Part shown: positions 1-64,000 of the stretch, piece by piece
How positions within the stretch are numbered: position 1 is the first letter of the stretch
How the letters are laid out: every line of letters starts with the position of its first letter
Source of the DNA: Arthrobacter stackebrandtii
Lineage (GTDB): Bacteria; Actinomycetota; Actinomycetes; Actinomycetales; Micrococcaceae
Assembly (NCBI RefSeq): GCF_017876675.1
Contig: NZ_JAGIOI010000001.1
Coordinates: 3,968,001-4,032,000, forward strand
DNA length: 64,000 nt
Direction: 5' to 3'
Notes under the pieces: generated by a model
What the model was told of the DNA's origin: nothing
The model's input: only the letters and a program-made list of their open reading frames with translations
Database searches by the model: none
Position numbers and translations under genes: made by a program

Positions 1-70
1 CTGAGGAAACATGGCCGCCGTTTCGCCGGCAATGGCGGCGCGGCGGGCGCAGGAGTCGTATGCTCGTGGC

Positions 71-691
71 ATGGCTAAATTCTTCGACGTCCATCCACAC
101 GATCCGCAGCCACGTTCAGTGGGCCAGATCGTGGACATCCTCAAGTCCGGCGGGCTGATCGCCTACCCCACGGACTCCTGCTACGCGCTTGGTGCGCAGC
201 TGGGAAACCGGGAGGCGCTGGACCGGATCCGCCAGATCCGCCGGCTGGACAGCAAGCACCACTTCACGCTGGTGTGCAAGGACTTTGCACAGCTGGGGCA
301 GTTCGTCATGGTGGACAATGACATCTTCCGGGCCATCAAGGCCGTCACGCCCGGGCCGTACACCTTCATCCTTCCCGCCACCAAGGAGGTGCCCAAGCGG
401 CTGGCACACCCGAAGAAGAAGACCGTGGGCGTGCGCATCCCGGACAGCCGGCTGATCCACGACATCCTCGAGGAGCTGGGCGAGCCCATGCTCTCCAGCA
501 CCCTGCTGCTGCCGGACGAGGAGGAGCCGCTGACCCAGGGCTGGGAGATCAAGGAGACGCTGGACCACGTGGTTGATGCTGTGATCGAATCCGGCGACGT
601 CGGCTCCGAACCCACCACCGTGGTGGATTATTCCAGCGGTTATGCCGAAGTGGTCCGCCGCGGCATGGGAGACCCCAGCCGCTTCGAATAG
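71..691 (+). CDS. YciO-type YrdC/Sua5-domain protein (threonylcarbamoyl-AMP synthase family)
   Basis: Family proteins bind ATP and double-stranded RNA or tRNA; Sua5/TsaC members make threonylcarbamoyl-AMP for tRNA t6A. This 206-residue form resembles the YciO branch, whose exact role is less settled. Visible marks are YPTDSCYALG near the N terminus, a KHHFTLVCKD block, GPYTFIL, a basic PKKKTVGVRIP stretch and GEPMLSSTLLLP. The ATG at 71 is chosen because the protein then begins MAKFF, as in YciO; the in-frame ATG at 11 would add 20 Ala/Arg-rich residues unlike the family. The gene stands alone, 69 bases before dps. Family assignment is firm; the YciO versus Sua5 function is inferred. Confidence 0.9.
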   Translation: MAKFFDVHPHDPQPRSVGQIVDILKSGGLIAYPTDSCYALGAQLGNREALDRIRQIRRLDSKHHFTLVCKDFAQLGQFVMVDNDIFRAIKAVTPGPYTFILPATKEVPKRLAHPKKKTVGVRIPDSRLIHDILEELGEPMLSSTLLLPDEEEPLTQGWEIKETLDHVVDAVIESGDVGSEPTTVVDYSSGYAEVVRRGMGDPSRFE

Positions 692-760
692 GCACGTCAT
701 GGCTTTTCACCGCGGCCTGGCACAAGCGGGCCGCACCAACTGGAGACAAGGGAGTTTCAC

Positions 761-1321
761 ATGGCAACGAAGAGAACCGCCCACACCGGATACACGGTCC
801 CAGGCCTGTCGCTGCAGGACGGGCACAAGGTTGCGGAGCTGCTGCAGTCGCGGCTTCACGCACTCAACGACCTGGCGCTCACGCTCAAGCACGCGCACTG
901 GAACGTGGTGGGCCGCGACTTCATCAGCGTCCACGAGATGCTGGATCCGCAGATCGAGCTGGTCCGGGCCATGGTGGATGAAACGGCCGAACGCATCGCC
1001 ACCCTGGGTGTCTCCCCCAACGGCCTGCCCGGCGCGCTGGTCGCGGCGCGGACCTGGGACGACTACTCCATCGGCCGCGCCCACACCTCGGCGCACCTGG
1101 CCGCACTCGATGTGGTCTACACCGGTTTCCTCTCCAGCCACCGCAAGACACTGGCCTCGGTGGGCGAGCTCGATCCGATCACCGAGGACATGGTCATCAA
1201 CCAGTGCGCGCAGCTGGAATTGTTCCAGTGGTTCATGCGCGCCCACCTGGAGGACGACGCCGGCGACCTCGCCAATGCGGGCGCAAAGACCGAGCGTTCG
1301 GCCGCCAACAAGGCCAAATGA
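761..1321 (+). CDS. dps: Dps family ferritin-like DNA-protection protein
   Basis: Dps proteins form dodecamers that oxidise and store iron and shield DNA in starvation or oxidative stress. At 186 residues this is of usual length. The intersubunit ferroxidase set is visible: the HAHWNVVG block (His46), VHEMLD (His58, Asp62) and VDETAE (Asp73, Glu77). A basic start (MATKRTA) and a C-terminal tail ending AANKAK could contact DNA. AAGGGAG lies about 6 bases before the ATG. The stop overlaps the start of the following SDR gene (ATGA), so the two are probably co-translated. Family assignment is certain from the motifs. Confidence 0.95.
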   Translation: MATKRTAHTGYTVPGLSLQDGHKVAELLQSRLHALNDLALTLKHAHWNVVGRDFISVHEMLDPQIELVRAMVDETAERIATLGVSPNGLPGALVAARTWDDYSIGRAHTSAHLAALDVVYTGFLSSHRKTLASVGELDPITEDMVINQCAQLELFQWFMRAHLEDDAGDLANAGAKTERSAANKAK

Positions 1322-2178
1322 GCACCGCGCCGGGCTGTCCGTCGGCGCGCGTGGGCGCATACCCCCGGACGGCGATCGTGACCGGTGCCGACCGCGGGAT
1401 CGGCCAGGCATCCGCCCTGGCACTGGCCCGCGACGGCTTCGACGTTGGCTTCACCTGGCATGACACGGAGGCCGGCGCGCTGGAGACCGCCGCCGCCATC
1501 GAAGCACTGGGCCGCCGGGCGTTCTTCATGTGGCTCGACACCTCGGAACTGCCCACGTGCGGCCCTGCCGTGGAATCGCTGGCGGGCCAGCTGGGTTCGC
1601 TGGGCGTGTTTGTCAACAACGTGGGGGTCGGCCTCACCAAAGCCGTCATCGACACGCAGTACGCCGAATGGCAGCGCATCCTGGACACCAACCTCAACGG
1701 CGCATTCCTGTGCCTGCAGGCTGCGGCCAGATCTATGGTGGCCGGCGGTGTGGGCGGGCGGATTGTGGTGGTCACCAGCATCCACGCCAAGCAGCCGCGC
1801 TTCGGCTATGGCGCGTACTGTGCCTCCAAGTTCGGGTTGGACGGACTGGTCAAGACCCTGGCCGTGGAGCTGTCCGGGCACGGCATCACCGTCAACGCGG
1901 TTGCGCCCGGCGAGATCGCCACGCACCTGCCGGCAGCGGAGACCCGCCACCCGCACGACATCCCCCGCCCCGGCATTCCGCTGGGACACGCAGGCACGGC
2001 GGAGGAAATTGCCGATGTCATCGCCTTCCTTTCCTCCCCTGCCGCCAGCTATGTCACCGGCGCCAGCTGGGAGGTCGACGGCGGCATGGGGCCGGTGGGG
2101 GCACAGGCCAGTTCCCACCTGCAAAACGACGACTGGCGTGCGGCCACCACCAAGGGGACGAGCCAGGAGAAACGGTAG
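1318..2178 (+). CDS. Short-chain dehydrogenase/reductase, 3-oxoacyl reductase-like
   Basis: Classical NAD(P)-dependent SDR of 286 residues. It has the Rossmann motif TGADRGIG near residue 22, NNVG in the middle, a catalytic Ser in VVTSIHAK followed by YGAYCASK (Tyr-x-x-x-Lys), and the usual C-terminal ASYVTGASWEVDGG segment. The start at 1318 is chosen because it overlaps the dps stop in an ATGA arrangement; a longer frame from 1204 would run deep into dps. Substrate is unknown. Coupling to dps suggests a stress-related role, which is inference. A long inverted repeat lies just downstream. Confidence 0.88.
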   Translation: MSTAPGCPSARVGAYPRTAIVTGADRGIGQASALALARDGFDVGFTWHDTEAGALETAAAIEALGRRAFFMWLDTSELPTCGPAVESLAGQLGSLGVFVNNVGVGLTKAVIDTQYAEWQRILDTNLNGAFLCLQAAARSMVAGGVGGRIVVVTSIHAKQPRFGYGAYCASKFGLDGLVKTLAVELSGHGITVNAVAPGEIATHLPAAETRHPHDIPRPGIPLGHAGTAEEIADVIAFLSSPAASYVTGASWEVDGGMGPVGAQASSHLQNDDWRAATTKGTSQEKR

Positions 2179-2205
2179 TGGTCGCGCGGCGTCCCACCTT
2201 TCGTC

Positions 2206-2271
2206 GAGGACGTGGCAGGCTGGCGACTGTACGGGAAATTTCACCCACGGTCGCCAGCCTGCCACGTCCTC
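2206..2271. terminator. Perfect 22-bp inverted repeat between convergent genes
   Basis: Arms at 2206-2227 and 2250-2271 are exact reverse complements (GAGGACGTGGCAGG... ) around a 22-base loop. The element lies between the SDR stop and the convergent hrpB stop, so it could end transcription from both sides. No clear T run follows either arm, so a REP-like intergenic palindrome is an alternative. The rest of 2179-2405 shows no gene. Confidence 0.6.
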
Positions 2272-2405
2272 AGTGCCCAGCCGCCGGAACGGCGAAGACC
2301 TTGGCCAACCCTCGTCGAACATTCACCTATCGTCGGCAGGCGCCCCCGGGAGGTTCGCTCGGGTCCCTGCGGCAGCACGGTCTTCTCCGGCGGCCGTTGG
2401 GCAGG

Positions 2406-5048
2406 CTACATGCGCTTCTTGACCCGTGACGTGGCGGGTGCGCTCCAGGGGTCTTCCGGCCAGGGGTGCTTGGGGTAGCGTCCGCGCATCTCGGCACGGA
2501 CCTGCGCGTAGGGGCCGTTCCAGAAGGACGCCAGGTCGTCGGTCACGGCAAGCGGCCGGCGGGCCGGGGACAACAAGTGGAACAGGACCGGCACGCGGCC
2601 TCCGGCCAGGCGTGGTGTTTCAGCCAGCCCAAAGCACTCCTGAAGCTTGACCGCGGCCACGGGAGCCCCGCCGTCGTGAACGTCGGGGTAGTCGATGCGG
2701 ATGTTGGAGCCGCTGGGAACCGCAAGGGTTTCCGGAGCCAGCTCTCCCAGCCGTGAGGCTTCCGGCCAGGGAAGCAGGCGGCGCAGCGGATCGGACAGCG
2801 AAAGGGAAGAAAGCGCCCTGCCGGATGCGACAGATTCCAGTTCGGGACCCAGCCAGTCGGCCAGCCGCTCCAGAAGCGCGGCGTCGCCCACATCGGGCCA
2901 CGGCTCCCCCAGTTCTCGGTGCAGGAGGGCCAGGCGGCGGCGCAGCGCATCGGCGGATCCGGACCAGGAGAGCAGGCCCATCCCGTCCTTCGCCAGTGCG
3001 GCGGCCACTGCCCCGCGGCCTTGTTCCGGCGTGGCCTTCACAGGGGTGGAGGACAGAACGATGGCGCCGAGGCGCTGCTCACGCCGGGCGGAAACTCTTC
3101 CGCCACTGAACTTTGCCAGCACCGAATCCGCCAGCATGGTCGAGGCAACCATCTCCGCGTTCTCCCGATCCAGCGGCGCCGCGGCCCGGATGAGTGCGCC
3201 GGTGCCCGCAGCGTCCCGGCCGTCGGCCCGGGCGACCTCGGCCACGGCGAGCCAGTCATGGCCGGCCAGCGGGCTGCCCGCCGGGAGCCCCGCCCGCGTG
3301 CCGGATGAGAGCAGGTACTGCTGCCCGGTGGCGCCTGCCACCAGCCGCGCCACCCTGTCAGGGAAGGCCAGCCCGACGACGAATCCCGCCACCTCCGAGC
3401 GTTCCATCGCCGTTGGGGCGGCCGGGACAGCGGCTGGCCCGGCGCCCTTGGTTTCAAGCCGGGCGTCCTGGTGCACGAGCCGTTCCAGGCGATGCACCTC
3501 CTGCTTCCACCGCCGGGTGCCGGGATCGCCCCCGGAACGGAGGGCGGCAAGCAGGGCGGTGAGGTCGGCGCCGGGCGCGCGGGAGTCGCCGGAGACCAGT
3601 GCCACTATTTCGGCGGCGGCCTTGGCCCCCACCACGCGGGCCCCGTCAAGAAGGGCGCGTGCCAGGCGAGGGTCGGCCGGGATGTCGGCCAGGGTCTTGC
3701 CAAGGGCTGTGGCGTGCCCCGTGGCGTCGACGGCGCCGAGCTCACGCAGGACGGCGACGGCGGCGGCCATGGCCTGGGGCGGAGGTGAGTCGGGCAGCAG
3801 CAGCCCGGCGCCTTCGGGCGCTCCCCAGCAGGCCATTGTCAGGGCGGCTGCGCTGAGGTCGGTCACGGAGATCTCCGGCATTGGATGGGCCGGTGCCGCG
3901 GCAAAGGTTTTCTGGTCATAGCAGCGCACCACCGTGCCGGGGCCGAGGCGGGCGGCGCGTCCGGCGCGCTGTTCCGCCGAAGCACGGGAGGTGGAGACGG
4001 TGACGAGCCCGGTCATGCCGCGGCCCGCATCGCGGCGGGGTTCGCGGGACAGGCCGGAATCGATGACGAGCCGCACGCCGGGCACAGTCAGGGATGATTC
4101 GGCCAGTGAGGTGGAGACGATGATGCGCGGGGCGCCGCCGGGCTCCCGGCCCGACACTGCACGGTCCTGTTCCCGAGCCGGCACCTGCCCGTGCAGTTCC
4201 AGGATGTCCGTGTTTGCCGTGGTGGCGCGCAGCCTTGCGGCGATGTGGCCCACTTCCCAGGCCCCGGGGGCAAAAACCAGTGCGTCAACCTCTGGGTTTA
4301 TGGTGACGGCCTCCGCGTGGGCGGCGGCTGCCGTGTCCGCCACGTGGTCAAGGAAGGCCCGGCTGATGCCGCGCTGGTCCATGCGGGCAACAGCGGCAGG
4401 TGCCCACCTGACCTCAAGGGGGAACAACGCCGAGGGGCAGTCGACAACGGGAGCCGGGGACGCGCCGTCGTCCGAACCCAAAAGCTTGGCGAAGCGCGGG
4501 GCATCCAGGGTGGCGGACATCGCGATGAGGGTCAGGTCGCCGCGCATTTGCCGGACCTCGCCGAGCATGCCAAGCAGGAGGTCGGTGTCGAGGCCGCGCT
4601 CGTGCACCTCATCCAGCACGACGGCGGTGGCGCCTTCCAGCCCCGGGTCGCGCAGGAGGCGGCGCAGCAGGATGCCGGGGGTGAGGAATTCCACGACGGT
4701 TTGCGGCCCGGTGTGGCTTTCGCCGCGGACCGTGTAGCCGACCTTGCTGCCCAAGGCGCTGCCGTCAAGTGTTGCGAGGCGGCGGGCGGCCGAGCGGACG
4801 GCAACCCGGCGGGGCTGGGTCACGATGATTCTTCGGGCGGCACCGGCATTGAGCGCGTTGGCCACAAGGGGCGGCACAAGGGTTGTCTTGCCCGTGCCGG
4901 GAGGGGCCTGGACCACGGCCGCGGCACCGACAACGGTGCCCAGCAACGCCGAAAGCCCGGGCAGGGACTGTGCGAACACAAGCCCCTGCCCGAGCAGGTT
5001 TAGGTCAAAAGTTCCGCCGGGAAGCACTCCCGCAGCGGATTTTTGCAC
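2406..5048 (-). CDS. hrpB: ATP-dependent helicase HrpB (DEAH/RHA superfamily 2)
   Basis: An 880-residue DEAH-type RNA helicase homologue. Motif I is APPGTGKTT (residues 48-56), motif II reads DEVH in VVLDEVHERGLDTD, motif III is SATLD, and the later helicase blocks include STSLAESSLTVPGV and the QRAGRAAR motif VI. The C-terminal part carries the HrpB-specific region ending in HPWPEDPW. The GTG start at 5048 lies 5 bases after the stop of the monooxygenase gene, so translation is probably coupled. The cellular role of HrpB is poorly defined (proposed RNA processing). Identity is secure from motif order and length. Confidence 0.95.
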   Translation of the reverse strand: MQKSAAGVLPGGTFDLNLLGQGLVFAQSLPGLSALLGTVVGAAAVVQAPPGTGKTTLVPPLVANALNAGAARRIIVTQPRRVAVRSAARRLATLDGSALGSKVGYTVRGESHTGPQTVVEFLTPGILLRRLLRDPGLEGATAVVLDEVHERGLDTDLLLGMLGEVRQMRGDLTLIAMSATLDAPRFAKLLGSDDGASPAPVVDCPSALFPLEVRWAPAAVARMDQRGISRAFLDHVADTAAAAHAEAVTINPEVDALVFAPGAWEVGHIAARLRATTANTDILELHGQVPAREQDRAVSGREPGGAPRIIVSTSLAESSLTVPGVRLVIDSGLSREPRRDAGRGMTGLVTVSTSRASAEQRAGRAARLGPGTVVRCYDQKTFAAAPAHPMPEISVTDLSAAALTMACWGAPEGAGLLLPDSPPPQAMAAAVAVLRELGAVDATGHATALGKTLADIPADPRLARALLDGARVVGAKAAAEIVALVSGDSRAPGADLTALLAALRSGGDPGTRRWKQEVHRLERLVHQDARLETKGAGPAAVPAAPTAMERSEVAGFVVGLAFPDRVARLVAGATGQQYLLSSGTRAGLPAGSPLAGHDWLAVAEVARADGRDAAGTGALIRAAAPLDRENAEMVASTMLADSVLAKFSGGRVSARREQRLGAIVLSSTPVKATPEQGRGAVAAALAKDGMGLLSWSGSADALRRRLALLHRELGEPWPDVGDAALLERLADWLGPELESVASGRALSSLSLSDPLRRLLPWPEASRLGELAPETLAVPSGSNIRIDYPDVHDGGAPVAAVKLQECFGLAETPRLAGGRVPVLFHLLSPARRPLAVTDDLASFWNGPYAQVRAEMRGRYPKHPWPEDPWSAPATSRVKKRM

Positions 5049-5053
5049 GGGGA

Positions 5054-5386
5054 TCAGCCGATCTGCAGCTCGCCCATTTCGCCCCAGGAGTCGCCGTCAA
5101 CCTTGCGGGAAACGATCTTCGGAGTGGAGACCAGGTGCGGGCGCATGGACTCCAGGCCTGCCTTGAAGTGGTCACTGTTGACGTGCAGTCCGGCGGCTTC
5201 GTCGTCGAGGAAGGCCTCCACCAGGACAAACTCGTTGGCGTCCTCCACGCTGCGCGACCAGTCGAACCAAAGGTTGCCCGCCTCGGCACGGGTGGCCTGC
5301 GTGAACGGGGTCACGGTGTCGATGAACTGCCCGGCGGATTCGGGCTTGACCTGGAACTTCACAACAATAAAGTACATAGCTGCCAC
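5054..5386 (-). CDS. Putative quinol monooxygenase (ABM domain)
   Basis: A 110-residue antibiotic-biosynthesis-monooxygenase-fold protein, a ferredoxin-like dimer of the YgiN type. Visible features are an opening YFIVVKFQVKPE strand, LWFDWSRS, and FVLVEAFLDDEA followed by a His-containing helix start (HVNSDHFKAG). ABM proteins act on quinols or polyketide-like phenols or degrade haem; which applies here cannot be told. The ATG at 5386 is the first in the frame and the length fits the family. hrpB follows after 5 bases, suggesting one transcript. Confidence 0.85.
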   Translation of the reverse strand: MAAMYFIVVKFQVKPESAGQFIDTVTPFTQATRAEAGNLWFDWSRSVEDANEFVLVEAFLDDEAAGLHVNSDHFKAGLESMRPHLVSTPKIVSRKVDGDSWGEMGELQIG

Positions 5387-5461
5387 TCTAGACGAGGGGG
5401 ACGTGGGGCCCCAACAAGGCAGGCAGCCCTGTTGGGGAAATCACCGGAAACCGGAGTGCTG

Positions 5462-6133
5462 CTACCAGCCGCGTTCACGCCACTCCGTGAGGGAACCCCG
5501 CTCGGCTGCCAACGTGGTGGGGTTGCCGTGGCCCGGCAGGACGATGGCGTCGGGGTACTCGTTGAAGAGGCGCGCCTCGACGTCGTTCAGCAATTGCGTG
5601 AAGCGTGCAGGGTCCTGCTCGGTGTTGCCCACGCCGCCCGGGAACAGGGAGTCGCCGCTGAAGATGATGGGTGCCGAATCGTCCCCGCCCGCCAGGACAT
5701 AGGCGATGGACCCCGGAGTGTGCCCGCGCAGGTGGATGGCGGCCAGCTCAAGGCCGTCAACCGAGACGGTGTCCCCGTGGTTGAGCGGCTGGCTGGTGGC
5801 GACACCGCACTCGGCTGCAATTCCCTCGGCATCGGCGGCCCCGGCGGCTGTCGGCGCGCCGCTTTCGGCGACAAGGGCGGCCAGCGCCCTGACATGGTCC
5901 CAATGCTGGTGCGTGGTGGCAATCAGGGAGAGGCGCGCCGGAACCTGGGCGTCCGTGGCTGCGTCCGCCAGCAGGGTGTTGATGGCCGGGAGGTCGTCGG
6001 CGGCGTCGATGAGGATTTGCGCGCCTGTGCCCTTGGCTGTGACCAGGTAGACGTTGTTCTGCATTGCGGAAACAACCGCACGCCGCACAGTGTGGTTGGG
6101 CAGGTCGTGGATCAGGGAAGATTCTTCGCTCAT
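5462..6133 (-). CDS. MBL-fold metallohydrolase (glyoxalase II-like)
   Basis: A 223-residue zinc-dependent hydrolase. The metal site shows HQHWDH at residues 75-80 (the HxHxDH pattern), a later His in LRGHTPGSIAYV, the bridging Asp in IIFSGDSLFPGG and the last His in VLPGHGNPTTL. This order matches glyoxalase II / persulfide dioxygenase relatives. The substrate is not predictable. A 75-base gap separates it from the small monooxygenase gene downstream; both point the same way. The ATG at 6133 is the natural start of the conserved region. Confidence 0.88.
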   Translation of the reverse strand: MSEESSLIHDLPNHTVRRAVVSAMQNNVYLVTAKGTGAQILIDAADDLPAINTLLADAATDAQVPARLSLIATTHQHWDHVRALAALVAESGAPTAAGAADAEGIAAECGVATSQPLNHGDTVSVDGLELAAIHLRGHTPGSIAYVLAGGDDSAPIIFSGDSLFPGGVGNTEQDPARFTQLLNDVEARLFNEYPDAIVLPGHGNPTTLAAERGSLTEWRERGW

Positions 6134-6178
6134 GGCTCAAGCGTAATGGCCAAGGGGTGCAACAGCGAGCGAGTCCGT

Positions 6179-6219
6179 GCCCTGCCTTGGCGGCGCCCCG
6201 GACGCCGCCAAGGCAGGGC
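6179..6219. repeat. 17-bp perfect inverted repeat in a divergent intergenic region
   Basis: Arms 6179-6195 and 6203-6219 pair exactly (GCCCTGCCTTGGCGGCG and its complement) around a 7-base loop. It lies between two genes that point away from each other, so it is not placed to terminate either one. It may be a REP-like element or a structured operator. The remaining 6134-6347 shows no gene. Confidence 0.6.
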
Positions 6220-6347
6220 CCCGTCTCACCATGCGGCTGGGCGCCAAGGTGTCTCGACGCCACACGCCCCGCGGCCATAGTGTGGGTGGGCGTGGCGTTT
6301 CAGGCCACCAGCAATTCCGACAGACCCGAATCCGCGAGGACGAACAC

Positions 6348-7295
6348 ATGATCCCTGCAACAAGCATCACCCGCGCCGAGGTTGAAGAAGCCGCCCGGCG
6401 GCTCCAAGGGCGAGTCCGCCACACACCCGTCCTGAAGCTCGACGCGGCCCACTCCCCCGGCGATGTCTGGCTCAAGTGCGAGTTCCTGCAGCACACGGGC
6501 ACGTTCAAGGCCCGCGGCGCCTTCAACCGGGTTCTCGGCTGCCTGGAGCGCGGCGAGCTCGACCCTGAGGTGGGGATCGTGGTTGCCTAGGGCGGAAATG
6601 CAGGGCTGGCCAACGCCTACGCCGCCGCCGAGGTTGGTGTGCCCGCCACCGTCTTTGTCCCGCTCACCTCACCCGCCGTGAAGGTGGAGAAGCTGCGGAA
6701 GGCGGGGGCCGACGTCGTGCAGGAGGGCGCAGAGTATGCTGATGCCTTCAACCTGGCGATGGCGCGTGCGGCCGAAACCGGTGCCGTCTATTGCCACGCC
6801 TACGACCAGCCGGAGATCGCGGCCGGGGCCGGAACCATCGGCCTGGAGTTGCTTGAACAGCTCGACGGCATCGACACGGTGCTTGTAGCCGTGGGCGGCG
6901 GCGGACTCATGGCGGGCATTGCAGCAGCCCTGGAGGGGCAGGCAAAAGTTGTGGCGGTGGAGCCGGAGAACGCACCGACGCTGCACGCCGCACTGGCCGC
7001 CGGGGAGCCCGTGGACGTGGAGGTCTCCGGCGTCGCCGCGGATTCACTCGGTGCCCGGCGCATTGGCGGAATCGGCTTCAGCGTGGCGGTCCGTGCCGGC
7101 GTCGATAGCGTCCTGGTCAGCGATGCCCAGATCACCGACGCCCGCACGTTCCTGTGGGAAAACTACCGGATCGCGCTGGAAAACGGTGCCGCTGCGGCCT
7201 ACGCCGCGCTGCAGTCCGGCGCTTATGTTCCGCGCGACGGCGAACGCGTGGCAGTCGTCCTCTGCGGTGCCAACACCGATCCCGCCGGGCTCTGA
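6348..7295 (+). pseudogene. Threonine/serine dehydratase-like PLP enzyme broken by one in-frame TAG
   Basis: Fold-type II PLP enzyme related to threonine/serine dehydratases. The frame starts [15 protein letters not shown] after GAGGA, has the PLP-lysine region [10 protein letters not shown], then reads GIVVA, a TAG stop at 6588-6590, and immediately resumes GGNAGLANA in the same frame through to a normal end. The family motif here is SGGNxG, so the TAG replaces the Ser codon, most simply TCG to TAG. The downstream part keeps the glycine loop VGGGGLMAG and SLGARRIGG. No other damage is seen. It is a recent nonsense mutation or a sequencing error; without read-through the product is an 80-residue fragment. 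Confidence 0.85.
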
Positions 7296-7330
7296 CGCCG
7301 GGCCTTAGGACAGCCAGCCCGCCCTCCTCA

Positions 7331-7555
7331 TCGACGCTGTCGCAGCAATGGCTGGTTTTCCCCGGACCCCGGCGCACCAATGGCTGAGTTTCACTGGACG
7401 CGATCGCACCGCCGGCCGCTTTTTGCTCGCCCATGCCGCACCGGGGCGTTCAGCCGCAACACCCGCCGCGCCGGGGGTGCGACAGCGTTGCCAATAGACG
7501 TGCCATTGCTGCGAGAGCGTCGAGGAAAAACGGGCCATTGCTGCGATGGCGTCGA
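7331..7555. repeat. Four related short repeats in two orientations
   Basis: A unit reading CCATTGCTGCGA-n-n-GCGTCGA occurs forward at 7501-7523 and 7534-7555 and in reverse complement at 7331-7354, extending to about 7370. A weaker reverse copy (CCAATGGCTGAGTTTCACTGG) is at 7378-7398. The copies fill the space between the broken dehydratase and the flotillin terminator. No ORF there looks real. Confidence 0.65.
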
Positions 7556-7577
7556 GAGGCGGGGAGGGTTAATGTGC

Positions 7578-7614
7578 GACGGCGGCTGCCCACCCCAGGT
7601 GGGCAGCCGCCGTC
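7578..7614 (-). terminator. Strong GC-rich hairpin downstream of the flotillin gene
   Basis: Arms 7578-7594 and 7598-7614 are a perfect 17-bp inverted repeat (GACGGCGGCTGCCCACC and complement) with a 3-base loop, 46 bases after the flotillin stop on the minus strand. There is no U-rich tail, which is common for actinobacterial terminators. Confidence 0.7.
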
Positions 7615-7659
7615 GGGCTGCATTGCCTTCCAGCCTTCGCCTGCTGCTGGTGGACTGCC

Positions 7660-9177
7660 TTACTCGGCCGGATCGGCCGCCTTGTGGTTGGTGCCGGCGG
7701 AAAGGGACTCGGCAACTGCTTCCGTGACGGAACCGCCGGCCTTGCCGCCCACCATGCCCTGAAGCAGGCTGATGATGTCCAGCCCGGTGGTGTCCTTGAT
7801 CAGCTGCGTTGTTTCCTGCACGCCGCTGGAGACGTTCTTGCTCAGGTGGCTGGCGCCGTCGTTGGAAATGACGGTCATGTCCTTGATGGCTGACATGGGT
7901 GCGGCAACCTCGCGGGCCATGGCCGGCAGGACCTCCAGTACCTTGCTGAGGATGGCGGCCTCGTTGAACTTCTCGTAGGCCTCCGCCTGGGCGGCAATGC
8001 CTGCTGCCTCTGCGACGCCCTTGGCCTCGGTGGACTCGGCCTCGGCCTGGCCCCTCGACTTGATGACGGCGGCATCGGCGCGGCCGCGGGCCTCGATGAC
8101 GGCGGCTTCTGCGTTGCCGCGGGCCGTGTTGGCGGCGGCGTCTGCCTCGGCGGCAACCCTGTCGCCCTCTGCCGTGAGCTTGCGCTTGGCGAGTTCAACG
8201 GTGGCCTCGATTTCAGCGGCAGCCGACGCCCGGCGTCGTTCCTCCAGCTTGGCATCAGCCTGCTGGATGAGGCGGTACTTGTCTGCGTCGGCCGGCTTGC
8301 GGACCTCGGTGTCGAGCTCCTTTTCACGCAGCTCGGCACGGCGCAGGGCCACCTGCTGGTCGCGGATGATGACCTGTTCCTGCTGTTCGGCGGCGGCAAG
8401 CGGGCCCGCTGCGTCGGCACGGGCCTGGCGGGCGTCGGCCTCTTCCTTGAGCTCTGCGCGCTTGATGGTCAGCTGCTGCTGGGCCAGGGCCACCTGCTCG
8501 TCGGCAAGCGCCTTGGCCTGCTCGGATTCCTGCAGGGCCAGGGCTTCTGCGATCTTGGCGTTCTTCTCCACCAGGGCTGCCTCGGGTCGGCCAAGGTTGG
8601 CCAGGTAGCCGGAGTCGTCGTCGACCGACTGGATCTGGAAGGTGTCGATGACCAGGCCCTGGTTGTGCATGGAGTGCTCGGCCTCCTCCTTCACGCTCTT
8701 GGCGAAGGTGGCGCGGTCCTTGATGATGGATTCCACGCTCAGCGTGCCCACGATGGAACGCAGCGAACCGGCGAGGGTTTCCTGCGTGTAGTGGTCGATG
8801 GCCTCCTGCTGGTTGAGGAAGCGCTGGGCCGCCTTGCGCACGGAATCCGCGTCGCCGCCAACCTTGACCTGTGCCACGCCGGTCAGGTGCAGCTTGATGC
8901 CGTTCTGCGAAATGCCCTCAATTTTCAGCGAAACCTGCCGCGAGGCAAGCGAGAGCGGGTAGGCGCGCTGGGTGAACGGGTTGATGAAGATGCGCCCGAA
9001 CACGACGCGCTGGCTGTTGGGGTCCGGCTGGGACTTGTTGTCCTTGGAGGAGATGACCAGCGCCTGGTCCGGGCTGGCGATGTGCAGGGCCATGCGGGAG
9101 ATGATGAGGCCAATGACGACCACAAAAACGACCACGCCCAGGCCGATGAGCAGCGGGATGAGAAGCAAAAAGTTCAA
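7660..9177 (-). CDS. Flotillin-family membrane-raft protein (SPFH/band 7)
   Basis: Flotillins anchor in the membrane and organise lipid domains. After the chosen start comes one hydrophobic segment (LLLIPLLIGLGVVVFVV), then an SPFH domain (ASPDQALVISSKD, GISQNGIKLHL), then a long Ala/Glu/Lys-rich coiled coil with repeated EA motifs, and a C-terminal segment with a GLDIISLLQG-like helix. The open frame reaches 9270, but the first 31 residues are not membrane-like. A TTG at 9177, seven bases after GGAAGG, puts the hydrophobic segment at the very N terminus and is preferred. A hairpin follows the gene. Confidence 0.88.
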   Translation of the reverse strand: MNFLLLIPLLIGLGVVVFVVVIGLIISRMALHIASPDQALVISSKDNKSQPDPNSQRVVFGRIFINPFTQRAYPLSLASRQVSLKIEGISQNGIKLHLTGVAQVKVGGDADSVRKAAQRFLNQQEAIDHYTQETLAGSLRSIVGTLSVESIIKDRATFAKSVKEEAEHSMHNQGLVIDTFQIQSVDDDSGYLANLGRPEAALVEKNAKIAEALALQESEQAKALADEQVALAQQQLTIKRAELKEEADARQARADAAGPLAAAEQQEQVIIRDQQVALRRAELREKELDTEVRKPADADKYRLIQQADAKLEERRRASAAAEIEATVELAKRKLTAEGDRVAAEADAAANTARGNAEAAVIEARGRADAAVIKSRGQAEAESTEAKGVAEAAGIAAQAEAYEKFNEAAILSKVLEVLPAMAREVAAPMSAIKDMTVISNDGASHLSKNVSSGVQETTQLIKDTTGLDIISLLQGMVGGKAGGSVTEAVAESLSAGTNHKAADPAE

Positions 9178-9311
9178 AATGAGACCTTCCAGAGCTTGCG
9201 GCGGCTGGGTGGAGACCTGCGAACCGCCTGAGTCTTCCCATCCTACGGACGGCCGGCCTTTTCTCCACATGAAGGAGAAAAGGTTACGGCGCCCGCCTGC
9301 CGGATTCCGGC

Positions 9312-9575
9312 TTAGGGTTCCATTCCCGCATGGACCGGAACGTGGTCGACGGCGTTGCGCCGGTGGATGTTCTTGGCGTTGCGGTCAAAACCCTTGGCGT
9401 CCAGGTTGTTGCCCAACCGGAACGCCGCGAGGGCTTCGTCGTAGATGCCGTTCATGCGCTGGCCCGAGTACTCAGCGCTGGTGCCGTCGTTGAAGGTGAT
9501 GGACACGGTGGTTTTGGCCGGGAAGTGCCGGCTCATGCGGACGTATCCGTCGTTGTCCTGCGTCAGGTGGATCAT
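9312..9575 (-). CDS. Small hypothetical protein, 87 residues
   Basis: No family recognised. The sequence starts MIHLTQDNDGYVRMSRHF, continues with the beta-rich block TVSITFNDGTSAEYSGQRM and a mixed-charge C-terminal half with Asn/Arg/His. It has no signal peptide or membrane span. It lies between the flotillin gene and bioB on the same strand with gaps of over 70 bases on either side. Codon pattern and position support a real gene; function is unknown. Confidence 0.6.
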   Translation of the reverse strand: MIHLTQDNDGYVRMSRHFPAKTTVSITFNDGTSAEYSGQRMNGIYDEALAAFRLGNNLDAKGFDRNAKNIHRRNAVDHVPVHAGMEP

Positions 9576-9646
9576 GGGGTTCCGTGTTCTGCTTGAGGTG
9601 CCGGCCCGGGCTGGTGCGCGGCGGTGGGTTCAACGCTAGTGCAGGT

Positions 9647-10780
9647 TCAGGCGTTCGGGGCAACGGCGGTGCCGGCACCGCGCCGGCGGATGGCCGGGAG
9701 GGCGCCCAAGGTGGCGGGCGCGCCCGGGGAGGCGGCGCCGTCGTGCAGGGAAGTGCGGGCAGGCGAAGGCGGCAGGCTGCTGGAAGCCTCAGGGCTGGGG
9801 TTTTGGCCCAGGACGGTGAATCCGGAATCGGCGATCATGTCAAGGTCGGCCTGCCCTGGCTGCCCCTCGCTGGTCAGGTAGTCGCCGAGAAACAGCGAGT
9901 TGGCGATGTGCAGGGCGAGCGGTTGAAGGGTGCGCAGGTGCATCTCACGGCCGCCGGCCATGCGCAGTTCCGTGGACGGGCAGGCGAAGCGGACTAGGGC
10001 GAGGATGCGGATGCAGTGGGCAGGGGTGAGCAGCCAGGTGCCCTCCAGGGGTGTGCCGTCGAAGGGCATGAGGAAGTTGACGGGGATGGAGTCGCTGTCC
10101 AGGTCGCGGAGGGCGAAGACGGCGTCGACGAGGTCGCCGTTGCCCTCCCCCATGCCGACGATCAGGCCCGAACACGGCGAGAGGCCGGCGGACTTGGCAT
10201 GCTCCACGGTGCGGATGCGGTCGGCGAAGTCGTGGGTGGTGCAGATGTCCTTGTACATGGCCTCGCTGGTGTTGAGGTTGTGGTTGTACGCGTCCGCGCC
10301 GCAGGCCTTGAGCTTTTCGGCCTGGCCTTCCTTGAGGATGCCCAGGCACGCGCAGACCTCCACGCCGGGATGATCTTCCTTCAGGCCCTCCACCATGGCG
10401 GCGACGCGGTCCACGTCGCGGTCGGTGGGACCCTTGCCGCTGGCGACGAGGCAGACGCGGGAGGCCCCGGCCGCGATGCCGCTGCCTGCCTGGGCCAGGG
10501 CTTCCTCCGGCTTCAGCCACGTGTACTTCAGGATTTGCGCTGCGGAGCCCAGCCTCTGGGAGCAGTAGGTGCAGTCTTCCGGGCACAAACCGGATTTGAG
10601 GTTGACCAGGTAGTTTACCTTCACCGCATTGCCGAAGTGCGCGCGGCGGAGGCGGGCGGCTGCGGCCACGAGGTCCATGAGCTGGTCGTCGCTGGATTCG
10701 AGGATGGCGAAGGCGTCGTCGCGGGACAGCACGGCACCTTCGAGTTGGCGGTCGGCGAGGGCATTGAATGAATTGAACAC
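9647..10780 (-). CDS. bioB: Biotin synthase
   Basis: Radical SAM enzyme inserting sulfur into dethiobiotin, the last step of biotin synthesis. The CxxxCxxC cluster motif is C66-PED-C70-TY-C73, followed by YCSQ and the conserved [14 protein letters not shown] block that binds substrate, and [15 protein letters not shown]. It is 377 residues, longer than the usual 330-350 because of a Pro/Ser/Ala-rich tail after the catalytic domain. The start is GTG at 10780, lying inside a palindrome. No other bio genes are nearby. A divergent TetR gene begins 182 bases away and is a likely regulator. Confidence 0.95.
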
Positions 10781-10787
10781 TGTTCAA
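10773..10787. promoter_or_regulatory. Palindromic operator overlapping the bioB start codon
   Basis: TTGAACA-C-TGTTCAA is a perfect 7+1+7 palindrome that contains the bioB GTG. On the minus strand a TTGACC -35-like hexamer and CACACT/ACACTT -10-like hexamer lie upstream, with about 6 bases from -10 to GTG, so the transcript may be leaderless. The shape resembles sites of the TetR-type regulator BioQ (TGAAC half-sites), and a TetR gene is divergent next door. Confidence 0.6.
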
Positions 10788-10961
10788 GTGTGCAGGCCGG
10801 ACCGTTCCGGGTCAAACGGTTACGCCGTGTTGTGCGGCGCCCTGCCGCCAGCCGGGCGGCCAATGCATGCGGGGTGGGCCGCCGGTATGTGCCCGTGCAC
10901 GCCCGCTCCCCCGGCATGGGGCAAAATGGAGGGGCCGCCTACCCGAAGGGACCACACATCC

Positions 10962-11558
10962 ATGGCATTGACCCGCGAGCAGCTCGTCGACACGGCGTTT
11001 GGCATTCTGCGCGACTACGGCCTGGCCGACCTTTCCATGCGGCGGCTGGCAAGGGACCTCGGCGTGCAGGTCGGGGCGCTCTATTGGCATGTGAAGAACA
11101 AGCAGGAATTGCTGGGCGTGCTCTCGGTCATGATTCTGGCCCGGGTGGAAGGCGGCGCCGGCCAGGATGCCGCACACGGCGCCGTCCCCCAGGCCCGGCC
11201 TGCGTTGGCCGCCGACGAAGCGGCTGCCGCAATCCGGCGTCGTGCCCGGGACATCAGGAACGCGCTGCTGGGCGTGCGCGACGGGGCGGAGGTCGTGGCC
11301 TTGACGCATGCCCTGGACCCGGATGCACTGCCCGCCCTGAAGGACCTTGAGCCTCTGTTTGCCGCGGCCGGGATGACCCTGGAACAGGCAAACTGGGCGG
11401 GGAACGCGGTGGTCAACTACATCCTGGGGGCCGTCAGCCAGGAGCAGACCCGGAACGGCTTGATTGCTGCGGGCCTGCTGCCCGGTGAGGCCGATCCCGG
11501 CGGCGACGCTGCGGCGTTCAACTTCGGGTTGGACATGTTGCTGGCAGGGACCCGCTAA
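10962..11558 (+). CDS. TetR family regulator, candidate biotin-operon repressor (BioQ-like)
   Basis: A 198-residue TetR protein. The N-terminal helix-turn-helix is clear: TREQLVDTAFGILRDYGLAD, then SMRRLARDLGVQVGALYWHVKNKQELL. The C-terminal half has the usual helical ligand/dimer domain, with NWAGNAVVNYILGAVSQEQ. It starts with ATG after GAAGGGACC. It is divergent from bioB, and a perfect palindrome lies at the bioB start, so local control of biotin synthesis is the simplest reading. The BioQ assignment is inferred from context, not from a diagnostic residue. Confidence 0.85.
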   Translation: MALTREQLVDTAFGILRDYGLADLSMRRLARDLGVQVGALYWHVKNKQELLGVLSVMILARVEGGAGQDAAHGAVPQARPALAADEAAAAIRRRARDIRNALLGVRDGAEVVALTHALDPDALPALKDLEPLFAAAGMTLEQANWAGNAVVNYILGAVSQEQTRNGLIAAGLLPGEADPGGDAAAFNFGLDMLLAGTR

Positions 11559-11625
11559 TCTCTTGGCCGCCGGTTCGAGTCAGGCCCGGGGCACAATGTG
11601 GCGCTAACCTGCGGTTATGTACTGC
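11559..11625 (+). repeat. Direct-repeat copy 1 with tRNA 3'-end-like sequence (putative attachment site)
   Basis: The first 38 bases (11559-11596) match 13567-13604 at 35 positions; weaker similarity runs on to 11625. The core GGCCGCCGGTTCGAGTC resembles a tRNA T-arm followed by a 3' acceptor strand. There is no 5' tRNA half: the TetR stop codon ends immediately before the repeat. Confidence 0.6.
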
Positions 11626-12160
11626 AAGCCAGGGCCGTTTGGGACCAACTCGCCTTTGACCCCCATTAGTCAAAAAATTCCGGCGGTGCCGCTCCCCTTT
11701 TCAGCAGGGCGAGCTCCCCCTTTTTGGTGCCACAGCGACCACTTTTGCGTAGTCCGAAATGCTTTCCAGGCCGCTCAAGCGGTCAAAGCAGGTAAGCGGG
11801 CCGGCTCCTTAATTGCTGGCCATCGAACTTCGGCGGGACCCAATTACGAACGATATCTTGTGCCGCTGCAGGCAAGGTGTTTATGGCCAAGTTCCAGAGT
11901 GTGTCGTATCCCGCGTTATCTCATTCAACAGGATCCTGAGAACGTCCATTGCCGGGTTCCGGCAGCGTGAATTCACTTCCGGAGGTGCGGGGCCACACGA
12001 AGCGGTCGAACTACGCTGCCGCGTCGAAACAAGTGGCTAGCCGATTCCCGCCAATCGGATGCCAATAACCAACTTTGGATCATCACGCCCCTTAAACATT
12101 GCAATATTGGGCCGGCCGGTCACCGCTTTGCAGATGTTCGCTCGAACCAATTGACCACCT
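11626..12160. other. Gene-free left part of the small island
   Basis: No ORF in these 535 bases has a convincing start, ribosome site or recognisable protein. The stretch contains CTCCCCTTTT at 11692-11701 and CTCCCCCTTTTT at 11714-11725, a motif that recurs near the other end of the island. Base composition is lower in GC than the neighbours. Confidence 0.5.
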
Positions 12161-12192
12161 GCATGGAGGCATGGAGGCATGGAGGCATGGAG
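12161..12192. repeat. Four perfect tandem copies of GCATGGAG
   Basis: Four exact 8-base units (GCATGGAG) run from 12161 to 12192 in the region upstream of the antitoxin promoter. Such a repeat can change copy number by slippage. Confidence 0.85.
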
Positions 12193-12236
12193 TCTTCGGT
12201 GACATACGCTCGACCGTGGGACGATTTCTTCCACCC

Positions 12237-12267
12237 TTGAGAAACTACACAGAAATCTGTATAGTTT
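12237..12267 (+). promoter_or_regulatory. Promoter with embedded operator for the toxin-antitoxin pair
   Basis: TTGAGA at 12237-12242 and TATAGT at 12260-12265 are 17 bases apart. A 12-base inverted repeat with one mismatch (12242-12253 and 12256-12267) covers the spacer and the -10, as expected for an autoregulated antitoxin operator. The -10 ends 6 bases before the ATG at 12272, so the mRNA is probably leaderless. Confidence 0.75.
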
Positions 12268-12271
12268 CCGT

Positions 12272-12580
12272 ATGACCACCATGACCATCACAGAAGCATC
12301 CCGTGCCGGCGTCTCATCTCTTGTTGCCTCGGCTGAAGCGGGAAACGATGTTCCCCTGTCCCGCCATGGCAGAGTCGTTGCCGAGGTTGTTTCCGCTGAT
12401 GAGATCGCCGGCCTGAGGCGTGATCGTGACACTCTTCGCGATGCGGCGCTCGTCATGGCCCGATTCGCAACCGACACCGGGGTCCGCACCGACCTGGACC
12501 AGGCCATGGAATTCTTCGGCTTCACCCGCGCTGAACTGGAAGCCGAGATTGCCGCTGACATCGCAGCCGGGCGAGCGTGA
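12272..12580 (+). CDS. Phd/YefM-type antitoxin
   Basis: A 102-residue antitoxin. The N-terminal half matches the prevent-host-death fold: MTITEASRAGVSSLV, then the strand VPLSRHGRVVAEVVS. The acidic C-terminal half (DLDQAMEFFGFTRAELEAEI) would bind the toxin. Family antitoxins neutralise a partner RNase and repress their own promoter. The ATG at 12272 fits a leaderless start; an internal ATG at 12281 is also possible. It overlaps the toxin gene by 4 bases (GTGA), the classic TA layout. Only the exact subfamily is uncertain. Confidence 0.85.
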   Translation: MTTMTITEASRAGVSSLVASAEAGNDVPLSRHGRVVAEVVSADEIAGLRRDRDTLRDAALVMARFATDTGVRTDLDQAMEFFGFTRAELEAEIAADIAAGRA

Positions 12581-13143
12581 CAACACGCCCCCAGCGAGTC
12601 TGCGTAGTTCGACTCACAGAGGATGCCGTAGCCGACCTTCATCGACTCAGTAAGAAAGACCCCCAGATCGTCCGCACCGTATTCAAGAAGATGCTGCTGC
12701 TGGAGCGGTCAACCAACGCCGGCGAGCCCTTACTTGGGGCTTTGATTGGATTCCGCAAACTCGTTGTAGGTGACCGGGATTGGCGCATTGTCTGGCGCGT
12801 AACAGCGGACACCGATGGCACGCCGATCCTTGATATCTCCGAAGTATGGGCCGTAGGCGTCCGATCCGACAGCGAGGTCTACGAGGAACTCAAGGCACGC
12901 GTTGCACGGATAGGCGACGACCCCAAGCTCCAACCACTAAAAGACGTCATTACCCAAATGGGTCGTCTCTATGAATCCGTTGCAGCCGCCGCGGAACCTA
13001 ATCGGGAGTCGTCCCTGCCTGGCTGGCTTCAGGCCGCCCTCCGCGAACAACTCAACCTTGACCAGGAAGAGATCTCGAAAATATCGGAGCGGGAGGGACA
13101 GGAGCTGCTGATGGAATTCTGGTCCGGCCGCCAGAAACCCTAG
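12577..13143 (+). CDS. RelE/ParE-like toxin with a long C-terminal extension
   Basis: The first 90 or so residues read like a RelE/ParE fold: VRLTEDAVADLHRLSKKD, a helix with Lys/Arg, then GFRKLVVGDRDWRIVWRV and an ISEVWAVG strand. RelE-type toxins cleave ribosome-bound mRNA; ParE types hit gyrase. At 188 residues it is about twice the usual length; the extra part is helical and acidic (LDQEEISKISEREGQELL). The GTG start overlaps the antitoxin stop. Function as a toxin is supported by fold and partner; the role of the extension is unknown. Confidence 0.8.
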   Translation: MTTRPQRVCVVRLTEDAVADLHRLSKKDPQIVRTVFKKMLLLERSTNAGEPLLGALIGFRKLVVGDRDWRIVWRVTADTDGTPILDISEVWAVGVRSDSEVYEELKARVARIGDDPKLQPLKDVITQMGRLYESVAAAAEPNRESSLPGWLQAALREQLNLDQEEISKISEREGQELLMEFWSGRQKP

Positions 13144-13566
13144 AGCACAAGGCGAAAGTCGAAGATGCGGGCCCGGCGACTGCCAACTGTTCCCGGCCGA
13201 AAGCTAACCGCCAATCTGAACCAAACAAATGTCACACGGTCGCCCGCAAACAGCCCCGACGAGCGTTTCGAATTCTCGAAGAACGCGCATTCCCTCGACC
13301 CTCGGCTGCGGCGTAAAATGATAAGAACTGTCGGCACCCTGCACTGTTTCGTGGCAAATCGCTGACAAGCCCGTTTCCACGGAATGAGACGCCCAAGCAA
13401 AAAATATATCGGGAGCGAACAGCAGCCGCTCCCCTTTTACTCCCCCTTTTCAACCAATAACCATGGCAATGCGCGACATGTCACGGCATTCGAAAACAGT
13501 GAAACTCGCCGAAAACACGGGAAATATGGCAAGTACCCCCACCCAACAGAATCCAGGTAGTGAGAT

Positions 13567-13633
13567 TCTCTTGGCCGCCGGTTCGAGTCCGGCCCAGGGT
13601 ACAAAGGCCCTCTGACCCGCGGTTTCATTCTGC
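13567..13633 (+). repeat. Direct-repeat copy 2 with tRNA 3'-end-like sequence (putative attachment site)
   Basis: TCTCTTGGCCGCC... with the T-arm-like stem GCCGG, loop TTCGAGT, stem CCGGC and then CCAGGGTA. It matches the copy at 11559 with 3 differences over 38 bases, then decays. No D-arm or 5' acceptor is found upstream, so this is not a complete tRNA gene. Confidence 0.6.
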
Positions 13634-13642
13634 GGGTCAGAG
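13610..13642 (+). terminator. Hairpin after the tRNA-like fragment
   Basis: CTCTGACCCGC at 13610-13620 pairs perfectly with GCGGGTCAGAG at 13632-13642 around an 11-base loop. It is placed as a terminator would be after a tRNA gene. Only a weak T stretch follows. Confidence 0.55.
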
Positions 13643-14160
13643 ACGTTTATGAGCAAGAACGGCCAACTCCCCCTTTTCTCCCCAAATTCAGCAAATTTGG
13701 GCTCTTGTGACTCTTCCGTGGGTGTTTTTCGCGCGCCTTAACGTCCACACGCCGCTTCCTGCCTAGGTTTTTGACTGTCGAAAGAACGATCACCATGGCG
13801 GGGAAACGGCGTGCAGAAAACAATCACAAGGTCTGCCGTGCTCGGAGCCGAAATATGCTTGGAGTTCACTCGGCCTCCCACTCCAATAGGGGGCGCTGAT
13901 TCTAGTCACGTATATTTCAACGATGAAACTCCCCAACATACTTGTCGGCTCCGTCCACTCAAATTCACTGTCGCCTGATTCTGGTGGCTGATTTGTCAAC
14001 TGAAAAGTGAAACTGCCCACTCACTGATAAGTGTGTCGCCCAGCCAATTTTTTGCTAGTCGTTTGCGGGCAGAAGTGCCGCGTAGCTGGGCGTCTGGGCC
14101 AACGAATCAGGAGGACTTGTGACGTCGTATTGCGTCAGCACGACCGGTGGGATTGACCCC
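13643..14160. other. Intergenic stretch without a supported gene
   Basis: No ORF in these 518 bases has a ribosome site or recognisable product. A minus-strand frame at 13790-14020 exists but has no family resemblance and poor codon bias. CTCCCCCTTTT occurs at 13667-13677. GC content is below that of the flanking genes. Confidence 0.5.
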
Positions 14161-15465
14161 TCAGGCGTCCACACCGAGCAGGTGCCCCCTCAGTGTGCGG
14201 GTTGTGTACCGGTTCCGGAACAGCCCGCGACGCTGCAGCAGCGGGACCACGCGGTCCACAAATTCTTCCAGGGACCCGGGAAGGACGGGCGGCATCAGGT
14301 TGAAGCCGTCCGCGCCCCCATTCTCAAACCAGTGCTGGATCCCGTCTGCAACCTGTTCGGGGGTGCCGGCCATGGTGCAGTGGCCGCCTCCGGCCGCCAG
14401 CCGATCCAACAGCTGGCGCACCGTGGGTCGTTCCGTCTCAACCAGCCGCAGGATGGTGGCATACCTGCCCGCCGGACCGGAAAATTCCGACGCCGGTGCC
14501 AGCCGCGGGACGGGGGCGTCCAGCTCCCAGCTGATGCAGTCCTGCTGGATGAACTTACCCAGCTGGGCCAGCGACTGGGCCACCGGCACCAGCCCGTCCA
14601 ATTCCGCCCGTGCAGCAGCGGCCTCCTTGGCTGTGCTGCCGATGTAGCTGACTAGACCCGGCATCACCACCACTTGGCCCGGATCTCGGCCCGCACGGGC
14701 GGCGCGGGCCTTGACGTCCCGGTAGTACTGCTGTGCGCTCGACAGGTCCGCTGCAACGGAATACACACCTTCGGCATGGCGTGCCGCCAGATTGCGACCG
14801 TCCTCGGAAGCGCCTGCCTGGAACAGGACGGGGCGGCCCTGCGGGGAACGAGGCACGTTGAGCGGCCCGGCCATCCGGAAGTGCCGGCCCTCGTGGTGCA
14901 CGGGCCGAATTTTGGACATGTCGGCGTAGGCTCCCGCGGGATCTGCACGGATGGCGTCGGCGTCCCAGGAGTCCCACAGGGCCAGGGCGGCCTGGACGAA
15001 CTCGGCCGCCCGCCCGTACCGTTCGGCATGCACGGGCAGTGTGTCCATGCCATAATTCTGTGCTTCCGCGTCGAACATGGAGGTCACCACATTCCAGCCC
15101 GCCCGTCCGCCGCTGATGTGGTCAAGCGAGGCCAACATCCGGGCCGCGGGAAACGGCTCGTAGAACGACGCCGGGATGGTGCACACCAGGCCGATCCGCT
15201 CCGTGCCGGCCGCCATGGCCGACAACAGGGTCAGGGGTTCGAGGTTCCACAGCGGGCCGTGGGTGATGTCGCCCTGGGACTGGCCGTCCGCCAGGAACAC
15301 GGCGTCGAAGCATCCGCGTTCCGCCGTCTGTGCAAGGCTGGTCCAATAAGCGTGGTCCACCAGATCCGCGGGCCTTGCCCTTGGGCTGCGCCACGCGGCA
15401 TTGTGGTGCCCGCAGCCGTGGACAAAGGCGTTCAGGTGGAGCTGTCTGGCGGGTGCCCCGGGCAT
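14161..15465 (-). CDS. LLM-class flavin-dependent monooxygenase (NtaA/SnaA/DszA type)
   Basis: A 434-residue bacterial-luciferase-like oxidoreductase that uses FMNH2 or F420H2 and oxygen to hydroxylate or cleave organic substrates. Marks are the opening HLNAFVHGCGHHNAAWR typical of the NtaA/SnaA/DszA group, DAVFLADGQ, the TSMFDAEAQNYGMD segment and PVLFQAGASEDGRNLAARHAEGVY. Its ATG overlaps the SDR stop (TGATG), and both follow a TPP riboswitch, so expression should respond to thiamine status. A role in releasing or recycling a thiamine precursor is inference; family and operon are clear. Confidence 0.88.
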   Translation of the reverse strand: MPGAPARQLHLNAFVHGCGHHNAAWRSPRARPADLVDHAYWTSLAQTAERGCFDAVFLADGQSQGDITHGPLWNLEPLTLLSAMAAGTERIGLVCTIPASFYEPFPAARMLASLDHISGGRAGWNVVTSMFDAEAQNYGMDTLPVHAERYGRAAEFVQAALALWDSWDADAIRADPAGAYADMSKIRPVHHEGRHFRMAGPLNVPRSPQGRPVLFQAGASEDGRNLAARHAEGVYSVAADLSSAQQYYRDVKARAARAGRDPGQVVVMPGLVSYIGSTAKEAAAARAELDGLVPVAQSLAQLGKFIQQDCISWELDAPVPRLAPASEFSGPAGRYATILRLVETERPTVRQLLDRLAAGGGHCTMAGTPEQVADGIQHWFENGGADGFNLMPPVLPGSLEEFVDRVVPLLQRRGLFRNRYTTRTLRGHLLGVDA

Positions 15466-16229
15466 CAGTTCATCACCAGGCCGCCGTCGACCACCAGATT
15501 CTGGCCGGTGACACAGCGCCCCCAGGGCGAGGCAAAGAAGAGCGCGGCATCGGCCATTTCGGCGGGCGTGGTGATGCGCCGCAACGGGGTGCTTGAAGCA
15601 ATGAGGTCAAAAACCTCCTCCGGCGTGGCCGAGCTGGCATCGGTGGTGCGCAGCAGCCCGCCGGAAACCATGTTGACAGTGATGTTCTCCGGGCCGAGGT
15701 CCACCGCAAGCGTGCGGGTCAGCGACAGCAGGGCGGCTTTTGCCGCCGTGTAGTCGTGGTACGGCACCACGGGATTCTGGAACAAGTTGGTGCCAATGTT
15801 CACCACCCGGCCAAACCCTGCACGGCGCATGCCCGGCAGCGCCTGCTGGACCGTGTTGAGCGCGCCGCGGACCGTGCCGGAGAACTGGGCATGCAGTTCC
15901 TCCCATGACAGCTCCCCCGCCTTGCTGCGCGCGTCCCCGTTGAAGGAGAAACCCGCCAGTGCGTTGTTGACGACCGTGGTCACCGGGGCACCGAAGTGGT
16001 CCTGCGCCGTGGCAAGCATGGCGGCCACCTGGCCGGGATCGGTGACGTCGGCCTGCAGGGCCACGGCCCGGCCGGCCCCTGCCGTCGCAGCCAGGTCGTG
16101 CGCCGGTCCGGCGCTGTTGAGGTAATTCACCACCACCCGGGCACCGGAATCCAGGAATGCCCTGGCAATGGCTGCGCCGAGTCCGCGCGATGCGCCGGTG
16201 ACGAGGACGATTTGTTCGGAAATGTGCAT
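15465..16229 (-). CDS. SDR oxidoreductase in a thiamine-regulated operon
   Basis: A 254-residue classical SDR with TGASRGLG at residues 13-20, VNNALAG, and the catalytic set VVNIGTNLFQ... YHDYTAAK followed by GQNLVVDGGLVMN at the C terminus. The ATG at 16229 follows GGTGGAG and lies 67 bases after the TPP riboswitch; a longer frame to 16364 would read through the riboswitch and is rejected. I recall an SDR gene (oarX) listed among thiamine-regulated genes in comparative genomics, which fits this setting. The reaction is unknown. Confidence 0.85.
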   Translation of the reverse strand: MHISEQIVLVTGASRGLGAAIARAFLDSGARVVVNYLNSAGPAHDLAATAGAGRAVALQADVTDPGQVAAMLATAQDHFGAPVTTVVNNALAGFSFNGDARSKAGELSWEELHAQFSGTVRGALNTVQQALPGMRRAGFGRVVNIGTNLFQNPVVPYHDYTAAKAALLSLTRTLAVDLGPENITVNMVSGGLLRTTDASSATPEEVFDLIASSTPLRRITTPAEMADAALFFASPWGRCVTGQNLVVDGGLVMN

Positions 16230-16295
16230 GGGTCTCCACCTTTGAAAGGCAAAGAGATGGGTTGCATGGCAGCGCAGGCGCGCAAAAGGCCAGCA

Positions 16296-16372
16296 GGACA
16301 TCCCTTCGCTAGTGCTAACTAGATCAGGTTCAACGGGTGTTCTCTCAGCCCCGTTTCGGGGCACCCCGTGTC
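16296..16372 (-). ncRNA. TPP (THI-box) riboswitch
   Basis: On the minus strand the order is GGGGTGC, GGGGCTGAGA, ACCC, TTGAACCTGATC, AGTTAGCACT and GCGAAGGGA, the complete conserved core of the thiamine pyrophosphate riboswitch. P1 is closed by GACA at 16372-16369 and TGTC near 16300. It stands 67 bases upstream of the SDR/monooxygenase operon, so TPP should repress that operon. Confidence 0.95.
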
Positions 16373-16439
16373 ACTGCAAGCGAGTATAGCCACAATCCCT
16401 GCCGGCCCCGCAATCGGGCCTGCAAGCCGGTGCCGGTTG

Positions 16440-16904
16440 TTACGCCAGGCGCTTGCGGACCATGTCGGAAACGGCCTTGCCGTCAAAACGGCCGGCGATT
16501 TCGGCGGTGATCGGCTTCATGGCCAAGCCCATCTGCTTCATGGACAGTGCGCCCTGCTTCTCTTCCAGGCCGGTGATGATCCGGTCAACAATGGCGGCTG
16601 CCTCCTCGGCCGTGAGCGGCTTGGGCAGGTATGCCTCGATGACCTCTGCCTCGGCGACTTCTGCCGCCGCGCGGTCGGCCTCGCCGGCCTCCGTGTAGAT
16701 CGCGGCCGTCTCGCGACGCTTGGCAGCCTCCTTCTGCAACAGCGCGGTGACCTGGGCGTCGTCGAACTCCACAGGCGTCTTGCCGCCCTTTTCCTTGGTC
16801 TCAATTTCACCGAGGACGTTGCGGACGGTGGTCAGGGCAACCTTGTCGCCGGCCTTCATGTGTGCAACGACGTCGGTCTTGAGTTTTTGCTTCAGCGTAG
16901 ACAT
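16440..16904 (-). CDS. GatB/YqeY domain protein
   Basis: A 154-residue YqeY protein. It shares the tRNA-binding helical tail of the GatB amidotransferase subunit but stands alone. Typical elements are MSTLKQKLKTDVVAHMKAGD, TTVRNVLGEIETKEK, IEAYLPKPLTAEEAAAIVD and the end GRFDGKAVSDMVRKRL. The ATG at 16904 follows AGGGG and begins the conserved domain, while the open frame continues upstream without homology. It ends 67 bases before the riboswitch. The biological role of the family is not established. Confidence 0.93.
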   Translation of the reverse strand: MSTLKQKLKTDVVAHMKAGDKVALTTVRNVLGEIETKEKGGKTPVEFDDAQVTALLQKEAAKRRETAAIYTEAGEADRAAAEVAEAEVIEAYLPKPLTAEEAAAIVDRIITGLEEKQGALSMKQMGLAMKPITAEIAGRFDGKAVSDMVRKRLA

Positions 16905-17050
16905 GTGTCCCCTAAGAGTCGGTGTATGCGTGCCTGACGGCAATCGAGAACAATTATCCACCGTCCACGGGGCCGAAACAGCATGGGAGGGCAGACTGCG
17001 GGCGCGGTTGCCGCCTATGGTTGGATAAATGACCAACAACGGGGGGCGTC

Positions 17051-17264
17051 ATGGCAGCGGAAAAGTGTGAAGCGATCCGGCGGGCAGGCTGGGCCGTGGC
17101 GGCCGTGGTGGCTGCGGTCGGGATTTGGCCCGGTTGCCGGGGCCGCCGAGAGCTACCAGCAGCTGATCATGAGCAGGGAACCCACCAGCGAGCTGATTCA
17201 ACACGCCTTCCCCGACGCCATGGATGAAACAACCGCCAGCGAGCCGCCGCAGCCCCGCGCCTGA
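17051..17264 (+). pseudogene. Possible frameshifted small exported protein
   Basis: From the ATG at 17051, after a G-rich ribosome site, the frame reads MAAEKCEAIRRAGWAVAAVV AAVG, like a signal peptide. Around 17115 a sensible continuation appears in another frame (FGPVAGAAESYQQLIMSR ... to a stop at 17264). One indel would join them into a roughly 70-residue protein. No family is recognised. It may equally be two unrelated chance frames. Confidence 0.3.
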
Positions 17265-17290
17265 GCCACACGGAGCGGGCACGGACCGCG

Positions 17291-17977
17291 TCAGGGGGAA
17301 GTACGGCCGGCGGTGACCAGCCCGTGTTCGTAGGCGGCGATGACCAAGCCGGCGCGGTCGCGGGCATGCAACTTTGCCAGCAGCTTTCCGATATGGGTCT
17401 TGACCGTCTTGATCGAGATGTACAGTTCCGCGGCGAGCTCGTCATTTGAGCGGCCCCGCGCCACCAGCGTGAGCACCTCGACTTCACGGGCCGTGAGCCG
17501 TCCCGGCCCTGTCGCGGGGGCGGCGGGCCTGCTCACGAAATTTTCCACGAGCCGCGTGAGAATGGCCGGGGCAAACAGGGACTCCCCCGCATGCGTGCGC
17601 CGGATCGCGTCGCGGAGCTGGTCCGGGTGGGCATCCTTGAGCAGGAAACCGCTGGCGCCGGCCCGCAGCGCACCGTAGACGTATTCATCCAGCTCAAACA
17701 TGGACAGCACCAGCACCCGGCAGCCTGACAGTGCAGGGTCGGAGGTGATCTCCCGCGTGGCCTGGATGCCGTCGCCGCCGGGCATGCGGATGTCCATCAC
17801 GACAACATCGGGGGCCAGCTGCCTTGCCACGCTGACAGCTTCCGTTCCGGAGGCGGCCTCCCCGACAACGGCGATACCCGGCGCCCCGCCGATCAGCAGC
17901 GCCAGGCTGTGCCTCAACAAAGGCTGGTCGTCGGCAATCACCACCCGGATGTCGGGTGCGGCAGGCCCGGCGGTCAT
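17291..17977 (-). CDS. NarL/LuxR-family response regulator
   Basis: A 228-residue regulator. The receiver starts VVIADDQPLLRHSLA, carries the phospho-acceptor Asp in VVVMDIRMPGGDG and has VLVLSMFELDEYVYGAL. The C terminus has the LuxR helix-turn-helix LTAREVEVLTLVARGRSNDE ... KTVKTHIGKLLAKL. Its start overlaps the end of the histidine kinase gene by 4 bases. It probably controls the divergent ABC transporter and may act at the GGACCAGGGTC repeats between the two operons, which is inferred from position. Confidence 0.93.
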   Translation of the reverse strand: MTAGPAAPDIRVVIADDQPLLRHSLALLIGGAPGIAVVGEAASGTEAVSVARQLAPDVVVMDIRMPGGDGIQATREITSDPALSGCRVLVLSMFELDEYVYGALRAGASGFLLKDAHPDQLRDAIRRTHAGESLFAPAILTRLVENFVSRPAAPATGPGRLTAREVEVLTLVARGRSNDELAAELYISIKTVKTHIGKLLAKLHARDRAGLVIAAYEHGLVTAGRTSP

Positions 17978-18828
17978 GGGCGCCCCTGGTCGGGAATGCG
18001 GGCGGTCAGCGTAAATCCCTGCCCGGTGGAGGACGTGTGGAGCGTGCCGCCCAAGAGTGCGAGCCGTTCACGCAGGTTGTCGAGGCCGTGTCCGGCGCCG
18101 GGTTGCGGCTGCCAGCCATCCTGCGGGCCTCCATCCTGAACCACGACGACGACCATCCCACCTTCGCGCCGCAGCTCCACCTCCGCGCGGGCCGGGCCGG
18201 CATGCCGCAATGAGTTGTTGAGTGCCTCTCGCACCACGGCGCAAACGGTGAGCTGCACTCCCGGGGCCGTGTGGCCGAGGTCCCCGACGGCCAGGGTGGC
18301 CCTGAGCCCGCCGTCTTCCGCCGACCGGATGATCGAGGGCAGGTCTGCCAGTGATTCGGCCGGGCGCAGCGGTGCCGCGCCCGGTTCGCGGAGCAGCTGG
18401 AGCATGCGGCGCAGCTCGGTGGTCGTTTCACGCCCGGCCTCTTCGATGTCCGCCAGGGCTTGGCCCCGTTCCGTCTCGCCTGCGGGCCCCTGAACGCTGC
18501 GCGCGGCGGCGGCACGGACTGTGATCAGTCCCAGCCCGTGGGAGACAAGGTCGTGGAGCTCCGCCGCAATCCGCAGGCGCTCGGCCTGGGTTGCGCGCTC
18601 GCCCGCCCACGCGGCGACCGCATCCTCGTGCACCGTGCGTTCAGTTCGGATCCGCAGTTGGGTCCCAATGACGACGACAAGCGCGGCCGCTGCGGCGATG
18701 CCCAAGACCGCGGCCGCAGCGGCGGGGCTGTCAATGCCGACTGTCAGGATGAATATCGCCAGCGCCAGCAGGATTTCCGCTGCCACCAGCCCTGTGCGTG
18801 AACGCCACAGGGGCCGGTCATTTTCCAT
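17974..18828 (-). CDS. Sensor histidine kinase (HisKA_3 type)
   Basis: A 284-residue kinase. The N terminus holds about two membrane segments (residues 12-30 and 36-56) with little outside loop, as in intramembrane-sensing kinases. The phospho-acceptor His is His92 in AAELHDLVSHGLG. The ATPase domain shows VREALNNSLRHA (N box) and GAGHGLDNLRERLALLGG. It partners the overlapping NarL-type regulator. Small-loop kinases next to ABC exporters often sense peptide antibiotics or membrane stress; that role is inference. Confidence 0.92.
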   Translation of the reverse strand: MENDRPLWRSRTGLVAAEILLALAIFILTVGIDSPAAAAAVLGIAAAAALVVVIGTQLRIRTERTVHEDAVAAWAGERATQAERLRIAAELHDLVSHGLGLITVRAAAARSVQGPAGETERGQALADIEEAGRETTTELRRMLQLLREPGAAPLRPAESLADLPSIIRSAEDGGLRATLAVGDLGHTAPGVQLTVCAVVREALNNSLRHAGPARAEVELRREGGMVVVVVQDGGPQDGWQPQPGAGHGLDNLRERLALLGGTLHTSSTGQGFTLTARIPDQGRP

Positions 18829-18864
18829 CCCACCATGCTAGCCGCCCGGCCTGCTCCCGGCTTC

Positions 18865-18920
18865 GGACCAGGGTCTGAGGGACCAGGGTCGCATGTCATC
18901 GCCTGAAGTGAGGTCCCTGG
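18865..18920. promoter_or_regulatory. Direct and inverted repeats between divergent operons
   Basis: GGACCAGGGTC occurs twice, at 18865-18875 and 18880-18890, a 15-base period, and a partial inverted copy (GGTCCCTGG) lies at 18912-18920. The cluster sits between the kinase start and the ABC ATPase start, where a response-regulator site is expected. Confidence 0.5.
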
Positions 18921-18959
18921 CCCGATGACTGGACACCCGGGCCAAGATTGGATTGAACC

Positions 18960-19670
18960 ATGCTTCAATTCAACTCACTCAGCAAACGCCACGGCTCCCA
19001 TGCCGCGCTCTCCGATGTCTCGTTCCAGGCCCTGCCCGGCCGGGTGACGGCCTTCCTTGGCCCCAACGGGGCCGGCAAGTCTTCAACCCTGCGGATCCTG
19101 CTTGGACTGGACCGTCCCACCACGGGAACGGCCCTCGTCAACGGGCAGGCGTACAGCAAGTTGCCAGATCCACTGCGCACGGTCGGTTCCATGCTGGACG
19201 GGTCGGGCGCCCACCGCTCCCGCACGGCCCGCAACCACCTGGCATGGGTGGCACGAGCCGGCGGCATCCCCCAGCGCCGTGTTGGCGAGGTGCTCGAACA
19301 AGTGGGCCTAGCTGATTCCGGCAGAACCCGTGTTGGCCAGTTCTCCCTGGGCATGGGCCAGCGGCTGGGCCTTGCCGCGGCACTGCTCGGCGAGCCGGAG
19401 GCGCTGGTGCTTGATGAGCCCGTCAACGGGCTCGATCCGGAGGGCATCCGCTGGATTCGCAGGCTACTGCGCGGCCACGCTGATGCCGGCGGCACAGTCC
19501 TTCTGTCCAGCCACCTCATGGGCGAGGTGGCTGAGATCGCCGACGACCTGGTGGTCATCACGGCCGGCCGCGTCGTCGCTGACGGGGGTGTCGCCCAGGT
19601 GACCGCAGGCTTCGCCTCGCTCGAAGACGCCTTTTTCGCCCTCACCGGCGGTGCGGAGGCCCGGCGATGA
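18960..19670 (+). CDS. ABC transporter ATP-binding protein
   Basis: A 236-residue ATPase. Walker A is GPNGAGKSS, the signature is a variant (SLGMGQRLGLA rather than LSGGQ), Walker B is ALVLDEPVNGLD, and the switch His is in LLSSHLMGEVAE. The variant signature is common in DrrA/BcrA-type exporters. Its stop overlaps the first permease gene (ATGA). It is divergent from the two-component system, a layout typical of drug or bacteriocin self-protection modules. The start codon is preceded by only a weak ribosome site. Confidence 0.93.
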   Translation: MLQFNSLSKRHGSHAALSDVSFQALPGRVTAFLGPNGAGKSSTLRILLGLDRPTTGTALVNGQAYSKLPDPLRTVGSMLDGSGAHRSRTARNHLAWVARAGGIPQRRVGEVLEQVGLADSGRTRVGQFSLGMGQRLGLAAALLGEPEALVLDEPVNGLDPEGIRWIRRLLRGHADAGGTVLLSSHLMGEVAEIADDLVVITAGRVVADGGVAQVTAGFASLEDAFFALTGGAEARR

Positions 19671-20464
19671 GAACCGGACGCTTCTTCCTGGCCGAACTCC
19701 GCAAGACGGCCACCCTTCCCGCGGCGTGGGCAGGGATCGCCGTGGCGCTGCTGGGTTCAGCGGCAATCACCGTGCTCAACGCGTTTACTGTACGCGGCGC
19801 CGTGGCAGCTGGCACGCCGGGGATGGTTGCGGATACGTCCGCCTTTGAGGCGGGATTCGCGGCCATGCCCATTGTCGGCGTCGTGGGTGCCGTGGTGGTC
19901 GGTGTGACGGCCATCGGCAGCGAGTACACGGCAGACCGGGCAGAATCCGGCGGAGCACGGCAAATCAGCACCACGCTGGCTGTTGCGCCGCAACGGCTGT
20001 CCCTGTTCACGGCGAAGGCCGCGGTGGTCCTCACCTTTGTCGCCTTGGCCGCCCTATTGACGATACCCGGCAACATCGCGCTTGCGCAGGCCATCATCGG
20101 GGACGCCGGAACCGAAACGGTCAGTGCAGCCGATGCCGTCAGCCGTTCGCTGGGCACCGCACTGTACTGGGCATTGATGGGGCTGCTCGCCTTCTCCATC
20201 ACTGCGCTGGCACGCAGCGGCATCATTCCGCTGATCGTGCTCATTGCCAACGGTTCCGTTGTCTCCTTCTCGCTGCTGCTCTCGATGCTCACTCCCCTGG
20301 CGCACTGGCTTCCCGACCTGGCAGGGCGAAAGTTGTTCGGCTTCCCCGGTGAGTTTGTTCTCGAGGGCGGCCTGGACCCCGTCCCCGGCGCGATCGTAAT
20401 GGCCGGCTGGACTGCCGTGATGCTTGTTGTCTCCGGTGTTGTGTTCAATCGGCGGGATGCCTGA
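19667..20464 (+). CDS. ABC transporter permease (first)
   Basis: A 265-residue membrane protein with about six hydrophobic segments, opening RTGRFFLAELRKTATLPAAW, the cytoplasmic start typical of BcrB/NatB-type permeases. The IGSEYTADRAESGG segment corresponds to the conserved loop preceding the second span. It overlaps the ATPase gene by 4 bases and is followed at once by a second permease, so the exporter is probably a heterodimer of permeases with one ATPase. Substrate unknown. Confidence 0.88.
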   Translation: MRTGRFFLAELRKTATLPAAWAGIAVALLGSAAITVLNAFTVRGAVAAGTPGMVADTSAFEAGFAAMPIVGVVGAVVVGVTAIGSEYTADRAESGGARQISTTLAVAPQRLSLFTAKAAVVLTFVALAALLTIPGNIALAQAIIGDAGTETVSAADAVSRSLGTALYWALMGLLAFSITALARSGIIPLIVLIANGSVVSFSLLLSMLTPLAHWLPDLAGRKLFGFPGEFVLEGGLDPVPGAIVMAGWTAVMLVVSGVVFNRRDA

Positions 20465-20465
20465 G

Positions 20466-21194
20466 ATGGCCGTGACAAAGGGTGGCCTGGTCCTGGCTGA
20501 GCTGTCAAAGCTGCGAACACTGCCGTTGGCGGTCCTTGCAGCGGCGGGCACCGTCGTGCTCGGCGCCGCAATCTCCGCTGCCATGGCTGCCACTGGACTG
20601 CGTGAATCCGCGGGGGTGGTCGATGCCGTGCTGGCATCCGTCCCTTTTGCCCAGCTGGGGATCATCCTGCTGGGTATCCTGCCCGCGGCGCATGAATACG
20701 CGGGCGCCCAGATCCGCACCTCCCTCACGGCGGTTCCGAACCGGATGGTGTTTCTTGCCGCGAAAAGCGTGGCAGCACTGATGGCGGTTTCCCTCACCGC
20801 CGTGGCCGCCTTGGGCGCGGGCTTGCTGGCTGCGGTTGTCACCCGTTCGGCGACGGGCTTCACCGGGGCCGGCGCTGATGCTGGACCGTGGGCACTCGCC
20901 GGTGCTGCACTCTATCTATTGCTGACAGGGCTGCTGGCGTATACCGCTGCCTTGCTCCTGAGGCACCTTATGCCTGCGCTGGTGGTGATGCTGGCGCTGG
21001 TCCTACTCGCCTCACCGCTGGTGGGAGCGGCCACCGAGCACGCACGGTGGCTGCCCGACCGCGCCGGCAGTCTCCTCTACCTGCCCGATACCGACCCGGT
21101 GCTTTCGGCGGGAACCGGTGCACTGGTGCTGCTGGGCTGGGCGCTTGTTGCGGGGATGGCAGCGGCGGTGAGGTTCACGAGCAGGGATCACTAG
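20466..21194 (+). CDS. ABC transporter permease (second)
   Basis: A 242-residue membrane protein with about six spans and the same plan as the preceding permease: LVLAELSKLRTLPLAV at the start and AAHEYAGAQIRTSLTAVPNR in the first loop. The ATG at 20466 follows GGCGGG and lies one base after the previous stop; an ATG at 20457 overlapping the previous gene is also possible. It completes the exporter unit. Downstream to 21441 no gene is seen. Confidence 0.87.
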   Translation: MAVTKGGLVLAELSKLRTLPLAVLAAAGTVVLGAAISAAMAATGLRESAGVVDAVLASVPFAQLGIILLGILPAAHEYAGAQIRTSLTAVPNRMVFLAAKSVAALMAVSLTAVAALGAGLLAAVVTRSATGFTGAGADAGPWALAGAALYLLLTGLLAYTAALLLRHLMPALVVMLALVLLASPLVGAATEHARWLPDRAGSLLYLPDTDPVLSAGTGALVLLGWALVAGMAAAVRFTSRDH

Positions 21195-21441
21195 TCGCTT
21201 CGGCTGCTGCGCCAGGCGATTGGCAGGTGTTCCCGTTTTAGCCATGCCCAGGATGCCTGATATGGCTGTTCAATGGATGAGCGGCAACCGATCTTGCGCT
21301 CGATATCTCTCGGAACCTTCCATTCCATGGCGCAGCCACTGGAACAAACGCCCAAAACTCAAAGAACCGGATTACCGACCGGCGTCCCACCTCCAGAGCC
21401 CTGAACTCACAAACCATGCCCATTTCCGAAGTGACCGGACA

Positions 21442-21800
21442 TCACTCATGCATTACGTCTTGAGAAGACGTTTCATTCACCGAAGGCCTCCCAACCTTCA
21501 TGAGCCACCTGGCAAAATATAGTAAAGGTTCGAGAGCCATCATTGGAACCCACAATATTAATGCTAAAAATAGACTTTCAATTAGTTCTTTGTGGCCGGG
21601 TCTGTAAACCATTGAGAACTCTTTTTCCGGAGGATAGGCAACAACGGCGATGACCCATAGGGCTGCGATCAAAAAATGCAAGATATCAGGGCCAGCGTGA
21701 AGCTCAATAGCGGATACTTTTTGCTTCTAAACATGGATACGGCATGCCAAATCCAAAGCGTTAGAGGGAGAGCCAGCGACCAGTAATAATTTATGATCAT
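21442..21800 (-). pseudogene. Small multi-span membrane protein with an apparent frameshift
   Basis: From an ATG at 21800 one frame reads MIINYYWSLALPLTLWIWHA ... LALISCIF and stops. The neighbouring -1 frame continues seamlessly with LIAALWVIAVVAYP ... LILWVPMMALEPLLYFARWL to 21442. The junction is a run of six T near 21677. Joined, the product is about 119 residues with three or four membrane segments. No family is recognised. The segment is clearly lower in GC than its neighbours, suggesting foreign origin. An indel in the T run, natural or from sequencing, is the simplest cause. Confidence 0.5.
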
Positions 21801-22528
21801 GGATGCTGTGCCAAAGTGTTGTCATAACTCCCACCAGCCGTACCACGGCAGGTGCTCGGGAAAATATTTGAGCACACTAAAGTGACCATCATAATTGGCG
21901 CATGGGTTCTGGAGTGCCAAAATCCTCCACAATCCGCCAGAAATGCAGGATCCGAGTTTGGTGAAGAAATATCGAATAACCCCCGTCTCATTGCATCCCT
22001 GCCCCCAAAGTGAAGGTTCAAAAACTCGCGGTCATTATATTTTGCTTGCGCATCACCATGGCTCCGGTCACGGTGATGATGCTATCAGGCGTTCATCCCA
22101 GTCTGACTTGGAGCCGGACGTGACTTCATGGGAGCTGCCTCCTGAGGGCCGAGGGGGTCAATCGGGCTGAGCAGAAAGTTCGATCCGTTGGCTGCTTGCC
22201 AGGCCGCCGAATCGGCACTGCCTGGCAAGGACGCGTTCACGCCCCAAACCTCCAACGGGTATATTCAAACGCTGCGGGTGCTGCGGACCGCCCGCACCGT
22301 CTTCCCGAACCAAATCAGCTACGCCCGCACCTCCGCCCGGAGGAATTTCGCACGAGATGCCGCCGTCTGGGCAGTGAATTCCAGGCAAGGGCCATGGCAG
22401 CCGTCAGGCCCGGCGGCGACCCGCCCAGCCCCGGCGTGCTGACCCAATGATGCTGAAGCGGCTGGCCACACCACGCCGCTCCCTCCCGCAGGAAGTGTCA
22501 AAGGAAGCCATTGCCACTATCGCTGAAT
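21801..22528. other. Gene-poor stretch before the copper operon
   Basis: I find no convincing gene in these 728 bases. Several frames are open (for example 21895-22170 and 22188-22442), but they lack ribosome sites and recognisable sequence. The first half is lower in GC than the rest of the window. Confidence 0.5.
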
Positions 22529-22545
22529 ATACCCCCGTAGGGTAT
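22529..22545 (+). promoter_or_regulatory. CsoR-type copper operator overlapping a -10 element
   Basis: ATACCC at 22529-22534 and GGGTAT at 22540-22545 form a perfect inverted repeat with a 5-base spacer, the consensus shape of CsoR-family operators. TATGAT at 22543-22548 could be the -10. The copper ATPase starts about 120 bases downstream. Copper-dependent derepression is expected. Confidence 0.8.
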
Positions 22546-22663
22546 GATTGCACTGTTGCCAGTGAAGCAGCGCGTCGCGCGCCCGCAAGAATGCACGAAT
22601 CAGGTCCCGCCACCGCAGCTCGTCCCCCAACGCATAGTTCACCCTCCCCGCAAAGGAAGTGTC

Positions 22664-24775
22664 ATGCAAGAGCACCACGGCGACCACCAGCACGGTGATG
22701 CGGCCATGAAAACGCAGCCATCAGGCGTCGACCATTCCACCATGAACCACGCAGGCAGGGACCACGACGACCATGCCGTCCACTCGCACGGCGAGCATGC
22801 CGGGCACAGCGTGGCGATGTTCCGCGACCGGTTCTGGCTCTCGCTGATCCTGAGCATCCCCGTACTGGTTTTCAGCCCCATGGTGGGCCACCTGCTCGGC
22901 TACACGGTGCCGGATTTCCCGGGCGCCTCGTGGATTCCGCCGGTGATCGGCACATTCATCTTCCTCTACGGCGGCATGCCGTTCCTGAAGGGCGGCTGGG
23001 GCGAGATCAAGTCCCGCCAGCCCGGCATGATGCTGCTGATCTCCATGGCGATCGGCGTCGCGTTCATCGCCTCGTGGGTCACCAGCCTGGGCATTGGCGG
23101 CTTCGACCTGGACTTCTGGTGGGAGCTGGCCCTGCTGGTGGTCATCATGCTGCTGGGCCACTGGATTGAAATGCGTGCGCTCGGTTCGGCCAGCGGCGCC
23201 CTCGATGCACTCGCCGCGCTCCTGCCCGACGAAGCGGAGCGCATCACGGCCGACGGCACCGAAACCGTCGCCATCGGGGAACTAAGACACGGCGACCTGC
23301 TGCTGGTCCGCTCCGGCTCGCGCCTGCCCGCCGACGGCGTCATTGCCGAGGGCACGGCCGAGATCGACGAATCCATGATCACCGGCGAATCGAAAACCGT
23401 CTCCCGCACCGTGGGCGACGCCGTCACCGCCGGAACCGTCGCCACCGACAACTCGCTGCGCGTGCAGGTCACCGCGATTGGCGAGGACACCGCCCTGGCC
23501 GGCATCCAGCGGCTCGTCGCCGAGGCGCAGGCGTCCACCTCCCGCGCCCAGGCCCTCGCCGACCGCGCCGCCGCCTTCCTCTTCTACTTCGCAGCCGGCG
23601 CCGGCGTCATCACGTTCATCGTGTGGGCCCTGCTCGGCAGCATCCCCGACGCCGTCACCCGCACCGTCACGGTCCTCGTGATCGCCTGCCCGCACGCCCT
23701 GGGCCTGGCCATCCCGCTCGTCATCGCCATCTCCACCGAACGCGCCGCCCGCGCCGGCGTCCTGATCAAAAACCGCATGGCGCTCGAGCGGATGCGCACC
23801 GTGGACGTGGTCCTCTTCGACAAGACAGGCACGCTCACCAAGGGCGAGCCCACCGTCACGGGCATTGCCATGGACGACGGCGTCACAACAGTTGAGCTGT
23901 TGGCCCTCGCCGCCGCCGTGGAGTCCGACAGCGAACACCCGTCCGCCCGGGCCATTGTGGCCGCTGCCGCAAAGCATGGTGCGGCTGTTCCTCCCGCCTC
24001 AGATTTCCAGGCGCTGGCCGGTCGCGGCGTGACCGCCACTGTCAACGGCTCCCCCGCCGCCGTGGGCGGGCCGGCACTGCTGGCCGAGCACGGCATCACC
24101 GTGCCGGAGAACGTCACCGCGGCAACGCAAGCCTGGATCACCCGCGGCGCCTCCGTGCTTCACGTCATGCGTGACGGCCAGGTGATGGGCGCCGTCGCCC
24201 TTGAGGACGAGGTCCGTGAGGAGTCCCGCCAGGCGATTGCCGCCCTGAAGAACCGCGGCATCAAGGTTGCCCTGATCACCGGCGACGCACGCCAGGTGGC
24301 AAACGCCGTGGCCGCAGAGCTGGACATTGACGAGGTTTTCGCCGAGGTGCTGCCGCAGGACAAGGACCAGAAGGTGCGCGAGCTGCAGTCCCGCGGGCTG
24401 AAGGTGGCAATGGTGGGCGACGGCGTCAACGACGCGCCCGCCCTGGCCCGGGCCGAGGTGGGCATTGCCATCGGTGCGGGCACCGACGTGGCCATGGAAT
24501 CGGCCGGCGTGGTGCTGGCCGGAAACGACCCGAGATCCGTGGTGTCCATGATCGACCTCTCCCATGCCAGTTACCGCAAGATGTGGCAGAACCTGGTGTG
24601 GGCTGCAGGGTACAACGTCATTTCGGTGCCTTTGGCGGCCGGCGTGCTGGCGTTCGCCGGCTTCGTGCTCTCCCCCGCGGCCGGGGCCGTGCTGATGTCC
24701 CTGTCAACCATCGTGGTGGCGTTGAACGCACAACTGCTGCGCCGGCTCGACCTCAACCCGGAGAACGTCCGGTAA
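22664..24775 (+). CDS. Copper-translocating P-type ATPase, CPH type (CopB-like)
   Basis: A 703-residue P1B ATPase. The N terminus is His-rich (HHGDHQHG ... HSHGEHAGH). The transport motif is CPH (VIACPHALGLAIP), placing it in the CopB-like group rather than the CPC group. Other marks are MITGESKTVS, the phosphorylation site DKTGTLTKGE, SEHPSA (the HP locus) and GDGVNDAPALA. The ATG at 22664 follows AAAGGAAG and gives the His-rich start; the frame is open further upstream without homology. It exports copper, and a CsoR-like operator lies upstream. It heads a unit with a DUF6153 protein and a multicopper oxidase. Confidence 0.95.
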   Translation: MQEHHGDHQHGDAAMKTQPSGVDHSTMNHAGRDHDDHAVHSHGEHAGHSVAMFRDRFWLSLILSIPVLVFSPMVGHLLGYTVPDFPGASWIPPVIGTFIFLYGGMPFLKGGWGEIKSRQPGMMLLISMAIGVAFIASWVTSLGIGGFDLDFWWELALLVVIMLLGHWIEMRALGSASGALDALAALLPDEAERITADGTETVAIGELRHGDLLLVRSGSRLPADGVIAEGTAEIDESMITGESKTVSRTVGDAVTAGTVATDNSLRVQVTAIGEDTALAGIQRLVAEAQASTSRAQALADRAAAFLFYFAAGAGVITFIVWALLGSIPDAVTRTVTVLVIACPHALGLAIPLVIAISTERAARAGVLIKNRMALERMRTVDVVLFDKTGTLTKGEPTVTGIAMDDGVTTVELLALAAAVESDSEHPSARAIVAAAAKHGAAVPPASDFQALAGRGVTATVNGSPAAVGGPALLAEHGITVPENVTAATQAWITRGASVLHVMRDGQVMGAVALEDEVREESRQAIAALKNRGIKVALITGDARQVANAVAAELDIDEVFAEVLPQDKDQKVRELQSRGLKVAMVGDGVNDAPALARAEVGIAIGAGTDVAMESAGVVLAGNDPRSVVSMIDLSHASYRKMWQNLVWAAGYNVISVPLAAGVLAFAGFVLSPAAGAVLMSLSTIVVALNAQLLRRLDLNPENVR

Positions 24776-24852
24776 CTCCTCCCCAACACCCGGGCCGCAA
24801 CGCCCGCCTGGCCCGCCTTGCCCCCAATTCCGGAGACCAGAAAGGAGCAGCC

Positions 24853-25305
24853 ATGTTCACCGCCGCCCGGTGCCTCTTGGCGAAGCCGTGCCGCCGCCAC
24901 GTAGCACTCCTTGCCGTGCTCGCCGGGCTGGTGGCCGCACTGCTGGGAATGCACGTCATGGCCGGCGGACCCCTGCCGGCCGGCACATCCGGGGCACACG
25001 CGGCATCAATGGCCGCTGCGCCTGCGAGCGCACTGGTGCATGAAGCCGGGATGGTGTCCGGGCTGCCTGCGAGCGCCGATGGCAGCATGGACATGGCATG
25101 CCCTGCCACCGGGCATGGCCAGGAGCTGCCGTCGCATGGCGGCTGCGCTCCCCTGCCCGTTGCCTCCCTGCTGGGGCTGGCCAGCCCCGCAACGCTGGGG
25201 GCATGGTCCCTGAAAGTTCCCTTTCCCCGTGTTCCGGGTCGTGCGTTCCGGCACAGGCCGTCCGGGGCGCCGTCGTTGGAACAGCTGCAGGTGAACCGCA
25301 CGTAG
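24853..25305 (+). CDS. DUF6153-like exported protein
   Basis: A 150-residue protein starting MFTAARCLLAKPC after AAAGGAG. It has one hydrophobic segment (VALLAVLAGLVAALLGMHVM) that could be a signal anchor, then a Met/His/Cys-containing stretch (MDMACPATGHGQELPSHGGC) and a basic C terminus. The GLLGMHV-type segment fits DUF6153, a family of unknown function. Its position between a copper ATPase and a multicopper oxidase, together with Met, His and Cys residues, suggests periplasmic-side copper handling; that is inference. Confidence 0.75.
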   Translation: MFTAARCLLAKPCRRHVALLAVLAGLVAALLGMHVMAGGPLPAGTSGAHAASMAAAPASALVHEAGMVSGLPASADGSMDMACPATGHGQELPSHGGCAPLPVASLLGLASPATLGAWSLKVPFPRVPGRAFRHRPSGAPSLEQLQVNRT

Positions 25306-25425
25306 AACACCGGCTGACTGGTTGCGCATCCGTGCGCCCATTCGTCCCTGTCCGTGTCAGCCGCGCATGTGCGCGCCGGACGGCCTGATCCTTGCCGTCC
25401 GTTCACCTTGTTGAGGAATACTTTC

Positions 25426-26988
25426 ATGTCTTATCCCAAGAGCAATATTGTCCGTCCCACCCGCCGCGGTTTCCTTGGCCTGTCGCTGGCCGCCACGGCT
25501 GCGGCAGCGCTCGCTGCCTGCTCCGCCGATCCCGCAGCGGATGCGGCGAGGCGGGTCATGCCCACCGACCCCCTGGTGGCCGAGCGTGAGGCGCTGCGGC
25601 CGTCGTCGGGCGTGACGGTTGCGCACGTCCTGGAGGCGGGCACCGCCTCCACCACCCTGGATGGACAGTCCGTGTCCACGTGGGGCTACAACGGAGCGTT
25701 CACCGCCCCCACGCTGCGTGCCCGGGCCGGTGACCGGCTGCAGGTCACCGTGCGCAACGCCCTGCCTGAGCCGACCAGCGTCCATTGGCACGGGCTGGCG
25801 CTTCGCAACAATGACGACGGCGTCCCCGGCCTGACGGAGGAGGCGGCCGCGCCGGGTGGCGCGCATGTGTACGACTTCAAGCTGCCGCACCCCGGCACGT
25901 ATTGGCACCACTCCCATGTGGAGATGCAGCGAGAGCGCGCCCTGTACGGGGCCCTGGTTGTGGAAGATCCCCAGGAGCCGCTTGAGTACGACCGCGACTG
26001 GGTCATCGTGCTGGATGACTGGGTGGACGGTGTGGGAGGGACCCCGGACGACGTGATGGCCGAGCTCTCTGAGGGCATGGGGGCGATGGCGGGCATGGAC
26101 CACTCGGCCATGGAGGGGATGGGCCACGGTGACGGGCCCATGCTGATGGGCCGCCACATGCTCATGGGGGCGCGCAGCGACTACCTGGGCGGGGATGCCG
26201 GTGACGTCTATGTCCCGCACCACTTGTTCAACGGCCGATCCTCCGATTCCCCGGAGATCTTTGAGGCCAAGGCCGGCGAGCGCATCCGGATGCGCATCAT
26301 CAACGCCGCCGGGGACACCGCCTACCGGGTGGGGCTGCCGGGGCAGGCGCTTACCCTGACCCACAGCGACGGCTTCCCGGTCCAGCAAACCCAGGCCGAC
26401 GCCGTCGTGCTTGGCATGGGCGAGCGCATTGATGCCCTCCTGACTGTCAGGGAGGGGCAGACGCCGGTGCTGGCGCTGGCAGAGGGCAAAGGCCAGCTGG
26501 CCTACGGACTTGTCAGCACGGGGACGGGTGAGGCTCCAACGGTGGAGGGGCTGCCGCAGGGCTTGGCGGGGACCGTGCTCGACGGCGGAAAGCTCACCGC
26601 GGATCCTGCGGTGCTCCTGCCGAAACGCAAGGCTGACCGCAGGCACGAGCTGCGGCTGACCGGCGGGATGGCAAAGTACGACTGGGGCATCAACGGGCGC
26701 CGCTTCGACATGGACAAGCCGTTCGAACACAGTTTCGATCTGCGGGCCGGCGAGCGCGTGCAGGTCACGTTCATCAATGACACTGACATGTGGCACCCCA
26801 TGCACATCCACGGGCACACGTTCCAGATTGGTGAGGCGGGCGCACGCAAGGACACGGTGATTGTGCGGCCCGGCGAGACGGTGGTGGTTCACTTTGATGC
26901 CGACAACCCGGGGCAATGGCTCACACACTGCCACAACGCGTACCACGCAGAGCGCGGCATGATGGGAGTGTTCTCCTACCTCAAGTAG
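25426..26988 (+). CDS. Multicopper oxidase, Tat-exported lipoprotein (CueO/laccase-like)
   Basis: A 520-residue multicopper oxidase that likely oxidises Cu(I) or other metals outside the cell. The N terminus has twin arginines (RR at 13-14) and a lipobox ending AAC at Cys32, so Tat export and lipid anchoring are predicted. All four copper-ligand blocks are present: HWHGLALR, YWHHSHVEMQ, MWHPMHIHGHTF and HCHNAYHAERGMM (type 1 Cys-His-Met). A Met/His-rich stretch lies mid-protein (MAGMDHSAMEGMGHG). The start follows GAGGAA at a good distance. It belongs with the upstream copper ATPase. Confidence 0.95.
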   Translation: MSYPKSNIVRPTRRGFLGLSLAATAAAALAACSADPAADAARRVMPTDPLVAEREALRPSSGVTVAHVLEAGTASTTLDGQSVSTWGYNGAFTAPTLRARAGDRLQVTVRNALPEPTSVHWHGLALRNNDDGVPGLTEEAAAPGGAHVYDFKLPHPGTYWHHSHVEMQRERALYGALVVEDPQEPLEYDRDWVIVLDDWVDGVGGTPDDVMAELSEGMGAMAGMDHSAMEGMGHGDGPMLMGRHMLMGARSDYLGGDAGDVYVPHHLFNGRSSDSPEIFEAKAGERIRMRIINAAGDTAYRVGLPGQALTLTHSDGFPVQQTQADAVVLGMGERIDALLTVREGQTPVLALAEGKGQLAYGLVSTGTGEAPTVEGLPQGLAGTVLDGGKLTADPAVLLPKRKADRRHELRLTGGMAKYDWGINGRRFDMDKPFEHSFDLRAGERVQVTFINDTDMWHPMHIHGHTFQIGEAGARKDTVIVRPGETVVVHFDADNPGQWLTHCHNAYHAERGMMGVFSYLK

Positions 26989-27129
26989 TGCCGGAGGGGC
27001 CGGGCCGGCGTCGTGCACCGTGGCGCCGCCGGCAGGGCCGCGGCCGCAGGATCTGCAGGCGTATAATTTCCTGCATCCACGGGAACAGATTCCTGACAGC
27101 AGCCGGCGCCGGCCCTCTATAGAATCCAG

Positions 27130-27906
27130 GTGGTTCGCATGCGGACCGAAATCAGCGAGAAATGGGTGCGCGCCATGGTGGGCGGCACCGCCGTGGTGGA
27201 CAGCCGGGCGCCGATGCTCTACTGGGAGCAGAAGTTCCCCATCCCTGCCTACGCCTTCGCCCCGGAAGACATCCGCATGGACCTGCTCACCCCGTCCACG
27301 GCAGCCCCGGCGGGGCCGCCAACGTTCTATAGCCCCAAGGGCCCCGTGGCCCAATGGTATGACGTACACGCCGACGGCAGGGTCCTGCCCAACGCCGCAT
27401 GGCGGAGGGACGCACCAGAGCTCGAGGGGCGCACCACCTTCAGCTGGGACCCTGCGGGCATCGACCGCTGGCTCGAGGAGGAAGAGGAGGTCCACAGCCA
27501 TCCCCGCGATCCGCACAAGCGCGTGGAGGCGCTCCCCAGCTCCCGGCACATCACGGTCTCGCTCGACGGCGTGCTGCTGGCCGACAGCACCGACCCCGTC
27601 CTGCTCTTTGAAACCTACCTGCCCACCCGCTACTACCTGCCCCGCGCAGACGTGCGCCTGGACCTGATGAGCCGCGGAAACAACCGCAGCCACTGCCCCT
27701 ACAAGGGATATGCCGAAGACTACTGGGATGCGCCGGGGTCGCCTTCCGTCGCCTGGGCCTACCCGGACCCGTATCCCGCTGTGGCGCGCATCAAGGACAG
27801 GATCTCCTTCTACAACGAATCCGTGGACATCACCGTCGACGGGCTGGCTGTCCCGCGGCCCCGCTCCATCTTCTCCAACACGAAGAACCGGCCCAGCGAC
27901 GGCTAG
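27130..27906 (+). CDS. Tandem DUF427 domain protein
   Basis: A 258-residue protein with two DUF427-like halves. The first holds KWVRAMVGGTAVVDSRAPML. The second holds HITVSLDGVLLADSTDPVLLFE, then the signature YYLPRADVRLDLMSRG, CPYKGYAEDYW and the end DRISFYNESVDITVDG. The family is of unknown biochemical function. The GTG at 27130 is used; an ATG at 27139 is an alternative. A perfect TATAAT at 27062-27067 may be its -10, but no -35 match is evident. Confidence 0.85.
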   Translation: MVRMRTEISEKWVRAMVGGTAVVDSRAPMLYWEQKFPIPAYAFAPEDIRMDLLTPSTAAPAGPPTFYSPKGPVAQWYDVHADGRVLPNAAWRRDAPELEGRTTFSWDPAGIDRWLEEEEEVHSHPRDPHKRVEALPSSRHITVSLDGVLLADSTDPVLLFETYLPTRYYLPRADVRLDLMSRGNNRSHCPYKGYAEDYWDAPGSPSVAWAYPDPYPAVARIKDRISFYNESVDITVDGLAVPRPRSIFSNTKNRPSDG

Positions 27907-27934
27907 TAGCGGCGCATGGGCAGATAATGGAAGC

Positions 27935-28255
27935 ATGGACTTTGAACTGCGCACCATCCCCGGTTGCCCCAACGATGCCGCAGCCAAGGCACTCTTCAGC
28001 GAGGCGCTCTCGCTGGAAGGCTTTGCCCCAGCGGCGCTCGCCGTCAGGGAGGTTCGTAATGACGATGAGGCGGCAGCCCTGAACTTCCACGGCTCCCCCA
28101 CCTTCGCCGTCAACGGCCGCGACCTGTTCCCCACCGACAATGAACCTGCCGTGACGTGCCGGGTTTACCCCACACCTGCGGGCCTGCGCGGCAACCCCGA
28201 ACTGGGCACACTGCGCAGCGCCATCCGCGAAGCAGCCGGCCGGTCCGCGGTCTAG
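27935..28255 (+). CDS. Small thioredoxin-fold-like protein
   Basis: A 106-residue protein. FELRTIPGCPN at the start and GSPTFAVNGRDLFP in the middle, followed by TCRVYPTPAGLRG, resemble small thioredoxin-fold proteins related to alkylmercury-lyase-like sequences. Only one Cys (in PGCPN) is where a redox site would be, so it is not an ordinary thioredoxin. It starts with ATG after ATGGAAGC, 28 bases downstream of the DUF427 gene on the same strand. Substrate and role are unknown. Confidence 0.75.
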   Translation: MDFELRTIPGCPNDAAAKALFSEALSLEGFAPAALAVREVRNDDEAAALNFHGSPTFAVNGRDLFPTDNEPAVTCRVYPTPAGLRGNPELGTLRSAIREAAGRSAV

Positions 28256-28307
28256 CGGGGGCCGGGCGATCTGGCCCCGGACCCTGGACCCGCAGGCTGC
28301 CGCCACG

Positions 28308-29960
28308 TCATTCGGCAGCCCGGTCCCACAACCCCGCATCCAGTGCAAACAACGTGGCGGTTACCCTGTTGCTCGCACCGGTCTTCACATAGATGTGCTC
28401 CACATGGTTCCGGGCGGTCTTTGGCGCAATGACGAGTGCCGCGGCGATCGACTTGTTGTCCATCCCGCGGCACAACAGCCGCAGCACCTCAAGCTCCCTG
28501 GCCGTCAGCGAAGACGGCAGGGAACGCCGTCGTGCCTCCTTGAACCCGGCAGCCGCAAGGACGGAGTCGACGGCGGCTCCCGCCAACCTGCCCGCCCCGG
28601 ACTCCGCACGCAGGCGTCCCGCGGCATCCGCCGGCAGCAGCCCCGGCCGGTGCGGACGCGGCTCAAGCATGCTCTGGTAGGCGTCGGCCGCGGCCAGGAT
28701 GCACTGCCCCGGGTCCAGCTCACCCGCACCCAGGCCGCGCGGATAGCCCGATCCGTCAAGCCGCTCCCGGTGCGCACCGGCCAGCTCGGCCACGCGGTGC
28801 ATGCCCGGCACCCGGCCCAGGATGCGCCCGCTCAGGAACGGGTACAACTGCAGGCGCTCGCGGTCCACGGCCGAGAGCGGTCCGGGCTTGTCCCAGATGC
28901 CGTTGGAGACACCCATCCGGCCCAGGTCGTGGACCCAGCCGGCGCGGCGGACGGCCAGGACCTCCGCACTGCTGCAGCCTTGGTGCACGGCGGCCTGCGC
29001 GGCGAGCGCCGACACCTGCCGCGAATGCCCCGCCGTCCACGGCGATTTCAGGTCGGCAAAGTCGCCCATGGCCGCCAGCACGCCATCCAGCTCCGCAGCT
29101 GTGAGGGCCGACTCTGCCGGGGCCGCCGCCAGCGCAGCCGGCCACGGGTCAAGCGCCAGCAGACCTTCCGTCAGCCCTGCGGCCCGGGCGCAAAAGACAT
29201 CGGCAAGCTCCGGGTCGAACTGGGTGCCCCGGCGCTCCCTGACAATGCCAACGGCAGCGTCCAGGCCCGCGTTGCGCAGGAAAACCTCCACGGTGTCGGC
29301 CAGCTGTGCAATGCGCATCTCCACGGGAATGTCGACGCCGGACACCCCAGCGGGCAGGCCCCGCCCGTCCCAGCGTTCAAAGGTGTGGCGCAGGATGCCC
29401 GGCAGCTCCGCGTCGAGCCCCACCCTGTCTGCCAGGCGCCCTGCAGAGGTGCAGTGCGAGGAGATCAACGCCCGAACAGCCGTGGTTGCCGTGGCCGCAA
29501 ACTGGGAGCGGCGCACGGTGCGCTGCAGCAGGGGCAGCCCGGTGCCGGTGTGGCGCAGCATCAGCGAGAGCATGGGCAGCCCGTGGGCGTCGATGAAGTA
29601 GTAGTCGGCACGGAAAGCGATGTCGTCGCCAAACAGGGCGGCGAGTTCGTGGGAATCCGCATGGCAGCCGATCCAGGCGAGCAGGTTCGCATAAAAGATG
29701 CGGCCCCGTGGCTGCTCCGGGATGCCCAGCGTGTCCGCGATGCGCAGTCCCAGTAGCGTGGCCCGCAGCATGTGCTCCATGGGCTGGCCCAGCCCCAGGT
29801 CGATGGCCAACGACAGGGCCGCCAGCATTTCGCTGCGGCGGGCGGCCGGTTCCACCCGGTGGTCAGGGGCGCCCTGCCCGGCGCCGCTGCGTGCCGCGGA
29901 GCCCTCCGGGACAGGCCCGGAGGGCTGTCCCTTGGCAACGCCCGAACCGTGGTCAGCCAC
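28308..29960 (-). CDS. Tandem HD-GYP-type phosphohydrolase fused to a LuxR helix-turn-helix
   Basis: A 550-residue protein. Residues about 60-260 look like a decayed HD-GYP unit (FERWDGRGLPAG near 195-205, then IPVEMRIAQLADTVEVF). Residues 311-435 are a full HD-GYP domain: HSRQVSAL, WVHDLGRMG (HD at 344-345) and HRERLDGSGYPRG (397-409). The last 65 residues are a LuxR DNA-binding domain (LTARELEVLRLLCRGMDNKS ... ARNHVEHIYVKTG). HD-GYP enzymes hydrolyse cyclic di-GMP, so this may be a one-protein nucleotide-responsive regulator. The start is GTG, with TAGAAT six bases before it, suggesting a leaderless mRNA. Confidence 0.88.
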   Translation of the reverse strand: MADHGSGVAKGQPSGPVPEGSAARSGAGQGAPDHRVEPAARRSEMLAALSLAIDLGLGQPMEHMLRATLLGLRIADTLGIPEQPRGRIFYANLLAWIGCHADSHELAALFGDDIAFRADYYFIDAHGLPMLSLMLRHTGTGLPLLQRTVRRSQFAATATTAVRALISSHCTSAGRLADRVGLDAELPGILRHTFERWDGRGLPAGVSGVDIPVEMRIAQLADTVEVFLRNAGLDAAVGIVRERRGTQFDPELADVFCARAAGLTEGLLALDPWPAALAAAPAESALTAAELDGVLAAMGDFADLKSPWTAGHSRQVSALAAQAAVHQGCSSAEVLAVRRAGWVHDLGRMGVSNGIWDKPGPLSAVDRERLQLYPFLSGRILGRVPGMHRVAELAGAHRERLDGSGYPRGLGAGELDPGQCILAAADAYQSMLEPRPHRPGLLPADAAGRLRAESGAGRLAGAAVDSVLAAAGFKEARRRSLPSSLTARELEVLRLLCRGMDNKSIAAALVIAPKTARNHVEHIYVKTGASNRVTATLFALDAGLWDRAAE

Positions 29961-30019
29961 CTGTTAATTCTAGGGTCGGTCCGTGCGCACGGCACGCGTG
30001 AATATTGGCCGTCAGGGGC

Positions 30020-30382
30020 TCAGTAGCTGAACGACACAACGGCGTCCTCCCCGATCCAGTCCCACATCTGCACGGTCCCGCCCGCGGCCGCATTCGCGGC
30101 GAAGCCGGTGCGGTCCACCTTCCGGGCATCCAGGCAGATGGGGCAGACCAGGAACTTCCCGCCGGCAGCCTCGTAACGGGACAGCAGTCCGGACAGCGGC
30201 GGGCATCCGTCGCACGCCACCACGTTGGCGAAGCCGCTGAGGGCAATCCGAACGGCCTCCTTCGTCAGGAACATCAGAGTCTGCCGCCCTTGCTCGGCGG
30301 CGCCAACCGCCACGAGGAACGCCACGGTGACGCGCTCCGGATCTTCCAGCCCCGTGCACAGGCTGATGACTGCCTTGTTCAT
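30020..30382 (-). CDS. DsrE-family protein
   Basis: A 120-residue protein of the DsrE/DsrF-like sulfur-relay fold. MNKAVISLCTGLEDPERVTV and FLVAVGAAEQGRQTLMFLT resemble the family start; cysteines occur in VACDGCPPLSG and FLVCPICLDARK (a CPIC motif). Family members carry or transfer sulfur, but many stand-alone ones are uncharacterised. The ATG at 30382 overlaps the stop of the upstream gene (ATGA), so the two are translated together. GGAAGG precedes the start. Confidence 0.82.
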   Translation of the reverse strand: MNKAVISLCTGLEDPERVTVAFLVAVGAAEQGRQTLMFLTKEAVRIALSGFANVVACDGCPPLSGLLSRYEAAGGKFLVCPICLDARKVDRTGFAANAAAGGTVQMWDWIGEDAVVSFSY

Positions 30383-31155
30383 GATGTGGTCCTTCCGAGG
30401 TGTGCCCCCGTGTGGGCGGCTTGTTGTTTGGAGGGGGCTGGTTGTGTGCGGGCTGGTGCGGTGGAGGGGAAATGCAGGCTCATGTCCGCGACGAAGAGGC
30501 CCCTTTGCGGAAGCCAAAAGTCGCCGAGGTGTAGCTGTTGCGGCAGCGGTTTTGGCGCCCCGGCGTCGGTGCCGTCGATTACGGCATGGCTGGCCTTGAC
30601 CACCCACACCCGCATGGGCCGCGCCTGGTACGTCTGCCCATTCGGCACCGTCCCGGCCAGCCGCAGCGTCCCCGCATGCAGGGCAGGTCCCATGAACCTG
30701 CCCATGCCGGCCAGCACGGCGGGCCGCCCCCAGAACCCCTCGGGAAGGAGGCCTGCCGCGGTGGTGAGGGCCGCCGTCGAACGCGTTTCCTTCAGTTCAA
30801 GGCTCCACCGCACGACGCCGGGCACGCCCACCGTGAGTGCGAAGGGACCCTCCCAGTGACGTTCCACCGGGGTGAGGGCGGTCCCGGCGAGGTCGGCGCC
30901 AAAGTAGCGGGCGCAGCTTTGCTCGGGCGGGGCGTCGGCGTAGATGGTCCAGCCGGCGTTGGGGCGGAAGAGCCACAGTGCAGCGTAGGCGGGTCCGATG
31001 GAACTGGCCGGGAAGCGCCGGAACGCCAGACAGTGTCCTGAGCTGAACGGCATGCCCATGAGGGCGTAGCCGCTGAGCCGTTCGTCGGTCCCGGGAGGCA
31101 ATGCGGCGGTGGTCTCGGCAAGTGCTGCGCAGTCCCGGGGTGATGGTGTGGCCAT
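30379..31155 (-). CDS. Hypothetical protein coupled to DsrE gene
   Basis: A 258-residue protein starting MATPSPRDCAAL. It has GMPFSSGHCLAFRRFPASS, WTIYADAPPEQSCARYF and a central block that ends WGRPAVLAGMGRFM. There is no signal peptide or membrane segment and I do not recognise a family. It shares a 4-base overlap with the DsrE gene, so the products probably act together. The start at 31155 is chosen because the upstream 24 codons lie in poorly coding sequence. Function is not predicted. Confidence 0.7.
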   Translation of the reverse strand: MATPSPRDCAALAETTAALPPGTDERLSGYALMGMPFSSGHCLAFRRFPASSIGPAYAALWLFRPNAGWTIYADAPPEQSCARYFGADLAGTALTPVERHWEGPFALTVGVPGVVRWSLELKETRSTAALTTAAGLLPEGFWGRPAVLAGMGRFMGPALHAGTLRLAGTVPNGQTYQARPMRVWVVKASHAVIDGTDAGAPKPLPQQLHLGDFWLPQRGLFVADMSLHFPSTAPARTQPAPSKQQAAHTGAHLGRTTS

Positions 31156-31296
31156 GATGAGCTCCTTCACGTTGTGTGAAAAAGCGTAGGTCCGCCGGGC
31201 GGCGCACGCATGGGGCATCTGCCCCATCTTTGGGTCTCAGCAGCCGCCACCACGAGGAAAGCGGCCATACGCGTGTCGGGCCCCCGTACCCGCGCC

Positions 31297-31433
31297 GAGT
31301 TCTGAGCGCGCCGACAATCTGGGCCCCACGAGTTCTGATGTCCCCACCGTATTCTGACGTCCCCACCCATTTGTACGGTTTTACCCATGCATGTCGACGC
31401 AGAGGTCAGAACACGATGCAGACGTCAGAACTC
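31297..31433. repeat. Cluster of short direct and inverted repeats
   Basis: TTCTGA(T/C)GTCCCCACC occurs at 31333-31348 and 31352-31367, a 19-base period. A partial GAGTTCTGA is at 31297, with a second at 31330. Inverted copies (GTCAGAA) lie at 31405-31411 and 31424-31430, the latter within GACGTCAGAACTC at 31421-31433. The cluster lies upstream of the DsrE operon with no gene of its own. It may be a binding array or a decayed mobile-element end. Confidence 0.6.
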
Positions 31434-31598
31434 AGCACACCAAGGTCATCCCGTGAGAGTGGATCCCACCCAGAAATTGCGGGGAACGGGACGGCAGTGC
31501 GCGATTTCACGCTATTTCAACCGAAACCCAACTTTGCAGGCCGCCAGGCGTTGGCGGAACACCGGAGATTGCCACCACGGGGATGCCCCGCGGCCTGC

Positions 31599-31820
31599 TC
31601 AGCGGTCGATGGGCGGCTGCTGTGGCGACATCGGGTCGGGTGGGAAGACCGGCTCCGGCGGGACCGGATGCGGATACGGTTCGTTCGGATCCGGCGGGCG
31701 GTACGGGTCAGGCGGCTGGGTGGGATCAGGCGGGTACGGCGGCTGGGTGGGATCGGGGTGGCGGGGCCTGTCAGGATAGGGAATGCTGGCCCGCACCGCC
31801 CGCCCCTCGCTAGGTGTCAT
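31599..31820 (-). CDS. Proline-rich small protein
   Basis: A 73-residue frame. After MTPSEGRAVRASIPYPDRP it consists of repeated Pro/Asp/Tyr units (such as DPTQPPYPPDPTQPPDPY), likely unstructured. The ATG at 31820 lies 20 bases after the end of the 54-residue gene upstream. No family is recognised. Low complexity makes the coding call uncertain, although the repeat units hold frame throughout. Confidence 0.45.
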   Translation of the reverse strand: MTPSEGRAVRASIPYPDRPRHPDPTQPPYPPDPTQPPDPYRPPDPNEPYPHPVPPEPVFPPDPMSPQQPPIDR

Positions 31821-31840
31821 GGGTGGCTCGCTTTCATCTG

Positions 31841-32005
31841 TCAGGCGCCGGTCCTGCGCGGTTCGATGTCCGGGTCGCCTGTGGTCTCTTCCTCCAGAAG
31901 TTCGGGTTCGGGCACGATCAGCTTGATGAAGTCCTCCACCGCTGAGTGCTTCCCGTCCGGATGGTTTTCCGTTGCCGGGTTCTCTTCGACTGGGTGCTTG
32001 CTCAT
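31841..32005 (-). CDS. Small acidic protein, 54 residues
   Basis: This frame reads MSKHPVEENPATENHPDGKH, then SAVEDFIKLIVPEPELLEEE and ends DIEPRRTGA. The composition is strongly acidic with one short amphipathic stretch (VEDFIKLIVPEPELL). It is preceded by only a weak ribosome site. Position just before the proline-rich gene and good third-base GC support coding. No family recognised; a small adaptor-like role is possible but unproven. Confidence 0.5.
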   Translation of the reverse strand: MSKHPVEENPATENHPDGKHSAVEDFIKLIVPEPELLEEETTGDPDIEPRRTGA

Positions 32006-32177
32006 GTACCAACGCTACGCCGCGCGAAAAGGTGAGGGAATAGTTTTTGGCGGAAGGACGCCGTCGGGCATCCCCCCGGGGATTCCGGTTTGATGAATCC
32101 AGCGGGACAACACAGACAAGACGCAGGCTTCACTGGCATAGTTCATATCCACACAAAAAGTGAACCTGGAGGCATGC

Positions 32178-32870
32178 ATGCGCAAAAAACTGATCTTGGC
32201 AGGGGTCCTGCTGGTGCTGGCTGTCGCGGCGGTGTGGGGCGGCAGCGTCATCTACGCCAACGTGCAGAACAGCCGGGCGAGCAGCGAATTCACGCTTACG
32301 CCCCAGTCGCCGGAAACGGGCGGGCCAAGCGCGGGCGCAACCGCCAGCCTTGGCCCGGAAGGGTTGAACGGGACATGGAAAGTCGCGGCAGGTTCGCAGG
32401 CCGGCTACCGGGTGGACGAGGTGCTGAACGGCCAGAATGCCACCGTGGTGGGACGCACCAGCGGGGTGCAGGGCGAGGTCACCATCGACGGCACGAGCCT
32501 CACCTCGGCAAAGGTGGTCGTGGACATGAACGGGCTCGTCACCGACAGCGACAGCCGGGACAGGCAGTTCACCAGCATCGTCAAGACCCTGGACTTCCCC
32601 ACCTCGACGTTTACACTGACGGAGCCCGTGGACATTTCTGCGGTGGCAACCGGGACGGCGTCGGTCACGGCCAAGGGCGAACTGACGATCGCCGGGGCCA
32701 CGCAGGCCGTCACAGCCAGCCTCCAGGCGCAGGCCACGGCAGGCGGGGTGCAGGTGTCGGGCTCGATTCCGATCACATTCTCAGACTTTGGCATCGACGC
32801 CCCGAACCTTGGATTCGTGAAGGTGGAGAACTCCGGAACCGTGGAGATGCTGCTGGAATTGGCCAAATAG
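32178..32870 (+). CDS. YceI-like protein with an N-terminal membrane anchor
   Basis: A 230-residue protein. After MRKK comes one hydrophobic segment (residues 5-27, LILAGVLLVLAVAAVW...) serving as anchor or signal. A flexible Ser/Pro/Gly stretch follows, then the YceI lipocalin-like barrel: GTWKVAAGSQAGYRV, TVVGRTSGVQGEV, VDMNGLVTDSDSRDRQF and a C-terminal VKVENSGTVEMLLEL. YceI proteins bind isoprenoid lipids. The ATG at 32178 follows CTGGAGG. The barrel faces outside the cell if the anchor is used as predicted. Confidence 0.88.
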   Translation: MRKKLILAGVLLVLAVAAVWGGSVIYANVQNSRASSEFTLTPQSPETGGPSAGATASLGPEGLNGTWKVAAGSQAGYRVDEVLNGQNATVVGRTSGVQGEVTIDGTSLTSAKVVVDMNGLVTDSDSRDRQFTSIVKTLDFPTSTFTLTEPVDISAVATGTASVTAKGELTIAGATQAVTASLQAQATAGGVQVSGSIPITFSDFGIDAPNLGFVKVENSGTVEMLLELAK

Positions 32871-32901
32871 GGCGGGCCCCCGGAGCCCGGCGTCCACCTG
32901 C

Positions 32902-33117
32902 TCAGTCGGCGGCGAAGGCCAGGCCGCGGCTGGCCAATTCCCCGCCCAGGATCCGTACCGCCTTGGGTCCCACACCATGCAGTGCCAGGAGATCCCCGGC
33001 ACTGCGGGCGGCCAGCTGGTCGAAGCGTGTGATGCCTGCATTGGCCAGGGCCCTTGTTGCGGGCCTGCCGATGGCCCGCGGAAATTCCGTCTCTTCCGGT
33101 GTCCCTGGATCGCTCAT
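32902..33117 (-). CDS. Helix-hairpin-helix domain protein
   Basis: A 71-residue protein with a helix-hairpin-helix motif: GRPATRALANAGITRFDQLA, then LLALHGVGPKAVRILGGEL. The GVGPKA hairpin binds nucleic-acid backbone in related proteins, and similar stand-alone domains are widespread in actinobacteria. The ATG at 33117 begins the domain; an ATG at 33159 would add 14 residues. It is convergent with the YceI gene. Its target is unknown. Confidence 0.78.
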   Translation of the reverse strand: MSDPGTPEETEFPRAIGRPATRALANAGITRFDQLAARSAGDLLALHGVGPKAVRILGGELASRGLAFAAD

Positions 33118-33162
33118 TGGCCCATTCTTGCACGGCGGAAGGTCCGGCTCCACGGACACGGT

Positions 33163-34353
33163 TCAGTCTGTTTCCGCCAGCAGGTCCAGGGCAAACCGGC
33201 CCATGGCCAGGCGTTGGGCCATGAAGGCGTGCAGTTCCGGCGAATCGGGTTCCTCCAACCGGGGGGTTACCAGGGTAAAAAGTCCGGTGAACAGCGCCAG
33301 CGACAAGGCGTGCCCGCGTCTGACGGCGCTCTTGTCCACGTGGCTGCCGGACTGTGCCAGCCCCTCACAGTAGGAGCCGAGGCACTGCGGCTCCAGCCTG
33401 TGTACAGCCTCCGCCGGGAGCCGGCCGTCGTTGGCGTGCCCGGCCAGCAGCTGGCTGAGGTCGAAACCGGGGCAGGCCGGGCCGGCGAGACCCCAGTCGA
33501 TGGCCACAAATTGTGCAGGGCCGTCCCGGCCGCTTTCGATGACCAGGTTTTGCGGGCAGGCGTCCCCGTGCGAGGGAAGTTGGGGCATGGCCAGCATTTC
33601 CTCCACAATGTCCCCGGCACGCACGGCCAAGGCGCGCAGCCCTGCCACCAGATCCGGCGTCGCCGCGGGGGCCACCGACGGCAGCCGCCACAAGTCCTCC
33701 CCCAGCAGCGACGGCACCAGCACGTGGGCGCCGACGCCGTGTACATAGAAGCGCAGCTTGCCTGCGGCGCCCTCCTCATCGAATTGCGGCCAGTTGGCAC
33801 GGACCGCCCGGCTGCCGGCCAGACGCCCCAGCCAATGTGCCGCTTGGGCAAACACCTCATCAGACCACGAGGCGTCCGGATGTTCCTGCACGTCCTCCAT
33901 CCAGATCACGGTGCGCTGCGGGTCCACGTCGCAGAGCCCCAGGACATCTGGCAGCCGGCCACCGCCGGGCACCACTTCGGCAAGCCGGGAAGCATAAATC
34001 TCCGCCTCGGTGCGCCACAGGTACTGGCTGGCCAGTTCCTCCCGCATGCCGGGCGGCACCTGTCCGATTCCATGCCACAGCAAGGGAGACTGGATGAGTT
34101 TTGCCACAACACTAAAGGGCTTGGTCCTGCTGTCAGCGGTGTTCCCGTCGCCAGCCGCCAGGGCGGCAGTCCTCTGGACCCGCCACAGCCCGCCGGTGGT
34201 CATGTTGGGAGTGGGCATCTCGATGCGGGCCGCCCGCACCGACAGGACAGCCTGCGCCGCGCCATGCATGGCTGCGCCGGCAACTGCCGCCAAAGTTGCT
34301 GCATCCGGCGCAGCTGCACCCATGATGCCCAGGTTTCCGCATGCATTTTCCAT
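33163..34353 (-). CDS. Phosphotransferase family protein (APH/choline-kinase-like fold)
   Basis: A 396-residue kinase-fold protein. The catalytic loop is LPSHGDACPQNLVIE (HGDxxxxN) and the metal-binding Asp lies in FVAIDWGLAGPACPGFDL, the standard pair for aminoglycoside phosphotransferase relatives. The N-terminal lobe contains PFSVVAKLI with the ATP-binding Lys. The ATG at 34353 follows AAGGGA. The open frame runs much further upstream, but that part is antisense to the following gene. The substrate is probably a small hydroxyl compound; antibiotic resistance should not be assumed. Confidence 0.85.
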   Translation of the reverse strand: MENACGNLGIMGAAAPDAATLAAVAGAAMHGAAQAVLSVRAARIEMPTPNMTTGGLWRVQRTAALAAGDGNTADSRTKPFSVVAKLIQSPLLWHGIGQVPPGMREELASQYLWRTEAEIYASRLAEVVPGGGRLPDVLGLCDVDPQRTVIWMEDVQEHPDASWSDEVFAQAAHWLGRLAGSRAVRANWPQFDEEGAAGKLRFYVHGVGAHVLVPSLLGEDLWRLPSVAPAATPDLVAGLRALAVRAGDIVEEMLAMPQLPSHGDACPQNLVIESGRDGPAQFVAIDWGLAGPACPGFDLSQLLAGHANDGRLPAEAVHRLEPQCLGSYCEGLAQSGSHVDKSAVRRGHALSLALFTGLFTLVTPRLEEPDSPELHAFMAQRLAMGRFALDLLAETD

Positions 34354-34585
34354 GATGGTCCCTTGCCGAGGGGTTGGCGTGCTGCCTCCATGGTGAAACC
34401 CACCGGCCCGCCTGTCAACAGCGGATGATTTGTGCCTCGTCCGAACAAATATCCGGCAGGACTGTGACGGGTGCCGCACGCCGTCGAACAGTGTCGGTGC
34501 CTGCCCGTAGGCTTGTCCCAGCAGGTTTTGTCCACGTGTTTGCGGGATCAGAACATCGACCCGAACAAGCGAAGGACATGCCCTC

Positions 34586-35392
34586 ATGATGGGAGCCCAC
34601 CACGCCGCCAGCGGCGCCGCCGTCTGGCTGGCCCTGACCACCCAGTTTGAAGTGGGGCTGGGCGGGCTGCACCAAATGCTGCCTGCCGTCCCCGAATCCG
34701 TGACGGTGGGGTTGGGCCTGATGGAGATGACCCCCACGGCCGTCGTGGCCGGCGCCGTGGTGGCCGCCGGTGCCGCGCTGGTTCCCGACGCCGACCACCG
34801 GCACGCCACGATCGCCAACTCACTGCCGCCGCTGTCCAACGCCCTGTGTATCCAGATCGGACGGATGTCCGGCGGACACCGGCAGGGCACCCACTCCATT
34901 CTGGGCCTGGCCGTCTTTGTGCTGATCGCGGCACTGGCGGGCATGTGGCGCATTGAGCTGCCATTCGGCACCATCTTCCCCGGTGCCGGGCTGCTGGCCG
35001 TGCTGCTGGCTTCGTTCGCGGCGAAGGCGTTGAAGTTCATCCCCGACACCATGCAGAAATTCCCGTGGATCCTGGGCATCTCCGTGGGCGCCTACGTCAC
35101 CATGTTTGCCCCGCAGGAGGACTACTGGTTCCCCATGGCGATGGGCATCGGCGTGGCCGCCCACATTGCGGGCGACATGCTTACCACCGGCGGCTGCAAC
35201 TTGATCTGGCCCATACGCATCAAGCCGCCGCGCTGGCTCCGCCGCATGCCCCTGGTCCGGAAGATCTGGCGCCCGGGGGGCCACGTTGCCGTGCCGATCC
35301 TGGGCAACGCCGGCTCCGTCCGCGAGTGGCTGCTGCTTGTTCCGGTCAGCGGCTACGTCATTTGGGCCATCGCCGCCGCGGCCTTCTCCTAG
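34586..35392 (+). CDS. Metal-dependent hydrolase-like membrane protein (YdjM family)
   Basis: A 268-residue protein starting MMGAHHAASGAAVWLA, which carries the N-terminal His pair of the YdjM family. It continues with VPDADHRHATIANS, SGGHRQGTHSILGL (His/Arg block), and MGIGVAAHIAGDMLTTGGC near the C-terminal third. About five membrane segments are visible. The family is predicted to be metal-dependent and membrane-embedded; in E. coli the relative is SOS-regulated, but no LexA box is evident here. It converges with the next gene and overlaps it by 4 bases. Confidence 0.85.
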   Translation: MMGAHHAASGAAVWLALTTQFEVGLGGLHQMLPAVPESVTVGLGLMEMTPTAVVAGAVVAAGAALVPDADHRHATIANSLPPLSNALCIQIGRMSGGHRQGTHSILGLAVFVLIAALAGMWRIELPFGTIFPGAGLLAVLLASFAAKALKFIPDTMQKFPWILGISVGAYVTMFAPQEDYWFPMAMGIGVAAHIAGDMLTTGGCNLIWPIRIKPPRWLRRMPLVRKIWRPGGHVAVPILGNAGSVREWLLLVPVSGYVIWAIAAAAFS

Positions 35393-35871
35393 GGTTCCGC
35401 CGCCCGGCCCGTTTCCACCAGCCACAGCTGCAGCTTCCCTGTGACGGAACCCCTGCCGTGCCGAACCACCCGGTAGCGGTGACCGAAATCGTCCGTGACG
35501 TGCTCACCCTCCACTAGTCCGGTGGCCAGGGGCTGCAGTTGCAGGGTTTCAAAGATGTCGGCGAGCAATGCCGCCGAGGTGCCTGCATGGAACCGCCGGA
35601 TCCGGTGCTCTTCCGGGAACCGCCGCATGGCACGCAGCCATTCCTGCTGCAGCCACGCAAACTCCACCGTCCCGTGGGCCCGGCTGAGCACCATCCCGCC
35701 CGCACCGGCAACCAACCGGTGGGAGCTTCCGCCCCTGTCCAGGACGCACACGGCCTCGTCCAGATACTCAAAGGCGGCCACGACGGCGGCACTGTCCGAA
35801 TGGCGGCTGAAGTGCCCGCCGTCGTCAATGGCAACATATCCCCCGGCCTGCCCCGCCGTTGTTCCCTCCAT
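35389..35871 (-). CDS. Hypothetical protein, 160 residues
   Basis: It starts MEGTTAGQAGGYVAIDDGGH after a strong AGGAGGAG ribosome site, which settles the start; the open frame extends far upstream but is antisense to trpF. The middle holds VVAAFEYLDEAVCVLDRGG and AHGTVEFAWLQQEWLRAMRR; the end is RYRVVRHGRG followed by KLQLWLVETGRA. No family is recognised and there is no signal or membrane segment. It is convergent with the YdjM-like gene. Confidence 0.7.
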   Translation of the reverse strand: MEGTTAGQAGGYVAIDDGGHFSRHSDSAAVVAAFEYLDEAVCVLDRGGSSHRLVAGAGGMVLSRAHGTVEFAWLQQEWLRAMRRFPEEHRIRRFHAGTSAALLADIFETLQLQPLATGLVEGEHVTDDFGHRYRVVRHGRGSVTGKLQLWLVETGRAAEP

Positions 35872-36117
35872 GGGACTCCTCCTCCGCATTTGCCCGTCGC
35901 ACCGCCCCGGCCGCGATCCCCACTCCAGAAAACCATCGCCCCGGCGCCTCGAACGGACCCTTGACGATACCCATATGCGAATGGCCGCAACTTTGCCGGT
36001 TCCTTGACGCACCGCCGTCCCGGCAGAGAGCGCCCCGCTGCTGTTAACATGGCCTGTGGGATGCACGACGGCGGTCCCTCCTTCGCTGTTGAACGTTAGA
36101 CAAGGTTGTGGCTGGGC

Positions 36118-36723
36118 ATGTACGTAAAGATCTGTGGCTTGCAAACTGCCGAGACGGTGGCCGCCGCGGTGGATGCCGGCGCGGACGCCGTCGGTTTTGT
36201 GTTTGCCCCCGGCAGCCCCCGCACGGTGACTGCGGAGTTGGCCGCCGAACTTGTTGTGCAGGTGCCGGCAGGTGTGGAGACGGTGGGGGTTTTCCGCAAC
36301 CAGCCCCTGTCGGAGGTGCTTGACACGGCCCGCCGGGCAGGAGTGTCCACTGTGCAGCTGCACGGGGACGAATCCCTGGCGGACATGCACCAGGCCAAGG
36401 CAGCCGGGTTCCGCACCCTCCGGGCATTCTCCGCCGAGGCCTACAACGCAATCACCGCGGCGGAGAAGCAAGCCTGGGATGCCGAGAGGCTGCTGCTGGA
36501 TGCCGTGGAACCAGGGGCCGGAGTCACCTTTGACGCGGCGATGCTGCACAGTGTTCCTTCCGGTTTCTGGCTGCTGGCCGGCGGGCTCACCCCGGGCAAC
36601 GTGGCCGCGCTGGCGTCCTCCCTTAAGCCGAACGGCGTGGACGTGTCCAGCGGCGTCGAATCCAGCCGGGGAATCAAGGACGCGGCGCTGATCCGGGCGT
36701 TTGTTCGCGCTGCACGGAGCTGA
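36118..36723 (+). CDS. trpF: Phosphoribosylanthranilate isomerase
   Basis: TIM-barrel isomerase of tryptophan synthesis that converts N-(5-phosphoribosyl)anthranilate to CdRP. Conserved marks are MYVKICGLQT at the start (catalytic Cys in KICG), GFVFAPGSPR, VGVFRNQP, VQLHGDE, FRTLRAFSA, LLAGGLTPGNV and GVDVSSGVESSRGIKD with the phosphate-binding end. At 201 residues it is of normal length. It stands apart from other trp genes. The ATG at 36118 begins the conserved sequence. Confidence 0.95.
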   Translation: MYVKICGLQTAETVAAAVDAGADAVGFVFAPGSPRTVTAELAAELVVQVPAGVETVGVFRNQPLSEVLDTARRAGVSTVQLHGDESLADMHQAKAAGFRTLRAFSAEAYNAITAAEKQAWDAERLLLDAVEPGAGVTFDAAMLHSVPSGFWLLAGGLTPGNVAALASSLKPNGVDVSSGVESSRGIKDAALIRAFVRAARS

Positions 36724-36930
36724 CGGCCCGGCTCCGGCTACGGCCTGTCCGCGCCGGGAACCAGCCTTGAGCCTTGCGACGCGGGCCTAACGGCTGTTAA
36801 TGCGGCTTCGCTGATTCTTCCGTGGCAGTGGTGGCGCAGCTTTCGCGGTCCGCCGTGTTTTTGGAGCGAGGCCGTGCACCGAGAATGGGTTCAAACCGCG
36901 CGCCGGAGGGTCAGTTTCGCCGAGAATCGG

Positions 36931-36979
36931 CATGACCCGCGAGACAGGTGTATGTCCTGCACCCATCTCGCGGGTCATG
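36931..36979. repeat. 14-bp perfect inverted repeat downstream of trpF
   Basis: CATGACCCGCGAGA at 36931-36944 pairs with its exact complement at 36966-36979; inside the 21-base loop GGTG and CACC can pair too. It lies between convergent genes and could terminate both or be a REP-like element. The rest of 36724-37132 shows no gene. Confidence 0.6.
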
Positions 36980-37132
36980 ACCCGGTTCGGTGAAGGGGCC
37001 GCGTAATGGTGCGGGGTTGGCCCCGGATCGACGTTCCCGGCGGGATGCGCGGCGGGTTTTCCCCGGCTTGGCGGCCAGGACCAACTGAAGAGCCACAAGG
37101 GCGGCATGTGCCTCGTCCCGGAGTCGCAGGTT

Positions 37133-37948
37133 TCAGCGGCGTTCGCGCACCACCAGCGTCTGGACCGCAACGCCCACCGGTCCGTCGACGTCGTACAGGC
37201 GGGAGAGCGTGGTCCCCGCCCCGCCGCCGTCCACCTGGGACTCCGACTCCATGCCCAGCCATTCCCCGGCTGGTGCGCGGTGGAGGTGCAGGGACAGGTC
37301 AGCGTTGGCAAAAAGGTACGTTTCCGGGGGCAGCACCCAGCTGATTCCGCTGCCGGAGTCAGCCACGGCGGCGGCCAGCATGAACGGGGTGGTGGTCGCG
37401 CCGTCAATGATTGGCACCCGCAGCCGGAACCAGGCAGCCCCGGGACCGGGCCGGGCAATGTTGCCGCCCGCCATGCGGTGTTCAACGGCGTTGTAGTAAA
37501 ACGATGTGCCGTGCGGCATCCCCGGAATCACCGCCGGCTCGGAGCAGGATGCGGGACCCGGCAGCAGGCGGTCCGGCGACCACCCGGGAACGCCGTCCGG
37601 AAGCGTGAAGCCCTGGCCCCTGACAGCCAGCATGTGTGCCCGTGCCACCAGCACCTCCCCGCTCAACAGGTCAACGGTCATCCGCATGGTTGAACGTCCC
37701 GGATGCAGCGCGGTGCGTGAATGCAGCGGTGCTACCGGCACCGGCTTGACCAGCTCCATGCTCATCCGGCTCAGCGTCCAGGAGTGGTCCGGCAGTTCCG
37801 ACTCCGCCACGTGGGCCAGCAAGGCCCCGGCCGCCCCGCCATGCTGCGCCCGCTCATCCCACGGGCCGCGGGAGAGCGCGGAGGGGAGCCAAGCGCCGTC
37901 GTGCATGGAAAAGACAGCGGAAGGTTCAGCCAAAAGCGGGGTGGACAC
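37133..37948 (-). CDS. Acyl-CoA thioesterase-like double-hotdog protein
   Basis: A 271-residue protein fitting the thioesterase-like superfamily (TesB relatives). It shows RGPWDERAQHGGAAGALLAHVA (the conserved His-Gly-Gly block of the first hotdog), a middle segment VKPVPVAPLHSRTAL, then ADLSLHLHRAPAGEWLGMES in the second hotdog, which is the usual catalytic-side stretch. The start is GTG at 37948 after AAGGAGA. Family members hydrolyse acyl-CoA; the substrate is unknown. Confidence 0.82.
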   Translation of the reverse strand: MSTPLLAEPSAVFSMHDGAWLPSALSRGPWDERAQHGGAAGALLAHVAESELPDHSWTLSRMSMELVKPVPVAPLHSRTALHPGRSTMRMTVDLLSGEVLVARAHMLAVRGQGFTLPDGVPGWSPDRLLPGPASCSEPAVIPGMPHGTSFYYNAVEHRMAGGNIARPGPGAAWFRLRVPIIDGATTTPFMLAAAVADSGSGISWVLPPETYLFANADLSLHLHRAPAGEWLGMESESQVDGGGAGTTLSRLYDVDGPVGVAVQTLVVRERR

Positions 37949-38218
37949 GGTTCTCCTTGGTTGGCAGGCAACATCGGCTACTGGTCAGCAGCCTAGCCTG
38001 TTCGCGGGCCGGGACCCGGCGGCTGCACGCCTGATCCGGATGCCTGCCGGCCGTCGGACTCGCACGTCCAAAAAGTTTGCAACCGAGAGAGGCGAAGAGG
38101 AATAATTCCCGCACGGCAGGCCTTACACTTGTTGACCTGCCCGGCGGTGCGGCAGCCCTTCAAGGCGAACGTTCCGGCAGCCCATAATTTTCCGTATTAA
38201 ATCGAGTTCAGGATTCCC

Positions 38219-39697
38219 ATGTCTACAACCAGCGTTCAAGTGCCGGACAAACTATCGGCCAGGGACCGCACCACCATCGGCGTGCTCCTCGTGTCCGCGT
38301 TCGTGGTGATCCTCAACGAAACCATCATGAACGTGGCCCTGCCGAAGCTGATGCATGAGTTCCAGGTGTCGCCGTCGGCCATCCAGTGGCTTGCGACGGC
38401 GTTCATGCTCACCATGGCCGTGGTCATCCCCACCACCGGCTACCTGCTCCAGCGCCTGCCCATCCGCACCGTGTTCATACTCGCGATGGGCCTCTTCTCG
38501 GCCGGCACGCTGCTGGCCGGGCTCGCACCGGGCTTTGAGGTGCTGCTGGCCGCGCGCGTTGTCCAGGCCTCCGGCACGGCCATCATGATGCCGCTGCTCA
38601 TGACCACCATCCTGGACCTTGTCCCCACGCACCGCCGCGGCGCCGTCATGGGCAACGTCTCCATCGTCATTTCCGTGGCCCCGGCCATCGGCCCCACCCT
38701 GTCCGGGCTGATCCTGCACTCGCTGTCGTGGCGCTTCATGTTCCTGCTGGTGCTGCCCATCGCGCTGATCGCCCTGGTCCTCGGCGCCCGCCTGCTGCCC
38801 ACCGACGGCGAACGCAGCAAGTCCAAACTGTCTGTTCCCTCGCTGCTGATGTCCATCCCCGCGTTCGGCGGTCTCGTCTACGGCCTCAGCGGCATCGGCT
38901 CCCCCGACGCGCAAACCCACCAGGTCGCGCTTGTCTCCCTGGCCGTGTCGCTGCTGTTCCTGGCTGCGTTTGTGCTCCTGCAGCTGCGCCTGCAGCGGAC
39001 CGACTCCGCGCTCCTGGACATGCGCCCCTTCAAGTACCGCCAGTTCACCCTGGCCCTGGCCCTCATGGTCATGGCCATGCTGTCCATGTTCGGCGTGATC
39101 ATCCTCCTGCCCATGTACCTGCAGAACGTGCGCGGGCTGGACGTGCTCTCCACGGGCCTGGTCATGCTTCCCGGCGGCGTCCTCATGGGCCTGCTGGCGC
39201 CGTTCGTGGGCAAGTTGTTCGACAAGGTTGGCGCCCGCCCGCTCCTGGTTCCCGGAGGCTTGCTCCTGGCCGCCGTCCTGTTCGCCTTCACGCAGCTCAG
39301 TGAAACCACGCCGCTGCCGCTGATCATCGGCCTGCACCTGCTCATGTCCACCGCACTGGCGTTCATCTTCACGCCGTCCTTCACCGCCGGCCTGAACCCG
39401 CTGCCGCACTCCCTGCACTCGCACGGATCCGCCGTCCTCTCCACGCTCCAGCAGCTGGGCGGCGCGGCGGGAACGGCGCTCCTGGTGGGCATCATGTCCG
39501 CCGGGACGGTTGCCGCGGCCGCTGCCGGAAAGGGCGAGATCGCCGCCCAGACCGCCGGCTTCAGCAACGGCTTCCTGGTTGCAGCGATTGTCTCGCTGGG
39601 CATTGTGGTGATCGCGCTCTTCATGGGCAAGTCCGACGCCGGGACCTCCCCCGCGCCCGATGCCGCCGACGCTGTGCTCGCCAAGGAGTCGCACTAG
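38219..39697 (+). CDS. MFS exporter of the DHA2 (EmrB/QacA) family
   Basis: A 492-residue membrane protein with about 14 segments. ETIMNVALPKLMHEF in the first span and the motif-C-like block VSIVISVAPAIGPTLSGL in span 5 are diagnostic for proton-coupled antiporters of the drug:H+ type. A HRRGAVMGN motif stands in the second-to-third loop region. It follows a weak AGGA site and is trailed by a good terminator, so it is transcribed alone. The drug or metabolite exported cannot be told. Confidence 0.92.
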   Translation: MSTTSVQVPDKLSARDRTTIGVLLVSAFVVILNETIMNVALPKLMHEFQVSPSAIQWLATAFMLTMAVVIPTTGYLLQRLPIRTVFILAMGLFSAGTLLAGLAPGFEVLLAARVVQASGTAIMMPLLMTTILDLVPTHRRGAVMGNVSIVISVAPAIGPTLSGLILHSLSWRFMFLLVLPIALIALVLGARLLPTDGERSKSKLSVPSLLMSIPAFGGLVYGLSGIGSPDAQTHQVALVSLAVSLLFLAAFVLLQLRLQRTDSALLDMRPFKYRQFTLALALMVMAMLSMFGVIILLPMYLQNVRGLDVLSTGLVMLPGGVLMGLLAPFVGKLFDKVGARPLLVPGGLLLAAVLFAFTQLSETTPLPLIIGLHLLMSTALAFIFTPSFTAGLNPLPHSLHSHGSAVLSTLQQLGGAAGTALLVGIMSAGTVAAAAAGKGEIAAQTAGFSNGFLVAAIVSLGIVVIALFMGKSDAGTSPAPDAADAVLAKESH

Positions 39698-39733
39698 TTC
39701 GCAGCCGGATTCCGGCCCAGTTCCGGAATCCCC

Positions 39734-39762
39734 GGGCCCGCCACCAGCACGGTGGCGGGCCC
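39734..39762 (+). terminator. Intrinsic terminator of the MFS gene
   Basis: GGGCCCGCCACC at 39734-39745 and GGTGGCGGGCCC at 39751-39762 are exact complements with a 5-base loop, followed by TTCTGCTTGTTT. It lies 36 bases after the exporter stop. Confidence 0.9.
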
Positions 39763-39799
39763 TTCTGCTTGTTTCTGCTTGCTGCAGGTTGCCGGCGGC

Positions 39800-40000
39800 T
39801 CAGTCCGGGACCAGGAAGTGCCATCCCAGCCACCACACAAACAGCAGCAGGGCAATGCGTGCAGCCCGGTGAGCAAACACGTTCCCCAAGAGCACTCCCA
39901 GCGGAGCGATCACGTCCGGTCTGGCCCGGGCCACCAGAACCAGGGTGATGCCGGCCACCGGAACCAGCACATAGCCTGCCACCATCAGGGCAAGGATCAT
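39800..40000 (-). CDS. DUF6186-like small membrane protein
   Basis: A 66-residue protein with two membrane segments: LALMVAGYVLVPVAGITLVL and ALLLFVWWLGWHFLV at the end, joined by RARPDVIAPLGVLLGNVFAHRAAR. The RPDV and WWLGWHF blocks fit DUF6186. The ATG at 40000 overlaps the stop of the larger membrane protein upstream. The family is of unknown function. Confidence 0.75.
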   Translation of the reverse strand: MILALMVAGYVLVPVAGITLVLVARARPDVIAPLGVLLGNVFAHRAARIALLLFVWWLGWHFLVPD

Positions 40001-40761
40001 GGCTTCACCGCCGACCGGACCAGTCCGGCGGACGCCGCGAGCCACACAATCATCATGAGCCAGCGGCTGGCGTCATTGTCGAACAAAGGCTGCAGCAGGT
40101 CCGTCAGCGGAGGGAACGCCCACGCTCCGGCGGGGTCTAGCATGTCGGCGAAGTAGTTTCCCAGTTCCCACAAGGCCAGGAACAGCAGGACGGCCGCACA
40201 CCACCAGGCTGCCCGGCGCAGCGGTTTTGGGGCGTGTGCGTGCACTTCTCCCGTCCCCGGCTCCCGGGCGGCCCGGCCGCCCGCCTGCTGCGCCGCATCC
40301 CCCGTTCGCGGCCGGGCCGGGGACCGGCTTTGCGGCCAGGCCACCAGCTGCATCGCCACGCCCACCAGTCCGACCACAGCAGGAATGCCCAGGCTGCCGG
40401 GCGGCGCCAGGACCACCACAACGGCGGCTCCCACGCCCACCGCCAGCATGGTCCACACCGGGGCCCGGCCAGACATCCGCGGCGGCCGGCCTTCGCCCGC
40501 GGCCAGGTGCGCCGGTTGCCGCCGCACGTGCAGACGGGCCGTGTCCGCACCCAGCACCAGCCCCGCGGACAGAAAGATCCAGCCGTCCACGGGGACGCCC
40601 CGGTAAAAATGGAAGCCTGCCGTGATGAAGAGGATCAGCAGCCAGGGCAGGGAATGGCGCAGCTCCCCGGGTCCTCGAACCAGCGCCGTCCCTGAAACGG
40701 CCGCAGCGTGCCGGGCCGGGGTGCCGCCATCCCGGCTGCTTCCCGCGACAGGACCAGCCAT
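39997..40761 (-). CDS. Hypothetical multi-span membrane protein
   Basis: About 254 residues with five or six hydrophobic segments, including SLPWLLILFITAGFHFYRGV, the adjacent WIFLSAGLVLG and AAWWCAAVLLFLALWELGNY. A basic His-rich linker (HAHAPKPLRR) lies between the halves. The ATG at 40761 has GGTGG upstream and is preferred over the one at 40791. It overlaps the DUF6186 gene by 4 bases, so they are probably one membrane unit. No family recognised. Confidence 0.65.
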   Translation of the reverse strand: MAGPVAGSSRDGGTPARHAAAVSGTALVRGPGELRHSLPWLLILFITAGFHFYRGVPVDGWIFLSAGLVLGADTARLHVRRQPAHLAAGEGRPPRMSGRAPVWTMLAVGVGAAVVVVLAPPGSLGIPAVVGLVGVAMQLVAWPQSRSPARPRTGDAAQQAGGRAAREPGTGEVHAHAPKPLRRAAWWCAAVLLFLALWELGNYFADMLDPAGAWAFPPLTDLLQPLFDNDASRWLMMIVWLAASAGLVRSAVKP

Positions 40762-40868
40762 GGTCCAAGTCCACCACCGGAACGCGGCCATGGCCAGAGG
40801 CGGCGCATGGGACTACCCTGAATTCGAGGGCACCCGCCCGCACCCCGCGCAAGCCGAAGGGATCTGCC

Positions 40869-41438
40869 ATGAGCTACACAGTTGGCGTGTTCGTTGGAAG
40901 TCTGGCCTCCGACTCCATCAACCGAAAACTGGCCAAGGCCCTGTTCAAGCTGGCCCCGCCCGAGTTGAAGCTTATCGACATCCCGATCGGGAACCTGCCG
41001 CTGTACAACCGCGACTTTGACGCCGACTACCCTCCGGAGGGCCGCGCATTCAAGGAGGCGGTGGCAGCAGTGGATGCGCTGATCTTCGTGACCCCGGAGT
41101 ACAACCGCAGCATCCCGGGCGTGCTGAAGAACGCCATTGATTGGGGTTCGCGGCCGTGGGGCACCAACTCATTCGCCAAGAAGCCGTCGGCAGTGACTGG
41201 GACGTCGAGGGGCCAGATCAGCACGGCGGTCGCACAACAGCACCTGCGCAGCATCCTGTCCTTCGTGAACTCGCCGGAAATGGCCCAGCCGGAAGCCTAC
41301 GTCCACTTTACGGAGAACATGATTGACGACGACGGCTACGTCGCCGACCAGCACACCGTGGACTTCCTGCGGAACTGGCTGCAGGAATTCCACGTCTTTG
41401 TGGTCAAGGTGGTTGGCGCCCAGCGGATCACCCTGTAG
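40869..41438 (+). CDS. NADPH-dependent FMN reductase
   Basis: A 189-residue flavodoxin-fold reductase. VGVFVGSLASDSINRKLAKA carries the phosphate loop for FMN; TPEYNRSIPGVLKNAIDWGS is the diagnostic family block. Family members reduce quinones, azo dyes or chromate with NADPH and can provide reduced FMN. The ATG at 40869 follows AAGGGATC. It is monocistronic, convergent with a DedA gene. Confidence 0.92.
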   Translation: MSYTVGVFVGSLASDSINRKLAKALFKLAPPELKLIDIPIGNLPLYNRDFDADYPPEGRAFKEAVAAVDALIFVTPEYNRSIPGVLKNAIDWGSRPWGTNSFAKKPSAVTGTSRGQISTAVAQQHLRSILSFVNSPEMAQPEAYVHFTENMIDDDGYVADQHTVDFLRNWLQEFHVFVVKVVGAQRITL

Positions 41439-41469
41439 TGGGCCGGCGCTGCCGCCATGCGTCCTGCAG

Positions 41470-42123
41470 TTAGGCGGCGTCTGCGGTTTCCAGCACCTTT
41501 ACCCCGGCTTGTCCGCCTTCTTCGGCGAACTTGCGGAGGCGGCGTTCCTGCCAGCGGCCAATCACCTTGTCCATGACCACGCCCAGCAGGCCGGCAATGA
41601 CCACGGCCACGATCAGGCCCAGAACGGGGTGGTCGTGCAGCCAGGATCCCGCGACGGCACCGATGGCCACGGAGTAGATGCCCCAGATGGTGGCCGAAAG
41701 TCCGGACACCATCAGAAATTTCCGGGCCGGGTAGCCGCTGGCACCGGCGGTCAGGTTGACGGCCACGCGGCCAACGGGAATGAAGCGGGCCACGAGAAGC
41801 AGTGAAATGGCCCGCTTCTCCAACTGGTTCTCCACTTTGGCAAACGCCTTTTGCATGACGGGCCGGCGCATCCACCTGAAACGGTCAATGCCCAACTTGC
41901 GGCCAATCGCATAGGCGATGTTGTCACCCAGGAAGGCGCCGATGACGGCGGCAGGCAGGAGCATCCACAACCCCCACCATGCCTGCGAGGCGGCAAGGGA
42001 CGCCAAGCCAACCACGAGGGTTTCGCTGGGAACGGGCGGGAAGAAGCCGTCGATCAGGCAGAACAGCCCCACTACGGCGTAAACCCACGGCTCACCCGGC
42101 GCAGCCAGCAAAAGCTCAGTCAT
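41470..42123 (-). CDS. DedA family membrane protein (first paralogue)
   Basis: A 217-residue protein with four to five membrane segments. The DedA hallmarks are FFPPVPSETLVVGL, a GDNIAYAIGR segment with acidic Asp, ARFIPVGRVAVNLTAGASG and AGSWLHDHPVLGLIV. DedA proteins flip phospholipids or polyprenyl phosphate carriers. The ATG at 42123 gives a start (MTELLLAAPGEPWVYAV) aligned with the second paralogue at 45897-46592. RMRRPV and FAKVENQL are shared with it too. Confidence 0.9.
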   Translation of the reverse strand: MTELLLAAPGEPWVYAVVGLFCLIDGFFPPVPSETLVVGLASLAASQAWWGLWMLLPAAVIGAFLGDNIAYAIGRKLGIDRFRWMRRPVMQKAFAKVENQLEKRAISLLLVARFIPVGRVAVNLTAGASGYPARKFLMVSGLSATIWGIYSVAIGAVAGSWLHDHPVLGLIVAVVIAGLLGVVMDKVIGRWQERRLRKFAEEGGQAGVKVLETADAA

Positions 42124-42274
42124 GGAGGCAACTCGCAGTTTCAACGGTGGGCGTGCGCATGATCATAGTCACTAGGGTACGTAATGAAACTGGGAGCCAC
42201 CACAATGGACACCCCTTAATTTCCGGTGAGTGGCCTTGGACACCTGCGGTGACTCCCCTGTTGTCCGGCAGCCG

Positions 42275-43680
42275 TCAGTTGTTGACGAACGTGGGCGAGG
42301 CCCAGGCGTACTGGTCGTTGTGCTGGCGCACCCGCGCGTAGTACTGGTCTCGCGGTGCGTCGGTTCCTGCATCATTGAGCTCAAGGTGGACATGGCGGGA
42401 GGAGTGGGGCACGGCGCGGTGCATGAGCATGGCGCCGGTGAGGAAGCCTCCGAGGTATTCGGTCTGCGGCCCGCGCAGGAGCTCGCCAATGGTGCGGAGG
42501 GTCTCCTTGCCGTTGAACGTCACGGACAGGACGGTGTCCCGGTCCCCGATGACGTGCAGGGCCATTTGCTGGGTGGCGTCGGTGGCGACGTTGGGGTTGC
42601 CGTGTGTCTCGGTGTTGAAGGAGACATGTCGTGCATCCTGCTGGTCCCAGCGGGAGAAGCTGAAGCTTTCGGGCTCCTGTGCGCTGGGCTCGACAATGTC
42701 GTAGCCGTGGAAGCGCGGCTCCACTGCCTCGATCCGGCCGCCCCTGATCTCGATTCGCACGTCCCATTCGTTGCGGACGCCGACTTCTCCCCAGCCAACG
42801 CTGACGGCAAGCATGCCGTCAAAGTCAAAGGAGTCTGTGGCCTGCGGACCGGCCTTGGCGATGACCTCGTTGTTGCGCATGACCTCCACGTAGTCCACGG
42901 TGTCCCCGCCCAGGACCTCGACGGCGATTTCCCGGGTCCCGGGGTTGCTGTACTGCGCCCCCATGGGGTTTCCGTCGATGCTGGTGGCCAGCATGATCCG
43001 ATCGCCGGTGACGGCGTAGGTGCGGCGGTTCTTGATGGCATCCCAGATCCCGTCGCGCGTCAGTTCCTGCGCCCAGACCATGGCGCGGCCGTGGCCGTGG
43101 GAGCCGGGGTGAGCGCTGTGGTGGTCGGTGGAGCCGATGAAGCCGAAGGTGTTGCCCAGTTCCAGGCCTCGGTCGGCCATGGAACTGGCGTCGCGCGGGC
43201 CCATGGTGTGGAGGTAGTTCCGGGGTGCGTCGGCGCTTTCGCCGCAACCGTGCATGGACATCATCTCCACGACCGGTGACAGCTCGGGATCGTAGGTGTT
43301 CCAGTTGATGCCGCGTCGGTCCGCGCGGTAGCCGATGTGGTGCGGGATGACGAACGCCTCCAGCCCGGCCCGGCCAAGCCCGCGCAGCACCTCGCGCAGT
43401 TCCTCCAGGCTCTGCGCCTGGGCCGGTTCCAGCGGCCCGGTGCCGGACTTGTAATAGACGCAGTGGTCTCCGTACGTCATGGAGTGCCATTCGAAGGAGA
43501 GCAGGGAGACAAAGGAACCGTCCACGTTGACCTCCTCGGTCAGCCGCTGCACCTCGGGCCAGTGCCCCCGCAGGCGTTCGAAGCCGGCGCTGTGGTAGTC
43601 GCTGACATGCGGGGGTTCGGACGGCATGTCGTGCCAGGCGGCGTGGCCGGTAACGGTTCCGAATGCGCCCGTATCCTAAA
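42275..43680 (-). pseudogene. DUF3604 protein gene truncated by an IS3 insertion
   Basis: The intact C-terminal part (450 residues from the first ATG at 43627) is a DUF3604 domain, a PHP-like metal-hydrolase family. Blocks include SLLSFEWHSMTYGDHCVYY, AFVIPHHIGYRA, FGFIGSTDHHSAHPG, the metal-binding type of His/Asp cluster, and RRTYAVTGDRIM. Coding sense continues upstream of that ATG (TGAFGTVTGHAAWHD) right up to the IS border at about 43680, so the N-terminal part was cut off. The lost part is not found beyond the IS. It ends about 150 bases before a DedA gene. Confidence 0.8.
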
Positions 43681-43709
43681 TTGAGACAGTGTTTAGGAGA
43701 ATTTGTTTC

Positions 43710-44000
43710 ATGGCTAGTCGTCGTAAATTCAGTCCGGAGTTCAAGGCCGAGGCTGTTGAGTTGGTGATTTCCTCGGGCCGTCCCATCGTCCAGGTTGCCA
43801 AGGAAATTGGTATCAGTGATGGATCACTGGGGAACTGGGTGCGGGAGTGGAAGGAAGAGCATCCCGAGGCCGGATCCAAGGACCCTGGCCCGGTGGAATG
43901 GGCGAAGTACAAGGCCCTGCAGGCTGAGAATGCCGAGCTAAAACGGGAGATCGAATTCCTGGGAAAAGTCAGCGCCTTCTTCGCCGCGAAGCAACGATAG
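43710..44000 (+). CDS. IS3-family transposase OrfA
   Basis: A 96-residue helix-turn-helix protein. MASRRKFSPEFKAEAVELVI and QVAKEIGISDGSLGNWVREW form the DNA-binding domain; the C-terminal part is a leucine-zipper-like coiled coil (ALQAENAELKREIEFL). The ATG at 43710 starts the conserved sequence, and an upstream frame codon set at 43689 is not conserved. A slippery heptamer near its end leads into orfB. Confidence 0.92.
   Translation: MASRRKFSPEFKAEAVELVISSGRPIVQVAKEIGISDGSLGNWVREWKEEHPEAGSKDPGPVEWAKYKALQAENAELKREIEFLGKVSAFFAAKQR
43961..43967 (+). other. Programmed -1 frameshift site of the IS3 element
   Basis: GGGAAAA here reads G-GGA-AAA in the orfA frame, a textbook X-XXY-YYZ slippery heptamer. 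After a -1 shift, translation continues in the orfB frame without a stop, giving the OrfAB transposase. Confidence 0.85.
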
Positions 44001-44053
44001 ACGACTATTACGAGTTTATTCGGCAGGAGAAGGCACATTACAAGGTTGACTGG

Positions 44054-44911
44054 ATGTGCCAGCAATTGAAGGTTCCACGGTCCTCGTACTACCGCTGGGC
44101 CAAGCCCCAGGAACCGACTCCGACGCAGCTGCGCAACGAGAAGCTGACCAAGGATGTGTGCCGGGTCTTTGAACGGGAGAAGGGCATGGCCGGGCGGGAC
44201 CAGATCACCACGATCCTGGGCCACGAGGGCATCCCGGTGGCGACGGGAACGGTCGGGACGATCATGAACAAACACGGCCTTCGGGCGGTCCGTATGCGGG
44301 CGTGGAAGAAGACCACAGTCGTTGACCCTGCAGCCAGGACCGAACACATCAAAAACCACATGCTCGATGCCGACGGCAAGCGGGACTTCACTTCCACGGT
44401 GCCGGGAGCCAAGCTGGTCGGCGACATTACCTATTTGAAAACGGACTCGGGCTGGCTGTATCTAGCCACCGTCATCGACCTCGCAACACGGATGGTGGTC
44501 GGATGGTCCATGGCCTCACACATGCGCACGGAGCTGATCATTGACGCCCTCAAAATGGCCCGAGATCACGGCCGGCTGCATCCAGACGGCGCTATTTTCA
44601 ATAGCGACAGAGGATCTCAATACACTTCCGGTGACTTCCAAAAATGGTGTGCCGGCAACAGTGTCACTCAGTCCATGGGTGAGGTTGGGGTGTGCTGGGA
44701 CAACGCGGTCGCCGAGTCGTTCTTCTCGCATTTGAAGACCGAGATGTACCACCACCACAATTTTCCCCATCACATGGCGGCACGGACCGCGGTCATGGAA
44801 TACATCGAGTCTTGGTACAACAGGCGCCGGCCCCATTCCTACAACGAGGGCCTGCCGCCGGCGAAGGCTCTGGCGGAATACCAAATCAAGATCGAACAAG
44901 CAGCAGCGTAA
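44054..44911 (+). CDS. IS3-family transposase OrfB (DDE integrase)
   Basis: A 285-residue catalytic part. The DDE residues are visible: Asp in LVGDITYLKTD, Asp in FNSDRGSQYTSG and Glu in CWDNAVAESFFSHLKTE. An HTH_21 region (GRDQITTILGHEGIPVATGT) precedes the core. In the active OrfAB fusion the frame begins further upstream, at the slippery site, so the ATG at 44054 is only the first ATG in the frame. No disabling mutation is seen, so the element may be active. Confidence 0.92.
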   Translation: MCQQLKVPRSSYYRWAKPQEPTPTQLRNEKLTKDVCRVFEREKGMAGRDQITTILGHEGIPVATGTVGTIMNKHGLRAVRMRAWKKTTVVDPAARTEHIKNHMLDADGKRDFTSTVPGAKLVGDITYLKTDSGWLYLATVIDLATRMVVGWSMASHMRTELIIDALKMARDHGRLHPDGAIFNSDRGSQYTSGDFQKWCAGNSVTQSMGEVGVCWDNAVAESFFSHLKTEMYHHHNFPHHMAARTAVMEYIESWYNRRRPHSYNEGLPPAKALAEYQIKIEQAAA

Positions 44912-44937
44912 GAAGAAAAATCAATCAAACTGTCTCA

Positions 44938-45253
44938 CAAACTTGACGGGAGCAGTTGGTTCCCACTATTCAGGATGCCCAACCTGGCTTGATGGGAGGA
45001 CCGCAGGTACTTCGCGAGAATTGCAGCGACGTCAATTTGGTCACTGCGATGAGGATCTACCCGGGTAGAGCGGGCTAGAAAGTCTTTCGGAACTGATCAG
45101 CAATACCGTCCCGCAAGACGGTCGTCCAACGGACACGCCAGCCGTAGACCTGCTGTTTTGCTAATGGCGACCTATGAAAAGTCCGCATAGCGTGTACGGT
45201 GACCTGTCCGATAAAGGATCCCTATGTAACGCACTGATCTACATTTTCAGATC
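44938..45253. other. Noncoding stretch between the IS and the recombinase
   Basis: No gene is supported in these 316 bases. On the minus strand two short frames look faintly coding (VYGWRVRWTTVLRDGIADQF and IDVAAILAKYLRSSHQAR) but are broken by stops, so this may be a decayed gene. A TGATCT / AGATCA inverted repeat lies just before the recombinase ATG. Confidence 0.45.
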
Positions 45254-45841
45254 ATGGCCGGTTACGCACGCGTGTCCACGGAAGAGCAAGGCATCAACGC
45301 CCAGCGTGATGCCTCGGCCTCCCTCGGCGTTGACCCCCAACGCGTCTATGTTGATGATGGCCTTACCGGCAGGAACAAGAATTGCCTAGGACTTCGCGAA
45401 TCCCCCGCCGCATGCCTGGCCGGAGATAACTTCGTCGCTACCAAACCTGATCGTCTGGTCCGGTCCGTCAGGAACGCCCGCGAAATGGCCGGCGACCCTG
45501 CCAGCCGCGAAATCAAACTCAGCATGGGTGGTTCCGACCATGACCCCACCCACCACTTGCGCAAACTGCTGTTCAACGTCCGGGCGATGATCGCCGAATT
45601 CGAAGCCGACCTCACCAGCATGCCCACCCGCGAAGGAATGAAGGCCGCTAAGGCTGACAGCTGGCTCCGGGGAGAACAGCCAAAACTCAGCGTGAAAAAA
45701 GAAGCCCATCTCCTGGAATTGCACGATGCAGGGAAATACACCATGACCGAAACGGCCGAACCATTCTCGATCAGCCGATCCACCATCTACCGAGCCGTTG
45801 ACCGCGGACTACACAGGGCAGCTGCACCACTACGCGACTGA
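45254..45841 (+). CDS. Serine recombinase (resolvase/invertase family), divergent
   Basis: A 195-residue resolvase-like protein. The catalytic Ser is Ser8 in GYARVSTEEQ, the region around KPDRLVRSVRNAREM matches the conserved DRLxRS block, and the end SISRSTIYRAVDRGL is a helix-turn-helix. The stretch GLRESPAACLAGDNF and MPTREGMKAAK are unusual versions of conserved segments, so activity is uncertain. It lies next to an IS3 element, so it may be a remnant of a transposon or integrative element. The start has a weak ribosome site. Confidence 0.78.
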   Translation: MAGYARVSTEEQGINAQRDASASLGVDPQRVYVDDGLTGRNKNCLGLRESPAACLAGDNFVATKPDRLVRSVRNAREMAGDPASREIKLSMGGSDHDPTHHLRKLLFNVRAMIAEFEADLTSMPTREGMKAAKADSWLRGEQPKLSVKKEAHLLELHDAGKYTMTETAEPFSISRSTIYRAVDRGLHRAAAPLRD

Positions 45842-45896
45842 GACATGAATTGCCCTACCGATCCTCCTCAGGCCCCGAGCTGCGGCCGAGCCGGCG

Positions 45897-46592
45897 CTAC
45901 TTGACGCCGGCGCTTTCCTGCACCGCGGGGCTGGTCTGCGTTTCAGTCCCGGCACCGCGTGCGTCCCCCTCACGCCAGCCCGTGGTCGCATCCACTCCAT
46001 CCACCAGCCTGCGCCTGCGGAGTGCGGCCGACACCCGGTCCAGCACGATGCCCAGCAGGCACGCTGCCACCACGGCCACCGTCAGTGCCAGGATGGGGTT
46101 CGCCGCAAACCAGGACCCCGCCAGCGCCCCGAGCCCGATGCAATAGGCGGCCCACAGGGACGCCGAGACCGCTGATATGGCCACGAACTTCCGGCGCGGA
46201 AACCCAGTGGCGCCGGCCGTCAGGTTCGCCGCAACCCGGGCAACCGGCAGGAACCGTGCCACCATCATCATGGCCGCTCCCCGGCTCTCCAGCTGTTTCC
46301 CGGCCGCGGCAAATGATTTCTGCATGAAGGGCCGGCGCATCCAGCGAAACCGGGTGGTGCCCAGGGCCCGCCCCATGGCGTAGGCAAGGTTGTCGCCCGC
46401 GAAAGCCCCCACGATGGCGGCCGGCGCCAACATCCACAACCCGGCCCAGCCGTGGGAGGCCAGCAGCGAGGCCATGGCGACCACCAGGACTTCGCTGGGG
46501 ACTGGCGGGAAAAAGCCGTCCAGCAGGGCACAGGCCGCAACCACGGCGTACGCCCACGGCTGACCGGACGCCTCCTGCAGGAACTCAATCAT
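45897..46592 (-). CDS. DedA family membrane protein (second paralogue)
   Basis: A 231-residue protein closely matching the first DedA gene: FFPPVPSEVLVVAMASLL, GDNLAYAMGRALGT, ARFLPVARVAANLTAGATGF and AGSWFAANPILALTVAVV. It carries a longer, charged C-terminal tail. The pair frames the region holding the DUF3604 remnant, IS3 and recombinase. It probably moves lipids or lipid carriers, as DedA proteins do. The ATG at 46592 is the natural start. Confidence 0.9.
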   Translation of the reverse strand: MIEFLQEASGQPWAYAVVAACALLDGFFPPVPSEVLVVAMASLLASHGWAGLWMLAPAAIVGAFAGDNLAYAMGRALGTTRFRWMRRPFMQKSFAAAGKQLESRGAAMMMVARFLPVARVAANLTAGATGFPRRKFVAISAVSASLWAAYCIGLGALAGSWFAANPILALTVAVVAACLLGIVLDRVSAALRRRRLVDGVDATTGWREGDARGAGTETQTSPAVQESAGVK

Positions 46593-46728
46593 GGGCGTGG
46601 CCCTCGTGCGGAAGCGTAGGAAGGATCATGTCTCCAACGCTACGGACCGCAGGGGCGCGCCACCATGGGGGAAACCCCCGGTTTTACCCCGGGAATTCCC
46701 CCGGGCCCCGTCGACGGCGGAGGGCGGC

Positions 46729-47739
46729 TTACGCCGTCAGCCCGCGCTGCTCCGGGGGCAGCCTGAACTTCAAGGGTTCTCCCCGGCCCAGGCGGTGGGC
46801 CTCGGCCACCGTGCTCATGGCCATGCGTTCAAGTTCCGTGCCGAGCGATCCCGCCATGTGCGGGGTGAGCAGCACGTTTGGGTGCGTGAACAGGCCCGAG
46901 TCCGGGGGCAGGTCCCAGGGCGTGGTGACGTCCAGGACGGCGTACAAGTCACCGCGCTGGATGCGCGCAAGCAGTGCGTCCTGGTCCACAATCTCCCCGC
47001 GGGCGGTGTTGATGAACGTGGCGCCGGATTTGAATCCTGCAATCAATTCGGCATTGATCATGTTCCTGGTGGACGGCAGTGACGGCGCATGCAGGCTGAC
47101 CACGTCCGACGTGGCGCACAGTTCCTCAAGCGTTACCTTCGATGCCCCCAAAGCTGTTGCCTCGGCGTCGGACACGAAGGGGTCCGCGAGGACCACCTCC
47201 AGCTCATACTGCGCCAGCAGCCGCATGACATGGCGGCCGATCTTGGAGGCGCCAATGATGCCCACGCGCTTGTTGTAGTTGCCGAGGCTGGGGAACTCGG
47301 CCTCCGCGTGGACCATGGTGCGCTGCGCGTGAACCTTGCGGCCCACCTGCAGCACCCGCTTGTTGGCCAGGATGACCATCGCCACGGTGTACTCGGCGAC
47401 GGGGACGGAGTTGGCGTCGGCGGCCGTGCTGACCTGGATGCCGCGCTCCCAGCAGGCTTCGCCCACGTGGTATTTGACGGTGCCTGCGGAATGCAGGATG
47501 TACCGGAGATTGGGTGCTGCATCGAGTACGGCGGCGTCGATCATGGCGGTGCCCCACCCGGTGATGAGTGCCTCGGCCTCGGCCAACAGGGCAAGGGATT
47601 GCGGGCTGGTGAACTCGGTCATGGGCTCGCGGCTCAGGAGGTCGGCCCCGGAGTCGAGGGCGTCCAGGACCCGTGGCGGGAAAATGCCCGCCGCCACATC
47701 CTCGGGCATGGCCAGCGCAACCTTGATACTCGTGCTCAT
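46729..47739 (-). CDS. D-2-hydroxyacid dehydrogenase family protein
   Basis: A 336-residue NAD-dependent dehydrogenase. The dinucleotide motif is VGIIGASKIGRHVM, the substrate-binding Arg is in NTARGEIVDQ, and the catalytic His is in LTPHMAGSLG. HSAGTVKYHVGEACWERGI and STAADANSVPVAEYTVAM match the phosphoglycerate-dehydrogenase-like group. It acts on an unknown 2-hydroxy acid. The ATG at 47739 starts MSTSIKVALAMPEDV. It is separated from the large operon upstream by about 140 bases. Confidence 0.9.
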   Translation of the reverse strand: MSTSIKVALAMPEDVAAGIFPPRVLDALDSGADLLSREPMTEFTSPQSLALLAEAEALITGWGTAMIDAAVLDAAPNLRYILHSAGTVKYHVGEACWERGIQVSTAADANSVPVAEYTVAMVILANKRVLQVGRKVHAQRTMVHAEAEFPSLGNYNKRVGIIGASKIGRHVMRLLAQYELEVVLADPFVSDAEATALGASKVTLEELCATSDVVSLHAPSLPSTRNMINAELIAGFKSGATFINTARGEIVDQDALLARIQRGDLYAVLDVTTPWDLPPDSGLFTHPNVLLTPHMAGSLGTELERMAMSTVAEAHRLGRGEPLKFRLPPEQRGLTA

Positions 47740-47879
47740 GTTCGGCTCCCCAATGTTGCTGCCTATTCGTTCCCGGTGCGGACCCCGTTCGGGGATTCCG
47801 CTGCACCTAGAACGCTACCAGCAGCGCGCCGGCCGGCCAGGGGCGATGACGGCGTGGCGGGCGCGGGACCGCCCGCCCG

Positions 47880-49721
47880 TCACGGGGTCGCGGCGTCGTA
47901 CCGCAGGCCGGATGACACCTCGCCGAGCCAGGGCCGTTTGCTGCGCCCGCGCCACACGTAGCTCCTGCCGTCGTATCCGCGGGCGAGCTGGTCGGTGATG
48001 CGCACGTCGATGCCGCTGCGCGTGACCTCCTCGTCGTTGACGTCGCGCACCCCGGCCATGATGGCGCCCTGCGCCCCTCGCCTGGCGCCCGTTTCCGTGG
48101 CCAAAATGCGGGCCTTGCGCAGGATGGGGAGGGTGGTTCCGTCCTGCCTGACCGCCACGAGCGGTGTCCACGTCTGCGCCACCGGCGTCGACAGCCGCCA
48201 GACGAGTTCGTGGGGGTCGGCGGTGTCCGGCTTCGGCAGCCCAAACTCCGAGTTCAGCCAGGGCCTGTCTATGGCGCGGCCGGCGGGGCCCATGATGCGG
48301 CGTTCGATGCACCAGCCCATGTTGGCGCCCTCATCGCGCTGCAGGGCAATCTGTTCCAGGGGCGGCGATTCAATGGGTGCAAGTGCCGAAGGCAGGACGG
48401 CCAGCAGCGGCACGTCCTCCAGCCCGCGGCCCAGCGTTGCCGACGGCTGGAACATCCGCCCCACGTTGTCCGACGCCTGCCACGCACTCGTTCCGACCAG
48501 GGTGGCGACCCCAAAGTTGTCCCGGACGATGACCCAGTCGATGCGGGCGACCCCGCCCACGGGCAGTTCCACCGGTGCCAGGAACCAGTCGGGGCTGAAG
48601 ACCGTGGCGAAGTCCACGGCCGCCATGCGGACCAGGTCCGTGGGCCCGGCGGTGCCGCGCCCGAGGGACAGTTGCGAGTCTTCAAACTCCCAGAACCTGT
48701 TTGAGGGCATCCCCTCAAACACCAGGGGCGCCGGCAGGACGGTGCGCACATGGCGTCCGGTGCTGCCTTCGGAGAAGCCGTCCCCGTCGTGGGGATCCGG
48801 CGGCGGCGCGTCGATGCCCTGTTCCCGCTGGTACTGCGCGGCCAGCGTTTCCGCCGCGGGGCCGGCGATGTCCAGCGAGCTCCAGGTCATGCCGGTGCCG
48901 TTGTATTCCGGCGCCTGCATCAGCACCTGTTCCGCGGCCTGGGCGGGGTTGACGGCGGCGGCAAAGCTGTCCACCGGCAGTGGCGGCGCGGCGATCGTGA
49001 ACGAGTATTCCAGCGCCGGGTTCGACCATGCCGGCACGGCGGTGCCGGCAACGCCCCAGTCCTCGACCATCTCCCGTTTCCAATCATCCACCGCCGCCTG
49101 GACCGCGGCCGGGTCGGTCCCGCCGAGAGCCTGCGCCGGAAGCGCCCCCGCGCCGTCGAGCAGCGAGAGGACCTTGGCCCCGTCCAGCACCTTTCCGGCC
49201 AGCAGTGCGCGGTACCGTGCCTCCACCGCACCCTCCACGATGTCGGTGCTGGGTTCTGGCGGCTGGAAAAGCACGTTCGGGAAGAGGTCCGCCAGCGTGT
49301 CGGCCACGGCGGCGGCCTGGTGCCTCTCAAGGTGCCGCCGCAGTGAGCGCCCGGCCTGGACGGCGGCCACCCACGGCGTCTCCTGCCCGCCGGCGGCGCC
49401 CGGCCGCAGCACGGGTTCGGCCTCAACCACGGCCTCCAGCGGCTTCGAGGATTCCCCCACCAGGGCCACCCGCGGCTGGGCCGCCGGATCCGCACCATCG
49501 CCGGGAACCGTTCCGCCTGGCAGGTAATGGGTGAACCGCGTCCAGCTGGAGGCGATGTCCACGGCGACGGGCGAGCCGCCGTCGTCCCCGCTCAGCTCCC
49601 CCAGCTGCCACTGCCGCAGCAGCATCCACAGCGGGTCTGCCATGCCGGCGGAGAGACCCGGGTCCAGGTCCTGTGTCTGCGTGTGGGGCTCGAGTCTCTT
49701 CCACATCGTGTAGTTGTTCAC
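47880..49721 (-). CDS. Uncharacterised large protein, last gene of the five-gene operon (613 residues)
   Basis: Starts at GTG with MNNYTMWKRLEPHTQTQDLD. A conserved-looking block follows at residues 28-52: ADPLWMLLRQWQLGELSGDD then GGSPV. I recall this block from large unannotated bacterial proteins but know no function. The centre is alpha/beta without clear motifs; the end reads GYDGRSYVWRGRSKRPWLGE. There is no signal peptide or membrane segment. Its GTG overlaps the stop of the 1563-residue gene (GTGA), so the two are translated together. It is the 3' gene of the operon. Confidence 0.85.
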   Translation of the reverse strand: MNNYTMWKRLEPHTQTQDLDPGLSAGMADPLWMLLRQWQLGELSGDDGGSPVAVDIASSWTRFTHYLPGGTVPGDGADPAAQPRVALVGESSKPLEAVVEAEPVLRPGAAGGQETPWVAAVQAGRSLRRHLERHQAAAVADTLADLFPNVLFQPPEPSTDIVEGAVEARYRALLAGKVLDGAKVLSLLDGAGALPAQALGGTDPAAVQAAVDDWKREMVEDWGVAGTAVPAWSNPALEYSFTIAAPPLPVDSFAAAVNPAQAAEQVLMQAPEYNGTGMTWSSLDIAGPAAETLAAQYQREQGIDAPPPDPHDGDGFSEGSTGRHVRTVLPAPLVFEGMPSNRFWEFEDSQLSLGRGTAGPTDLVRMAAVDFATVFSPDWFLAPVELPVGGVARIDWVIVRDNFGVATLVGTSAWQASDNVGRMFQPSATLGRGLEDVPLLAVLPSALAPIESPPLEQIALQRDEGANMGWCIERRIMGPAGRAIDRPWLNSEFGLPKPDTADPHELVWRLSTPVAQTWTPLVAVRQDGTTLPILRKARILATETGARRGAQGAIMAGVRDVNDEEVTRSGIDVRITDQLARGYDGRSYVWRGRSKRPWLGEVSSGLRYDAATP

Positions 49722-52700
49722 GGCGCCAACCTCATCACGTTCTTGTAGGCCTTCTCGGTCAGCAGCCGCCGCAATCGGTCCTCGGTCAGCTTCGCCAACG
49801 GCGTCATCGCCAGCACGGAGGTGGGCGGGTCCGGCAGATAGATCAGCGGCAGGAATTCGCCCAGGCCCGTCTGCTGCAGGTCGTCCAGGTCCACGCCCCG
49901 GATCTTCGCCAGCTCAACGGCCTCCCGCACCGTGTCCAGCATGAGCCGCCACGTCCACGGCACGCCGGGGTTTGGGGCCACGGCCGGGTTGGGGTGGACG
50001 GCCAGCAGGATGCTTTGCGGGGCCCGCGCGTTGGGCGCGTTGTAGTTCAGTGCCAGCCCGGTGGCGGCCGTGGGGGCCGGCAGCACCTCGGCCACCTCAT
50101 CCAGCACCAGCAGGTGGGTGGGTCTTCCGTCCGGCACGGGCACACCGCTGACGACGGCGTGCACGTGCGGTTGGGCGGGCCGCTTCCAGCGCCGGATCGT
50201 GTTGGGACGGGCATCGGGCCCGGGCGGGTCCGCCTCCTCCAGCGGCCCTCCGAGCCAGGCCAGCGCAGGCGTGGGAGGCAGGTGCATGGCCGTCAGCCCC
50301 GGCACGGGGCGCCCCGCCGCCTCCGCAAAGCTGCTCAGGTCCACGAACTCTGCCATGGCAGGGCGCACCCTTGAGGTCCGCACGAGCCACCGCTGCAGCT
50401 CCAGCTGTTCCACGCCCACGACGGCGGAAGAGTCCAGGCCCAGCTCCAGCGAGGGCACCACTGCATCCCCGCCCAGGCGCCGGACCACCTTCACCAGCGT
50501 GTCAATGGCGGTCTTCGACTGCAGAAGCCCGTCCAGCGCGTTCTCCCAGTTGTCGACGCCCACCACCGCCGGTCCGGCATCGGCCGCCCCGCCGCCCGGC
50601 ACGGTGGAGGTGGCACTGTTCGGCCGGCCCTGGCCCAGCAGGACAAAGACGTCCCTGACGACTGCCCCCGCTGAGGATGCCGCGGCCAGTGCCTGGCTGG
50701 TGCTCACGCCGGAACCGGCCACCACACACCCGGGAAAACCGAGGGCGGCCAGCGGAGCAAGCAGCGTGGCGGGCACCTCGACCCCTTCCAGCGGGACGGG
50801 AACCGAAGTGCCGTCGGACGGCGTCGCCGACGCGGCCAGCACGCCGGCAATGCCTCGAACAACCGCGCCCAGCTGCGCCTTCACGGCCCCAACCAGGCCG
50901 GAGAGTTCAGCGGGTCCGGGCGCCGGCGCCGTCCAGCTCCGGCTCGGGCCCAGCGTGGGGTCCGGGTGGGGATAATCCAGGTCTGCGGGCACGGCGGGAC
51001 GCGCCTGGGACAGCACCGAGGCAGCCGCACGCGCCATGTGCAGCAGCGCCGGATCCACCTGGCACCGGGCGTCCAGGGCACACCCGCCGCTGGGTCCCGG
51101 CACCGATTCCGCCACGACGTCCAGGGCACACAGCCCCAGCGAATCCAGGGGCACCACGGCGCCCTCCGCCGCGCCGGATGGCGCCGCCGTCCAACCGGTG
51201 GCCGGGCCCAGCATCCCCCGCGCCCATTGTTCGGCGCCGCGGGCAAGCTGCGCCCGCGGCGCAGCATCGTTCCAGCCTGAGCCGTCCGGCTGCCCGGCAG
51301 ACCCGTCCACGGAAAGCATGAGCCGGTGCGTGATGGTCACCCCGCTGCGAGGTTCCGCGGCGACGGTGATGTCCGGCAGCGGGGCGCCGTCGGCAGCCGC
51401 AGCGAAGGACGCCCCGGCATGTTCCAGCCTGCCCGACGAAAGTTGATGCACGCCGTCGGCCACCAGGAGGTCGGCCACCGACTCGATGGCATCGCCCAGC
51501 TCCTGCAGCGCGGGCCCGGTGCCCTCCAGGCCGGCCATCCCCGCCAGTGCGGCCCTCCCCGTCCAGGCATCCAAGCCGTCCACCACCTCCGGGGGCACGA
51601 CGGCGTCGTCTCCGGCCGCAGGCTCACCCGCAGCGCCCGACGTGCGCCGTTGCGGGAAAAGCTCCCGAAGGATGCCCACGGCAGTTTGCAGGCCGCTGCT
51701 GTTGAGCCTGCGTTCAAGCTGCTGGCCGAGCAGCGCCCCCAGCGGCTGCCCGTGCCCCATTGCGGCCACGATGTCCAGGGCGGCCCGCACCCGCTTGGAC
51801 GTCAGGTCCATGCCGGCCAACGAAGAGCCTCCTCCTGCGTGGGCGGCCTCGGCTGCGCGCAAGATGCCGGCGGTCACGGCCTGGGGCAGGGACGGGGCGT
51901 GCACATAACCCAGCGGATCCGCGGGGATGCGCAGCTCGGGCGCATCCGGCACACCGTGCGCCTTCAGGTGCTCCACCCACGCATCCGGGACGGGCCCGGT
52001 GCTGCCGGCCGCCGTCGCCTGGGCTCCCGCGGCAGTGCTTTGCGGCCTGATGTTGACCAGCACGCCCCATGCCCCTGCGTGCAGCCCCAGCTCAGTTCCC
52101 TTGCGGAGCGTCGCCAGCCTGCTGGTGGCCAGGGACGTGTACCAGGCGTCGAGCCGGTGGCTGGAGGCGGCCAGGGTTTCCGAGGTCATCCGCGTGTACT
52201 CCGCGTCGCTGAGCCCGGCCTCGGCCAGTGTCCACAGCGCCCGGCGGGTTCCGGCCAGGGTGTTGACTTCCTGCCACGGGTGCAGGATCGCATCCGAGGC
52301 GAGGACTCCGCCGTGGATGTTGACGGCGTCATCCCAGACTGCGTCGTGGATGCTCAGGCCGGCCCCGGCCGCAGTGACCATGCCGGCGGCCGTCGCCACG
52401 GCCGACAGCTTGGTGTTGTACACGCTCCCCATCTGGACCGCGGCGGGGTCTGCACTCTTGTCCGTCTCCGGAGGCAGCACCATGGCCGCCCTGAATTCAA
52501 CGTCGTTGACCACGCTGAGCAGCAGTTTGGCGTCCAGTTCACCGGCTGCCTCCAGGGCCCGCTCGGCCACCACATACAGGAGGTCGTCCGGCGGGTTCGG
52601 GTCTGCGGGCGCCGGCGCCCCGAACCCGTGGCGCCAGGTGCTGCGGCGCAGCAGGGCCCCCAGATAGTCCGACGGCGTCACCCGTGCCCCTGCCCTGGTC

Positions 52701-54409
52701 GCCGTTTGTGCCACGGCCCTGAGCACGGGGAGCTGGCCCCGGGTGGACATTTCAACCAGCAGGGAGCCGTCGAAGTAGTCGCCGAGGGTGGCGGAGAGAA
52801 CCCGCCGCACAGCGTCCAGGCCCAGCGACTTGACCAGGGACGAGTCCTTGGCCACCATGCCATTCAGCAACGCCAGCGGGTCAAGGTCCCTTCCCGCAGC
52901 GGCACCGAGGTCCAGGGCCCTGGTCATCATGCCGACCATCGGCCCCACCACGTCCCGGAGCCACCAGCCCGCCTCATGCGGCACCGGCGAACGGCCGAAG
53001 ATCGTGAACATGGCAGCCGCGGCATTGGCGGTGCCTGCGGCCATGGTGGGCACGGACCCGGCAGCGCGGGAGAAATACCAGCGCAGCTCATTCAGGGTGT
53101 CCAGCAGGCTGCCCTGCAGCCTGTCTTCCCCGGCCACACGGACCCAGCCCGAGGTTGCCATGACGGGCAGGATTCCGTAGGGGTTGCTGCCGATCCGCAG
53201 TGGCTGGATGGGGCCGTTGCTGCGCACGAACGATGTGGCGTGGGTGCGGGCAAAGAGCAGCGTTTCCTGCCGCAGGCGGGCACGCGCATTGCCGGGTTGG
53301 GGATCTTCGAAGGTGCGCCGGGCCAGGTCGCCCAGGGCCTGCCCCAGGGTGACGGGAAAGAACGCCCCGGTGAAGTTGCGTGAGTACCACGCCTCCCGGC
53401 CGGACGCGCCGGAGAATCCCGCAGCCGTCCCCGGCGGCAGGCCGAGCGCCGCCTCAAAGACCGTGCCGTCGGCGGCACCGCCGGCGAGGGCGGGCACGGC
53501 CGGGTCGAGGGGCGCCGGGGCCGCCGCCGTTTCCGTCACGAAACGGAAGCCGTCAAATTCGTCCTGTTCCGCCGACCACCCGCTGGGCGCACCGCCCAGG
53601 TTGTTCGTGGCGGCTCCCTGGGCCACAAATCCGAGTGGCGCGGCGGCGGCGTGCCCGGACAGCAGTCCGGCAACGAAGTTGGCAGTGCTGTCGGGATCGG
53701 CACTGCCCACGCCGAACACGTACAGCGCCTGCAGTCCGTGAAGTGCAGCCGGCGTGTGGCTCCCGGAAGCCGCCTCTCCAGTGGTTTCAAGGTCGATTTC
53801 CGCCGCCATTCCGCAGGCAAGTGCCGCATCAAAGTCGCTGACCCAGCGGGCCGGGTCTGCCTTCGGCACCAGCTGGGCGTCGGCGGGATCCAGTGCGTGG
53901 TCGGGATCCGCCGGGGCAAGCGGCAGGGTGCCCGGCACCCCCTCAATGTGGTGCACAAAAGCCAGCCCTCCGCCGTCGTTCTCCCCGACAACCACCCAGG
54001 AATCCGGCAGCAGCACGGCATGCGGCACGTCCGCGGCCGCGGCGGGAACAGACCCGCCGCGTGTCTGCAGGGCCAGGTGGACGGCCTTGGCGCTGCCCAC
54101 GTGGCGGACGTAGAGCTCCCAGGCTGCGCCGCGGCGCGCAGCGTCCTCGGCCGTAGCTCCGGCGTGGTCCTGCTGGGCCTGCCAAAACGCGGCTGCTGCC
54201 GCAATTTCCGCCTCGCTGAAGGCGGGGCTGCCTCGGTCGACGGAGAGGTCGTCGGGATAGATGCGAAGGCGCAGGGTGGCGATCTCGGGTCCGTCGGCGG
54301 ATTCGCGGCGCGTGCCGAAGCGGGTCTCCAGCCGGACGGGCAGGAGCGCCACGGGAACCGTGGTGAACAGCCTGTCGAAGAGGTTGTCCGGCGGTGGCTG
54401 GGGTTGCAT
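49718..54409 (-). CDS. Giant uncharacterised protein of the operon (1563 residues)
   Basis: Opens MQPQPPPDNLFDRLFTTVPV, followed by LLPVRLETRFG (residues 22-32) and LRLRIYPDDL (46-55). A second recognisable block is RIGSNPYGILPVMATSGW near residue 405, and a third near 1455 is LALNYNAPNARAPQSILLAV. Long Ala/Gly-rich helical and beta segments lie between. There is no signal peptide, membrane span, Walker motif or protease triad. It follows the 1187-residue gene by 27 bases and overlaps the next by 4. I cannot name a function; the blocks look like those of a conserved, undescribed family. Confidence 0.85.
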   Translation of the reverse strand: MQPQPPPDNLFDRLFTTVPVALLPVRLETRFGTRRESADGPEIATLRLRIYPDDLSVDRGSPAFSEAEIAAAAAFWQAQQDHAGATAEDAARRGAAWELYVRHVGSAKAVHLALQTRGGSVPAAAADVPHAVLLPDSWVVVGENDGGGLAFVHHIEGVPGTLPLAPADPDHALDPADAQLVPKADPARWVSDFDAALACGMAAEIDLETTGEAASGSHTPAALHGLQALYVFGVGSADPDSTANFVAGLLSGHAAAAPLGFVAQGAATNNLGGAPSGWSAEQDEFDGFRFVTETAAAPAPLDPAVPALAGGAADGTVFEAALGLPPGTAAGFSGASGREAWYSRNFTGAFFPVTLGQALGDLARRTFEDPQPGNARARLRQETLLFARTHATSFVRSNGPIQPLRIGSNPYGILPVMATSGWVRVAGEDRLQGSLLDTLNELRWYFSRAAGSVPTMAAGTANAAAAMFTIFGRSPVPHEAGWWLRDVVGPMVGMMTRALDLGAAAGRDLDPLALLNGMVAKDSSLVKSLGLDAVRRVLSATLGDYFDGSLLVEMSTRGQLPVLRAVAQTATRAGARVTPSDYLGALLRRSTWRHGFGAPAPADPNPPDDLLYVVAERALEAAGELDAKLLLSVVNDVEFRAAMVLPPETDKSADPAAVQMGSVYNTKLSAVATAAGMVTAAGAGLSIHDAVWDDAVNIHGGVLASDAILHPWQEVNTLAGTRRALWTLAEAGLSDAEYTRMTSETLAASSHRLDAWYTSLATSRLATLRKGTELGLHAGAWGVLVNIRPQSTAAGAQATAAGSTGPVPDAWVEHLKAHGVPDAPELRIPADPLGYVHAPSLPQAVTAGILRAAEAAHAGGGSSLAGMDLTSKRVRAALDIVAAMGHGQPLGALLGQQLERRLNSSGLQTAVGILRELFPQRRTSGAAGEPAAGDDAVVPPEVVDGLDAWTGRAALAGMAGLEGTGPALQELGDAIESVADLLVADGVHQLSSGRLEHAGASFAAAADGAPLPDITVAAEPRSGVTITHRLMLSVDGSAGQPDGSGWNDAAPRAQLARGAEQWARGMLGPATGWTAAPSGAAEGAVVPLDSLGLCALDVVAESVPGPSGGCALDARCQVDPALLHMARAAASVLSQARPAVPADLDYPHPDPTLGPSRSWTAPAPGPAELSGLVGAVKAQLGAVVRGIAGVLAASATPSDGTSVPVPLEGVEVPATLLAPLAALGFPGCVVAGSGVSTSQALAAASSAGAVVRDVFVLLGQGRPNSATSTVPGGGAADAGPAVVGVDNWENALDGLLQSKTAIDTLVKVVRRLGGDAVVPSLELGLDSSAVVGVEQLELQRWLVRTSRVRPAMAEFVDLSSFAEAAGRPVPGLTAMHLPPTPALAWLGGPLEEADPPGPDARPNTIRRWKRPAQPHVHAVVSGVPVPDGRPTHLLVLDEVAEVLPAPTAATGLALNYNAPNARAPQSILLAVHPNPAVAPNPGVPWTWRLMLDTVREAVELAKIRGVDLDDLQQTGLGEFLPLIYLPDPPTSVLAMTPLAKLTEDRLRRLLTEKAYKNVMRLAP

Positions 54410-54436
54410 GGGAGGCTCCGTTCAGGTTCCGGATTG

Positions 54437-57400
54437 CTAGATGTAGTCGGTGCCGAGCATGAGCAGGCGGAATGGCTTTTGGTAGAGCCGCTGGGCCGCG
54501 ACGGCGCTGTGGGCCGTGAGGATGGAGTTCTCGCCGACGCACTGCTGCGGGGTCAGGTGCAGTGTTCTGGCGGGGTTGGCCGGGGGCGGGTTCAGCCCCT
54601 GCCACGACCATGAGTCGGCAGGAAGGAGGTCCGCCTCTTCCAGCCCTGCCGGCGCCTGGTTGCTGCCCGGCAGGGCACCCGGTACCTCGTCCAGGCCGAA
54701 GCGGGGTTCGCCGTGGGGTTCCGCGAGCTGGATGTACCAGCGCGTCGGATTGTCCGCCGGCCCGACCTGCCGCAGCGTTTCCGGTGCGATGTCCAGGCCA
54801 ACGTAGCTGACATCGGGGTTGAGGGTGCCCCGGAAGAGCTCTTCGCCCACATTGTCCGTGGGCGTGAAGGTGCCCGCCGGTTTTTCCACCCCCTGCACCG
54901 CATTGATGACGGTATTGGGATAGCGGCGCAGCAGGTCTCCCTTCAGGACCAGCAAGGTGATGTCCGCCCGCTTGTTCCCGGCTGCGGCGGGCTGGTGCAT
55001 TCCAAGGGCGCCCCGCCAGGAGTCCATGCCGGCGATGTCCTCGGCATTCTTGTCCCAGAAGCGCCTGAAGCAGCTGCCCCGAAGGTCCGTGGGGTACCTG
55101 CGCCACAACATTTCCCGGGCCATCTCGTGGTTGGCACCGGCCAGGAGCGACTCCACAAACTTCCAGTTCACCTCCAGCAGGCACACACTGTTCGGTTCAA
55201 GCCTGTCCACACCGCCGAGGACCCATTTCTCGTCGATCGCCTTCAGCCGCTCCACCACGGGCTTGGTGAAGGTTGGTGCCGCCATGGCCGGGGTGAAGGC
55301 GGTGTCGGGACGTTTGCGGACCAGCGCAGGGTTGAATTCCGCGGCGAAGGCCAGCATCTTGGCGTAGGCACGGACGGGTTCAACGGCCGCCGCAAGCTGC
55401 GTGCTCGCCTCGGCGGTCCAGGCCTGTGCGGCAGGGAAGGAAACCTTGGCCGCGACGGGCGTCACCTGGGCCCAGTCCGCAGCAATGGCATCCGTGACCG
55501 CCTTCAACCGGTTGTTCTTGACGGCCCCGTCCAGCCACGTACCCTGGAGCGTGGTGGTGCCCAGCAGTCCGGCTGCCGCTTCCCGCAGGCCCGTGGCCGC
55601 TGCACCGGCGTCCTGGAATTTCTGGCGCAGCGGTGCATCGACTGTTGCCGCGGCCAGGACTGCGCCGAAGTCCAGACGTGCCGGTGCCACCTGCAGCCGT
55701 TCGGACATCAGCCGCGGGTCCAGCAGGTCCTTGGCCTGGGCCTTGCTCAGTCGGGCAACGTCCACGGCGGCCGTATTCTTCAGTTCCGTCGTGTCCTGGT
55801 AGCTCCACCGCCGTCTGGCGGCCAGGTTGGCGACGTCCATTGGGGCCTGGCCGCCGACAGGACCTTCAACACGGCCATCGGCACCCCTGCGCCGAAGTTC
55901 CTCCCGGAACACCGGCCCGCCTTCGGGCAGCCGCAGGCCGCCGATGCCACCGCCACGATTGGCCCTGAGCCCGCCGGCTGCACCGCCCCGGTTCAGACTG
56001 ATGCCGCCCACTCCCCCCAGTCCCCCGCCGCGGTTTGGCCGCAGTTCGCCGATGCCTCCGATTCCGCCACGGCCATCAACCCTGCCTCCGCCGATGCCGC
56101 CCCCGCCGCCCTGTCCCCCGGCGTCGGGCACCACCACATCCGGGGTGACCGCCGCGGCAGCGAGCCTGCCCAGGAAATCAGGCAGTGACTTGACACGGTC
56201 AAGGTAGGCCGGACCATCCACACCCAGCACGGCCGTGAGCCTGCCGGCAAAGCGCGGCTCCGTGAGCACATCTTCAAGGATTCGGTCCCCCATGGGCGCG
56301 GCTGTGAAACGGCCCGGCTGGAATCGTTCAGGTTCGTCCCGCAGGATCCGCACCGCGTCCGACACCACGGCTGCGACGGCCGGAGCCCCCGCATGCACGG
56401 CCCCGGCACTGCGCCGGACGGCGAGGCTGGCCGCGCGCGCCTGGCGGGTGAACGCCGTCGTCAATACTTCCGATGACACCACGGAGGCGCTGACCTTCCC
56501 GTAAAAAGACTCTCCGGGGCCGCTGCGCAGCCTGCCCAGCGAAGGTGCCAGGAACCGCAACTGCGAGCCCGGGTCGGCCTTCATGACGCGGTCGTGGAGC
56601 GTTGCAGAAACCGCCATGTGCAGTGCCGACCAGCGGATCCGGCGGTTGGCCCGTTCCAGCCCGGCCAGCTGTTCCCAGGCGTCGCGCATGAGTTCCTCCT
56701 GGTCGCGGCGCACCACGGCGGCGCCCAGCCCGGCGGCGATGCGGTGGAACGGGTCGGCATTGAGCTGCTCGATCCAGCCCTGCCTGCTGCCCGGGTCCTT
56801 GTCGACGTCGGCCAGCACGCCGGCGTTGTCCAAGTCCCCGTCGATGTTTCTCACCTGTGCCGGCCACTGCCCGTAGAGCGGCGGACCCACCAGCGGCTTC
56901 TCGTCACCGGCCAGGGCCACGGGGTCCAGCAACTGCTTGAGCATCGCGTGCAGCCCGGCCGCCTTTCCGCCCGGCCCGGCAAAGTCCGGTGCCAGCGGCC
57001 CCACCCCGTCGGTGCTGCCGGGTTCGCCTGAGCGGTCGATGCGGATGATGGCCGTGGGGACGGCGAAGGCACCCGGCACGGCGCCGCCGCCGAATCCGCC
57101 CTGCATGAGATGCGCCGGCAGCATCGAGCCCTTGGGTTCAATCGCCACCGCGCGCGACCCCAGCTGGGCCATGACCGCCGGATCGCTGGGATGAAGCAGG
57201 CCCGCCAGGTCCTCGAAATCCCCGGAGGGGCCGGTCCGGAACGTCCACGAATCGTAAACCGGAAGCTGCAGCCCGGCGGCCGGGGTCCACCACTTGTCGC
57301 CGTTGGCTCCGGCTTGCGAATCGAGGCCCAGCCCGGCCAGCCTGCCAACTTCATAGGTGGGCACGACGGCGGCCACATAGCTGGTCTCCGGCACCAGCCT

Positions 57401-58000
57401 TGTGGGGCACAACAGCCGGGAACGGAGCGCAGGGGCATGCACCTGGGCGTCGCCGGCCCACCCCTGTGCCTCCCCGCCGCTGTCCGCGCCGTGGACCTGG
57501 ACATGGGCAAAGGCCCAGGCATCATCTGGACGCGGAACGCTGCCGGCATCGGGCAGCGTCAGGACCGGGCAGGGCGAGTTGGGCAGGTAGCCCACCGGAT
57601 TCCCTCCGGCTTCAGGCAGCACAATGAGCATGATCCAGGGATTGAGCGTTTCGTTCACGACCCCGCCCAGGGTGAACATCCATGGCAGGTCCGGATGGGC
57701 CAGTTCAATGCCTGCCAGGTAGTTGGGCTCCATTGACTGGTCGCCGCTGCGCGGGATGCGGCGCACGATTTGGCTGTCGGACAGTCCACGGACATCGGCT
57801 GGGCCCAACACGGACAGGGGTGCCGACGCCACGTCCACAGGCTGCACTGCCGGCACGGGCCCTCCCTGCGGCGGCGTCGGCCGGGTTTCCAGGGTCAGGG
57901 GCAGGGAAACCTTCCTCCGCCCATTTTCAAGCCCTGCCCCGGGCCCCGCACCCTCGCCGCGCCTGGAGTATGGAAGGAAGTGGAGCAGCAGCGGTTCCAT
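54437..58000 (-). CDS. Giant uncharacterised protein of the operon (about 1187 residues)
   Basis: The ATG at 58000 overlaps the stop of the DUF6603-like gene (TGATG) and is preferred to one at 58015. MEPLLLHFLPYSRRGEGAGP leads to VSLPLTLETRP (32-41), echoing the LETR motif of the 1563-residue protein. A glycine-rich, repetitive linker lies near residues 630-695 (RPNRGGGLGG-type units). The C-terminal part contains NHEMAREMLWRRYPTDLRGS near 955 and GEPRFGLDE near 1100, which look conserved. No enzyme motif, signal or membrane span is seen. It is central to the operon; function unknown. Confidence 0.85.
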   Translation of the reverse strand: MEPLLLHFLPYSRRGEGAGPGAGLENGRRKVSLPLTLETRPTPPQGGPVPAVQPVDVASAPLSVLGPADVRGLSDSQIVRRIPRSGDQSMEPNYLAGIELAHPDLPWMFTLGGVVNETLNPWIMLIVLPEAGGNPVGYLPNSPCPVLTLPDAGSVPRPDDAWAFAHVQVHGADSGGEAQGWAGDAQVHAPALRSRLLCPTRLVPETSYVAAVVPTYEVGRLAGLGLDSQAGANGDKWWTPAAGLQLPVYDSWTFRTGPSGDFEDLAGLLHPSDPAVMAQLGSRAVAIEPKGSMLPAHLMQGGFGGGAVPGAFAVPTAIIRIDRSGEPGSTDGVGPLAPDFAGPGGKAAGLHAMLKQLLDPVALAGDEKPLVGPPLYGQWPAQVRNIDGDLDNAGVLADVDKDPGSRQGWIEQLNADPFHRIAAGLGAAVVRRDQEELMRDAWEQLAGLERANRRIRWSALHMAVSATLHDRVMKADPGSQLRFLAPSLGRLRSGPGESFYGKVSASVVSSEVLTTAFTRQARAASLAVRRSAGAVHAGAPAVAAVVSDAVRILRDEPERFQPGRFTAAPMGDRILEDVLTEPRFAGRLTAVLGVDGPAYLDRVKSLPDFLGRLAAAAVTPDVVVPDAGGQGGGGGIGGGRVDGRGGIGGIGELRPNRGGGLGGVGGISLNRGGAAGGLRANRGGGIGGLRLPEGGPVFREELRRRGADGRVEGPVGGQAPMDVANLAARRRWSYQDTTELKNTAAVDVARLSKAQAKDLLDPRLMSERLQVAPARLDFGAVLAAATVDAPLRQKFQDAGAAATGLREAAAGLLGTTTLQGTWLDGAVKNNRLKAVTDAIAADWAQVTPVAAKVSFPAAQAWTAEASTQLAAAVEPVRAYAKMLAFAAEFNPALVRKRPDTAFTPAMAAPTFTKPVVERLKAIDEKWVLGGVDRLEPNSVCLLEVNWKFVESLLAGANHEMAREMLWRRYPTDLRGSCFRRFWDKNAEDIAGMDSWRGALGMHQPAAAGNKRADITLLVLKGDLLRRYPNTVINAVQGVEKPAGTFTPTDNVGEELFRGTLNPDVSYVGLDIAPETLRQVGPADNPTRWYIQLAEPHGEPRFGLDEVPGALPGSNQAPAGLEEADLLPADSWSWQGLNPPPANPARTLHLTPQQCVGENSILTAHSAVAAQRLYQKPFRLLMLGTDYI

Positions 58001-60051
58001 CAGGCCATCTCCCACGTCTTGGCTACGAGAACGTCATTGAGGATGCCGGCGTCCAGACGTGCCGCGCCCTGCCCCGCCAACAGGCTCTGGGCCACGCCGG
58101 CGTTGATTCCCGCCATGGCGTCCGCGCCCAACACCCCTGCGTCGGACAGCGTGCTCGCCCGGGCCAGGACCACTGCGCCCGGGTCCCTGGCGGTCGTGAC
58201 GAGCCGCGGAATTTCAGGCACCTGCAGCCGGTGCATTTCCGCAAGAGAGTACATGTTGCGGGTCAGAATGGCGTGCCGCACGGGCGATTGTGTGGACATG
58301 ATCTTGGTTTCCGGGACGGCGGGGTTGCGCACGGCGGCGACAGTTCCGGCGTCGGGCTTGTTGGCCAGCACCACACCGGCATCGGCGCTGACATATCCGC
58401 CGGCCGCCAACTTTGCCTGGGCGTCCATGGACCGAAACTGCGACGGCGGGAATTTCGCCGAGGTGTTTGACAGCGCCGGGTTGGCCGGGCTGAGCAGGGA
58501 CAGGGTGACCGGCTGCGGAAGAGGGCGCCCATCCATGCGCTGAAGCTCAAGGTGCAGCGGCACGCTGTTTTGGGTGAAGGAAACATTTGCCAGCGGGTGG
58601 AGCGCCGCGGTGCCGGCGGCCGCTGCCGGGGACAACTGCACGACGGCGGGCAGCTCGCCTTGCGCCTGTTCCCAGTTGACCGGATCCTTGAGGGCATTGG
58701 CCAGCACCTCGGCCGGAATGCGCCCGGCGGGCAGCTCGGGTGCGTTGCTGTCGCCCCAGGTGATTTCCGGGACGTCAACGTCCACGTCGAACCAGAGGAT
58801 GGAGACGCTGGCGTGGCCGCGGATGCGCCACGGCGTGGGCCCGGAGAAGTGGCCGGAGAGCCTGATGCTGCCAATGCTGAAGTCGGCGCATTCCACGCTG
58901 ACGTGCGCGGAGAAGTCTGCCATGAAGCCGAAGGGGTCGAACATGATGAGAGCGTCGAAGGCGAAGCCGCCGCTGATGCCGAATCCGGCGACCTTGGCTT
59001 CGAGCTCCGCAGCTGCCCCGAACTGCACCGTGTTGGTTGTTACGGCGAGGTAGGCGCCGAGGCGGGCCCGGAGGAAACCGCCGGGCGAAACTTCGGTGCC
59101 GATGCGCTTGAGTCCGCCCATTCCCTCCGGAGGGGTGAACGCCGGGTGGAAGCCGCCGGCGCTGAAGGCAAAGAGTGGGTCGCTGCCGCCGCGGGTGCGC
59201 AGCATGATGTCCCCGGTGATGGGCAGTCCGACGATGCTGGATCCGGTCAGGGAGGCACCGATCGTGAGGCCGTCGGCGTTGATGGTGCCAAGCATCATGG
59301 CCTGCAGCTTGATGAGGGGGGCGTCCTCGAAGGGCAGGACGATGGCGAACCTGCCCAGCAGGACCACACCCTCATCGCTGACAAACACGCCCAGCGCCGC
59401 CGATGCGAGCGTGGGGGTGCCCCAGCCGAGCTTGAGCATGGGGCCCACGATGAAACCGCCGTCCTTTTCCGGGAAGGACGCCGCCAGCGCCGGCAGTATG
59501 CGCGGGGCATCGCTGACGGCGTTGCGCGGGAACATGAACTCGGCCAGGGTCCCGGCCTGCAGCGCCGCGAACAAGCCGTCGCTGTCGGCCCGGCGGTTGA
59601 TGCCGACCATTCCGCCCACACCGGCAAGGGTGAAGCCAAAGGACAGCTGGATGGGGACGGGGAGGTCTGCCGACAGCAGGAGCAGCAGGGATTGCGTCGC
59701 GGGGTTGAGGATGGCAAAGCCGTTGACGGCAACAGGCCCCATCTTGGCGGTGAAGGCACCCTGCCAGGAGCCTTGCACCTTCTTCAGGTATCCGCCGCCG
59801 GTAAAGCCGGGCAGCGTCAGTTCCGCCCGGGCGCCGTCGGGCCCGCCCAGGTCGGGTCCGGCCAGGCGCAGGCCCAGGCGCCCGTTCTCCGAGACCATGG
59901 AGAGGTTGTAGCTGATCCGCATGTTGTCCACGGAGAGGACCAGCCCGGGGAGTTCCAGGCTCCCCTTGACCCACACGCCGACGGAGACGGAACTGTCCGC
60001 TCCGTTGGCATTGCCGGCCACGTCCAAACCCACATTGAAGCTGTTGCCCAT
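58000..60051 (-). CDS. DUF6603-like protein (683 residues)
   Basis: A beta-rich protein with alternating hydrophobic and Gly/Ser residues: MGNSFNVGLDVAGNANGADS, GGGYLKKVQGSWQGAFTAKM, LLLLLSADLPVPIQLSFGFT and GVGGMVGINRRADSDGLFAA fit the DUF6603 domain. WRIRGHASVSILWFDVDVDV marks a late conserved segment, followed by an Ala/Val-rich tail to KTWEMA. The fold could be a long beta sheet or channel-like structure, but there is no signal peptide. It is the only member of the operon with a named domain. The preceding gene is 51 bases upstream. Confidence 0.82.
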   Translation of the reverse strand: MGNSFNVGLDVAGNANGADSSVSVGVWVKGSLELPGLVLSVDNMRISYNLSMVSENGRLGLRLAGPDLGGPDGARAELTLPGFTGGGYLKKVQGSWQGAFTAKMGPVAVNGFAILNPATQSLLLLLSADLPVPIQLSFGFTLAGVGGMVGINRRADSDGLFAALQAGTLAEFMFPRNAVSDAPRILPALAASFPEKDGGFIVGPMLKLGWGTPTLASAALGVFVSDEGVVLLGRFAIVLPFEDAPLIKLQAMMLGTINADGLTIGASLTGSSIVGLPITGDIMLRTRGGSDPLFAFSAGGFHPAFTPPEGMGGLKRIGTEVSPGGFLRARLGAYLAVTTNTVQFGAAAELEAKVAGFGISGGFAFDALIMFDPFGFMADFSAHVSVECADFSIGSIRLSGHFSGPTPWRIRGHASVSILWFDVDVDVPEITWGDSNAPELPAGRIPAEVLANALKDPVNWEQAQGELPAVVQLSPAAAAGTAALHPLANVSFTQNSVPLHLELQRMDGRPLPQPVTLSLLSPANPALSNTSAKFPPSQFRSMDAQAKLAAGGYVSADAGVVLANKPDAGTVAAVRNPAVPETKIMSTQSPVRHAILTRNMYSLAEMHRLQVPEIPRLVTTARDPGAVVLARASTLSDAGVLGADAMAGINAGVAQSLLAGQGAARLDAGILNDVLVAKTWEMA

Positions 60052-60102
60052 GGCCAGGTCCTCCCTGAGCTGTTGTCTGCACGGGCCGGCGGCCCGCGCG
60101 TT

Positions 60103-60954
60103 TCAGGTCAAGCTGAATTGCGGTGCCGCGCCCTTCTTGAGGGTCAGGTGCGGCGAGTAGTCGATCTCCGGCAGGGACAGGTTCACCAACTGGGAGAAGT
60201 CGCCAAGGACCCGTCCCAGGTTGATAGAGGCGTGCACGCCGTGCCGGCCGTCGACCGTGGGGTCGCCCAGGCTGATGGTGGCCTCGTAGCTGATGTCGGC
60301 CGGCTGCGGCCCGTGGCCGACGACGGCGGAAAGCATGGCCGGGCCGACGGAGAACCCGAACGTTTCCCGGTCCGGGTCGGAGGAAGGTACGGGGAGGTGC
60401 CAGGCGATGGCGGCGTTCACCTGCGCGGAATCGGCCGGGGCCTCCGGTGCTTTCCCGAATTCCCAGTCCCAGCTCGCGTTGCCGCTGCTCTTGATGTTCA
60501 GGGTGATGCCGGTGTCGTCCCCCAGCGCAAGGGTGGGGGTGCCGGAGCAGCGCAGGTGGAGGCCGTGCCGTCCGGGGATGGCTGCCCTGCCCAGTGATAC
60601 GCCCAGGACCAGCTTCGTGCCGGCCATGGCGGGATCACTGTAGACGAGTGCGACTGCGGGCGCGAAGCCGGGCGCCTGCATCGTGCCGACGCTGAATTTG
60701 TCGTCGAGTTCGGCGATCTTCAGGAAAACAAAGACCAGCAGTGAATTCCAGTCGGGGTCCTTGGCGAAGTTCTTCAGGCGTGCCAGCAGTTCCTCGGGCA
60801 GTTGCGTCGCCTCGTCAACGAGCTGCCCGGCCTGCTGCCGGGCGGCGTCCATGACGTCGGTGAAATCCTGGGTGCCATCATCGGCCAGCTGTGATGCGGC
60901 CGCGAGGATCTGGCTGACGACTGTGCCTAGGGTCTCAGGTGTTGCAGCGACCAT
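60103..60954 (-). CDS. First gene of the operon, DUF6603-associated protein (283 residues)
   Basis: Opens MVAATPETLGTVVSQILAAA, a helical segment up to about residue 70 with Gln/Ala/Leu, followed by a beta-rich part (HGLHLRCSGTPTLALGDDTG, GNASWDWEFGKAPEA, FGFSVGPAMLSAVVGHGPQP). The beta part resembles the start of DUF6603 proteins, so this and the next gene may be halves of a protein that is single elsewhere. There is no signal peptide. The ATG at 60954 has only a weak ribosome site. About 600 bases upstream lies an IS701 element. Confidence 0.78.
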   Translation of the reverse strand: MVAATPETLGTVVSQILAAASQLADDGTQDFTDVMDAARQQAGQLVDEATQLPEELLARLKNFAKDPDWNSLLVFVFLKIAELDDKFSVGTMQAPGFAPAVALVYSDPAMAGTKLVLGVSLGRAAIPGRHGLHLRCSGTPTLALGDDTGITLNIKSSGNASWDWEFGKAPEAPADSAQVNAAIAWHLPVPSSDPDRETFGFSVGPAMLSAVVGHGPQPADISYEATISLGDPTVDGRHGVHASINLGRVLGDFSQLVNLSLPEIDYSPHLTLKKGAAPQFSLT

Positions 60955-61176
60955 GGTGTGCCCGCTTATTTCCGGTAAAGCCCCGAATACTGGTGCAGCA
61001 GTCCGGCTGCCGGTACCCAGCTGCCTCTCACACGGGCCACGGTTTCCACCCGTTCAGCCCATGGCACCAAGGTCAATGTCCCGCGGTCCGGTCCCCACCA
61101 GGCCGCTTGCCCCATCCCAAGACCATCAGCGGCTCCGGCGGGCCTGCACTGCCGCCGGAGAAGTTCCGCTAGTCAA

Positions 61177-61206
61177 AAGTGTGACGCTTCTCATGTGGCG
61201 CGTCAA
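61177..61206 (-). promoter_or_regulatory. Possible promoter of the five-gene operon
   Basis: On the minus strand TTGACG (61206-61201) is followed after 17-18 bases by CACACT/ACACTT. The first ATG of the operon is about 220 bases downstream, leaving a long leader with no other feature. Matches are modest, so this is tentative. Confidence 0.4.
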
Positions 61207-61441
61207 CGGAAAGTTTTCAGGCATTGCCAAGGAAACGTTCAGAGCGTGTTGGGGCGAGGCACTGCAGGAGGTCCCTGACGCATGATTGAAGTGCGAAAGG
61301 CGTCCGTTGCCTCATTTTCCCTGCACCCCGTCGGTGCGGGCGAGGAAGAAGTCCGGATGCCCACGCCTGAAGGAAGATGATCGGGAACCAAACGATTGCC
61401 CTCACTGGCGATGCCGGTGGAAACGCATGATCCGCACAAAA

Positions 61442-61503
61442 GGGACGGTGTTGGCGGATTCGGACGGCGGTATACCCCTGTCCGAATCCGCAAACACCGT
61501 CCC
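61442..61503. terminator. 24-bp near-perfect inverted repeat
   Basis: Arms 61442-61465 and 61480-61503 pair at 23 of 24 positions (GGGACGGTGTTGGCGGATTC... ) around a 14-base loop, and TTCTCATT follows. It stands between the operon's upstream region and the IS701 element. It may be a terminator or REP-like palindrome and would isolate the operon from transcription coming from the right. Confidence 0.65.
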
Positions 61504-61547
61504 TTCTCATTGTGGGTGCCAAGCAACGCCCTGAACCACCGGCCTAG

Positions 61548-62954
61548 TACTACAGTCGCGTTTGTGGGGTGTGGCCGCGGGCTTTGTAGTGGCATTGTTG
61601 GGCGCGGTATTGGTGTCGTCGTCGCCAAAGTGACCAGCGGATCACGTGGTGTGGGTCCGGTTCCCGATGCCAGATGATGCGGGTGATGAGGTGCCTGATT
61701 TCTGGCAGGGAGAGTCTTACCAAGTGCTCGGAGCCTGGGTGCGGGCCCCCTTTTTAGAGCGGATGACGCTCAGGAATGCGTGGGCGAACATGGAGAGGGT
61801 GATGTGCCTGTACCAGCCGGTGTATTGGCGCACCTGGTAGTGATCGAGTCCCGTTTCGCCCTTGGAGGTTTGGAAGGTTTCCTCGATGGCCCAGCGGGCC
61901 CCGGCGACTCGGGCCAGCTCGATCAAGGTGACGTTCTCGGGGGTGTGGCAAATGAAGTACGCCAGGTCGGTCGGGTCTTTCAGGGAGCGGCGGGCCAGCA
62001 GCCAATGCTCGCCGGTTTCGGCAGGGCCGTTAATGCGGATCCTGGCCCAGGCGTAGAGCCGTTCACCCTTGGTCCCGGTCCCGGCGGTTCGGGTGCGCCA
62101 GGCACGCCTGTCTAGGGCAGCGAAGAGCTCATCGGCACGGCCGTCCCCGCCCACTGAACCACGCGCCCGGGCGATGGCGTGTTGGTTCATAGGTACCGCC
62201 ATGACGTAGTGCATGCCCCGGGCCTCGAGTCGGCGGCGCAGCCCTGTGTGTTGGCCGTAGACGGCGTCCCCGGTGGTCCATTCGGCCTGGATTCCGGCGT
62301 CCAGGGCACGTTCAATCATGTCCCCGGCCAGCACCGGCTTGGTGGCCATTTCCCGCTCTTCCGGGATGCCAGCGCGCTTGCACCGGGCCTCGTCCTCGAT
62401 CCAGGCCTTGGGCAGGTAAAGCTCCCGATCCAGGAACGTGCGCCCCGCCGGTGAAGCGTAGCTCAGGAACACCCCGATCTGGCAGTTTTCCACCCTCCCG
62501 GCGGTGCCCGAGTACTGGCGGGCCACCCCGGCAGAAGCCGTCCCCTTTTTCAGGAAACCGGTCTCATCAATCGCCAAAATGCCTTCTGGATCACCGAGGT
62601 GCTTTTTCACGTAGCCGAACAAAGCATCACGGACCTTATCCGGGTCCCAATCGGTCGTCGAGAGTAGCCGCTGCATCCCATCCGGCGTGCCCTGCCCAGC
62701 GCGCTCGGACAGCGTCCAAGAGTTCTTCCGCTCCTCATCCGAGAGCAGGCCACGGATGTAGTTGACCGCGTTATTCCGCGGCTCCGTGCGGGCGAACTCG
62801 TCCCCGATCAGCTCCCGGATTTCCTCCAGGCCATCAGCCCATTCCTGTATCTCTGCCACCCAAATATCATCGCTCACCCATCATGATTAACAGGATTCCG
62901 GGCCAAAGTCCGATTAAACCGCCGACACGACCAAAAATAAACGCGACTGTAGTA
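61548..62954. mobile_element. IS701-family insertion sequence with CTAG target duplication
   Basis: Terminal repeats TACTACAGTCGCGTTT at 61548-61563 and the exact complement at 62939-62954 enclose one transposase gene. CTAG stands at both borders (61544-61547 and 62955-62958), the 4-base target duplication typical of IS701 elements. The element is about 1407 bp, with both ends intact, so it is probably a recent insertion. Confidence 0.92.
61717..62877 (-). CDS. IS701-family transposase
   Basis: A 386-residue DDE transposase. The catalytic residues are likely Asp in ILAIDETGFLKKG, Asp in WTTGDAVYGQHTGLR and Glu in WAIEETFQTSKGETGLD. The N terminus (YIRGLLSDEERKNSWTLSER) is the conserved IS701 DNA-binding region. 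The ATG at 62877 gives full length, with no frameshift or stop, so the enzyme is probably functional. It lies within intact terminal repeats and a CTAG target duplication. Confidence 0.93.
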   Translation of the reverse strand: MSDDIWVAEIQEWADGLEEIRELIGDEFARTEPRNNAVNYIRGLLSDEERKNSWTLSERAGQGTPDGMQRLLSTTDWDPDKVRDALFGYVKKHLGDPEGILAIDETGFLKKGTASAGVARQYSGTAGRVENCQIGVFLSYASPAGRTFLDRELYLPKAWIEDEARCKRAGIPEEREMATKPVLAGDMIERALDAGIQAEWTTGDAVYGQHTGLRRRLEARGMHYVMAVPMNQHAIARARGSVGGDGRADELFAALDRRAWRTRTAGTGTKGERLYAWARIRINGPAETGEHWLLARRSLKDPTDLAYFICHTPENVTLIELARVAGARWAIEETFQTSKGETGLDHYQVRQYTGWYRHITLSMFAHAFLSVIRSKKGARTQAPSTW

Positions 62955-63123
62955 CTAGACGAGATTGGGTCGACGCATGGGCAACAGTGTTAAAATCCGC
63001 CCCCGAAGATGTGCGCAGGTTCACTATCAGCTGGGTGCTGTGACTTCGCGCCAACCTACAAAATGTGCGTCAAACCCGTGCCGAAAGGGCTGGCCGCACT
63101 GCAACGGATGGGGCCGACACTAC

Positions 63124-63292
63124 ATGTTCTCCAACACACAACAAGTGCGGGCGCTGAATGCTGAGAGGTCACACATCATACGACATCTGGAGGACTTTCG
63201 CCGGACAGGGTCCCAGCTGTACGCGGACCAGATGGCCGTCATCAACCGCGTCGCACGTGGGTTGATCCTGGAAGCGACCAAGGAGGGCAATG
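63124..63292 (+). pseudogene. Possible small gene that has lost its stop
   Basis: From the ATG at 63124 the frame reads MFSNTQQVRALNAERSHIIR, then HLEDFRRTGSQLYADQMAVI and VARGLILEATKEGNG, with good codon bias up to about 63290. After that the frame stays open to 63528, but codon bias collapses, while a second, better frame starts at 63290. A small protein whose natural end was lost is the simplest reading. No family recognised. Confidence 0.35.
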
Positions 63293-63442
63293 GCGGGAAC
63301 CTTTTGCAAGATCGGCCACCACGGCTCGGACAACACGACGGTCATCGTCCGTGCCGACGAACCTCAGGCCGGCGGCACGGTATCCATCGGCCCCTGCGGC
63401 TTGTGGCGTGGGATCACCCTGACCTCAGCGCCTGCCGGCTAG
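63290..63442 (+). CDS. Small hypothetical protein, 50 residues
   Basis: Starts at an ATG preceded by AAGGAGGG. It reads MAGTFCKIGHHGSDNTTVIV, then RADEPQAGGTVSIGPCGLWR and ends TLTSAPAG. It has strong third-base GC bias. Two cysteines and a His pair could bind metal, but no known domain is recognised. It overlaps the end of the preceding small frame. Confidence 0.45.
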   Translation: MAGTFCKIGHHGSDNTTVIVRADEPQAGGTVSIGPCGLWRGITLTSAPAG

Positions 63443-63793
63443 ATTGTCCAGACTGCTTCAGCGCATTGAACTTGCCCACGCGCAGAACCCAATACCACAT
63501 CCTTCCCTTCGTTACGCGGCGGTGGTGATCCGAGTCATGGGCGTGGGACGAATCTTGTTAGACTACTCACTGGTAGACCACGGGCTGAGCGGGGGCGGGC
63601 CCTACGGTGGAAAGCAACTACCTTCCAAATCAACTGCCAATGGTGGCGGATTCACGATGCATCTGAATGCGTGGATCCGGCATGGCCGGCCAACGTGCCG
63701 GCAACTTCGGCGGCAACTTCGGCGGCAGGTGCGGGGCGACGGTGCTTGCAAGGGTATGGATGTGCGGGATCGGCCCGCCACTTTGAAGGGAAT
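63443..63793. other. Intergenic stretch near the right end
   Basis: No gene is supported in these 351 bases. Short open frames lack ribosome sites and known sequence. A direct CGGCAACTTCGG-type repetition occurs near 63698-63725. Confidence 0.45.
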
Positions 63794-64000
63794 ATGATGG
63801 CTTCGCGCGTTTGTGGATATTGCGGTGTCCACGCCCACTTTGCACTTAAGGGCGAGACGACCATCACCCTTGACAACGACTCCCACCGGACCATCGCGTA
63901 CGTCCAGGCCACGTTCTCCTGTGCTGCCTGCGGCTTCCTTAGCCTGGCATTGACCGAGGTGTATGCGGGCACGGCCGAGTGGGACTATGAGCGAACGGCC
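63794..64000 (+). CDS. Zinc-ribbon protein, 3' end beyond the window
   Basis: Starts MMASRVCGYCGVHAHFALKG after GAAGGG; a second ATG follows at 63797. Two CxxC knuckles are visible, CGYC near residue 7 and CAAC near residue 46 (TFSCAACGF), 35 residues apart, as in small zinc-ribbon proteins. The frame is still open at the window edge after 69 codons. Function unknown. Confidence 0.7.
   Translation, partial: MMASRVCGYCGVHAHFALKGETTITLDNDSHRTIAYVQATFSCAACGFLSLALTEVYAGTAEWDYERTA

What the first reader, a model, noticed from the sequence alone, without database searches (positions are those of the whole stretch)
47880..60954. Five-gene operon of giant uncharacterised proteins: candidate undescribed system
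Five co-directional genes (283, 683, about 1187, 1563 and 613 residues) span about 13 kb with overlaps (GTGA, TGATG) or gaps of 27 and 51 bases, so their products are probably made in fixed ratio and assemble together. Only the 683-residue protein resembles a named domain (DUF6603). None has a signal peptide, membrane span, Walker motif or recognisable enzyme site. Conserved-looking blocks (LLPVRLETRFG, DPLWMLLRQWQLGE, NHEMAREMLWRRYPTD, GSNPYGILPV) suggest ancient families kept for a purpose. A large multi-subunit structure is the simplest hypothesis; its role is open.
Basis: partly seen in the sequence, partly recalled or inferred. Interest (0 to 1): 0.85.

Follow-up and report, generated by a model that had tools for sequence, protein, structure and literature searches.

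The report
Swappable-enzyme carrier operon across prokaryotes
This stretch holds one copy of a never-described set of four giant genes that bacteria and archaea from more than a dozen phyla keep in the same order, apparently the parts of one machine into which different cell-attacking or polymer-cutting enzymes are plugged through an exchangeable adaptor.

Summary
The five ORFs are real and exactly as described. Four (B=DUF6603, C, D, E) are a conserved cassette: of 80 loci found through D, 57 carry B-C-D-E in that order on one strand; the other 23 are cut by contig ends. They span about 13 phyla, including haloarchaea and an Asgard archaeon. C, D and E match no family, and E's predicted fold matches nothing in PDB or BFVD.

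The gene 5' of B, usually translationally coupled to it, is variable: PhoD-like phosphatase, M64 metallopeptidase, subtilisin, trypsin-like protease, PLD, peptidoglycan hydrolases, others; no signal peptides.

B is a two-part adaptor. In Nitrospira, operons read X1-B1-X2-B2-C-D-E: within a genome the two B genes are unrelated-looking over their first ~490 residues but 99.3-99.9% identical in DNA over the DUF6603 half (gene conversion). Across phyla the B N-terminal half tracks the enzyme class (34/37 nearest neighbours; 0/2000 permutations). So enzyme plus B N-terminus is an exchangeable module on a constant DUF6603-C-D-E core.

Best reading: a polymorphic-effector carrier complex. Architecture is well supported; what it delivers, where and why is inferred. 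The window copy is under purifying selection but has no adjacent recognisable enzyme.

The parts
60103..60954 (-). A, 283 aa; subtype-specific protein, helical N-terminus then beta (judged from sequence); proposed split-off counterpart of the variable N-terminal half of B
   Evidence: relatives only in L008, L010, L015, L107, L137. Homology to B N-termini not shown (best E 0.04); a true split B is seen in L087
58000..60051 (-). B, 683 aa; DUF6603 protein without the ~450-aa N-terminal half that most relatives have; constant half of the adaptor
   Evidence: PF20248 E 2.7e-87; AF2 model pLDDT 86, about 25 amphipathic antiparallel strands
58420..59982 (-). DUF6603 domain within B (residues 24-544)
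54437..58015 (-). C, 1192 aa; core component, two conserved parts joined by a Gly-rich linker; some relatives carry FG-GAP propeller inserts in C
   Evidence: no Pfam or PDB match
49718..54409 (-). D, 1563 aa; core component
   Evidence: no family, PDB hits only noise; split in Rhizobium, fused to E in L106
47880..49721 (-). E, 613 aa; core component, best conserved
   Evidence: AF2 pTM 0.79, no fold match in PDB or BFVD
61232..61717 (.). end of similarity to the sister copy L008 about 280 bp 5' of A; where relatives carry the enzyme gene(s), the window has unrelated sequence followed by a DDE transposase
61717..62877 (-). DDE_5 transposase (IS), not part of the system
   Evidence: PF13546 E 2e-53

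Best explanation
The window holds the constant core (plus subtype protein A) of a widespread, undescribed multi-subunit machine that carries interchangeable hydrolytic enzymes. SHOWN: genes B-C-D-E are a fixed cassette in many phyla; a variable enzyme gene X precedes B and is usually coupled to it; B consists of an N-terminal half that goes with X and a DUF6603 half that stays with C-D-E; several X-B pairs can share one C-D-E, their DUF6603 halves being homogenised by gene conversion. INFERRED: B's N-terminal half binds its cognate enzyme, DUF6603 docks it onto a C-D-E scaffold, and the giant amphipathic beta-sheet of DUF6603 contacts or inserts into lipid. PROPOSED role: the loaded complex acts on envelopes or polymers outside the producing cell (antagonism of neighbours or lysis), reaching the outside by a route that needs no signal peptide, such as cell lysis or an unknown exporter. 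In the window genome the core is kept by selection but no enzyme gene is adjacent.
For: Cassette. Variable X: 55 upstream proteins give PhoD 13, M64 8, S8 4, PG_binding 4, PLD 3, trypsin 2, singletons Het-C, YkuD, beta-lactamase2, with active-site motifs HELGH, GTSMAAP, GDSG, HKD present. Coupling: gap medians X-B 2 nt, B-C -4, C-D 9, D-E 3. Module swap: Nitrospira L078 vs L072, C 94% and D 93% identical, X unrelated, B ~25% identical up to residue ~490 and then 86-98%. Tandem X-B pairs and gene conversion: B1/B2 3' halves 99.3-99.9% nt identical within four genomes, about 78% between genomes. B N-terminus follows X class in 34/37 vs 23/37 for the DUF6603 half, permutation 0/2000. Split B in L087. 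Shared C-terminal domain on trypsin-like and subtilisin-like X (E 1e-12 to 2e-15). DUF6603 amphipathic; nearest folds apoB belt, porins, ushers. Peptidoglycan hydrolases 5' of A in congener G017 and in L107. No signal peptides.
Against: No direct evidence of secretion, lipid binding, complex formation or killing. No conserved small immunity gene. Fold similarity of DUF6603 is weak (E 1.1e-3, TM about 0.2). PhoD, M64 and subtilisin need not be weapons. The window copy has no recognisable X nearby, and A is not demonstrably homologous to B N-termini. An orphan E (L006) and DUF6603 loci without D/E (L101, L103, L108) exist.
Confidence: 0.6

Rival explanations
1. Intracellular conflict (anti-phage or programmed-death) system: C-D-E with propeller modules sense an invader and release or activate the bound enzyme, which damages the producing cell.
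For: Swappable effectors are typical of defence systems; patchy distribution (3 of 23 genomes of the genus; 9 of 297 Actinomycetota with DUF6603); propellers as accessory parts (WD40, Kelch, FG-GAP); all components lack signal peptides.
Against: No NTPase or known signalling domain in the core; no PADLOC match; 95 neighbouring genes show no defence-island signal (AbiEii once, RtcR twice); peptidoglycan hydrolases with PG-binding domains make little sense in the cytoplasm.
Confidence: 0.22
2. Extracellular nutrient-scavenging particle: phosphatase, peptidases and phospholipase displayed on a released or surface complex to degrade polymers, with no antagonism.
For: Enzyme set resembles secreted scavenging hydrolases; no immunity genes needed; many hosts are free-living environmental organisms.
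Against: Scavenging enzymes normally carry signal peptides; class-specific adaptor and gene conversion point to modular arming; lysozyme- and M23-like cargo.
Confidence: 0.13
3. Domesticated phage or tail-like structural module, or Tc/eCIS-type apparatus.
For: Large structural proteins; PG-hydrolase neighbours; contractile sheath PF04984 in 14/24 system-bearing Actinobacteria vs 27/297 sampled.
Confidence: 0.05

Closest known systems
Polymorphic toxin systems (Zhang et al. 2012, PMC3482391)
   Same: Conserved carrier part, exchangeable effector part, recombination boundary between them, several effector versions per genome.
   Different: Effector is a separate gene and the exchanged unit includes a B N-terminal adaptor half; no adjacent immunity gene family, no signal peptide, none of the known trafficking domains.
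T6SS/eCIS effector-adaptor loci (for example effector displacement in Vibrio cholerae, PMC5361080)
   Same: Logic of effector versions exchanged on a shared machine; displaced and tandem cassettes.
   Different: No sheath, tube, baseplate or AAA+ genes; core proteins have no known family.
Tc toxin complexes
   Same: Few giant proteins encoded together, enzyme cargo, beta-propeller modules (comparison from general knowledge).
   Different: No TcA, TcB or Rhs/YD-repeat match by Pfam in any component.
Effector-associated-domain conflict systems (PMC8195603)
   Same: Trypsin-like and other effectors sharing a common non-catalytic domain; patchy distribution.
   Different: No STAND, MoxR or other NTPase, no recognised EAD; core entirely different.
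Apolipoprotein B belt, porins, ushers (fold level only)
   Same: Long series of amphipathic antiparallel strands in DUF6603.
   Different: Weak match (E 1.1e-3, TM about 0.2), no sequence similarity, no signal peptide.

Membership tests
Pfam DUF6603 (PF20248) | profile score over the curated cut-off | tested here: met
   B 293.9 bits vs cut-off 27
This B-C-D-E cassette | four families in order B-C-D-E, one strand, short gaps | tested here: met
   window and 57 of 57 uncut loci
This B-C-D-E cassette | enzyme gene X coupled 5' of B (or of A) | tested here: not met
   absent next to the window copy and in L008; present in congener G017 as two PG hydrolases; those two proteins have no relative found in the window genome
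Polymorphic toxin systems | adjacent immunity gene | tested here: not met
   X-B gap median 2 nt leaves no room for a gene between; small co-directional gene 5' of X in only 6 of 31, three of these being B remnants
Polymorphic toxin systems | known trafficking or export domain or signal | tested here: not met
   Pfam of core, no signal peptide by hydropathy
Polymorphic toxin systems | effector exchange by recombination against a constant part | tested here: met
eCIS / T6SS | sheath, tube, baseplate, ATPase genes in the locus | tested here: not met
   own genome has no sheath
Tc toxins | TcA/TcB/YD-repeat domains | tested here: not met
   no Pfam match in core or X
Anti-phage defence system | match to a known defence model or location in a defence island | tested here: not met
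Anti-phage defence system | protection against phage | not testable with these tools
   needs an experiment
AsmA/TamB/VPS13 bridge-like lipid transfer proteins | chorein/AsmA domain and beta-groove fold | tested here: inconclusive
   no Pfam match; best fold hits are apoB and barrels, TamB or VPS13 not among the 50 listed

The most novel reading that the evidence does not exclude
A pan-prokaryotic polymorphic-effector machine, built wholly of unknown protein families, in which a giant amphipathic beta-sheet protein (DUF6603) with an exchangeable enzyme-specific N-terminus carries signal-peptide-less hydrolases onto or through membranes of other cells, the constant halves of co-resident adaptors being kept identical by gene conversion.
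Probability: 0.35. Interest if true: 0.93.

Novelty: categorically new. Interest (0 to 1): 0.85.

Why it matters
A gene cassette of about 10 kb conserved from Actinobacteria to haloarchaea and an Asgard archaeon, with no paper in the held library naming even its one catalogued domain, is a blind spot. The modular logic found here gives concrete handles: which enzyme goes with which adaptor half, and which part docks on the common core. If it is a delivery machine, it would be a new way for prokaryotes to send enzymes out without a signal peptide.

Tried and rejected
Sequence relatives in PDB by profile: none for C, noise for D and E, only generic helical bundles for the B N-terminus. Homology of C with D or E: none; E and D share at most a weak helical segment. 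Fold of E: no match in PDB or BFVD. Phage origin: the only 'phage' record with a relative (MT835531) carries ordinary bacterial genes around C-D-E, so it is probably a bacterial contig; the viral-contig scan found nothing. Defence island: not supported. A as N-terminal half of B: colinear but not significant. Existing literature: no paper on it found.

Full report
OBSERVATION. The five ORFs exist at the stated places with the stated overlaps and gaps. B is DUF6603 (E 2.7e-87); A, C, D, E have no significant match in Pfam, NCBIfam, PHROGs or PADLOC. Between the window and a close copy in L008 all five genes have dN/dS 0.17-0.20, like the adjacent dehydrogenase gene, so they are maintained proteins.

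A FIXED CASSETTE. tblastn of E against plasmids found relatives in Streptomyces, haloarchaea, Gemmatirosa, Rhizobium and Paraburkholderia, with DUF6603-C-D-E in the same order in four of the five plasmid loci opened. A scan of 84,980 genomes with a D profile gave 225 relatives, 80 loci kept. Profiles of B, C, D, E on six-frame translations show all four in order B-C-D-E on one strand in 57 loci; each of the other 23 is cut by a contig end. An E tree of 60 rows carries 13 phylum labels, intermixed, including Hermodarchaeota and haloarchaea. Because these loci were found through D, I also started from DUF6603: of 8 other DUF6603 genomes among 297 Actinomycetota, four carry B-C-D-E, one carries B-C at a contig end, three belong to a sister type. 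Genes overlap or nearly so. C and D are each split in two in Rhizobium and D-E are fused in L106: fission and fusion support one physical assembly.

THE VARIABLE POSITION. Gene calls by a self-trained script agreed closely with the annotated plasmid loci. The gene just 5' of B differs between loci: PhoD-like phosphatase, M64 metallopeptidase, subtilisin, trypsin-like, PLD, PG-binding or hydrolase, Het-C, beta-lactamase-like; some have no match. Many keep active-site motifs. None in tight linkage shows a signal peptide by hydropathy. Trypsin-like and subtilisin-like versions share a C-terminal domain of about 125 residues (E 1e-12 to 2e-15).

B IS A TWO-PART ADAPTOR. In Nitrospira, L078 and L072 have C 94% and D 93% identical, but X is unrelated (M64 vs subtilisin) and B is at background identity for about 490 residues, then 86-98%. 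Upstream sequence showed why: the operon is X1-B1-X2-B2-C-(269 aa)-D-E, X1 being PLD or PhoD-like and X2 M64 or subtilisin. Within each of four genomes, one of them the closed N. defluvii genome, B1 and B2 are 99.3-99.9% identical in DNA over the last ~1750 nt, while the gene is only 78-79% identical between genomes: gene conversion of the DUF6603 half. Over 37 X-B pairs from many phyla, the nearest relative by B N-terminus has the same enzyme class in 34, by DUF6603 half in 23; same-class pairs are closer in the N-terminus than DUF6603 similarity predicts (0 of 2000 permutations of labels, which do not account for relatedness). In L087 the two halves are separate genes. Hence enzyme + B N-terminus is one exchangeable module and DUF6603-C-D-E is the constant receiver.

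STRUCTURE. AF2 of window B: mean pLDDT 86, about 25 antiparallel strands, one face hydrophobic and one polar (mean difference 2.8 hydropathy units, vs 1.3 for strands of E); Foldseek nearest are apoB-100 (E 1.1e-3, prob 0.99), porins and ushers with TM about 0.2: the same kind of surface, not homology. AF2 of E (pTM 0.79) matches nothing. Relatives add propellers or surface-type modules to C, D or E: FG-GAP, Kelch, lamin tail, BGTF.

THE WINDOW COPY. It belongs to an actinobacterial subtype in which B lacks the N-terminal half and a separate A precedes it. That A is the detached N-terminal half is suggested by layout (L087) but not by detectable homology. In congener G017 (E 60% identical) two genes directly 5' of A encode a lysozyme-like protein and an M23-like peptidase (both catalytic folds judged from the sequence itself), each with a PG-binding domain supported by PDB relatives; L107 has SLT and PG-binding proteins there. 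The window and L008 lack them: L008 has a transporter-permease-like and an alcohol-dehydrogenase-like gene (judged from sequence), the window has unrelated sequence and an IS, and a search of the window genome with the two proteins found no relatives. The system is patchy in the genus: own genome plus 2 of 22 congeners.

MECHANISM. Shown: modular exchange, coupling, order. Inferred: X binds B N-terminus; DUF6603 docks on C-D-E; DUF6603 meets lipid. Proposed: action outside the producing cell. The PG hydrolases favour an envelope target; the lack of signal peptides and of immunity genes leaves the route and the victim open. The intracellular conflict reading is the main rival.

LIMITS. No biochemical data; enzyme classes rest on Pfam and motifs; 80 of 225 loci were examined; gene starts are computed; preprints were not searchable, so an unpublished description cannot be excluded.

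Noticed in passing
L101:1511-14378, L103:1-12999, L108:1592-15309: A sister system: DUF6603 protein + a C-like protein (C profile E 3e-15 to 8e-6) + a different third protein (LVPI..ALxV...), without D or E; in L101 a metallo-beta-lactamase-like gene (weak Pfam match) sits 5' of the DUF6603 gene.
   Followed up: partly
L129-L133 (Nitrospira): B1/B2 paralogues in one operon with near-identical 3' halves and unrelated 5' halves: a clean natural case of domain-limited gene conversion.
   Followed up: yes
L008: Contig labelled Sporosarcina beigongshangi has 68% GC and is 83% identical in DNA to the window over 15 kb; the label or the assembly looks wrong (an actinobacterium of the window's genus, like G012).
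   Followed up: partly
L005 (MT835531.1): An 'unverified bacteriophage' record that carries C-D-E and ordinary actinobacterial-type genes: probably a bacterial contig.
   Followed up: partly
L006:15932-17737: Orphan E gene on a Streptomyces plasmid without B, C or D in the stretch read.
   Followed up: no
L022, L023, L064, L081, L062, L070, L072: Common ~125-aa C-terminal domain on trypsin-like and subtilisin-like proteins; no Pfam family was reported for it in those scanned.
   Followed up: partly
L069:8793-9602 and equivalents: A 269-aa protein inserted between C and D in the Nitrospira-type operons of one clade.
   Followed up: no
window 45897-47739: VTT-domain protein and D-2-hydroxyacid dehydrogenase follow the operon in both the window and L008, just beyond E.
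   Followed up: partly
Contractile sheath genes in 14/24 system-bearing Actinobacteria vs 27/297 sampled; genome size not controlled.
   Followed up: partly
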